Below, piece by piece: positions 1 to 64,000 of a stretch of 64,000 bases of DNA. Position 1 is the stretch's first letter, and every line of letters starts with the position of its first letter. The notes beneath the pieces are model-generated. The model was not told the origin of the DNA, did not search any database, and worked only from the letters and a program-made list of their open reading frames with translations. The stretch is from contig NW_027507034.1 of NCBI RefSeq assembly GCF_052324685.1, positions 1 through 64,000 of the forward strand, in the 5' to 3' direction. Position numbers and translations under genes: made by a program. The stretch comes from Brachyhypopomus gauderio (Eukaryota > Chordata > Actinopteri > Gymnotiformes > Hypopomidae).

Positions 1-3000
1 GTGGAGAGTGGGTGGTGTGTAGAGGGGAGAGTGGGTGGTGTGTAGAGGTGGAGAGTGGGTGGTGTGTAGAGGTGGAGAGTGGGTGGTGTGTAGAGGTGGA
101 GAGTGGGGTGGTGTGTAGAGGTGGAGAGTGGGTGGTGTGTAGAGGTGGAGAGTGGGTGGTGTGTAGAGGTGGAGAGTGGGTGGTGTGTAGAGGGGAGAGT
201 GGGTGGTGTGTAGAGGTGGAGAGTGGGTGGTGTGTAGAGGTGAGAGAGTGGGTGGTGTGTAGAGGTGGAGAGTGGGTGGTGTGTAGAGGTGGAGAGTGGG
301 TGGTGTGTAGAGGTGGAGAGTGGGTGGTGTGTAGAGGTGGAGAGTGGGTGGTGTGTAGAGGTGGAGAGTGGGTGGTGTGTAGAGGTGGAGAGTGGGTGGT
401 GTGTAGAGGGGAGAGTGGGTGGTGTGTAGAGGTGGAGAGTGGGTGGTGTGTAGAGGTGGAGTGGGTGGTGTGTAGAGGTGGAGAGTGGGTGGTGTGTAGA
501 GGGGAGAGTGGGTGGTGTGTAGAGGTGGAGAGTGGGTGGTGTGTAGAGGTGGAGAGTGGGTGGTGTGTAGAGGTGGAGAGTGGGTGGTGTGTAGAGGTGG
601 AGAGTGGGTGGTGTGTAGAGGTGGAGAGTGGGTGGTGTGTAGAGGTGGAGAGTGGGTGGTGTGTAGAGGGGGAGAGTGGGTGGTGTGTAGAGGTGGAGAG
701 TGGGTGGTGTGTAGAGGTGGAGAGTGGGTGGTGTGTAGAGGTGGAGAGTGGGTGGTGTGTAGAGGGAGAGTGTGTAGAGTGAGTGGGTGGTGTGTAGAGG
801 GGAGAGTGGGGTGGTGTGTAGAGGTGGAGAGTGGGTGGTGTGTAGAGGTGGAGAGTGGGTGGTGTGTAGAGGTGGAGAGTGGGTGGTGTGTAGAGGTGGA
901 GAGTGGGTGGTGTGTAGAGGTGGAGAGTGGGTGGTGGTAGAGGTGGAGAGTGGGTGGTGTAGAGGTGGAGAGTGGGTGGTGTGTAGAGGTGGAGAGTGGG
1001 TGGTGTGTAGAGGTGGAGAGTGGGTGGTGTGTAGAGGTGGGAGAGTGGGTGGTGTGTAGAGGGGGAGAGTGGGTGGTGTGTAGAGGGGGAGAGTGGGTGG
1101 TGTGTAGAGGGGGAGAGTGGGTGGTGTGTAGAGGGGGAGAGTGGGTGGTGTGTAGAGGTGGAGAGTGGGTGGTGTGTAGAGGTGGAGAGTGGGTGGTGTG
1201 TAGAGGGGGAGAGTGGGTGGTGTGTAGAGGTGGAGAGTGGGTGGTGTGTAGAGGTGGAGAGTGGGTGGTGTGTAGAGGGGAGAGTGGGTGGTGTGTAGAG
1301 GTGGAGAGTGTGTGGTGTGTACAGGTGGAGAGTGGGTGGTGTGTAGAAGGGGAGAGTGGGTGGTGTGTAGAGGTGGAGAGTGGGTGGTGTGTAGAGGTGG
1401 AGAGTGGGTGGTGTGTAGAGGTGGAGAGTGGGTGGTGTGTAGAGGTGGAGAGAGTGGGTGGTGTGTAGAGGTGGAGAGTGGGTGGTGTGTAGAGGTGGAG
1501 AGTGGGTGGTGTGTAGAGGTGGAGAGTGGGTGGTGTGTAGAGGTGGAGAGTGTGTGGTGTGTACAGGTGGAGAGTGGGTGGTGTGTAGAAGGGGAGAGTG
1601 GGTGGTGTGTAGAGGTGGAGAGTGGGTGGTGTGTAGAGGTGGAGAGTGGGTGGTGTGTAGAGGTGGAGAGTGGGTGGTGTGTAGAGGTGGAGAGAGTGGG
1701 TGGTGTGTAGAGGTGGAGAGTGGGTGGTGTGTAGAGGGGAGAGTGGGTGGTGTGTAGAGGTGGAGAGTGGGTGGTGTGTAGAGGTGGAGAGAGTGGGGGG
1801 TGTGTAGAGGTGGAGAGTGGGTGGTGTGTAGAGGGGAGAGTGGGTGGTGTGTAGAGGGGAGAGTGGGTGGTGTGTAGAGGTGGAGAGTGGGTGGTGTGTA
1901 GAGGTGGAGAGTGGGTGGTGTGTAGAGGATGAGTGGGTGGTGTGTAGAGGTGGAGAGTGGGTGGTGTGTAGAGGGGGAGAGTGGGTGGTGTGTAGAGGTG
2001 GAGAGTGGGTGGTGTGTAGAGGTGGAGAGTGGGTGGTGTGTAGAGGGGAGAGTGGGTGGTGTGTAGAGGGGAGAGTGGGTGGTGTGTAGAGGTGAGAGTG
2101 GGTGGTGTGTAGAGGGGAGAGTGGGTGGTGTGTAGAGGTGGAGAGTGGGTGGGTGTAGAGGTGGAGAGTGGGTGGTGTGTAGAGGGGAGAGTGGGTGGTG
2201 TGTAGAGGGGGAGAGTGGGTGGTGTGTAGAGGTGGAGAGTGGGTGGTGTGTAGAGGTGGAGAGTGGGTGGTGTGTAGAGGGGAGAGTGGGTGGTGTGTAG
2301 AGGTGGAGAGTGTGTGGTGTGTACAGGTGGAGAGTGGGTGGTGTGTAGAAGGGGAGAGTGGGTGGTGTGTAGAGGTGGAGAGTGGGTGGTGTGTAGAGGG
2401 GGAGTGGGGTGGTGTGTAGAGGTGGAGAGTGGGTGGTGTGTAGAGGTGGAGAGAGTGGGTGGTGTGTAGAGGTGGAGAGTGGGTGGTGTGTAGAGGTGGA
2501 GAGTGGGTGGTGTGTAGAGGTGGAGAGAGTGGGTGGTGTGTAGAGGTGGAGAGTGGGTGGTGTGTAGAGGGAGAGTGGGTGGTGTGTAGAGGTGGAGAGT
2601 GTGTGGTGTGTACAGGTGGAGAGTGGGTGGTGTGTAGAGGGGAGAGTGGGTGGTGTGTAGAGGTGGAGAGTGTGTGGTGTGTACAGGTGGAGAGTGGGTG
2701 GTGTGTAGAAGGGGAGAGTGGGTGGTGTGTAGAGGTGGAGAGAGTGGGTGGTGTGTAGAGGTGGAGAGTGGGTGGTGTGTAGAGGTGGAGAGTGGGTGGT
2801 GTGTAGAGGTGGAGAGAGTGGGTGGTGTGTAGAGGTGGAGAGTGGGTGGTGTGTAGAGGTGGAGAGTGGGTGGTGTGTAGAGGTGGAGAGAGTGGGTGGT
2901 GTGTAGAGGTGGAGAGTGGGTGGTGTGTAGAGGGGAGAGTGGGTGGTGTGTAGAGGTGGAGAGTGGGTGGTGTGTAGAGGTGGAGAGTGGGTGGTGTGTA

Positions 3001-5287
3001 GAGGTGGAGAGTGGGTGGTGTGTAGAGGTGATGAGTGGGTGGTGTGTAGAGGTGATGAGTGGGTGGTGTGTAGAGGGGAGAGTGGGTGGTGTGTAGAGGG
3101 GAGAGTGGGTGGTGTGTAGAGGGGGAGAGTGGGTGGTGTAGAGGTGGAGAGTGGGTGGTGTGTAGAGGGGAGAGTGGGTGGTGTGTAGGGGTGGAGAGTG
3201 GGTGGTGTGTAGAGGTGGAGAGTGGGTGGTGTGTAGAGGGGAGAGTGGGTGGTGTGTAGAGATGGAGAGTGGGTGGTGTGTAGAGGTGGAGAGTGGGTGG
3301 TGTGTAGAGGGGAGAGTGGGTGGTGTGTAGAGGTGGAGAGTGGGTGGTGTGTAGTGGGGGAGAGTGGGTGGTGTGTAGAGGTGGAGAGTGGGTGGTGTGT
3401 AGAGGTGGAGAGTGGGTGGTGTGTAGAGGGGGAGAGTGGGTGGTGTGTAGAGGTGGAGAGTGGGTGGTGTGTAGAGGGGAGAGTGGGTGGTGTGTAGAGG
3501 TGGAGAGTGGGTGGTGTGTAGAGGTGGAGAGTGGGTGGTGTGTAGAGGGGAGAGTGGGTGGTGTGTAGAGGGGGAGAGTGGGTGGTGTGTAGAGGTGGAG
3601 AGTGGGTGGTGTGTAGAGGTGGAGAGTGGGTGGTGTGTAGAGGTGGAGAGTGTGTGGTGTGTACAGGTGGAGAGTGGGTGGTGTGTAGAAGGGGAGAGTG
3701 GGTGGTGTGTAGAGGTGGAGAGTGGGTGGTGTGTAGAGGTGGAGAGTGGGTGGTGTGTAGAGGTGGAGAGTGGGTGGTGTGTAGAGGTGGAGAGAGTGGG
3801 TGGTGTGTAGAGGTGGAGAGTGGGTGGTGTGTAGAGGGGAGAGTGGGTGGTGTGTAGAGGTGGAGAGTGGGTGGTGTGTAGAGGTGGAGAGAGTGGGGGG
3901 TGTGTAGAGGTGGAGAGTGGGTGGTGTGTAGAGGGGAGAGTGGGTGGTGTGTAGAGGGGAGAGTGGGTGGTGTGTAGAGGTGGAGAGTGGGTGGTGTGTA
4001 GAGGTGGAGAGTGGGTGGTGTGTAGAGGGGAGAGTGGGTGGTGTGTAGAGGTGGAGAGTGGGTGGTGTGTAGAGGGGAGAGTGGGTGGTGTGTAGAGGTG
4101 GAGAGTGGGTGGTGTGTAGAGGGGGAGAGTGGGTGGTGTGTAGAGGTGGAGAGTGGGTGGTGTGTAGAGGTGGAGAGTGGGTGGTGTGTAGAGGGGAGAG
4201 TGGGTGGTGTGTAGAGGGGGAGAGTGGGTGGTGTGTAGAGGTGGAGAGTGGGTGGTGTGTAGAGGGGAGAGTGGGTGGTGTGTAGAGGTGGAGAGTGGGT
4301 GGTGTGTAGAGGTGGAGAGTGGGTGGTGTGTAGAGGGGGAGAGTGGGTGGTGTGTAGAGGTGGAGAGTGGGTGGTGTGTAGAGGTGGAGAGTGGGTGGTG
4401 TGTAGAGGGGAGAGTGGGTGGTGTGTAGAGGGGGAGAGTGGGTGGTGTAGAGGTGGAGAGTGGGTGGTGTGTAGAGGTGGAGAGTGGGTGGTGTAGAGGT
4501 GGAGAGTGGGTGGTGTGTAGAGGTGGAGAGTGGGTGGTGTGTAGAGGGGAGAGTGGGTGGTGTGTAGAGGGGGAGAGTGGGTGGTGTGTAGAGGTGGAGA
4601 GTGGGTGGTGTAGAGGTGGAGAGTGGGTGGTGTGTAGAGGTGGAGAGTGGGTGGTGTAGAGGTGGAGAGTGGGTGGTGTGTAGAGGTGGAGAGTGGGTGG
4701 TGTGTAGAGGTGGAGAGTGGGTGGTGTAGAGGTGGAGAGTGGGTGGTGTGTAGAGGTGGAGAGTGGGTGGTGTGTAGAGGGGGAGTGGGTGGTGTGTAGA
4801 GGGGAGAGTGGGTGGTGTGTAGAGGTGGAGAGTGGGTGGTGTGTAGAGGTGGAGAGTGGGTGGTGTGTAGAGGGGAGAGTGGGTGGTGTGTAGAGGGGAG
4901 AGTGGGTGGTGTGTAGAGGTGGAGAGTGGGTGGTGTAGAGGTGGAGAGTGGGTGGTGTGTAGAGGTGGAGAGTGGGTGGTGTGTAGAGGGGAGAGTGGGT
5001 GGTGTGTAGAGGTGGAGAGTGGGTGGTGTAGAGGTGGAGAGTGGGTGGTGTAGAGGTGGAGAGTGGGTGGTGTGTAGAGGGGGAGAGTGGGTGGTGTGTA
5101 GAGGTGGAGAGTGGGTGGTGTGTAGAGGGGGGAGTGGGTGGTGTGTAGAGGGGGGAGTGGGTGGTGTGTAGAGGGGGGAGTGGGTGGTGTGTAGAGGGGG
5201 AGAGTGGGTGGTGTGTAGAGGGGGAGAGTGGGTGGTGTAGAGGTGGAGAGTGGGTGGTGTGTAGAGGTGGAGAGTGGGTGGTGTAGA
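1..5287. repeat. 24-bp G-rich minisatellite array
   Basis: More than 200 head-to-tail copies of a unit of about 24 bp (core GTGGAGAGTGGGTGGTGTGT plus AGAG), with 22-, 23- and 26-bp variants. The array runs off the left edge. The unit is a multiple of 3 and lacks stops in some frames, so long artificial reading frames arise; no protein is implied. Variant units (GTGTGTGG, TACAGG, AGAAGG) mark higher-order blocks. One block of about 450 bp at 1480-1928 reappears 2,100 bp later at 3580-4028, and a 240-bp block near 1285-1470 recurs at 1525-1710. The right edge (GTGGTGTAGATCTCCTC) is identical to the edge of the smaller array at 23063-23663. The array therefore lies in the intron between exon 5 and the B30.2 exon of a TRIM gene. 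Confidence 0.97.
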
Positions 5288-5483
5288 TCTCCTCATGAAC
5301 TGACTGTCTCTCCTCAGACCAGCAGTCAACTGGTCGTCCCCCTCACTGTTTATACTAATACAGCCTTTAATACTGGAATAGTTCATTTACCAAACACACA
5401 ATGTTAATGTTTCTCTCTCTATAGAGTTCTAATTGTGAGGAGAACAGAATTACTCTAATTAATCAAAGAACACCAAAACTCAC

Positions 5484-6066
5484 AGTACTGGAGAATCTTC
5501 TGCATTCTCTCCCAGACTCTGAACTTCAGGTTGGAAAGATGTTTTGCTACATTGATCAGAGCTCCTGACACCTTCTTATGTTGTTTTGGGGTGTGATGAA
5601 CTCTGGAAGTGTATAAAGCTGTATTATCATAATATTTTAGCATATATCATATTCTAATTATTTAACATTTAAATTAACACATGAAAAAAATTTCACATGA
5701 AATGTACAAAGCTGTATTATTATCTTTCATTAAACATATCAGTGTATCTAACCACGTTTTGCACATAATCAGTATCAAAAATGTATTTATATTTTCTTAA
5801 ATACCGTCTTCATATATCATGTTTCTGAAATAACAGAGACCACATACTGAAGATTTGAATGTATGAGAACAATTTCACAAACACAATGTGTAACACAATA
5901 TATCAAACAGAAATAATAATCACTTACTGTTTCAGTGTGGACGACACGTTCTGAGAAGGAAACAGAGGAACAAACACAGAAAGTGAAATCAAATTTTAGT
6001 CATTTTGTTTATATAAGGGTCAAACATGCATCTTCCTTATATGATAACATCAATGTGTCTAAAGAC

Positions 6067-6102
<36 letters not shown>

Positions 6103-6158
6103 GCGCACGCACACACACACAAACAAAAACAAATGTCAAAACATTTTACTTATGCATT

Positions 6159-6245
<87 letters not shown>

Positions 6246-7442
6246 TACAGACTGAGTGATTCTTACTAGTAAGAACAGGATGTTCTCAGCTTCCATCTCC
6301 TTCTCTGTGTTTCTGATTTGATCTGAAAGAGATGCTATTTCTCCACTCATCTCCTCAATCTTCCTCCTCATCATGTGACTCTTCTGCTCCTCTTCCTCCT
6401 TCAGTGCAGCTATTCTTGCTGCTTCTTCATCTCTTAGAAACTGGTGGATCTTCTCAAACTCCTCCTTTATCTGCCTCTCTGTGTGCTGGGCCTGATACTG
6501 GAATAGGAGATGATGAGGAAATATAAACTGTCCAAATGTGTGTGTTTCATTATGGTGTACGTGGACAGTGATCACAGCACCATTCAGAACTCAGAGTGAC
6601 CTTTCACCTTAATGTGTGCTGCTGTTTTCTCACAGTCTTGTTTATTTTCCTCTAAGACCTTCAGATGCTGCTGTAGAGACTTCAGTGAGGTCTTGAGTTT
6701 GTTCTGTAAAATACGGGTTTAGTAGAGGACAGTGTGAGTCTTACAGGACTCATCACTGTGTCTGTATAGATGTGCTGGAGATTTCAGAGATTATAACAAC
6801 TGGACACAATGGTGTGATTACTATGATTCCTTTTCATCCTTTTACTATCAAATGGAGATGTTTGATATATTGTAGCCGGTTGTATAACCAATGTTTTAAT
6901 TCTATTATTTTTCAATGTGAATGAAGGTCTGATTTAGTTGTCGGAAATCTCATCATCTGAGAAATTCTATCTAGAATTTCAAGATAATTGTGAACACTGG
7001 AAAAACATTTAAAAACAATTAAATAAGAAGTGTACATTTCATACCTTAAATTCACACACAGCTTCCTCTACTGGACAGCAGTCATGAGTTTTATGTGCCT
7101 TTGAAATCTGACACACCAAACACACAGGCTGTTGGTCCTCCAGACAGAAGACTTTGAGTTTCTCATTGTGCAGACTGCAGAGAACCTCAGACCCTGCTGA
7201 AGATCTCTGAATCCTGCTGGCTTGAAATGCCTCACACAAGTTCTTTAGGACAAGATTACAGGGAGGTTCGTCTCTTGAAGATCTTCTCCTACAAACTGGA
7301 CATTCTTGAGATCCCTTGGTTTCCCAGAACTGCTGCAGACAGGTTTTACACACACTGTGGCTAGTACAACAGGATCCCTGAAGATGTCACAGCACACAGG
7401 ACATGAAAACTCTTCTTCTGACAGAGGGTTTGTAGCAGCCAT
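5484..7442 (-). pseudogene. TRIM35-like E3 ligase gene A, broken in RING exon, 3' exon outside window
   Basis: Exons on the minus strand: RING/B-box 7442-7045, coiled-coil 1 6703-6608 (96 nt), coiled-coil 2 6497-6267 (231 nt), microexon 5950-5928 (23 nt), exon 5 5602-5484 (119 nt). All have GT/AG borders. The PRY-SPRY (B30.2) exon should lie left of the window, beyond the minisatellite. Compared with gene C, the RING exon lacks 7 bp near 7362 (the CATGACA segment between CTA and GTA). This shifts the frame after the first CxxC pair and removes the third RING cysteine and the histidine from frame. Everything downstream, including the B-box (CSLH, CLED, CQIC) and the coiled coil, is still well preserved. 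The family are cytosolic RING ubiquitin ligases, many involved in fish antiviral immunity. The frameshift suggests a recent pseudogene; an assembly error is possible. Confidence 0.85.
6069..6242. repeat. compound microsatellite (CA)n, (GT)n, (GA)n
   Basis: CA repeats at 6069-6120, GT repeats at 6159-6182 and GA repeats to 6242. They sit just downstream of the coiled-coil-2 splice donor of TRIM gene A. The same position in genes B and C also carries CA/GT repeats, so the microsatellite predates the gene duplication. Confidence 0.95.
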
Positions 7443-7784
7443 TTCCTCCAACAGCTGCTGTGCTGTTTCTCTGTAATGTCTCCTTCTGTACAAACTTCAC
7501 TTTCACTTTTAGATCTTCTGTAAAAAACACAGTAGCACAGGAGAGAGTCAGTCACTGTAATCCTTTATCCAGCTGAGGGAGTTTAGACTCCTTTCAGAAA
7601 TAAGGCAGAAAGAAGTAAATGCCAGAGTTAAGAGGTTTTTATAATATTTATAACTCACTTGAACGTATAATTAATAAAGAATAGTGTGGCGTTCCAAGAT
7701 TTACTTCCTCAACACGGCCGACGTGTACAGGGAGGAGGGGCTTTGGTATAAGAGTTAATAAGCTGGTAAACATACATGATTTCT

Positions 7785-7799
7785 CCACCAGATGGCGAC
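7785..7799 (+). promoter_or_regulatory. CTCF-like core motif in 5' flank of TRIM gene A
   Basis: The sequence CCACCAGATGGCGAC fits the vertebrate CTCF core (CCASYAGRKGGC). It lies about 340 bp upstream of the start codon. The same motif is kept upstream of gene B (34811-34825) but is degraded upstream of gene C. This is a motif match only; binding is inferred. Confidence 0.35.
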
Positions 7800-8406
7800 A
7801 GTTCATTACTACTAAGTGAATCAAGCGCCCCTCAGCTGTCTCTGTCTTGGCAGAGTGTAGAGTACTGCAGCTGTAGAACAGATCACTGTTAGGATGTGTT
7901 CAATGGTCATACAAGAATGACTAAACTCAGTAGGTCAAAATATGAATGAGTTCTCATTTCAAAATCTTAATATTTATAATTCGAAGATGTGAAATTACAT
8001 TAAACGCATGTTATCATGAATATGTCATAAAAAGCTAAGACACGTGACACTGGTTCCTGGAGTAACTGTTCACAGAATGATCACACTGTGTAAGAAGGGC
8101 AGAAACCAGGAGAGCAGAGAGTGGAGGAAGAGTTTCAGTCACGGTAACCTCAGCCAAATAAATAAAGTGGTGATTGAAGAATGACTAAACTCAGTAGGTC
8201 AAAAGATGAATCAAATCTCATTCCAAAACGTTAATATTTTTTACATTAAATAAATGAAATGACATTAAACACACGTTGCCATGAATACATATATTGTTAA
8301 AAGCCAAGACTCCTGACACTGGACCAGCAAAATCAAAGTTGTTGATTTCAAAAATTTGGCAGGCCGCCAAATGCATGCTGAATTATTGTGCAAATCTGTC
8401 TTTTGT

Positions 8407-8812
8407 CTTGTCACTAGTTCACAGGTCGGTGTAAGAGGCCTTGCCTAAGCCACGGGAAAGTCTGCAACACAACCTGAAACCAGGGGACTGGGTGGTCGTG
8501 AAGGGTTAAAGGAGGAGGAGCTGGTGAGCACAGAGGCAGAGTGCATGGAGTAGGTTGCACCCCAGCTCCTATAGGGTGAAAGGAGGGTGTTCGGGGTGCC
8601 TCAGTCGAGTGGGAGGAGTGCAGATTGGGCGTGCACGCACTCCAAGCACAACAACTGTCAAGAAAGGTCAACGATCACCCACCATGACCCCTATACTCCT
8701 GCTCATCCTGTGGGGGGTGTTGACACTTCCCCAGGAGGGGAGAGCAGGGATACAGGACACCATGCTTTACTTCGCCTACCAGGACCCCTATTTTCCCTGT
8801 GAAAACGATTAG
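8407..8812 (+). pseudogene. endogenous retrovirus remnant: integrase C-terminal end and start of env
   Basis: On the plus strand around 8475-8505 a frame reads a PGDWVVVK-like motif, typical of the C-terminal domain of gammaretrovirus-like integrases, followed by a stop. Near 8625-8660 there is a weak match to the usual end of that domain (a W-x-H-x-S-H-x-K-like pattern). A reading frame with an ATG at 8683 then begins with a hydrophobic, signal-peptide-like stretch (TPILLLILWGVLTL) and stops at 8812 after about 42 codons. This order (end of pol, start of env) is that of a gamma/epsilon-type fish endogenous retrovirus. The fragment is broken by frameshifts and stops and cannot encode a full protein. 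The call rests on short motifs. Confidence 0.45.
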
Positions 8813-9958
8813 GGGACCTGTTGAACCGGAAGAGTGGAGATTTGAACATATATTTTTTTCAGAAACTCAGTACCAGGTTTAATCACTTTATCTGCGTGAC
8901 ATCTATGTACATAGGCAAAGCATTTCTTCATTGCAAAGCATTCTATCATTATCAACAGTATCAGCATGTGTTAGCGAAAGCATTTCTTCATTGTGTAACC
9001 CAGTTGACAAATGCATAATAAAAAGGTACAATAAATAGTAATAATAGATAAAAGTAATAATAATAGATAAAAAGCATAAATAGTAAAATGGGATAATAAA
9101 TAGTGATAATTCTGATTAAACAATTCATGAATGATGTGTTGTTATTGTTGAACAAAATTGCATGTGTTTGGTGTGGCGGTGCTCGTGGCAGTGCAGTTGC
9201 GATTGGTGCTTTTTGTTTTGGCATGCTGTTTCGCTGGCTTTCGGGTTGGCGAGCCGTTGGCGAGAGCTGGAGAGTTGGAGTTGGAGACTCCATTTTCCTC
9301 GGAGTTAGAAGAGATTTAAAGAGTGTTTTTAAGTTACTGTGACGTTTGGGTTCATTTTTGGAGTACTGGGCGAACAGCTTTGTAAACGCTGTCTGTTTTG
9401 AAGACCAGAAGTTTCGTTCGTCAAGTATTTCTTCGTTGAATTGTCTCGGTAAGGCAGCTCGTTTATTTTTCGTTACTGTTGTAATCCAAGTCATATTTTG
9501 TTTATCATTGTTAAATACTTCAGTGAAACCTAAGAATTGTATTTTGTTTGTTAATACTTTTTGTGTTAAATGTGGAAGGGTATATTTTAGTTGAAATGAT
9601 TAAGTTTAAAGCTAGGAATGAGTTGACTGTTTCACATGCTGTGATCACGCACCTAGCACGTGTAACGTGAGAAGGCTAAACGTGTCCTCACGATAACCAT
9701 TGTACTCTGTAATGTTTATGCATAATCGCAAGGTTACCGCGATTTCACTGTACAATGTTGTTTATTTTATAGTATTCGTCCTGTTTACTTGATAAATGGT
9801 CATTTAACTGAATAGTATGCAATGCTTTTCAGTATGAACGAAGTGTATGCAGTTGCATAGCTTTTCTTTTGAGAAGATTTATATTAATGTTGTACAACTA
9901 TTTTAAGTTTAAACTGTTGATATTTGATCAGAATTTAACATTGTCCTGTATGTGTAGC
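8813..9958. other. non-coding stretch, possibly LTR or leader of the retroviral remnant
   Basis: No convincing gene. The open frame on the minus strand (8988-9494) is AT-rich and has no recognisable motif. The segment contains TAATAG-rich low complexity (9015-9100) and a GC-richer part (9160-9300) with two GGCGAG motifs that resembles a retroelement leader. Assignment to the neighbouring retroviral remnant is a guess based on position. Confidence 0.3.
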
Positions 9959-9962
9959 TTAA

Positions 9963-10212
9963 CAATCCGTGTATCATTCGTTCATTTGATATTCAACTGA
10001 AAATCAAAATCGGAAAAACAAAAAAACAGTTCATTATTTTGTTTTTCGTTTTGAATATAAAAACAAAAAAACAAATCAGGCTTGTATTTTTATGTTTTTT
10101 ATCTGATGGTCCAAACAAAAATAGCACAATTAAAAAAACGGGTTCGGAGCCGGAGCCGAACTTGATTTTGATTTTTTTATCTTGACCCATTTGTGTGCGC
10201 CGGAAGTTACTG
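9963..10212 (+). repeat. left terminal inverted repeat
   Basis: Pairs with 17049-17293 on the opposite strand. The outer part reads AATCCGTGTATCATTCG, then (after a short indel) TATTCAACTGAAAATC. An A/T-rich middle follows, then a GC-rich inner part (GAGCCGGAGCCGAAC, and GTGCGCCGGAAGTTACTG). The start codon of the RING gene lies 35 bp inside the inner border, so the TIR probably contains that gene's promoter. Confidence 0.9.
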
Positions 10213-10246
10213 CAACTGGAGCTCGCGGGTTTTGGATGGAGTTAAG

Positions 10247-13200
10247 ATGGATAGTTTTATTTTGTTCAGAGGAACTAAACGCGTTACCGTTAAAGAAGAA
10301 GATATGACAACCGAAAAAATCGGCAGGATCTTTCAGGTGTTGTATTTTGTGTAACGTTCCATAGCTAAATGTCACATTTAGTTAACGTTACTCTGTAAAG
10401 TGCCGCGAATGTACGTTTTTTATATAGGTAGCCGGCTAGTTAGCTGGCTAGTCTAGATATGGTTTGGTGAACTTCTCTCACTGTTCACATTTGAAAAGGT
10501 ACACGGTCCCAGTGTCTATATCACCGATGACAGCAACGTAGCTGTATTTCCTGGAAGTGATGGCCACTTTAGCTCTATAGAGCTAACAGCAAGGGGGCAT
10601 TACGAGGTACATGGCGAGAGTATCAGCATGGAACCGTCAACTAGTGTGCCAGTATCGCACGATTCTACCCGATTTTCCTTCCACCGCCCACCCAGCGCTG
10701 CTGCGGCTTCTGCAACAAGAGCTTCTGCAAGTCCAAGACCTACCCTGGCAAAAACCTTTCAAAGGTATACAAATAAACTTTTCATTCGTCTTACGTTTAT
10801 ACACACCAACATACTCACTTGTTATATTTCCTTTGTAATATGAACCGATATATAACTCTATTAAAGATGTAAGGTCTACATAATGTAAAATGAGTTTTAA
10901 AGTTTTTTTCATTTCAATTTTCAGGAACATCTTCATCGCTGAGCTTGTGGATTGCAAGTTGGAAACAAGCAGGACGCTAACTGTGCGTTTTTCTGAATTT
11001 GAAGCTACTGTTTCGGGAATCACCAGTAAGGTCACTGATGCCCTTGAACAAGATGACTCATTCATCCTCACTGATGGTCAAGGAAACAAAATCCTGGATT
11101 CTGAAGGAACCAGAGGTATAGTTAAACAGGTTGTTTATAGCAAGGTTCTTCAAATCTTGTCCTGGGGGGCTGTGTCCAGCAGTGTCAAACACCTAGTTAA
11201 CTTGCCCATTAACAGATGAATTGAACCAGATGTATTAAGCAGGAAAATCCCAAAACTGCTACACATGGTTCCATGACAAATATTTAACAACGGTTTATTT
11301 GATTGCCTCAGAATTACTACATAAATTGTGCTCACACATTTGCATGATGCATACCCATCTTTACAGTATGTTTTCTTGTTCAAATGTTCAAATAAACATA
11401 TTTTCTACAGAGACCCTGTATACTTTTAATGTAACATTACTGCTTATTAACAGAATGTAACATATGGGAAGCAAATAAAACATAGTATTAATGTTCCATA
11501 TCCTTTTTACACTTTAGAAAGAGTTTTTTTTTTCTCCCAACATGTTAAATTCAGTAAATAAATATAGATTTAGCTTAAACTCATGAGTTGCAAAATTTGA
11601 CTCTTTTCAATTCAGGATCAGCATTTTGGAAGCAAAGTGCAAGGAAAATATTTGCTGTGAAGGAAGAAGACTTACTGCAGTTACAAGCAAGTAAGAAGAG
11701 AAGACTGAGGTACAATATTATCTTTTAACTTCAGGAAATACATATCTAGATGTATATTGTTCTATGTAAAGACTGGCTGTGACCAAAATGGGTCCTTATT
11801 ATGTTTTAGGGCACTATTGAGTATGTCAGAGTTTACGAATCAAAAAGTGTAATTGGAATGTGATTTTGAGGACATGAGTGACTCCCACAATGCATCATGA
11901 TTTATAGTAAATATTGTAGCATACTACATCTGCTAAACTTTTCCCAAAAGTTCAGCAACAAACAGCAGAGCAAACAGATCGAACAGCAAAACCTCCAGTG
12001 TTGCCAAATTTATTACACTGGTGTTCAGGTAAAACGCATTTAAAATCTTCCAAAATACAAAGAAAACTGTCCAGAAACAAAACAGCAGATGTTCTGCACA
12101 TCAGCAATATTACAGAATTTATTCCAACATGGCCTTAAAATGACATTATTTTATCTTAAGGATGTATAGAGCAGAATTACAAAAAAGGGACATTTATTAA
12201 AGGACAAATAATTTAACTGCATATCAGTATTATTTTTGTGCTTAATGCACTTTGATTTGACACATGACCCTATATGCAAACAGCAGGACTAACTATGTCT
12301 CTGCCAGGTCAGCTATCTAGAACATGGATTAATCAAATTTGCCACACCACTTTTAACACAGCATGTTGAGGGAATAGGGATCAATTTTGGTCACAGCCAA
12401 AGACAAGAGATGCACATTGATTTACAACTTTAATTTCTTTGTATGTGTTATGCCATGAATATGAGTGCCCTTTTTAGGAAGATACTATGAGTTATGAAGA
12501 CTACATTTACTTATGGACTTAGATTTAGATTAATGTACCAATCAAAAATAGCACATTAGATGCCTTGGATCAATGGAAGTAACAACAGATAATTGTGTGT
12601 ATACAAATGTCTGGATTCAAAATGGTAATTTGATAATTTGGTTGTATATTATGCTTGTTTTTAAGTCGTCGAGACGATACCGGCCTTGATTGTGTTTTCG
12701 AACACATCGAAGAGGTGGTGCTTGCAGCTCAGGGTCTTAAAGGAGTCTCCAGTGCAATAAAGGAACTGCAAGTGTTGGCAAATTCCAACTGGAGAACAGA
12801 CGTGTGTCTGACACAGGCCCAAGCAGCAGCAGTTAGAGATGCCTTTGCATGTGTCATCTGCAGAAGTAATTTGTTTTATATTTTTTTCCTTTGAAAATCT
12901 GTGTTGCTTGTAACTCAGTTTTATCCCCCTTAACACCCCAAAGCCTAAGTATGAATTAAAGTTAATAAAAGCGCAGTGCTGTTCAGTGGGTAATCTGACA
13001 GTTTAGCTTATGTAATATGCTGCAATAATTTACTATAGATCATGAATCATTGTGGCAGTAAATCATGCACGCAAAATCACTTTCCATTTACTTTACAATT
13101 TGGACACTCAAAGAAAAATGGCTGACATACTAAATAGTGCCCTAAAACATAAATGGGTAATGAGTAAAAAAAATTACTTTACAATGACTTATTTAGCAGT

Positions 13201-13586
13201 GATTGAGTTTTTAAGGATGAAAAGGTCCCCAGGTCAGCTAATCTAAACAACCACAGATGTACATAGAGTAAATAAACTGCTGTTGCTATTGACATGCCTC
13301 TGTCTACTTGTACTGATATCATGCAGCTAAGTTTGGTCTTTACTGATGTCCATTATTACTGTGGTTTATAAAACTCTTCTGAATTGGATTTGCAGGTGTC
13401 ATGGCAGATCCCATCGTCTCATCATGCTGCCAAAGCCTTATTGGTTGCAGGATCTGCATTGAGGAGTGGCAGATAACTTCTGCCACTTGCCCAAAGTGTC
13501 GCGCTGATGACTTCAGTGTAAACACACACAGACTCAATGGCCTGTCTGAAGCTTTGGATACGCTACGAAACATACTCGGAGGCTAA
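10247..13586 (+). CDS. transposon-borne protein with C-terminal RING-like zinc domain, six exons
   Basis: Exons: 10247-10336, 10499-10764, 10925-11115, 11616-11709, 12666-12865, 13396-13586. All introns are GT/AG, the phases join without a break, and the sum is 1,032 nt (343 aa plus stop). The N-terminal 190 residues hold no motif I recognise; residues about 65-120 are Ser/Ala/Pro-rich. A basic KKRR patch (about residue 210) could be a nuclear signal. The C-terminal part reads CVIC, then SSCC, GCRIC and CPKC, spaced like a RING or U-box-like zinc fold of E3 ubiquitin ligases. The AATAAA at about 13901 fits as a poly(A) signal. Role inferred: an accessory or regulatory E3-like protein of the transposon. 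An alternative is a captured host gene. Confidence 0.8.
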
Positions 13587-14085
13587 TACTCTGCACAGTA
13601 TGTGCACATTTGCATAATTGTTAATTTGCTAATTTGCTTAAATTTGTTTCATTGCATAACGTGCAGTCGGTTGTTAAAGCACCTTTTGATGTGTTTATTT
13701 TTTAAATATGGTGTTAGATTGACTTTGTATAATACTCAGGGTTCAAGGCTGTGCAATCTTTATTTTGTTTACTCAGGGTTCAATGCTTTGAAAATTTACA
13801 AGCAAAATGTGCGACTTTATGCAATGTTTTTTTCAGAATGTAGCATTAAAATAACAGTTTGGAACACTGATACAATACTTGTGCTTTTGACATTTTAAAG
13901 CAATAAAAGTTTTTGTCAAGTTATTAAACAGACTGTTTAAGATCAATATACAGGGTGAGTCAAAGGTCGCAGGACACCCTTTTGACAGAAGTCAGCGATA
14001 ATGAAAATGAGAATACTCCAGCAGGTATTCAGGCTGAGTGGTTCTTTTAGGCTACTCCTTTATACACACAAAGTTGTTGTTTTTC

Positions 14086-16918
14086 TCAGGCATATCTTTG
14101 GGATACATTCAAGAGGTGCAACACGGCATCCTGGAAGGGAGTATAGTCATTGTTTACTACATGATTAAGAAGAAGAGAGATGTCAGGGTAATTCTCTGCA
14201 AAGTCCAGTTCTGCGCGACACCTATCTTCCTCAGATGAAAATGGGTCATTTCCAAAAACAGGCACCCTAGTCAGCGAGGAACCAAACTCTTGTTCATACA
14301 TGCTTGCGACAACATTCGAGGTGGGGAGCAACTCTGGAGAAATTTTAGCTGGACAGCCATCTGCAGCAAGTTCATTGGGTATCCCACGAACTAAAAATAA
14401 GAAAATGTATTAACAAATAATGCATCAATCAATGCTGTTTATGTTGTACAGTTATGCTAATAAGTTTGCAATGGCCAGGGGGTAGTAAGCAAGCAAACAG
14501 TGTGTTTTTTTTTTTTGACAAGCCAGGCTAAGTTTGCCCAAATGTGGTACCATGAAAGAAAGTTTACACTTATATACATTTGGACTTGCTCCATACCTGG
14601 AAACATTTAGTCTTGGCTCATTCACTACTATTGGACAAACCATATGATGTCATAGGCATACTCTTTGGCTAATGTAAGGGAGGCTTACTCAAATAAGTGT
14701 GCCTTTTATAAGCTTGCTTTGTGGAATAGCCTTTAGGTCAAATTACATATTTTGTTGAATTTCTAAGTAGAAGTAAGTTTATCAATGTATCTACTTTATC
14801 ATTGTTGGAGCATATTGTTTAGCATACCTGGGATTCTGTGTGCATTCCATGACTGCACCACTCTGCATAATCCAATTTGGCTTACTTGGCATGTCAGGTT
14901 TGAAATGCAGAATTTAGTTACACTGTCTTCCATACTGATGACTTCTTGGTCCAGCATGTGTACCAGGGCCTGTTTCAGTGGATAGTTCACTCGACAGTTA
15001 ACTTCAGGCCATAGCCTTTCCACTCGAAGATTCTATTAATGACAAACATACAAATACCACAGTTACTGTTTAAATGCTTTCAGTTCTTATTCTAAGGAAA
15101 AACATTGTCAGAATCAGTCTGTCATTTTTGATTATATCAGTTATACTGTTGGTCAGTAGCACAAAACCTTTACCCTTGATGATGTTGTTTGGAGATATGG
15201 TGGCCTGCTGAGGTTGTGTCTGTGTCCTGACAGCATTTCTTGCATGTACAGGCACATGAAGAACTCCCTGCCATGATCAACTCTGAGCTGATCCCACATC
15301 CCGTACTTGACAACTGCAGATCTAAAGTAAAATAATGTGCATATGGTTGCACTGAACTGATTAAGTAAGGAAGATGTGTTGAAATCAATTAACCAATTAT
15401 GAGAATAACACTGGGTGTGATTGGATTCACCTGTAAACTTCCTCATAAATCACAAGGTTGTTTTTCACTGGCATGGTGGCATTACCAACAATTTTGCTGC
15501 TGTAGCCATCAACTGCCAAAACATGTGTCACTCCAAACATTACAAGCTTCTCATTTTGATCAAGGTGAAGTTTGTGACCCATATACTCAGCGTGATAAGG
15601 AACTGGATTTAGGTTACGAGCACCCTAAAGAAAATGTAAATATTATGATTAATGCAGGCTCCCATTTTTGTCACACTACACCACAATATTCACATAACAT
15701 TTTTAAAACAAGGGAATTATGATGTTCAACCCCAATTTTGTTGAATGAAAGGTAAATAAATGTAAAAAAAAAAAAAAACAACGAAAAAAATGATTCACAT
15801 CTCATAGATGTACTCACAATAAAACATGTTAGGTGTGTGTTCTATTAGTACCATTAACTTTTCCAGCCTTCAGTTCTCCCATCCCAAATTCTTTAATTTA
15901 CATTTTACACAGGGGTTTAATTGGGGTTGTTCACCAGTGGTTCCCAAGTTTTCCTTATGTCAGAGCATAACACCATATTATCAGAATACTGTACTTTTTG
16001 GCCCTCAAAACATAAAAAAGATTTATCAGAGGTTATTTTCTTAAGGGGCAGGGTTAGCCCAAGATGAAAGGAACAAGTGAATCTTGAAAAATATATTGTC
16101 ACACAGTGTTTGTATGACATTTAAAACAACTACGCTGCAGACACAACGGAGTACAGGTGAACAAATGTTTGTGAACAGAGGTGGAGAATTAAAGTAAACA
16201 GCACGAGAAGAGGAGAAAACTAGAGTGAATCCAGGAGAGGAGACACTACACATGCCTCATCAATTTAAAGCGAAGCGCCCCAAGTATCAGTACAAAACCA
16301 CATGGCTAATTTGCATAGACATGACAGCTGAATCAATGCAGAAGCTGACATTCGCACGTCTTAGTAATCAAGACACAAAAGTAATCTACTTTTACTGTAA
16401 CTAACAGAATTCAGTGACTTCTTATATGTAATCCGATAATATTCAGAGTCAATATACTTACTATACTGAGTTCCTAGCATAGGCTAAAACTAGCTACCTG
16501 ACGTCGTAGTTCATGGTATGGCTGATGAATCTCTCTTAGGATTTTTCCAACTCGACATTCTCCTGCACGCACCCCCATTGATGACAGATAGCCGGTCATG
16601 AACTTGCGGCCATAGGATGGACCAGTCTGTTAAGAAAAATTTAGATTTCACCAAGGTTTTTGAGAGAAAGGCAGGACATAAGGTGAAAGCCTAAATGAAA
16701 CGCACCTCATATATTGATCCAAGTACGGCCCTCCCCAATTCTGTGTCCGATACATGCCTTTTTCGTTTAAGGTCGTGTTCAACACAGAATCTTCTAACGC
16801 TCATTGCAGAACATCGCTGGATACCCATTTGCTGCAACGTGCACGAAATTTCTGCATGCGTCTGACCACTTTCAAATAAATCTTTAATTAATCTAGAATG
16901 TGGTTCCAGTCCGGTCAT
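14086..16918 (-). CDS. integrase-type DDE transposase, six exons
   Basis: Exons on the minus strand: 16918-16706, 16626-16498, 15624-15431, 15321-15174, 15032-14828, 14390-14086. All junctions are GT/AG, phases match, and the sum is 1,194 nt (397 aa plus stop). An in-frame ATG at 17017 would add 33 residues and lies only 32 nt inside the right TIR; the chosen ATG begins [10 protein letters not shown]. The N-terminal part looks like a helix-turn-helix (SVRRFC region). The retroviral-type core (rve) follows, with the first Asp in HLDQNEK, the second in RVDHGREF and the Glu in the VERLWPE region, giving about D-x38-E across an exon border. [10 protein letters not shown] and SWNAHRIP are further family motifs. 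It should cut and join the element's ends in the nucleus. No stop or frameshift was found. Confidence 0.85.
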
Positions 16919-17048
16919 GTTGTCTATACCAATATAGACAATGTCGAGGCTACAATCAGAACAAGTAACACTGTACAAGTAGTAGACCAAGTTACACTGC
17001 AGTGCACTCCCGCGCAAACAAAGCCCGCGAAGAATAAAATAAACAAAT

Positions 17049-17293
17049 CAGTAACTTCCGGCGCACACAAATGGGTCAAGTTAAAAAAATCAAAATCAAG
17101 TTCGGCTCCGGCTCCGAACCTGTTTTTTTTAATTGTGCTATTTTTGTTTGGACCATCAGATAAAAAACATAAAAATACAAGCCTAATTTGTTTTTTTGTT
17201 TTTATATTCAAAACGAAAAACAAAATAATGAACTGTTTTTTTGTTTTTCCGATTTTGATTTTCAGTTGAATATACCGAATGATACACGGATTC
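17049..17293 (-). repeat. right terminal inverted repeat
   Basis: Reverse complement of 9963-10212 with few differences: the left copy has about 7 extra bases after CATTCG, and the outermost base differs. The transposase gene starts just inside it. Its outer edge is followed by TTAA. Confidence 0.9.
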
Positions 17294-17297
17294 TTAA

Positions 17298-18450
17298 CTA
17301 AGGGTATGGTTACACAGGTCAAGTTTTGAGCTGGAGTTGGATTCCGCTGAGGATTTGTGGACTACGTTTGATGGCGAGCCACCAACCCATTCGAGCGTGA
17401 TCCGGTTCTGTCATTGCATATGGCATATCTGGTAGGATTGTGGCCTGCTTGTGTCACATTACTGACTGACTGACTTGACTTATTGACTTGAATCGACACT
17501 TACCAACTGAACCATTGGAGAAGAACTATTTTCTTTTTTTTTTTACAACAACTGAAAGGAACTCTCTTTTGTCCATTTGGAGAATTTAAAGGACTATTTC
17601 CCAATTTTTGAAGGACAATTCATTTTCAGTTAATTTTCTTTAAAAAAAGGGGTCCAATCTTTTATTTGGGTAATTGTAAATGTTTCCAACTTTTCAAATA
17701 ATTACTAAAGAAAGGAAAAAAACTTATACCCTCGTGTGGTGTCTTTTAATTGCACTGTTTTCCACTCTCTCTCCAGAGCCTAGTGTCTCTTATTCTTTAG
17801 TATTATTTTAATATTATTGAACCTGGCCTACCATTGACGTGTACATACTCAGTAGTGGGTTACAATTGCAAAGCATGGGAACTTTTCTGAAAATAGATGA
17901 GGACTCAGACGTGGTTAAAATGATTAATTTATTAAAATATATAAAATGGACAAAGACAAACACAAGACAGAGACAGACATGAGAGTCTCATTCAAGCATG
18001 ACAACTCTGAAGACAGGGGGGCAGTCCCCCTGCTTATATACAATCTTAAACACAATTCAGCAGTTCTAACAGCAGGTTATCTTTAGCACAGCATGTTCCA
18101 AAACATAGGCTCCCAGCAGGCTACTTTGTCTCACATGTGTGTATCTCCTAATATGGACTTCCCTAGAGTTAGCGGAAGCAACTGATGTATCAGTTGAACG
18201 CAGAGAAAGCTAACTAGTGACTAGTGACTACCAGTTAACAGAGTGCTCTTACCCTCTGCACTCTCCCTGATCTGGGTCACAGTATAGCACACATGCATAC
18301 TATGAACTAAACACAAGTACATGATTACACTGAAACACACCATTATTGTCTAATCAAATGACATGTACTAAATCATAAAGTTCATAATGATCTCTTATAA
18401 CAACTAAACATGATCTAATCAATAATTTCTGTCACACTGACAATACTTCT
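17298..18450. other. no gene seen; LTR-like stretch on minus strand
   Basis: 17300-17880 is AT-rich with oligo-T/A runs and no coding signal; it contains TGGCGAGCCACCA at about 17371. 17880-18450, read on the minus strand, starts TGTCAAGAAGTATTG and holds an AATAAA, as an LTR would. No partner LTR or coding part is visible, and comparison with 56490-56520 shows that sequence homologous to the 18455 region continues there without this stretch. It may be a solo LTR. Confidence 0.3.
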
Positions 18451-18537
18451 TGACAGAACCCAAGAGGGGTCAATCCTCAGTAGATCAGGAACAGAAACTC
18501 CAGATCTTAACACTAACACTAGTGCATGTTTGTTACA

Positions 18538-19597
18538 GCTCGACGGTGCAGTACTGAGAAGAGAGGAAGGATTTGAAAACACCAGGAGATCCTTAGACTC
18601 CATTGAAATGATATTACACCATTTGCAAACAATGATAGCAGAGCTTTGCAGTGGAGAAGAATGGAACGGTCAAGTGAAGGAGCCCTCACTAAAAAGAGTG
18701 ATGGAGACGTCTGCAGTGTCACACTGAGAGGAAGATACACTCCACAACAGAAAGAGAGTGATCACTCTCACTTAGGAGAACAGAGGAAGAGAGAAAGGTG
18801 GACCTGACCTGGGAGAAGAATGAAATGGAACGAGATCTCCAGAAAATAAAGGACAGAGTGACCTATTTGGAGAGATTCATAATGCAAGAAAAAGAAGAGA
18901 AGAGAGAGATGGAGGATGAGATGACCAGAGAGATTACACTGAAGGAACACACTGAAGGAGCTGTATAGACTGAGAGATGGAGAGAGAGATGTAGAGAGTG
19001 AGAGAGATGGAGGCATAGAGAGGATCAAACAGAACAAGAAAAAAAAATCTGAAGAAACACGAAGATGATTGGCATCAAATATATTTGGAGATGTGTGGTG
19101 AGAAAGAAAAAGAAACAATGATTGATGGATTGAAGGAAAATATTAAGGAAAAAGAGACAAAGTATGAAAACTTTAAGATGATGTGTTCAGTAGAGAGAAG
19201 GCCACATGTAAATCCATCCAAGGAAGGTCAGAAAACGAAAGAAAAGACCTGAATGTGAAAAGAAGCTACAGATGGAGAGGAGATGGACAGAAAGTGAGAG
19301 AAGGAGAGAAAGGAGAGAAAGTGAGAGAAGAAAAAAAGTGAGAGCAAGAGAGAAGAGGACCTGTGTGGGAGCATGAATACAGAAATGGTGGAAGAGTTCA
19401 AGGAGGAACAACGTCAAATAAAAAGGGAGAAAAGGATGAAGACAAAAAAGAAGAGACAGAAGGACGAAAAGCTGAAGGAATCAGAGAAAAATGTGCTGAG
19501 AAAAACAGTAATGTTCAGCTTGAGAGGAATGAGAAAGAAAGAAAAAGAAAGAAGAGAGGGAGCATAGAAAGAGGAGAAACAAAGTCCTCTGCCTGAC
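18538..19597 (+). pseudogene. fragments of a coiled-coil gene (immune-GTPase-like tail suspected)
   Basis: An exon-like segment preceded by TTTGTTACAG opens at about 18538 and reads to the stop at 18727 (motifs RREEGFENTRRSL and IAELCSGEE). A second open stretch at 18776-18968 is a Glu/Lys/Arg-rich coiled coil (KIKDRVTYLERF). A third, at 19373-19567, is very basic. Frames differ and stops separate them, so the gene is broken. A close copy of the first exon lies at 56580-56703. Such charged coiled-coil tails occur in fish GIMAP-type proteins, but no GTPase domain is present here, so identity is unproven. Confidence 0.4.
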
Positions 19598-19789
19598 AGA
19601 CTGAGAGGAGTTAAAGTGTGCTGGACATGAGGACACACTGGGATCACACTGATCCCACTATAATGATATTCAGTTAATGATGTAATTTAACTGTAACACT
19701 AGATGTCACTAGTGAGATAACGATAGTTAAGCAGAACATGAATAGAGGGAGTAGGAAGAACACACGTTGAGCGAGTGGGAAATAAAACA

Positions 19790-21052
19790 AGACAAGTTTC
19801 TTAAAGTGTCTATCTTTATTGTATTAAGAACGAATACAATAATGTTACATGGTACCAGGAGTAAATCATAAAGCCCTCTCAACGGGGACGCGACCAGTCT
19901 TTCTGGCAGCCCCCGTGGGGCGTGACGCAGGATGGCCCCTCGCCAAGGACCCCAGCATGGAACTCCACCTCGCCCTGGTGATCGCTCCCCTGATCTGGCC
20001 TCCTGAGTGGTGCTCTCTTCCTCCATTTCCTCTTCTTCACCGCCTGAACACCAGATCATTGGCTCCACCGGGGTTTCGTCACAGGACCAGTCCATAGTGC
20101 TCCCCTCAGAGGGATAGGGACAGACTTCCTCCTTGCACCCTCTCTTCCCCCTCACGGTTTCCCCGGAGAACTCCGAGGGGGGCGGACTCAAGTCCTCCTC
20201 CTCCGTTCACGGGTCACTGTCTTCCTCCTCTGTGCACGGCTCACCGTTCTCGTCCCTCCGTGTACGGCTCACCATCCGAGTACTTGGATGGAGGAGGGCG
20301 TTCTTCTTCCTCGCCCTCACCATAATACTCGGTGGGGGCCGAGTACGCAGATGGAGGAGGGCTTTCCTCCTTTTTGGAGTACTCCTCCGACTCTACTCCC
20401 TCGAACTCGCTCTCGGGGGTCTTCTCTGCTGAGCAGAGCTCTAGGGAGCCAAGTGCCAGAGGCGAGCAGTCTCTAGAGGGAGAGCCGTGTCGCTCCTTCC
20501 ACATCCTCACCGCGGCTTCGCCATCGAAGCCACCTTGGTGTCCCGAGCCTGACGCAGCAGGTGCGCGCACAACGGGTCCTGCTGCATCTCCTCGCTGGTC
20601 ACTGGGGCTTTGCGGTGCTGTGCAGGGGAAGAGGCATGGTGGTGCCTGCTGGGCCTCTTCCCCTTCTTGGCACGGGTCGTGTATCCTGGCATTTAATTGG
20701 TCGACTCGTCTTTCTGTGATGCTCGGTGGAGGGCGATGGACGAGGCACAGAATCCTTGCTTGATGAACGCCACGTTTATTAACATATAAGTTTTAGCGCG
20801 GATAGCGCACACACAACTATGGACACATTATCGTGTATGACTTAGACAAAGACGAGCACGGGACACTGCGCGAACGCACATTCAATAGACAAACCACATA
20901 AGCCCAGAGTGATCACGAGACGAGCCACAGGTGAGACGAATTAACACATTCCGACACATCCACACCCACGAAGATCCACAGACGCAGACGACTAGACGTA
21001 GACGACATAAATACACGCCCAAAGGGGAGGAGTCAGGGGCTGTAACGTGACA
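19790..21052 (-). mobile_element. LTR-retrotransposon remnant (gypsy-like): 5' LTR and degenerate gag-like ORF
   Basis: On the minus strand an LTR-like sequence starts TGTCACGTTACAG at 21052 and runs to about 20720, with an AATAAA near its end. It is followed by an ATG at 20692 (MPGYTTRAKKGKRP), which begins a gag-like acidic, proline-rich product. The frame shifts near 20570 and again near 20190. Related LTR pieces occur at 42622-42772 and 44633-44906 (shared GACAAAGACGAGCAC and ACGCGAACGCACATT parts). The class is inferred from the LTR-then-ORF layout; no enzyme domain is present. Confidence 0.5.
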
Positions 21053-21441
21053 GAGATCAGGAAAACACAGATCAAACACTTAATCAGGGACAATACAGCA
21101 GAATGATCATCAACCTTATACACTTGGACTGCTGAACATTATTTATTATAGTATCATTATGGTAAGAGATTCCAGTCAGGACATCAGATCCATATTTCTC
21201 ACATGTAATACATTCACATTCAGTGGACTCAAACTTTCTGATGATTCAGGTTATAAAAATGAAATGACAAAGAGAAATTAAAAAATTATATTTTCTAAGT
21301 CAATAGTTAATAATGAAAGTCATGATTCTAATATTTTGAGGAAAAACGTATTGAATTTTCTAAGATATAGTCAAAATATATAATTATAAATATAATGTTC
21401 ATTATTACATGTATGCAGATTAATTCAAGGCAACATTAATT

Positions 21442-35220
<13,779 letters not shown>

Positions 35221-35285
35221 CTAGGGAGTAGTAGTCCACTAACAATTAATAATTACTGATCACGAAAACCTCAACTCAGTCTGTG

Positions 35286-35760
35286 TGTATTTATAATTAT
35301 ATAATAATAATAATAACCTTTATTTGTGAAGCACCTTTCATACATACATGCAACTCAAAGTGCTTTACAGAATAAATAAAAAAGAAACATTAAAAGGAAG
35401 CAAAAATAAGAAGACAAAAGGAAAAGAGAAATTAAAGATAAAAAGGAAACAAACACAATCAGGGTATCTGCACATTTTTAAATCTCAAATTCAGTGACTT
35501 TTAAGACCTTTTTAATACCACTCACAAGAAAAAATAATACCAGGGTTGCCAACTTTTCAAGATCGCTTGAGGGTGTGGCGAGTGTAAGTTGTTGACGGGG
35601 GGGGGGGGGGGGCGACAGCACACGGGGACCTCGCGCAGGGGCGGAGCCACCGCGATTACGTCATTGTCGGCACTCGGAACCTCGCGCCGGTCGCGATGCC
35701 TAGAAATACTCCCATGGACTCCTATGGTAATTCAGGAATGCGGAAGTAAACGTGCCATGG
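35286..35760. repeat. fish interspersed repeats: short 3'-tail repeat and truncated MITE ends
   Basis: 35290-35400 is the common fish tail repeat (CTTTATTTGTGAAGCACCTTTCA ... AGTGCTTTACA), kept here as a short hairpin-like remnant. 35541-35575 is one end of the CAGGGTTGCCAAC MITE family seen complete at 40489-40859, followed by a poly-G run and a GC-rich piece (CCACCGCGATTACGTCATT) that recurs inverted near 48370. Confidence 0.55.
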
Positions 35761-38700
35761 GGAGACCAATAGTTCCAAACATGCTATAGTTCCAGCATTG
35801 AACTGCGTATATTTGAAGCATTTCTGCGGCTGTTTTTTTGGTAAGTTAATGAATTATTCATCGTTTCCTATATAATCCTCCATAAATGTGATTAGTATTA
35901 CTGTTATAGTTAAGTGGTCACTTGTTAGTTTATTTCTGCATTTTAGATACCTTTAGTAAATAATTTTAGTAAAATACTGTGCTCTTCTTCAGGGCTCTCG
36001 TTACTGTGCTTAATTGCAATTTGACATTCATTACAAATTTTGGAATATTTGATTACTTGATTCACAATGTAGCCTGTCAGATGATAGAGAGCACAGGTCT
36101 CCATTTTTGTGTAGTCAGGTGAGGGTGTAGTCACAGGGTTGTGCTCCAACAGGTCATCCACTCTGATGCCAGGACTGGGAAATTCCTCTTTAGCATCCAG
36201 GAAGTCTGCCAATAGGCTACTTTCATCCTCCTGATAGCTTCCTGATTTTAGTGTAATAAGAAACTGTCCAACTGATATTGATCTTAGTGCCTGGTGAAAC
36301 TCTACAGGAGTTGGGACTGGATTCCTCTGTCTTATGCAGCTAAACAGGTTTTCAAGACAGTCTTGTGTAAACCTGCTTGTCAACACAAAAAAGTGTCCCT
36401 GGGCCAGCATGTCTTCTTGGATTGACAATATTGTGGATGTTGCCATAATCGTTTGCACAGGTTTCCAGCTACCCTGTCGACCGATCTTCAGACCACGAAA
36501 CAACTGGATCATTTGCTGAAGGAACATGATTGATTTATGATATTGATGGTTATTATGCCTGCTCAGTGCCATTACTGGGTGGCGAGAAGACATGATGTCA
36601 AACCAGTGGTTCACCTGCTCCAGGAACCATGCTGTTGTCAGGTAAGAGTCAGGTCATTGTTCTTGCTCCACCATGTATTTCAGCCCGGCACTTGTTGCTT
36701 TGCTAAAGACATTTAATGCAGGGCCTACCTTCATCTTGTCAAAATGACTGGGGTGAAGGGTTTTATGGGACACATTTGGAGCAATTTTTTGTGTCATCCC
36801 CTCTTGAAAAGCCACCAAATCTTGCAACGGGCCAATCAAAGCTTCACAGGAAGAGAGCTTCTCCCTCTCCACTATATCTGGAGGAATTGTAAACGTCTGT
36901 CCACGGACAAGGGCACTTCTCAAGTTCTTAACTAGATGTGGGACATCTGGCATAAAGTATAGCCTTCTGTCTGGTTTTGCTGGATCTGGAATAGATGTTT
37001 TATTATGGTCCACTCCGAAAGCCTTCCACATTGCCCGATTAGGGCTGCCCATGTCAGTGGTGATATTAATAACATGTAGGCCTATGGAGTCTGCTCTGTG
37101 AATAATGTCTAAAATGAGTGGTTTATAAACTGCCCCATCAGTGGAGTTACCACTGTAGTGGTAAGCCACTACTTGTTTCCAGCGTGTTGTGCTCCCTGTC
37201 AACATAAAAACACATGCATGCGTTGCTTCTCCTGTGTGGCCAGGTAAAAGTCACATCCCCATAAAGCTTTCCTGTTCCCAGGTGCAGTTCCACGCTTGGT
37301 GTGATTGACATCTCATCAAGAGTCAGCACACATTCCTTCTCCATCTCATTTAGGCTATCTACCTTCAGCTTAAGCATGTCAAACACTTCCCCCAATATTC
37401 CTGGTTCCATCTTTATAAACTGTAGTCTTCTTTGCAGGGTACTAATGTCAGGGAGAGGAATCTTCATGTCCTGCAGGAGCTTGTAGCCTGTTGAGCCTGT
37501 AGCAAAATGGAGTTTTATGGCCTTTTTAATGATGTCATTTCCTCATCTGATGCCCCTCTTGCTCTTCATTCCAATTGCATTCATCTGAGTTTTAGAAAAA
37601 ACTGCTCCACATTTCTTTTCCCTAACTAAATTTTTTCTCCGTAGGACTGCATTTATTCTTTTTTGTCGTTTAAGGGCTGCTTCTAAACATTTTATTTGTG
37701 TATTTAGGTTCTCCCTCAGGTCTTTCTCACTTGCCCCTGGCTCACTTGGATGCTGCACACTCGTACTTGGCTCACTGCTTTCTGGTATACCTCTCTCAGT
37801 CTCCTCACAGCCTCCACCTTCCCTTATTTCACTTCCCTCACTTTCCCTTCTCTGTCTTTCCTCATTTCCTTCAGTAATATCTGAAATTATTGCATGGCAT
37901 TGTTAGGTTTAAAAAACGGGGTTAGCTATTGAAATACAAATTAACTTTATTATAATCATATGAATTATTATTTAAAATCATTCATACCAAATTTTATTTT
38001 AGGACAATATGTGTGGTCACTCGTCACTGCAAGAGAAATGACAGGAGATTTTGGGGTTCTCAGAGCAGGGGCCTTCCTTTTCTTAGGCTCAGGACGATGG
38101 ATAAATATGGTTGGAACAGCATCAGCTTTCAATTTCACTTGGCCTGTTTTGGTTGTCGTGAATTGTTCTCCCTCAAAGTGTGCCTGCAGAATGAGTTTAA
38201 ATTCCTCACAGAATCTCAGACCACATATCATATCTTTATTTGAAGTCAGGTACGTAATGCAACACAAAAATGAAACAATAAATCATGATCTGCACATATG
38301 GTGTATGAACAGAACTTACTGCACATAGTTTTCTGCTTCTACTGATTTGGGCCAACCACTTTTTTCTTCTGTAGGTATCTTTTGGAAACCCATACATCCG
38401 GATCCCTTTCTCGGACCCATTGGTACATCCAAATGCTGCACAGCCAACCATGTTCAATAAGAAATCAATCTGTAGAAGTTTGATGGGAAACGAAAATGTT
38501 TAATTAATTTATGTATTTAATGATGTTATTTTAGTGTTGTAATGTGGCTAATGAATTAATTTATGTATTTAATGATGTTATTTTAGTGTTGTAGTGTAGA
38601 CTACAGAATAAATCTATGTTAAATGTGTTTTTAGTGTTGTTTTGTGGACTAAATAAATCTATGCCTGAACCTTTAATAGTGCAGGCTGCTTCAACAGGCT

Positions 38701-38910
38701 ATTTGTAACTCTAGTTTTGTTCAAAGATACTATAAAAAATTATATCAATAAATATTTTTATCATCAAGTTGTTAGTATGTGGAAAATGATAATTAATGCA
38801 TATTATGTTGTAATATTTACCAGAAATACAGTATCCGCTGATGTCTTTCCCGCTTAAAACCATTCAGTGCTCGTGTTTGATTGGAACTGTACGGGGCTCC
38901 ATGAACCACG
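35745..38910 (-). mobile_element. P-element-type transposon, near full length
   Basis: Encloses a THAP-domain transposase gene. Imperfect inverted ends are visible: ACGTGCCATGGGGAGACC near 35749 and the complementary GGCTCCATGAACCACGTG near 38894, both followed inward by a GTTCCAA block. No clear target duplication was recognised, so the outer limits are approximate. Confidence 0.6.
35943..38451 (-). pseudogene. P-element/THAP9-like transposase with three lesions
   Basis: Exon 1 (38451-38320, 44 codons) is the first half of a THAP zinc domain (MVGCAAFGCTN, MYGFPKD, KKWL). Exon 2 (38183-37988) completes it (HFEGEQF, DAVPTIF). The long exon 3 starts at 37880 and runs to 35943. Phases fit across both introns. 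The catalytic region shows LTLDEMS, TTDMGSPN and DCLENLFSCIR, as in P/THAP9 transposases. Lesions: a TGA near 37543-37545, where the neighbouring frame suggests a lost Trp; one extra T in the T run at 37253-37256; and a TGA at about 36654. Otherwise it is open, so inactivation looks recent or could partly be sequencing error. The protein would bind and cut the element's ends. Confidence 0.85.
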
Positions 38911-39148
38911 TGACCTCTAAGCGGCGAGATCACAGAGTGTCGCAACTCTCTCTTTCTACGGCTCTGCCTCTCTCACAATCCCCCGCCTACTGATTATCAC
39001 ACACACCTGTCTCTAATTCCCTCCCACTCCTTACAAGTCCACAGGTCCTGCAGGTCGGTGCGGTGCAATCCCACGACACCATCCTCGTTGTCTGCTGCTT
39101 CTGTCACCCAGTTACATTTCCCTGATGAGTAAGCTGCACAGAAGGAGC
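38460..39148. other. no gene seen; tandem copy of a 70-bp AT-rich segment
   Basis: 38505-38655 contains a near-repeated segment (ATTTATGTATTTAATGATG ... TTTTAGTGTTGTA, two and a half copies). 38990-39145 is GC-richer sequence with no coding signal directly before the inverted TRIM exon fragment. Confidence 0.4.
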
Positions 39149-39290
39149 TGCACTGAAGGAGGAAGAGGAGCAGAAGAGTCACATGATGAGGAGGAAGATT
39201 GAGGAGATGAGTGGAGAAATAGCATCTCTTTCAGATCAAATCAGAAACACAGAGAAGGAGATGGAAGCTGAGAACATCCCGTTCTTACTA
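39149..39290 (+). pseudogene. inverted, truncated TRIM coiled-coil-2 exon
   Basis: About 142 bp nearly identical to the 3' part of the 231-nt coiled-coil exon ([29 protein letters not shown]), but on the plus strand, opposite to every other TRIM exon here. The splice donor (TTACTA then GTAAGA) is kept, and homology stops about 11 bp later. The 5' part is missing. It lies next to an orphan B30.2 exon. Confidence 0.85.
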
Positions 39291-39816
39291 GTAAGAATCA
39301 CAACTGCCGCTGTGGATGGAGGCGACCAGTAGGGGGCCCGCCGTACCGTGACACAGGGACAATACAGCAGAGGAGGAGGTCAGGAAAACACTTACAGATC
39401 AAACACTTAATCAGGATCAATACAGCAGAGGAGGAGATCAGGAAATCACTTACAGATCAAACACTTAATCAGGGACAATACAGCAGAATGATCATCACTC
39501 TTATACACTTGGTCTGGTGAACATTATTTATTATGGTATCATTATGGTAAGAGATTCCAGTCAGGACATCAGATTCATATTTCTCACATGTAATACATTC
39601 ACATTCAGTGGACTCAAACTTTCTGATGATTCAGATTATAAAAATTTAATGACAAAGAAATTTAAAAATAATATTTTCTAAGTTAATAGTCAATAATCAA
39701 GGTCATGATTCTAATATTTTGAGGAAAAACGTATTGAATTTTCTAAGATAGTCAAAATATATATTTATAAATATAATGTTCATTATTACATGTATGCAGA
39801 TTAATTCAAGGCAACA

Positions 39817-40355
39817 TTAACTTTGCTGTTCCACAGTTACTGATATATTTACTGGTAAGATCCTCATAGGAGAGGAACTGTAATTATAGAATAATGGGAA
39901 AACAGTGTCAGTAAAAGTGTGTGTTATAGTGTACAGGTGTGAACTGGTTAGAAGATCAGTGAATGTTACTTTCCCCCTGTCCCAGTCCAGCTGAACTCTG
40001 ACCCTCTGCACTTTCTCTGTAGGTGTGAGGAAGTGAGGTGTCTGTCCTGTGCACTGTGTCCAGTAAGTGCCCATTAGGTTCACCAGACCCCACACTGAAC
40101 CCCGGACCCTCTGTCCCTTTCTCCATTCAGACTCGCTAATTACACCCAGTGCCCAGTGTTCACTGTCTCCAACATCAACATCCCAGCAGTGTGTCCCTGA
40201 GTTAAAGCCCTCAGAGCCCAGGACACACGCATACTTATCAAATCTCTCTGGATTATCAGGAAGCAGTGAGTTCTGTGGTCTGTATTCTACAGTAGTGAGA
40301 TCATCAGACAGGTGGAGGTTTGGATGTGCAGTGTTGGGGTCCAGAGTAACAGGGT
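39817..40355 (-). CDS. orphan PRY-SPRY (B30.2) exon of a TRIM35-like gene
   Basis: A 539-nt exon with an intact acceptor (CTCCTCAG then ACCCTGTTACTCTGG) and open frame. Motifs are [43 protein letters not shown] and [15 protein letters not shown]; it ends TVEQQS. No RING, coiled-coil or exon 5 sequence in plus-to-minus order lies between it and gene C's own B30.2 exon at 46722. It is therefore an orphan, or an alternative last exon of gene C. Residues differ from the gene B and C copies (LTPTEKV, CTGQTPHF). Confidence 0.75.
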
Positions 40356-40488
40356 CTGAGGAGAGAGAACAGAATGAATCATCATGTTCTTCATGTGTTT
40401 ATGTGATGAGGTCACATCTACAGACTGCAGGCCCTTTACTCTGAGTGAAATTCTGCAGTAGGTTGATAAGAAGGAAGTGATGGTGTTC

Positions 40489-40859
40489 CAGGGTTGCCAA
40501 CTCTCATGCATTGAGCGTGAGACACACGCATTTGACCGTCTTCACACGCTCACACGCCACACTTCCGAGTTCTCACGCCGAAAAAAAAATCTAGTTTATT
40601 TACCTCTGATCCACATCTATGATTCAATGAGTTACTAGTTCGCTCTGGCGCCAACCACTGGCGATCGATCGCGATATAATACTTAATTTGTGTCCATTTT
40701 ACACCCCGCCCGGTAACAATTTACGTTCGCCACCCCCACCCCCCACCGTCAACAACTTGTATTCAATTCACCCCCCCTCCCCCCATGGACAATTTACATT
40801 CGCCACCACCTCCAGGTTCAAATCTCACTCCAAGTGATCTTGAAAAGTTGGCAACCCTG
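40489..40859. mobile_element. MITE of the CAGGGTTGCCAAC family
   Basis: 371 bp with inverted ends CAGGGTTGCCAACT / AGTTGGCAACCCTG, inserted in the shared B30.2 flank. The empty site is visible near 22110 and 47400. An imperfect direct repeat of about 8 bp (variants of GTGATGTT) flanks it. It contains CTGGCGCCAACCACTGGCG and C-rich runs, also seen at 49500-49700. Confidence 0.8.
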
Positions 40860-40924
40860 GTGATGTTGTGTGTTCACCACACACCCCTGCAGTACTTGTG
40901 TGCTTGTTTTTCATTAATATATTA

Positions 40925-41310
40925 ATTAGTGGTGGAACTTTAACGCGTTAATTTCGATTAATTAATTACAGGAAAATTAACGCACTAAAAAAATTAACGC
41001 ATTTTAACGCATTTAACGCATGATACACTTTTGCACCGTGGAACGTTTCTCAGTGCACGAGTTCCAGACATACAGATTATATGGACGCACAATAAGATGA
41101 GCATGATGGAGATGACTGAAGAGGCTACGCTGGTGGATGGGAAATTTAAATATAAGAAACTTCCAGATGGAAGTGCAAACACAAATAGTGTTATTTACAC
41201 TTTATGTAGGAAGTAGTTCGCTTATCACAGGAGCACTTCCACCCTTCGTTACCACCTCAACGCAAAACATGTTGGGGCTAACGCGCAGGTCAGTAATGAT
41301 AATTTAGCTG
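40925..41310 (+). pseudogene. 5' end of a hAT (ZBED/BED-finger) transposase
   Basis: AT-rich repeats of TTAACGCATTT type (40930-41030) precede an ATG at 41097. The frame (VDGKFKYKKL, VIYTLCRK) runs to a stop at 41216; the next frame gives FAYHRSTSTLRYHLNAKH. Together they show the CxxC...HxxxxH pattern of a BED zinc finger, broken by one stop/frameshift. The catalytic part is absent. A further transposon end (GGGTGACCAAACGTCC) follows at about 41322. Confidence 0.65.
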
Positions 41311-41499
41311 CTAAATGTATAGGGTGACCAAACGTCCGTATTTCCCGGGACATGTCCGTATTTCACATCCTGTCCCGGTTGTCCCGGGTTTTTTTAAGTG
41401 AGGAAATGTCCTGGTTTTTAAATTACCTTCATTGGACCATTAATGTTACTCGCTGGTTAAATGTGTTTGGACTGTGTGCTTTTGAACTCGGCATGAGCT

Positions 41500-41501
<2 letters not shown>

Positions 41502-41552
<51 letters not shown>

Positions 41553-41725
41553 CGCACCAGAACACGCTTCTTGGACCTGCCCATCAGTGAGCAGCAGCTC
41601 AGTGCTGTGATGTGTGGGGAAAAGAAATCCATCCAGAGTCTGATTACTACCTGGTAATCTCAGCCAGAGTCTGATTACTCCCTGATAATCTCACCCAGAG
41701 TCCGATTACTCTCTGATAATCTCCT
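41502..41725. repeat. GT microsatellite and 31-bp tandem triplicate
   Basis: (GT)n at 41502-41550. Three copies of a 31-bp unit (CCAGAGTCTGATTACTACCT...) at 41633-41725. No gene is seen here or in 41730-42620, which is AT-rich and without coding signal. Confidence 0.85.
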
Positions 41726-42621
41726 CTCACACCTGGACATGGCCTGAAGACGGACAGTGTGAGCACATAAGAGAGATGCTGTACATGGAGGTGTTTCTCA
41801 AGTTAATTTTGTGCCTGTTGGGAGCTGTTTTATGTTTGCTGGCTATAATGTTTTATGTTTTCTTGCCGTAATGTTTTATATTTAATGGACATTAAACCCT
41901 TTGCTGCTCCAGCCTTCTGCTGCTTCCTCACCGTCACACACTAATATATCACACAAACTGGTTTGACTTTGACCTGAAATTAAACAAATGGTGTAAGGCA
42001 GATGTGAAGACTGTATTCATACATTTGTTATAGAGACTAAATTATTTGGGTTGTGACAGAGTCTTGGGTCTGTGAGAAGAACATTTAATATGTTTGATTT
42101 TGGTTCTTTCTCTGTGTCTCTTCCTTCAGTTTAGTGTCTAAAGTGACTGGTGATCTTGAGAGGACGTGTAAGCAGGAGCATCTGTGAGGAAAACACAGGT
42201 GGTTTAACATGTCAGTATTTCACAATCAGACCTAGAAATCCAGTGTACAGTGTGTGAGGAGACCAGTGTGAGGAGACCAGTATCTTGCTCCCTGAGTAAA
42301 CGTTCCTTCTTCTCCATTACATCTTCTCGACTGGTTTGGAGATACTTTACCCTTCAATAATGGCTAATAACCATGTTTGAACTTGAACATGTATTTCATT
42401 GTTTTTCTACTTCACATTTAAAAAATATACTGCATTGTTTCACATTTTTCAAAATGATGATAAACATGAGTCTAAGCATTTCTTTATAGAATGTCTTTAT
42501 AAACAACAAACTAAAGATTGTGTATGTATAATAATCATGGTGTTTACTGCCATGTTTTTCAATAACTCTAATAATTTACATTTATAATATAAAGTGTCTC
42601 ATTTGTGTACAGATTAAACAA

Positions 42622-42772
42622 ATTCTAAATAAAAGCAAATGAAACCGGTGCGACTACGAACACGCTCACAAACGACCCATACCCATGGAACTACAAACAT
42701 GGACATAACGACACGCAGACAACGTAGCGACACGCCCACAGGGAAGGGTCCGGAGCTGTGACCGTGACACAT
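42622..42772 (-). repeat. truncated gypsy-like LTR
   Basis: Shares about 120 bp with the LTR piece at 44780-44906 (GCGACTACGAACACGCTCACAA type sequence, ending GGTCCGGAGCTGTGACC). Together with the 44633-44906 copy it brackets the LINE at 42991-44473, but in the same orientation, as if a duplicated or split LTR. Confidence 0.55.
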
Positions 42773-42990
42773 GGGAGATCCAAAGACATTATACTGATAC
42801 GAAAACAAGTGCAGATATCAAGAACAGGCAAAACCAGTACAAATGGGATAAGTAAAGAATCAAGAAACCAGTCCAAAGCCTCAATAAACCAGGAGCAGTG
42901 TGAACAGAACCAATCAGAGAGGAGCAGAACAGATCAGTAACTGGAAATAATCAATGGACATGATCAGTATGCGTAAATGAGACATGACAG

Positions 42991-44473
42991 TCATTCATAA
43001 TGATGACACTTTGTGAACAGGACTGGAGAGAGGATGGTCCCCTGTGGTGCTCCTGTGTTGCTGGTCACTGTATCAGAGGAGCCGTCCCTGATCCTGACAT
43101 GTCGTGGTCTCCCTGTAAGGTAGTCAGTAATCCAGGTGACCAGGTGCATGTCCACCTCCATCTCCATCAGCTTGTCCCTCAGCAGTAGGGGCTGGATGGT
43201 GTTAAAGGCGCTGGAGAAGTCAAAGAACATGACCCTCACAGCACCGCTCCCCTTGTCCAGGTGAGAGTGAGCTCTGTGCAGGAGATGGAGGATGGCGTCC
43301 TCCACCCCCACCTTCTCCCGGTAGCCAAACTGCAGTGGGTCCTCAGCCTGGTGGACCTGAGGTCTGAGGTGACACAGCAGCAGTCGCTCCATGGTCTTCA
43401 TCACGTGGGATGTCAGAGCAACTGGCCTGTAGTCATTCAGCTCCTTCGGGTGTGCCTTCTTGGGAACTGGAATGAGGCAAGTTGTCTTCCACGTGTCAGG
43501 AACCTTCCTTAAGCGTAGACTCAGGTTGAAGACATGTTGAAGCAGCAAACCCAGTTGGACAGCACACGCCGTGAGCAGGACAGTCAAACCTGTTGTAGAA
43601 GTTGTTAAACTGGTTTTCTCTGTCCACACCCCCATCCACTGAGCTGCTGCTATTGTTCTTGCACCCTGTGATGGTTTTCATCGCACCCCAGACCTCCTTC
43701 ATGTTGTTGTCCTGCAGCGTTCTCTCCACCTTTATCCTGTAGGACTCTTTGGCCTCTTTTAGACGAACCTTGAGTTTCCCCAGTACACGCTTCAGCTCCA
43801 CCAAGTTTCCATCTTTGAACACCCTCTTCTTCTGATTGAGGAGGTCCTTGATGTTGCTGGTGATCCAGGGTTTATTATTAGGGAAGCAGCGTACAGTCCT
43901 TGTGGGAACAGCTACGTCCATACAGAAGTTCAAGTAGTCCGTAACGCAGTGTCACTCCCTCAATGTCCTCACAGTGTGGATGCAGCAGCACGATCCAATC
44001 AGTGGTCTTGAAGCAGTCCATGAGGGCTTCTTCTGCTTCAGGAGACCAAACTCTGAATGAGCGAGAGGTAGAAGGCTGTCTCAGTACCAGTGGTTTGTAC
44101 TGAGGCTGTAGGAAAACCATCAGATTGTGATCTGATTTCCCCTGTGGTGGTAGTGGGGTGGCCCTGTATGTGTCAATAGTCCTGTTTTTCCTGGTGGGAC
44201 AGTCCACAAACTGGAAAAAGGCAGGCAGGGTGTGAGTCCAGTGTGACGTGATTAAAGTCACTAGCAATCAGATAGAAGGTGTCAGGGTGCTGTGTCTGTA
44301 GTGCTGTGTCTGTAGTGCTGTGTTTGTAGTGCTGTGTCTGTAGTGCTGTGTCTGTAGTGCTGTGTTTGTAGCGCTGCGACAGTGTAGTGGATGACGTCAC
44401 ACGCTGCCTGCGCGTCCGCCCAGGGTGGAATGTAAACACACACGAAGATGGCATATTCCTCGCTGCACTCCAT
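42991..44473 (-). pseudogene. L2/CR1/Rex1-type LINE, truncated in reverse transcriptase
   Basis: On the minus strand the order is an endonuclease part (VYIPPWADA, KSDHNLMVFLQ), a linker, then reverse transcriptase with ELNDYRPVALTS, FDFSSAFNTIQP (motif A) and GAPQGTILSPVLFT (motif B). The sequence ends before the FADD catalytic motif. Frames shift near 43600, 43900 and 44200. The endonuclease part contains an expanded 14-bp tandem repeat (TGCTGTGTCTGTAG, about 6 copies, 44287-44372). Such elements move by target-primed reverse transcription; this copy is dead. Confidence 0.85.
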
Positions 44474-44632
44474 ACTACAATTAAATATATTCTAATATCC
44501 TTAGGATATAAATAAGATGCACACTGGGCGTGCGTAAAAGCCTAGAGACAATAAATAAAGTTTAGAGAAACTCGAGAAAAAACACAAAGACGGAGCTAAT
44601 GGAAAAAGCAGGGAAACATCCGCTTATATGGT

Positions 44633-44906
44633 ATTTATTCATTAAATAGGAGCGCAGCGAAACATTTTAAAGTAGATATTTACTTTGCACAAAACTTTAG
44701 ACAAAGACGAGCACAAGACATTACGCGAACGCACATTAAATAGGTGATTAACACATACCCTCATGATCTCGAGACAAGGCACAGGTGCGACTACAAACAC
44801 GCTCACAAACAACCCACACCCACGGAACTACAAACATGGACATAACTGCACGCAGACGACATAACGACACGTCCACAGGGAAGGGTCCGGAGCTGTCACC
44901 GTGACA
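44633..44906 (-). repeat. gypsy-like LTR fragment
   Basis: On the minus strand it starts TGTCACGGTGACAG at 44906 and continues through GTGCGTTCGCGTAATG and CGTCTTTGTCTAAAG to an A/T-rich end. It is the most complete of three related LTR copies in the window (others at 20720-21052 and 42622-42772). Confidence 0.55.
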
Positions 44907-44929
44907 ACTGTATTATACAGAATTGTTTT

Positions 44930-45780
44930 CTTTTGATCCTTACAAAAAAATTAAGTTGTCCTCCAAAGATAGGGAGGTGGAGGTGAGCCAAAAAAAAAAA
45001 AAAACAGTAGTGACTCCGAACTATCTTCTGGTAAGATTTCCTAAATTTCCTATTTTTGTTTGCTGGTTATGGCTGTTGTGTTTTTGGAAGAGACACACTG
45101 TAAAAAGTAACATATTGATAAGTTAAAATTACTCAAGAATATTATTCTATTTCAAGTAGCTGTGGGTTTTTTGTATAAATTTATGTAAAAATATCTTTAG
45201 CTATTGGCAGTTTTTCAAAAGACAAAAACGACTTAATATAGGGTTAAAAAAATCAGAGCCATTTTGACTAATCAATATGCCACTTAAATGCCACTATAAT
45301 TCAAATATTATGTTTGTGTCAATTTCACATTATTTCAACCTTTCTCAAATCAAATCTCAAACATATGGTCCTGTAGATGAGGAGACTTCTTGCAAGAGAG
45401 CTTGCAGTCTCATGTGGCGGCCAAGGTGTGTAAGGAAAGGTGTGTAAGCAGCAACCACTCACACCTGACACACGCCTCATTTACATAACTCTGGAGGCAA
45501 GAAGGGCTATTCACACCTGTCATATGGCAGTGCTTTGGGACTTAAAGGTATAACTGTCAAATGGCAGAGGTTTGGTAGTTCTAGTGGAACAATATAATCA
45601 GTGGAGCTAGACAGACACATAGATAGATAAATGGTGTAGGACTAGACAGATATGTTTACAGATATGCTTATATGCTTACATGTTTATGTTTTTGAAACCA
45701 TATGTTTATTCTTTTGTGTATCATGCCATAATAAGATAAATGGCATGAAGTGGTAGGTCATGTAAACGGATGGATCAGGG
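44930..45780. other. retroposon tail fragment, then no gene seen
   Basis: 44930-45005 matches, inverted, the A-rich end of the retroposon at 24655 (TTGTCCTCCAAA ... GGAGGTGGAGGTGAGCC then poly-A). 45006-45780 is AT-rich with no coding signal and directly precedes the Tc1 remnant. Confidence 0.5.
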
Positions 45781-45785
45781 TCAGC

Positions 45786-46666
45786 GGATGCTGAAGCGCA
45801 TAAAGTGAAGAGGTCACCAACTTTCTGTCAATCTCTACAGACATCCAAACTTCATGTGGCCTTCAGATTAGCTCAAGAACAGTGTGCAGAGAGCTTCATG
45901 GAATGGGCTTCCATGGTCAAGCAGCTGCATCCAAGCCATACATCACCAAGTGCTTTGCAAAAAATTGGATGCAGTGGTGTAAAGCACGCCGCCACTGGAC
46001 TCTAGAGCAGTGGAGGTGCGTTCTCTGGAGTGACGAATCACGCTTCTCCATCTGGCAATCTGATGGACGAGTCTGGGTTTGGCGGTTACCAGGAGAACGG
46101 TACTTGTCTGCATTGTGTCAAGTGTAAAGTTTGGTGGAGGGGGGATTATGGTGTAGGGTTGTTTTTCAGGAGCTGGGCTTGGCCCCTTAGTTCCAGTGAA
46201 AGGAACTCTGAATGCTTCAGCATACCAAGACATTTTGGACAATTCCATGCTCTCAACTTTGTGGGAACAGTTTGGAGCTGGCCCCTTCCTCTTCCAACAT
46301 GACTGTGCACCAGGGCACAAAGCAAGGTCCATAAAGACATGGAGAGCAGAGTCTGGTGTGGATGAACTTGACTGGCCTGCACAGAGTCCTGACCTCAACC
46401 CGATAGAACACCTTTGGGATGAATTAGAGCGGAGACTGAGAGCCAGGTCTTCTCGTCCAACATCAGTATGTGACCTTACAAATGCACTTCTAAAAGAATG
46501 GTCAAAATTCCCCATAAACACACTCCTAAACCTTGTGGACAGCCTTCCCACAATAGCTGAAGCTGTTCTAGATGCAAAGGGTGGACCAATGTCATATAGA
46601 ACCCTATGGATTAGGAATGAGATGTCACTTTTTATTACAAATTTCTCATTGATTAATCAACTGTAA
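45786..46666 (+). pseudogene. Tc1/mariner transposase, decayed
   Basis: Several frames together cover the transposase. They show a WSDESRF motif (first catalytic Asp), QHDCAPGHKAR (second) and DWPAQSPDLNPIEHLWDELERRL (third acidic residue and the hallmark NPIEHLWD). At least two frameshifts separate them, and the N-terminal DNA-binding part is mostly lost. No clear inverted ends were found. It directly abuts the 3' end of TRIM gene C. Confidence 0.88.
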
Positions 46667-46721
46667 CATTTTCCAGTGAACAAAACTAATTCTTCTACAC
46701 GTTCATTCTTATATATAAAGA

Positions 46722-49700
46722 TTAATTCAAGGCAACATTAACTTTGCTGGTTACTGATATCTTTGCTGGTAAGATCCTCATAGGAGAGGAACTGTAACTG
46801 CAGAATAATGGGAAAACAGTGACAGTAAAAGTGTCTGTTATAGTGCGCAGGTGTGAACTGGTTAGAAGATCAGTGAATGTCACTTTCCCCCTGTCCCAGT
46901 CCAGCTGAACTCTGACCCTCTGCACTTTCTCTGTAGGTGTGAAGTAGTGATCTTTCTGTCCTGGGCAGTATGTCCAGTATTTACCAGTGATTTTACTGTA
47001 GCCCAGACGCCACACTGACTCCCAGACCCTCCCTCCCTTTCTCCATTCAGACTCTCTAATTACACCCAGTTCCCAGTATTCACTGTCTCCAACATCAACA
47101 TCCCAGCAGTGTGTCCCTGAGTTAAAGCCCTCAGAGCCCAGGACACACGCCCACACATCAAATCTCTCTGGATTATCAGGAAGCAGTGATTTCTGTGGTC
47201 TGCGTTCTACAGTAGTGAGATCATCAGACAGATGGAGCCGTGGATGTGCAGTGTTGGGGTCCAGAGTAACAGGGTCTGAGGAGAGAGAACAGAATGAATC
47301 ATCATGTTCTTCATGTGTTTATGTGAGGTCACATCTACAGACTGCAGGCCCTTTACTCTGAGTGAAATGCTGCAGTAGGTTGATAAGAGGGAAGTGATGG
47401 TGATGTTGTGTGTTCACCACACACCCCTGCAGTACTTGTGTGCTTGTTGTTTTGACACTTGAAATTGTGTCTGTTTTATTCATTTATATATTTCTACATA
47501 TCTTGGATTCATTATTTGAGTATCACACGTGACACTTAACTAGTGCAGTGTTACTGTTACACTGAGTGTCACACTGCATGTGTGTATTATGAGTGTCTGT
47601 GTACTGAAGTGTGTGTGTGTCCTCATTAGTGGGTAGATACCGTTACAGTTCCCCCACTAAAGGACACTACTCCCAGAGTGACTAACACCAGTGGTGTAGG
47701 AGACAAAATATAAGGACCTTCTTTGCATTGTGTGTAAATGTATTTAGTTAATTTACTTTTTTATGAATGAATGAATGTTCGAGTTATATAGCGCCTTTCA
47801 GAATACCCAAGGCGCTTTACAATTTTACCACAGGTACAAGTCACAGACAACCAATCACACACACACCGGCGAGAAGCGGCAGCCAATTGCGCACAGCGTA
47901 CTCTCTACCGGGATCCACAGCCCCCTGGGGGACTGAATGGGGTGCAGGAAGGGGAGAGAGGACAGACCCTAGTGACAGAGCACCATCCACCACTGGGCAT
48001 ACAAGCACACACACATTCATGCACACACACTCAGACATTACTTTTTATTGAACAGAGAGACACAGACACACACTCAGGGAGAATTTGTCAGGGACTGCCA
48101 ATTTCCCTAAAGAGGTGCATATGTGTATATATTGCTGTTTAATATAGTATTAAGATGCCAAAGGTGATATTTGTACTGATTATGTAAATATAAATGTCTA
48201 CAGGCATCATTTGTTTAAGTCAGTGTTTCCCAAACTTTTTCTGCCGTGCCCCCCTTCAGTAGATAAGAATATTTTTGCGCCCCCCCCTACACACACACCC
48301 CCATATTGACACGTGCACATGTTTTAAGCCGGGTTTATACTTGACGTGTCGCGAGGGTCCGCGCGGCAAAAATGACGTAATCGCGGTGGCTCCGCACGTG
48401 CGGTCGATTCGCGAGGTTGTGCACTATTTACACGTGTGTCTGCTCGTGCACCTCTCGAATTTTGTAACTTCGCGCGCGCCGTGCCTCAGCGCAATGAACA
48501 AAGTCATATTTGCAGGGTTCATACACCTATACAAGGTGGCATTCAAGCACTTGCACGTCACTTTCAAGGTCCATTTCAATATTTCCCAGCATGTTAAACT
48601 TAATTAAGTTAAATATTTATACATATACTCAGGGCCGGTGCCACGGGGGGGCGAATGGGGGCGTCGCCCCCTCAGGCGAGGTGTCCCGCCCCCTCAATGT
48701 AAAAAATAAGACCCATTTATTTTACAACAATCGCTACATGGTGCCCCCTCGGCCGCTCGACAATCGTTACACGCCATCCCCCGATCAAGAACTTACGTTC
48801 GCACCCCCGAAATTTTCTGACGCCCCCTCACTCTATATGTTCTGGCGCCGGCCCTGCATATACTCGAAATGATTCGAAATAATTCGCTTTTTAATCACAT
48901 TATTTAATGGTGGTTTATTCTCAAAACGCCCAATCTTAACGTCTTCCAGACCCTCCAGAAAGTTGCGATGTTGCGATTTGCAACTTCAACGCAACTTCAA
49001 GCAAACCCCGCGAATTTAGGGCGGTGTTGCAACTTCAGCCAATCACCGCAACTTTCCCGCAAATTTGACCAATCACTGATGTCGTCTTGATGTGACGTCG
49101 ACAAACTCCCGCCTTACCTCCGTATATACGTTCAAGAGGAGCAGACTGAAAGTAGCATGAGCGACGAAAATAACGGCAAAAAGATCGGGAAAAGCAGTAT
49201 CCCGGTACACTACATGAAAACGGGGATAAACTGTCCAGATCCGACCCGCGAATTGATTATCTATGGCCCCCTGGATGATATTTAATTACTATTAGAACCG
49301 GCCCGCAGGCCACAGCCGCCCGATGGTGTTTTGCACCCACAAACACTACATTCCCCACAATGCAACGGTAGCCCGCGAAGTCACTGCAGCGCACGCAAGC
49401 AGCGAGGGTCTGAGATAAAGTTTATAAGTTTAAACTTTGAACTGAGATTAAGTTTAAAGTCAGAGATAAAATTTATTTATCTCTGATCCATATCTATGAG
49501 TTACTAGTTCGCTCTGGCGCCAACCACTGGCGATCGATGTCGATATAATACTTAATTTGTGTCCATTTTACAGGCCGCCCGGTAACAACTTACGTTCGCT
49601 AACCCCGCCCCCCTCCCCGTCAACAATTAATGTTCGCCACCCCCCCCCCCCCCCAAAAGGTTCAAATCTCACTTCAAGCGATCTTGAAAAGTTAGCAACC

Positions 49701-52700
49701 CTGAATAAATAGGTAAATAGATAATTAAAATGGACTACTAAATAGAGGAAACCATACAACATTTACTCCCTATTGTAATGTACTCACAAAAAAGCAAAAA
49801 CACACCGCAACTTCCATCGCAATTTTTTTTAAAAACACCCGCAACATCAAACATTTTAGCCCGCAACAATCACAAAAAAGGCCCGCGAAATCCTGGGGGG
49901 ACTGGTCTTCACGTTCTCTCATGTTTCGTCCTGGATTAACGTAATACAAGAGAACTGTTCAGTCAGACAGATATTTGTTGTGAAACGAAGTAGTTACAAT
50001 TTCAAGCATTTTCAAGTACTTTAGCCTAAATTCCAGCACTTTTCAAACCTGAAACACAAGCAACATTAAAATTCTTCAGGTAAATGTTTCTTCCCCTGTT
50101 TTTGAGGGGTGTTTCTTTATACTACCACATATCGTTTCGGACAAAACTACAAAGAATGTGACGCAGCTAGTATAAACGCCTCCACCATTTGCGCAAATTC
50201 ATATATATTTCTATCTATATAGATCTATGTATATATATAGTGTGTGTATATATTTATTTATTTTGATGCCTGGTGTAGCGTCAGGTAAAAATGTTCTTTC
50301 ACCGGTTTTGCAGGGGTTTTTTATTCTCCACTGCCACCTATCGCCACCTATCGTTTCGGAGAACACTGCAGTGAAGCTTGCGCAAGTATAAACGCCTCCA
50401 CCGTTCGTGCAGGGTCGCGTGAGTTGGGCGGAGTTACGCGCTACGGTCACTCGCGAAACCAGGCTTTACTTCCAAGCTCCGTAACACATCTCTTTTGGCT
50501 TTGCTCCTTCACACAAAGGTTTTGGAAGGAGTTTAGTAAATTTATTAATAACCATATTTTAAGGAATTATGCTGGGAAAATGTCTTATTTTGCTTCTATA
50601 GTTTCCCCAGAAAGGATGCAAAATGTTTTTTTTATAATAAATTTGCTTATTCTTTTTGCTAAATTTTATATTCATAAATGCAAATTTGCTAATAAAACAC
50701 CATGTTTTCCTCACTTTATCAAAGATGTGGAATTATATGTGAAATCAATATCAGACTCTACAAATGAAAAGGCTCAAAGGACAATTTCTATATGTACCTA
50801 TTTGCATGTTTTTGTTTAATTAACACCCCTGGTCGTTTGTTCTCATGTTTGTATACCATTATTTGAATATTGACAATTAAAAAAATAAAAAAAAAACTTC
50901 CAAGCTCCGCGCCCCCCCTGCAATAGCACCTAGGAGGCGCGCCCCCCACTTTGGGAACCACTGGTTCAAGTGAAGTAATTAGGTCACTGCCTCTTTAGGA
51001 GCTAAGTGGCGACAGGGCGGGAAGCTCATGTTATGGTGCATTTCCACACGGGCCTGCTTGGCGCGGTACGGTTCGATTCGCAATGGTTTGTGAGTGTTTC
51101 CATTAGTACCAGGTACCAGTTTGCCGATACCTTCAGGTACTTTTTTCGTACCTACTCGCTCGAGGTTCTAACCGTTCCAAAGCGGAAAACTTCTGTGACG
51201 TGGAAGAACAGCATGACCAGTGTTTCCAACTTAGCGACTTTGTCGCTATATTTAGCGACTTTGCAGACCTTCTAGCGACTTTTTGTAGTAAAAAGCGACT
51301 AGCCACAAATCTAGCGACTTTTTGTGGTGTTATTGGAGACTTTTGGAGACTATGAACAAACACGCTCTTTAGTTGCTGTCCTCTGGGCCGTGAGCCCCGG
51401 CGGGTGCTGCCGTGAGCCCCGCCCACAACACTCAGTGCAGTCTCACACTCAGAGCAGACCCTCACCGCTCCACGTCCACACTGCACATGAACTGCGCATG
51501 CCCAAAGCTGCCGCTGATGGGGGATGTAAATATAAATGCTTTAGTCTTCAGTGAGACACGAAAAGAAATCACTGCATTTAACTCACACAGTCTCAGTCAT
51601 TCTTCACCTCATTCACCACATAGCCAGTCACTCGTCTCGTCCACAGTGCATCTCTGTGAAAGCTAAACATCTAGCTTAAACATTTAGCTAACTCTCCACA
51701 GTATGTTCGTCTCTGTGTAAGCTTAACATCTAGCTAACTTGCTCATCATGTCTCACTCTAAACTCTATTCTCAAAAATACAGGAAAGAGTGGGAATCAAA
51801 TCCTGAATTTAAGGCAGGCTAAAGCCATGTATTGGAGATAATACACGGGCATACTGCCTGTATTGTAAGGTTGATTTCTATGCCAACTAGTTCCTGCTAA
51901 CTGCTACTCATATACTAACAATTAACAACACAGCAAAAAAACATTATTTATGTAATTTACGTAAACAATTATTTATACAAAGCATTAAAGTCATGTAGTT
52001 ATTTTGAGAAGTGACCTATTTCAAAGACAACAGATGTTGTTCATTTGTAGTTCTAACATATTTAGGGTGTTTTTACTCATTTTTTTCTCTCCCAACGTTA
52101 TTATTTTACAGCTTCAAAAAACATGTATTATGCAAATTAGGTGATGACGTCATTTAGCGAATTCTAGCGACTTTTAGGACAACCAATAGCGACTTTCCTT
52201 ACTGAGGAGTTGGCAACAGTGAGCATGACACTGATTGGCCAGGGAGTGTTGTCACAGGTTGCGTCACAGGAGAGCGACTCCTCCGCTATCGCCATCTCGT
52301 CCATTGTTGTACGGTGTTGTGGTCGCATACAAATGATGTGACGTCACTACAACCCGCGCGCCAACAGCGACTCCACCCACATTGTGGTGGTCCACCATTG
52401 TAATGGAAACACAACGCGACCGTACCGTTCCGTTGCGAATCGATCCGTATCGAACCGTACCGCGCCAAGCAGGCCCGTGTGGAAATGCGCCATTGGTTTT
52501 GGGGGATAAGTGAGTAGTTGAGAATGCTGGTAGCAACACAGTTTTATTACCGTGTTTAGCGTTACGGTTTGTGTTGCATCATATATTTGGAAGGACCTAA
52601 CCATGGTTTGAAAGTTTTGTTTTAAGTTTATTTCATCACATGTATAGCCTGGAATAAACAACCGTTTTGTTTTGTTCATCACGGAGCTTTGGGGAAGTTT

Positions 52701-53653
52701 CCTTTATGTATCAGAATAACGCAGACACGAGTAAAGAAAGTTGCTTCAGTCACAACTTGAGGGGGTGGGACAACAACTCAAAGGACAACACTGGGACAGA
52801 CACAAAGATGGAGACAAGGACAAAGACAGAGTCAAACACAGAAACAAAGACTGACAGGGACGCAGAAAAGAAAAGACACAGACACAAAGATTATGACAGG
52901 GAGACAGACAGAGAGAGACACAGAGACAAGGGAGAGTCCCAGCTGACACGCTTGGTCCCTCAGAGATGGAGATCCATGGAACTCAGACTCAGAGTACCGG
53001 ACTTCCTATAGACCCCTAGTATCCAAGATCCAAAACTCACAGTACTGGAGAATCTTCTGCATTCTCTCCCAGACTCTGAACTTCAGGTTGGATAGATGTT
53101 TTGTTACATTGATCAGAGCTCCTGACACCTTCTCATGTTCCTTTGGGGTGTGATGAACTCTGGAAATGTATAAAGCTGTACTATCATTATAATATATTAA
53201 TATATATCATATTGAAATTATTCAAAATTTGTATTTACAAGTGAAAAATCTTTCACTGGAAATGTATAAAGCTGTATTATTATCTTTCATTAAACATATC
53301 AGTGTATCTTTCCACTTTTTGCACATCATCAGTATCAATGTATTTTTATTTTCTTAAATACCATCTTCATATTTCTTGTTTCTGAAATAACAGAGACCAC
53401 ATACTGACGATCTGAATGTATCAGAATAATTTCACAAACACAATGTGTAACACAATATATCAAACAGAAATAATAATCACTTACTGTTTCAATGTGGACG
53501 ACACATTCTGAAAAGGATACAGAGGAATGAAATACATTTTTTTGATTAATTTTTTTCACAGAAAATGAAATCAAATTTTAGTCATTTTGTTTATATGAGG
53601 GTCAAAAATGCTTCTTCCTTATATGATAATAACATCAATGTTTCTAAAGACCC

Positions 53654-53701
<48 letters not shown>

Positions 53702-55148
53702 ACGATACAGACTGAGTAATTCTTACTAGTAAGAACAGGATGTTCTCAGCTTCCATCTTCTTCTCTGTGTTTTTGATTTGATCTGAAAGAGATGCTATTT
53801 CTCCACTCATCTCCTCAATCTTCCTCCTCATCATGTGACTCTTCTGCTCCTCTTCCTCCTTCAGTGCAGCTATTCTTGCTGCTTCTTCATCTCTTAGAAA
53901 CTGGTAGATCTTCTCAAACTCCTCCTTTATCTGCCTCTCTGTGTGCTGGGCCTGATACTGGAATGGGAGATGATGAGAAAATATTAACTGTCCAAATGTG
54001 TGTGTTTCATTATGGTGTACGTGGACAGTGATCACAGTACCATTCAGAACTCAGTGACCTTTCACCTTAATGTGTGCTGCTGTTTTCTCACAGGCATGTT
54101 TATTTTCCTCTAAGACCTTCAAATGCTGCTGTAGAGACTCCAGTGAGGTCTTGAGTTTGTTCTGTAAAATACGGGTTTAGTAGAGGACTGTATGAGTCTT
54201 TCAGGACTGTATATATACATCTGTGTAGATGTGCTGGAGATTACAGAAATTTTAACGACTGGACAGAATGGCATGTTTAATATGATTCCTTTCATCCTTT
54301 TATTATCAAAAGGACATGTTTTATATTTTGTAGCAGGTTGTATATCAATATTTTATTTATATTAAGTTTCACTGGGAATGAAGGTCTGATTTAGTTGTCG
54401 GAAATCTCATCATCTGACAAATTTAATCTAGACTCTGTAACATATACACTGCTCAAAAAAATAAAGGGAACACTTAAACAACACAATGTAACTCCAAGTC
54501 ATCCACACTTCGTGTTCAGATAGGAAGCAACACTGATTGTGAATCAATTTCATCTGCTCTTGTGCAAATGGAACAGACAACAGGTAAAAATGAGAGATTT
54601 TCAAATGATTTCAAAGATTTTTATTAATTGAGATCTAGGATGTGTTATTTTAGTGTTCCCTTTATTTTTTTGAGCAGTATATTTCAAGATAATTGTAAAC
54701 ATTGGAAAACATTACAGTTAAAACATTAGTGTACATTTCATACCTTAAAGTCACACACAGCTTCCTCTACTGGACAGCAGTTGTGAGTTTTATGTGCCTT
54801 TGAAATCTGACACACCAAACACACAGGCTGCTGGTCCTCCAGACAGAAGACTTTGAGTTTCTCATTGTGCAGACTGCAGAGCACCTCAGACCCTGCTGAA
54901 GATCTCTGACTCCTGCTCGCTAGAAAAGCCTCACACAAGTTCTTTAGGACAAGATTACAGGGAGGATAATCTCTTGAAGATCTTCTCCTACAAACTGGAC
55001 ATTCTTGAGACCCCTTGGCTTCCCAGAACTGCTGCAGACAGGTTTTACACACACTGTGGCTACATGACAGTATAACAGGATCCCTGAAGATGTCACAGCA
55101 CACAGGACATGAAAACTCTTCTTCTGACAGAGGGTTTGTAGCATCCAT
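46722..55148 (-). CDS. TRIM35-like RING-B-box-coiled-coil-B30.2 E3 ubiquitin ligase, gene C, complete
   Basis: Exons: 55148-54744 (RING CPVC, CSHSVC, CKTC, CPVC; B-box CSLH...CLED...CLVC), 54161-54066, 53957-53727, 53507-53485 (23-nt microexon), 53159-53041, 47275-46722 (PRY-SPRY). Borders are GT/AG, phases fit and the sum is 1,428 nt, giving 475 aa. An upstream in-frame ATG at 55199 would add 17 residues. Compared with the other B30.2 exons, the last residues are changed: a small deletion replaces TVEQ(QS) with a tail ending NVALN, next to the Tc1 remnant. Intron 5 (about 5.8 kb) is filled with nested transposons. It could instead splice to the orphan B30.2 exon at 39817-40355. Family role: ubiquitin ligase; the B30.2 domain binds targets. 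Confidence 0.82.
47276..48060. repeat. B30.2 flank and fish interspersed repeat
   Basis: 47276-47700 is paralogous to the flanks of the other B30.2 exons. 47770-48060 starts with a TATATAGCGCCTTTCA ... AAGGCGCTTTACA hairpin-like motif common in fish repeats, followed by CA-rich sequence. No coding evidence. Confidence 0.55.
48630..48856. mobile_element. 227-bp hAT MITE
   Basis: Ends CAGGGCCGGTGCC / GGCGCCGGCCCTG and a perfect 8-bp target duplication CATATACT (48622-48629, 48857-48864). Rich in CGCCCCCTC segments; non-coding. Confidence 0.92.
48957..49909. mobile_element. non-autonomous DNA element with GTTGCG-rich ends
   Basis: The left end reads CCAGACCCTCCAGAAAG and the right end, inverted, CCAGTCCCCCCAGGATT. 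Both are followed inward by GTTGCGATGTTGCG-type or GCCCGCAAC repeats. TCTT flanks both sides as a possible 4-bp duplication. A copy of the CTGGCGCCAACCACTGGCG MITE family (compare 40489-40859) is embedded at about 49480-49705. Confidence 0.5.
50482..50895 (+). mobile_element. 5'-truncated L1 LINE insertion (ORF2 C-terminus)
   Basis: The open frame ([16 protein letters not shown], then a stop at 50819) matches the C-terminal end of fish L1 ORF2. It is followed by a 3' UTR and poly(A). A perfect 14-bp target duplication ACTTCCAAGCTCCG flanks it (50468-50481, 50896-50909), marking an authentic retrotransposition into the surrounding hAT element. Confidence 0.88.
51034..52492. mobile_element. Harbinger-like MITE with a hAT inserted in it
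   Basis: Long inverted ends (TGGTGCATTTCCACACGG ... and its complement, including GCCTGCTTGGCGCGGTACGG) bordered by TTA on the left and TTG on the right. This fits a 3-bp TWA-type duplication with a change. The interior is interrupted by 51218-52221. Confidence 0.75.
51218..52221 (+). mobile_element. hAT element with AGCGACTTT motifs and transposase N-terminus
   Basis: Ends CAGTGTTTCCAACTTAG and (inverted) CACTGTTGCCAACTCC, with a perfect 8-bp target duplication AGCATGAC (51210-51217, 52222-52229). TAGCGACTTT-type motifs recur near both ends and may be transposase-binding sites. An ATG near 51749 opens [17 protein letters not shown], like the N-terminus of hAT transposases. The frame breaks within about 30 codons and no catalytic part is present. 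Confidence 0.85.
52500..53028. other. no gene seen; GACA-rich low complexity
   Basis: 52740-52930 is rich in ACAGAGACA-type simple sequence resembling 22500-22700. The frames across it (52667-53011) are low-complexity and are not taken as genes. Confidence 0.5.
53655..53697. repeat. CA microsatellite in TRIM gene C intron
   Basis: (CA)n directly downstream of the coiled-coil-2 donor, orthologous in position to the microsatellites in genes A and B. Confidence 0.95.
54444..54682. mobile_element. Tc1/mariner-type MITE in intron 1 of TRIM gene C
   Basis: About 240 bp with long inverted ends (CACTGCTCAAAAAAATAAAG ... and complement CTTTATTTTTTTGAGCAGT) flanked by TA. The empty site is seen in gene A near 6975. 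Non-coding. Confidence 0.9.
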
Positions 55149-55926
55149 TTCCTCCAACAGCTGCTGTGCTGTTTCTCTGTAATGTCTCCTTCTGTACAAA
55201 CTTCACTTTCACTTTTAGATCTTCTGTAATAAATACAGTAGCACAGGAGAGAATCAGTCACTGTAGTCCTTTATCCAGCTGAGGGAGTTTGAACACAGAA
55301 GACTAGTGTGTGACTCCAAGATTTACTTCCTCAAACATGCAGATGTGTACAGGGAGGAGGGGCTTTGGTATAAAAGTTAATAAGCTGAAAAACATATATG
55401 ATTTCTCCAACAGTTGGTGACAGTTCATTTATACTAAGTGAATCAGGCGACCCTCGGCTGTCTCTGTATTGTCAGAGTGTAGAGAACTGCAGTTGTAGAA
55501 CAGATCACTGTTAGGATGTGTTCAATGGTCATACAAGAACGACTAAACTCAGTAGGTCAAAATATGAATGAGTTCTCATTTCAGCATATTTTAAATATGA
55601 AAATATTAAATTACATTAAACACATGTTGTCATGTCATTAAAATCTAAACTCCTGATACTGGACCAGCACTGGAGTAACATCACAGATTGATCACACTGT
55701 GTTAAAAGGGCAGAAACCAACAGAGTAGAGAGTGGAGGAACAGCTCCATACAGAGAGAGATGGAGATGAAAAAGAGACCTGAAGAGAGAGAGAGAGACAG
55801 AGAGAGAGAGTGGAGACAGGAGGACATTATGTCTGAGAGTGAGACAGGAGACAGAGAGACTCCTGCAGCTGGAGGAACAGAGAGGAAAAATAGATCAAAC
55901 ATGAAGATAATGTTAGTCACATGACC

Positions 55927-56296
55927 AGATCCCTCTACTCTGTTATTATGATTGGTGGATAAAGTTCAGATCCCTCTACTCTATTATTATGATTGGTGGA
56001 TAAAGTTCAGATCCCTCTACTCTGTTATTATGATTGGTGGATAAAGTTCAGATCCCTCTACACTATTATTATGATTGGTGAATAAAGTTCAGATCCCTCT
56101 ACTCTATTATTATGATTGGTGGATTAAGTTTAGATCCCTCTACTCTATTATTATGATTGGTGGATAAAGTTCAGATCCCTCTACTCTATTATTATGATTG
56201 GTGGATTAAGTTCAGATCCCTCTACTCTATTATTATGATTGGTGGATAAAGTTCAGATCCCTCTACTCTATTATTATGATTGGTGGATTAAGTTCA
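55927..56296. repeat. 41-bp tandem repeat, nine copies
   Basis: Units begin AGATCCCTCTACTC and end GGTGGATAAAGTTC; starts at 55927, 55968, 56009 and so on every 41 bp, with single-base variants (GGATTAAG, CTGTTATT). Each unit contains GATTGG, an inverted CCAAT-type box. It sits between the 5' flank of TRIM gene C and the exon copy at 56580. Confidence 0.95.
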
Positions 56297-56579
56297 GAGA
56301 GGCCTAAGTCATCAGATCACTGAGAGTTATCATGTCAAAGTTTTTGTAAACTGACATTAATTAAATATCTGTTCCTTGGTTCTCGTCCTCTGTGTTTATA
56401 GATGATGTTACATGTTTTAATTGTGTATTGAAGGTGTTGAGGCAGGAGTGTGTGAGAGAGTGGCAGACACAGTCTGAACAGTCAGCAGCATAGCACAGAA
56501 CCCAAGAGGGGCCAATCCTCAGTAGATCAGGAACAGAAACACCAGATCTTAACAATAACACTAGTGCATGTTTGTTACA

Positions 56580-56703
56580 GCTCGACAGTGCAGTACTGAG
56601 AAGAGAGGAAGTATTTGAAAACACCAGGAGGTCCTTAGACACCATTGAAATGATATTACCCTATTTGCAAACAATGATAGCAGAGCTTTGCAGTGGAGAA
56701 TAA
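56580..56703 (+). pseudogene. second copy of the coiled-coil exon seen at 18538
   Basis: About 90% identical to 18538-18660, including the preceding TTTGTTACAG acceptor-like border. The frame (RREEVFENTRRSL, IAELCSGE) ends in an earlier stop at about 56701. The unknown gene fragment has thus been duplicated with the TRIM units. Confidence 0.5.
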
Positions 56704-56759
56704 CAGTCAAGTGAAGGAGCCCTCACTAAAAAGAGAGATGGAAACGTCTGCACAGTGTC

Positions 56760-57040
56760 ACACTGCGTTTTCAGTAGCCTGCGTTTTCAGTATCCTGATT
56801 GTTTAGTATGTTACACATTTAGCCTGTGTTTTGTTTTGTTTAAAGTTTAGCGTTCGTTGTCTTAGTCTTTAGTCTCCCGTCATGTCTCTCCATGTTGGCA
56901 ACGTTTCATGTTTTGACGTCTCACCCGTTATGACCCATGCCTGCCTGTTCAACTCTGAATTCGGAATTCCGTCTACTAAATCTCGCTCTCCTCAGCGTTT
57001 GTGTCCACCTCCTCACTCCACAATGCATACATCGTTACAC

Positions 57041-57086
<46 letters not shown>

Positions 57087-57180
57087 TAATTTTATTTATA
57101 TAGCGCTTTTTACAACAGTTGTTGTCACAAAGCAGCTTTACAAGTGCTGAGTCCTAGCCCCCAGTGAGCAAGCCAATACA
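56760..57180. repeat. LTR-like piece, AATC microsatellite and fish tail repeat
   Basis: 56770-57035 resembles a gypsy-type LTR (GTTTAGTATG, TTAGTCTCCCGTCATG), class uncertain. (AATC)n runs 57039-57086. 57087-57180 is the ATTTATATAGCGCTTTTTACA type tail repeat. Confidence 0.45.
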
Positions 57181-57239
57181 TAGATAATACTACTAGGACA
57201 CCCAGTTAGAGAACCCCTCATTATTTGTGTCGCACTCAT

Positions 57240-57560
57240 CCACCCAAGAGGGAGGAAAAACAGGCAGAGAAGAAGGCAGAAAGGAAAGCAGAGAAGGAGG
57301 AGAAGACAAAGAGTGTATCAGAACAAATGAGGAGAGCAGTGGGCCTCCAGACCTGCAGGAGAGGGTCAGATAAGCCACGCCCCCTCAATGCTGGAGAAAG
57401 TGGGAGGAGCAAAGGCCCTGCAGAGCTGGAGGAAAGTGGGAGGGGCTAAACTCCTCTAGTTCTGGTGGGAGGTGGGATGAGCCAAACTCCTCTAGTACAG
57501 ATTGAAGATGAGAGGAGCCAAACTCCTCTAGTACTGGAGAAAAGTGGGAGGAGCCAACAT
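57240..57560 (+). other. lysine/glutamate-rich fragment and GGGAGGAGCCAAACTCC repeats
   Basis: 57240-57449 is open but consists of a Lys/Glu-rich coiled-coil fragment with no domain. 57430-57560 holds three or four imperfect copies of a unit around GGGAGGAGCCAAACTCCTCT. Probably a gene scrap and a small tandem repeat. Confidence 0.35.
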
Positions 57561-58811
57561 CCTTAGTTCAATACTGCACATAAATATACATACTAAATTA
57601 AAATTATTGTTTTCATGAAACAAACTATTGAAATTGGTTAAAATACAACATAGTATTTATTAATATATTAAAATATGCAATTTTTTCCAGTGGAACATTT
57701 GTAGAATTCAAATAATATATTGTTCCCCAAGCAATGGTTACAAATTGGCTTGTAAGCTTGTTAACTCTTAACCAATCAAATTCATTCATTAATTACAACA
57801 ACTTAATTACTGATAATGGTGGTTATGTGGTGAACATGGCAGCTGTACAAAGAATATTGGTTCTCAACTAAGGACATCGTTAAAGAAGACGCCGTAATCA
57901 ACATGAACAGGCAGCTCATCTTAACTCAGTTCTGCGTCTAAGGGTGGGTCAACTTGATCTTCATGATGATGTACAGTGTGACAGATACCGCCTGCCTAGG
58001 GAGGAGATCATGGCTCTCCTTGGTCTCATACAGGAGGAGTTAACAAGAGGCACCAGAAGAAATGTTGCTTCAATCACACCATTCAGCTACTGACAGCACT
58101 TTGTTTTTATACCAGTGGTGGATGGCAGCACTCTTGGTGATGTCTACAGTCTAAGCAAAGCTGCTGTGTGTAAATGTGTGTGTGCTGTGACTAAAGCTCT
58201 ACTGCAATATGCACCAACATACATAATATTTCCACAAACAAGGGATGCATTGCAAGAAACCAAAATATGTTTTCATGCAATTGCAACAATTCCTGGAATT
58301 GTTGGTGTAGTGGATGGCACATTCATCCCCACACACACTCATTCCCACACACACTCATCCCCACACACATTCATCCCCACACACACTCATCCCCAGCCTC
58401 TTGAGCCCTAACTATTGGTGGTTGTGATGGTGGTGATGGTGTCAAGTGGCCTGAAGTGACTCTTTCATTTGGACAAATTCAGTAGTGTGTCAGATGGCAA
58501 CTGAGGGTGCGTTTGCTGGTGGACACGTCCTGGGTGACAGTGGTTATCCACTCTGCACCTATTTACTTACTCCTGTCTTGAACCCCCACACAGAGGCTGA
58601 AGAGAACTACAACATGGCACACCGGAGAACACACAGTGTTGTGGAGCGAGCTTTGGGCACTTGGAAAATGTGTTTTCTTTTTTTGTACCCATATGTTTAT
58701 TAGTTTTCAGGGTTATAACACAACACAGATATACAAAACCGCAGAACACCTGGCAAAAAATAAAGATTGGTATTTACAGAAGATAAATGACAAAAACTGT
58801 TTAACCCTTAA

Positions 58812-60801
58812 CCCTAGGATGCATAGGTGGGGTCAAAAGTGACCCCAAGGGATGTTTTTCTTCAAAATCTCTGAAATGAAAAGTTTTTACACTTCAATAT
58901 TCCAGGTATTCCTCATAAAACATGTTTGTGACTTGAGGTCATTTGAATTTTTTTTATGTTTTTATACATTTTAAGAAATTGCAGTTTTTGTATCACTACC
59001 CCAGTTTTCCATAAGTGGGGTCAAAAATGACCCCAAGCATTTCGTACAGAATCTCAAGGCTTTGCTTTGGGAACTTTAGATTTTTAACAATTGTGACTGT
59101 CAGGATACAATTTCTGTCCCTCTTACACATCTGATGCCTGCATTCCCACCACCAGGAGCATACATGTAAGTATTATTGTACTCGAATATAGTAACATGAT
59201 TCGTCCTTGGGGTCAATCTGACCCCAGGGATATTTACCTCCAGAAAATGATTTACAGAACATTGTTGACCACTTTTATGGTACAGGCGCTTTGTTTATTT
59301 GTTAAATACATAAATAACCCCTTGAAAATCCGTGAGTTGACCTGTCCTCTAGCGCCACCATCAGGTCAAACCTTTAAAATAGAATTTAAATTTTAATCTT
59401 AAATCTTGAATTTTTTATATATATCTTCTCAAATTTACTTCTCAACATTAATGTTTTGTTTTGGTGATGATGGATAGGGCCTTTACTATAGCGCCACCAA
59501 CAGAAAATAATAGATGTTTTTTTTTGTTTATTTGAGTGTGTTTTTTTTTTGGGGGGGGGCAATTGTGAGCCAGAAAAAGGATAATAAGAACATGTCAAAT
59601 ACTAGTGAAAACATGGAATAGGTTTTTATGCCCACTGTAAACTTTAGCTCTATAGAGATATGATGTATGAAAGTATGAAAACAACATGAAAATCCACCCA
59701 TTTGCGAAACAGTGTGAACATGATAGTAGTCAAACATGAAATAGTTCTACTGTGGGAATTATCAAAGTATATCAGCAAAATATATCAACTCAGATCTATC
59801 AAGTGCACCTACAGGTGTGGTCATGTTAGATCACACACACTGATAGACAAGTTTTAACAGCTAAAACAGCTTGGGGTCAAATTGACCCCTGAGGACGACC
59901 TGCGTGCAATATGTGTTCAGCACATTGAAAAAATATTTTCATGACAATTTTCATGAAATATGAAGCAAAAGAAAAAAGTCAACTACTATTTTTTTGAATG
60001 ATAAACATTCAGTGGGGACAAATTGACCTCAAGGACGATAAGAGGGGTATTATCATAATTTATCAACTCATTTGCCTTTTCTGTCATAGAGTAACATGTT
60101 GGTCAGCAAAGTAAACAGGTATTTAATAAAATTAATAGAAATAAAATACATGGACGTGTCTAAAATCCATCTTTGACGCACCAGTGCATCAATAGACCTG
60201 GGAGGGTTTTAACTAGCTAACTACAAAATAAGGTTAGTAGTAATGTTAGTACTGTGTTAGTTGGATTACTTAGCTAGCTACCATTACAGTAGATTAGTAA
60301 GTTAGCTGATATTACTGTGTTTGTTATGTAGAGACTCACTGTATTTATGGTTCCTTGTAATAAAAGCTAACCTGTTAGGTAACCAATTATATCATTATTA
60401 AATGGGGGGCGTGTGTGTGTGTGCAGGCACACATGCATGTCTGTGCTTTTACTTACATATAAATGCACAGACATTTATCATGGCTACTCAGAGGCCTGCT
60501 AGGATACCCGGAGACCTTTCTGGAGATATGATCCTGAACGGATGGGATGAAGAGTCCATCGGTGGGATTGACTCAGAATCTGATATCTCAGATGTAGAGG
60601 ATCCAGAATATTGTTCATCTGGACATGTTTTGTTGACCCAAATATAATAAATATAATCACCTTTAACCAAAATTAAAAGCTTTTTTTTTTATTCATTGCA
60701 AAAACACATTGATTCTAATTGGGGTCTATTTTGACCCCACCCATGGAAGTTAGGGGGTATTGGTCAGGTTGGTTGGTATTGGTCGTCCATGCATCCTAGG
60801 G
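58812..60801 (+). mobile_element. piggyBac element, non-autonomous, with TTAA duplication
   Basis: 1,990 bp between TTAA at 58808-58811 and TTAA at 60802-60805. Inverted ends are CCCTAGGATGCAT / ATGCATCCTAGGG. GGGGTCAAAAGTGACCCC-like palindromic blocks recur (58830, 59015, 59207, 59875, 60720) and may be internal transposase or terminal-repeat motifs. Only a transposase N-terminal piece is left. Confidence 0.92.
60480..60647 (+). pseudogene. piggyBac transposase N-terminal fragment
   Basis: ATG at 60480; 55 codons with an acidic Ser/Asp/Glu-rich stretch (SDISDVEDPEY) typical of the N-terminus of PGBD/piggyBac transposases, then a stop. The catalytic part is deleted. Confidence 0.6.
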
Positions 60802-60923
60802 TTAAGAAAGCCTACCCCAGAATCAAACAACCCCCCTCCCGTCCCCACCAAGCAAAAAAGACAACAGCAACAGAAAAGTAATACAATAAAATAAATAAAT
60901 GAATAAGCAAAAATAAATAAATA

Positions 60924-60955
<32 letters not shown>

Positions 60956-61032
60956 TAAAAATAAAAAATAAAAAAATACAAAAGGTAGAATTCCAGTTAC
61001 ATGTCTATACTTCACATCCAATTATTACCTAT

Positions 61033-61590
61033 ATGACCGATCTGAAAATTGGATTAATTAATATTCGATCACTCAATTCTAAAGCAGTTTTTATGAATGA
61101 ACTTATAACTGACCAGAAAATTGATATTTTATGTCTAACTGAAACGTGGATTCAATCTGGTGACTATTTATCTCTAAACGAAGCCACTCCTGTGGGATAT
61201 AGTTATATACATAAACCTAGATTGTCAGGCAGAGGAGGAGGAATATGTATAATATATCGTGATTGTTTAGAAATTCATCAGAAATACTTGGATATCTTTA
61301 ATTCATTTGAGATGCTGTCTATTAATGTAACTAGTCCATCTGAAAATAAAAGTTCATTTTCCCTAACAAATGTATATAGACCACCAGGGCCTTACTCAGA
61401 TTTCTTAAAAGATTTCACAGATTTTACAGCAAATTTAGCAGTTAGTAGTGACAAAATAATAATGGTAGGAGACTTTAACATACATTTTGATAATGCGGAG
61501 GATCCACTGACAAGGGCTTTTACTTCTATATTGAACTCTGTTGGCATTACACAAAACGTTGTAGGACCCACACACTATCAGGACGCGTCT
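61033..61590 (+). pseudogene. L2/CR1-type LINE endonuclease domain, truncated
   Basis: Open frame with motifs of apurinic-type endonucleases: INIRSLNSK, LTETW, GRGGGICIIYR, NVYRPPGPY and GDFNIHFD. Homology stops after GPTHYQ and the frame runs on into unrelated sequence to 61680. No reverse transcriptase follows. Confidence 0.85.
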
Positions 61591-61748
61591 TTCAGAGACG
61601 AGCATATTAGAGGTTTGTGGAATTCCAAATACAGCTGTCAATGGGTTCGGGGGCAGAGGGGTGTTAAAAACCTGGCCTAGTGTATCAAATACTTCCGTCC
61701 AAAACAATCCAAGCTGAGGGCAAGACCAAAACATATGGGGATGGTCAG
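61591..61748 (-). pseudogene. L1 ORF2 C-terminal fragment
   Basis: On the minus strand: HMFWSCPQLGLFWTEVFDTL then NPLTAVFGI, the typical C-terminal region of fish L1 ORF2. It is fused head-to-head with the L2 endonuclease piece. Confidence 0.7.
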
Positions 61749-61920
61749 GAAAATGGGTTTTCAGTGCCTTCAAAAGTCATCAGGGGGGCTTCTGTATTCA
61801 CCAGCACGGAGCTGTGCCATAATAGTGTATGGGCTATGGGCTATGCTTCATAACATTACAGTGCAGGCTGGCATACACGTTCCTGGTGAGGACATTGAGG
61901 AAGATGATGATGAGTGAGGA

Positions 61921-62385
61921 GAAGTTCACATTCCTGCAATCTTACCAGGAATTGGGAGTGAAGGACATTATCAGGCTGGCTTGGAAACACGAATGCAAAT
62001 TATTAGGGCTGTTTTACTGAAAATAAAATTTGGGATACAGTTTTTGGGATATGGGTTTTGTGACCAGTGTTTGTGCGTGTTGTTTCTTAGGAAATGAACA
62101 GACTCCAAGGAATTCATTGGGTACAAGTTATGCTTTTCAATGTGTTTAATTTGACTCCACTAATTAAATGCTACAATAATTAGGGAGGGAGGAATAAGGA
62201 AGGAGGATTTAAATAAATGAATGAGTTTGATTAGCTTTTTCTTTATACATCAGAGATCAGTAACTTCCATTTTCATTCACTATGGTTACATGGCAAAGTA
62301 TGTTACCTTGTTCAGTGGGTAACATGATTGGCACAGAAATTGAGGGTCTGGATAACTGAAACTCGGCCATTGAGAGTTGTTGAGC
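61921..62385. other. 3' part of the Harbinger element; no further gene
   Basis: AT-rich sequence after the transposase stop, with AATAAA at about 62020. No end repeat was recognised. Confidence 0.4.
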
Positions 62386-62963
62386 AGGTGGAGGTGGGGT
62401 AGGTTACACAGGAGATGCAGGTGGAGGTGGGGTAGGTTACACAGGAGATGCAGGTGGAGGTGGGGTAGGTTACACAGGGGATGTAGGTGGAGGTGGGGTA
62501 GATTACACAGGAGATGCAGGTGGAGGTGGGGTAGGTTACACAGGAGATACAGGTGGAGGTGGGGTAGGTTAAACAGGAGATGCAGGTGGAGGTGGGGTAG
62601 GTTACACAGGGGATGTAGGTGGAGGTGGGGTAGGTTAAACAGGGGATACAGGTGGAGGTGGGGTAGGTTAAACAGGGGATACAGGTGGAGGTGGGGTAGG
62701 TTAAACTGGGGATGTAGGTGGAGGTGGGGTAGGTTAAACAGGGGATACAGGTGGAGGTGGGGTAGGTTACACAGGGGATGTAGGTGGAGGTGGGGTAGGT
62801 TAAACAGGGGATGCAGGTGGAGGTGGGGTAGGTTAAACTGGGGATACAGGTGGAGGTGGGGTAGGTTAAACAGGGGATACAGGTGGAGGTGGGGTAGGTT
62901 AAACAGGGGATACAGGTGGAGGTGGGGTAGGTTAAACAGGGGATACAGGTGGAGGTGGGGTAG
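62386..62963. repeat. 33-bp minisatellite, about 17 copies
   Basis: Unit GGTGGAGGTGGGGTAGGTTA plus 13 bp (ACACAGGAGATGCA and variants). Because 33 is a multiple of 3, stop-free frames of 11-residue Trp/Arg/Gly-rich repeats exist, but there is no start context or gene signal. Confidence 0.95.
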
Positions 62964-62974
62964 TCGGGGTCAAT

Positions 62975-63105
62975 CAGTGGTGTAGTCCTAAAAAAATAAT
63001 TGAGGGGTCGCGGCGAGTGTAAGTTGTTGAGCGTGAGGGGGGTTAGGGGTAAGTTGTTGACGGGGCGAATGCCCCCCCCCCCCCCCCCCCCCCACTACAC
63101 CCCTG
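62975..63105. mobile_element. 131-bp hAT MITE with poly-C run
   Basis: Ends CAGTGGTGTAGTCC / CACTACACCCCTG and an 8-bp duplication GGGTCAAT / GGTTCAAT (one mismatch; 62967-62974, 63106-63113). Inside is the GTAAGTTGTTGA motif shared with 35585 and 40740, plus about 23 C in a row. Confidence 0.8.
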
Positions 63106-63449
63106 GGTTCAATTTGAGATGATGGAGATTTGCGTTTTAGCCAGCGCTCCATGTTTGTGTGACTGTGTATCAGTATCAGTGACTCTGTTGGTTCTGATTT
63201 GACTGGGAGAAATGCCTCTAAAGCAGAAGGTTCTCGTAGCTCTGTAGAGAGAGGAAGAGTGAGCGCACCGAGTGCAGCGTCCAGTACGGAAGTCGGTCTG
63301 TTCGACTATCTGTCCATCTCACAATACTAGATTATTCTTTTAGATAGTACTTAAAAACTTAATTATATTTATAAAGTCAAAAAATCATTTTTTACAGTGT
63401 ATAATCTAATGTTCATTATTACATGTATGCAGAATAATTCAAGGCAACA

Positions 63450-63982
63450 TTAACTTTGCTGTTCCACTGTTACTGATATCTTTACTGGTAAGATCCTCAT
63501 AGGAGAGGAACTGTAGAATAAAGGGAAAACAGTGTCAGTAAAAGTGTGTGTTATAGTGATCAGGTGTGAACTGGTTAGAAGATCAGTGAATGTCACTTTC
63601 CCCCTGTCCCAGTCCAGCTGAACTCTGACCCTCTGCACTTTCTCTGTAGGTGTGAAGTAGTGATCTTTCTGTCCTGGGCAGCGTGTACAGTATTTACCCA
63701 TTAGGTTCAGCAGATTCCACACTGACTCCCAGACCCTCCCTCCCTTTCTCCATTCAGACTCACTAATTACACCCAGTGCCCAGTATTCACTGTCTCCAAC
63801 ATCAACATCCCAGCAGTGTGTCCCTGAGTTAAAGCCCTCAGAGCCCAGGACACAAACATACTTATCAAATCTCTCTGGATTATCAGGAAGCAGTGATTTC
63901 TGTGGTCTGCGTTCTACAGTAGTGAGATCATCAGACAGGTGGAGGTTTGGATGTGCAGTGTTGGGGTCCAGAGTAACAGGGT
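63450..63982 (-). CDS. PRY-SPRY (B30.2) last exon of a TRIM35-like gene running off the right edge
   Basis: Acceptor CTCCTCAG then ACCCTGTTACTCTGG at 63982; open to the stop at 63450. Motifs as in the other copies ([33 protein letters not shown]), with a 3-residue deletion in the PLFYSSSPM region and Cys in place of a Trp in KYCTRC. The RING and coiled-coil exons must lie beyond 64000. Confidence 0.8.
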
Positions 63983-64000
63983 CTGAGGAGAGAGAACAGA

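Follow-up and report, generated by a model that had tools for sequence, protein, structure and literature searches.

A stretch of 7,329 nt in the genome of Brachyhypopomus gauderio, at positions 9964-17292 of the 64,000-nt segment that we analysed (the window), is an apparently intact DNA transposon with two genes. One gene (INT) encodes an integrase-type transposase and the other (RING) a protein with a RING domain. We interpret the element as an autonomous integrase-type teleost DNA transposon that is live, or was so very recently, and in which the second gene encodes an E3 ubiquitin ligase dedicated to the element; we put the probability of this reading at about 0.72. Direct observation covers the structure of the element, its 6-bp target-site duplications (TSDs), the open genes in two near-identical copies and the convergent gene pairs across divergent families. 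The recurrence of the INT-RING pair in other fish, as seen in sequence records, suggests that the ligase may help the transposon to survive or to move.

The element is bounded by long terminal inverted repeats (TIRs) and a short duplication of the target:

9958-9963, no strand: target-site duplication, left, CTTAAC, 6 bp
9964-10212, plus strand: terminal inverted repeat, left, 249 nt, 5' start AATCCGTGTATC
17049-17292, minus strand: terminal inverted repeat, right, 244 nt, terminating in CACGGATT
17293-17298, no strand: target-site duplication, right, CTTAAC

Two stretches pair without gaps, one of 150 nt at 99% complementarity and one of 81 nt at 98%; the repeats as a whole agree at 95.3% over 255 columns, with indels of 6 nt and 1 nt. 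The long TIRs described in the first-pass annotation are thus borne out, at about 245 nt each. Its proposal of TTAA as the target site is not: the flanking TTAA is the middle of CTTAAC, and the duplication is 6 bp long and variable. Exact 6-bp TSDs flank 34 copies (the window element, plus 33 found at 32 of the 40 loci that we fetched), no two of them alike, which rules out targeting of TTAA in the manner of piggyBac. The 40 loci were chosen because their TIR matches scored best or came in pairs, so the sample is biased towards intact ends; eight lacked an exact 6-bp TSD, and three of these eight (L023, L024 and L048) showed one end only in the stretch. The target flanks have an apparent, weak two-sided preference. 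Throughout the assembly searched (796.5 Mb, 840 contigs), the terminal 20-mer with at most one mismatch occurs 107 + 107 times and its reversed control not at all.

Between the TIRs, the two genes converge:

10247-10336, plus strand: RING exon 1, ATG at 10247
10499-10764, plus strand: RING exon 2
10925-11115, plus strand: RING exon 3, bulk of the predicted ubiquitin-like part (residues 116-208, extending into exon 4)
11616-11709, plus strand: RING exon 4
11774-12399, no strand: possible nested small element inside RING intron 4, with 27-nt inverted ends, 89% complementary
12666-12865, plus strand: RING exon 5, predicted long helix (220-254) and RING cysteines 1-2
13396-13586, plus strand: RING exon 6, the other six RING cysteines and the stop
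13759-13764, minus strand: candidate polyadenylation signal AATAAA of the INT gene, with a second at 13694-13699
13902-13907, plus strand: candidate polyadenylation signal AATAAA of the RING gene
14086-14390, minus strand: INT exon 6 and the stop
14828-15032, minus strand: INT exon 5, carrying E233
15174-15321, minus strand: INT exon 4, carrying D194
15431-15624, minus strand: INT exon 3, carrying D136 of the DDE triad
16498-16626, minus strand: INT exon 2
16706-16918, minus strand: INT exon 1, ATG at 16918, N-terminal helical region

The RING gene comprises 1,032 nt in six exons (90, 266, 191, 94, 200 and 191 nt) and encodes 343 aa; the INT gene comprises 1,194 nt, also in six exons (213, 129, 194, 148, 205 and 305 nt), and encodes 397 aa. 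We re-derived both models, with GT-AG at 10 of 10 introns and no internal stops, and so recovered the two convergent, lesion-free six-exon genes first proposed. The earlier descriptions of their products, one as like a retroviral integrase and the other as RING-like, also find support below. From the candidate polyadenylation signals, the predicted 3' ends of the two genes overlap. Intron 5 of the RING gene holds an inverted piece (13000-13152) related to the possible nested element, at 78% over 153 nt, and matches to these nested pieces are also present in L009, L049 and L052.

INT is an integrase-fold transposase that matches the Pfam family rva_4 and has the triad D136, D194, E233. Among 49 of its relatives, the IS3 model was matched by 41 and the IS481 model by 12 at E up to 1, a level at which an unrelated lipoprotein model also matched 10 of the 49; for the one INT member displayed, the IS3 and IS481 scores lie far under the curated cut-offs. 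HTH_21 was matched by 33 of the 49, and the integrase-zinc (HHCC) family was absent among the 20 Pfam families matched. A sequence search of the PDB with INT alone gave no match, and one with the INT profile gave TRAF6 matches only, none significant. Of 86 positions that hardly vary among its relatives, INT differs at three (E62G, L201M and G297V), and does so in both full-length copies.

The product of the second gene is 100% identical to B. gauderio LOC143502797 isoform X1 (P0121). Predicted ubiquitin-like parts make up its N-terminal region, and the RING domain lies behind them. The putative zinc ligands are eight cysteines with RING-like spacing, conserved in nearly all alignment rows that cover them. 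The RING profile matches PCGF5, TRIM37 and RBBP6 best, with the best-scoring stretch confined to the RING and its edges, and it matches RAG1 at E 0.0032; the predicted structure has a RING fold, and the window protein itself scores under the curated Pfam cut-offs. In a viral structure library, two matches had E <0.001, both to Pandoravirus proteins at large rmsd, and many of the remaining matches were RING, U-box or ubiquitin-like. Profile and predicted fold together make the protein a probable, still putative, ubiquitin ligase; it could also be a scaffold lacking E3 activity. RBBP6, UHRF1, TRIM37 and PCGF proteins provide the best RING profile and fold matches, and RBBP6 and UHRF1 each combine a ubiquitin-like domain with a RING. 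All of these are host proteins, unlike the transposon-borne protein described here.

That the RING gene belongs to the element, as the first-pass annotation held, is evident from its other copies, the very comparison that the annotation had named as able to refute it. A six-frame search of the whole genome returned 71 RING and 117 INT matches. INT clusters were built from matches over core residues 113-397 at 40% identity or more, leaving out matches to the N-terminal exons and six matches of about 25% identity. There are at least 21 RING and at least 24 INT clusters, which are lower bounds because the searches score best candidates only. Eighteen of the 21 RING clusters are paired with INT, 188-3,274 nt apart, and 18 of 18 pairs are convergent, in families whose RING proteins are just 40-50% or so alike. 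One unpaired RING locus (L049, C23:2.486 Mb) has four exons and, directly before exon 2, 78 nt of the terminus of the window element, and we therefore read it as a deletion derivative; the other two are small, one consisting of a single exon (C26) and one of 27 residues (C2). INT is unpaired in five fragments of one or two pieces each and in a five-piece locus at C5:19.90 Mb, where no RING was found within the 7.6 kb fetched. On account of these loci, RING may be dispensable in some lineages.

Divergent families share the architecture. On C33, L050 measures 7,053 nt, with the TSD AGGGTG and TIRs of about 274 nt; on C1, L053, judged by eye, has the TSD CTTATA and the ends GGTCCGTGTACG, with an inverted match of only 63-68 nt. 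Near their ends, both have TCCGTGTA in common with the window family. For L051 on C17, which has both genes, a stretch of 8 kb showed no TIRs.

Full-length copies with both genes number at least two, given a genome search that scores best candidates. The second (L009, on C7) is 99.86% identical to the window element over 7.3 kb and has a different TSD; both of its genes are open, its INT is identical and its RING protein has one amino-acid change. The original view of an apparently intact two-gene transposon is thereby strengthened. A non-autonomous form of exactly 2,604 nt is present in 15 copies, each with a TSD of its own; identity among them is 99.96-100%, and 91 of 105 pairs show no difference at all. 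Two of them (L014 and L019) retain, relative to the window element, about 460-490 nt of the INT side and a TIR at the opposite end. Given such near-identity at different sites, we conclude that the family moved very recently. As the TIRs of the 2,604-nt copies are just 92% or so like those of the window element, another autonomous relative may drive them. Between close copies, dN/dS is 0.47 and 0.58 for RING and 0.35 for INT, values that come from 3 to 13 changes and are no evidence of selection. A further copy on C7 (L029, 713753-721281) spans 7,529 nt between exact ATAATC TSDs, and its sole gene match is a piece of INT exon 1. At L013, one copy directly abuts the inner edge of the TIR of another, and L021 has two left ends with 305 nt between them; these arrangements suggest self-targeting or a local hot spot.

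The TIRs may also serve expression. Each holds, at its inner end, a motif that we take to be ETS-like:

10200-10206, plus strand: CCGGAAG at the inner end of the left TIR, 40 nt upstream of the RING ATG
17055-17061, minus strand: CCGGAAG (CTTCCGG on the plus strand) at the inner end of the right TIR, 136 nt upstream of the INT ATG

The motif occurs twice in the element, once per TIR, and twice in the remaining 56.7 kb of the window. In the otherwise dissimilar family of L050, one TIR has CCGGAAG and the other a one-base variant in the equivalent place. It is plausible, as the first-pass annotation suggested, that the TIRs act as paired promoters, one per gene.

Relatives of both proteins are found well beyond B. 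gauderio. At E up to 0.001, INT has 344 protein relatives; among the best 120 of these, those that are named come from teleosts and the brachiopod Lingula, and none is identical to the 397-aa protein of the window. The closest, at 93%, is from Astyanax, which belongs to another order; identity is 86% to Esox and 56-60% to three other B. gauderio INT proteins, a pattern that is no more than suggestive of horizontal transfer. The RING protein has 54 relatives in the database, all named as fish, against 344 for INT, and a profile search adds three more ids; 54 is an undercount, as the list has a single B. gauderio RING protein. Neighbouring locus tags place INT beside RING in Oryzias javanicus, Mugilogobius chulae (twice), Merluccius polli and Onychostoma macrolepis. 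Over 12 pairs (the window, ten INT-RING pairs matched by an equal length of their longest contig, and Astyanax, whose INT and RING records lie on contigs slightly unequal in length, 133,971,750 and 134,019,835, that we treated as one chromosome), INT and RING distances correlate with r 0.63. The value is 0.80 (1 of 20,000) without Melanotaenia, a non-adjacent pair and an outlier, and 0.69 (172 of 5,000) for the six adjacent-tag or window pairs. One 598-aa model, P0023 from Alosa pseudoharengus, fuses INT with a segment which, judged by eye, is similar to RING-protein residues 120-215; given this composition, the second gene may differ in a sister lineage.

By analogy with its family, INT would use the helical (HTH) region at its N-terminus to bind the long TIRs. 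Its D,D,E active site would then cut and join the ends, with insertion at a 6-bp stagger, and INT may also mobilize the non-autonomous copies. The inner ends of the TIRs would drive one gene each. More speculatively, the RING protein, which has predicted ubiquitin-like parts at its N-terminus, could ubiquitylate one of two targets: a host restraint, such as a factor of chromatin or silencing, or the complex of transposase and DNA. Either would favour transposition or its completion. We regard a host-directed role as somewhat more likely than one directed at the complex.

The nearest competitor is that the RING protein regulates its own element, ubiquitylating the transposase or strand-transfer complex and thereby limiting copy number or handing over to repair. 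This overlaps one branch of the preferred explanation, so the odds of the two overlap as well, and we hold it to be a serious possibility, short of an even chance. The co-variation of RING and INT distances and the convergence of 18 of 18 pairs are consistent with it, as are the profile match to RAG1 and the fact that RAG1, itself derived from a transposase, has a RING with ubiquitin ligase activity (PMC4411706). Co-variation is, however, expected for any two genes that travel together, and contact between the proteins is conjecture. A captured gene with no role in transposition is a good deal less probable. Some INT loci lack RING, and tblastn found RING pieces in none of the 39 loci L010-L048, which are mostly non-autonomous copies. 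Yet RING is open in both full-length copies, and it retains its cysteines and adjoins INT in other teleosts and across families whose likeness is only about 40-50%; a neutral passenger would not keep them beside INT across families.

An ordinary host gene beside or inside the insertion by chance would account for the introns and for the public gene model. We consider this scarcely credible: two copies, inserted at separate sites and flanked by unlike 6-bp TSDs, both have the gene between their TIRs, and the 18 of 21 pairing and the terminus remnant at L049, the lone multi-exon locus without INT, contradict it. The element could also be a relic that looks intact and is silent or defective beyond what its sequence reveals; just two full-length copies with both genes were found, and INT has the three unusual residues noted above. 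Against this, copies at distinct sites are nearly identical, and we think a dead element unlikely, if less so than a captured gene without function.

Among known systems, the transposase resembles IS3/IS481 types in sequence and is closest in kind to IS3EU and GingerRoot, with which it shares an IS3/IS481-related DDE transposase without an HHCC zinc domain, TIRs and 6-bp TSDs. According to Kojima and Bao (2023, PMC10045372), IS3EU TSDs are usually 6 bp and the termini of complete elements always TA..TA; GingerRoot has 6-bp TSDs and termini mostly TA..TA, occasionally TG..CA. Here, the ends read AATCCGTG..CACGGATT or GGTCCGTG.. rather than TA..TA; the termini are AA..TT in the window family and GG..CC in two divergent families. 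The element works like an IS3EU; because the TA..TA termini are missing, even with the 6-bp TSD present, we do not file it as one. Its second gene, a RING protein, also sets it apart from IS3EU and GingerRoot as described in print. Other reports give accessory genes for fungal IS3EU (alpha-kinase, TET/JBP; PMC12730594) and 17,838 copies of IS3EU for zebrafish (PMC4746887). Ginger1 and retroviral integrases share the integrase-fold catalytic core; no HHCC zinc family is among the 20 Pfam families that the 49 INT relatives matched, and the TSD of our element is 6 bp rather than the 4 bp given for Ginger1 (PMC10045372). Chapaev, Transib and RAG1 also link a RING to a transposase, and the RAG1 RING has ubiquitin ligase activity according to Kapitonov and Koonin (2015, PMC4411706). 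In these the RING lies within the transposase polypeptide; our element encodes its RING in a gene apart from, and convergent with, that of its integrase-like transposase.

We found no description of the INT-RING gene pair among the open-access papers that our literature searches listed; Repbase may hold an entry. As far as those searches show, no earlier cut-and-paste element may be on record in which an E3 gene stands alone and is conserved alongside the transposase. Taken jointly, these elements may form a lineage of vertebrate DNA transposons that is distinct, active today and equipped with a ubiquitin ligase of its own, made up of ubiquitin-like domains and a RING, and the ligase would disarm host silencing or drive turnover of the transpososome. 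We advance this joint reading tentatively, judging it rather more apt to fail than to hold. With near-identical copies at different sites, an apparently intact transposase and a conserved ligase gene, the element offers a directly testable case of a ubiquitin-manipulating eukaryotic transposon, and it might be developed into a new vector for gene transfer in fish.

Elsewhere in the window, a 24-nt minisatellite, GTGGAGAGTGGGTGGTGTGTAGAG, fills positions 1-5284 with about 222 copies and near-total G/C strand asymmetry, and a second array of it lies 18 kb from the first, at 23068-23663. An open, retroelement-like frame of 1,500 aa (25922-30424, plus strand) looks BEL/Pao-like by eye and is followed by a further frame at 30688-31323. 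Two fragments on the minus strand, also judged by eye, resemble a P-element/THAP9-type transposase (35943-36653) and a LINE reverse transcriptase (42991-43677).
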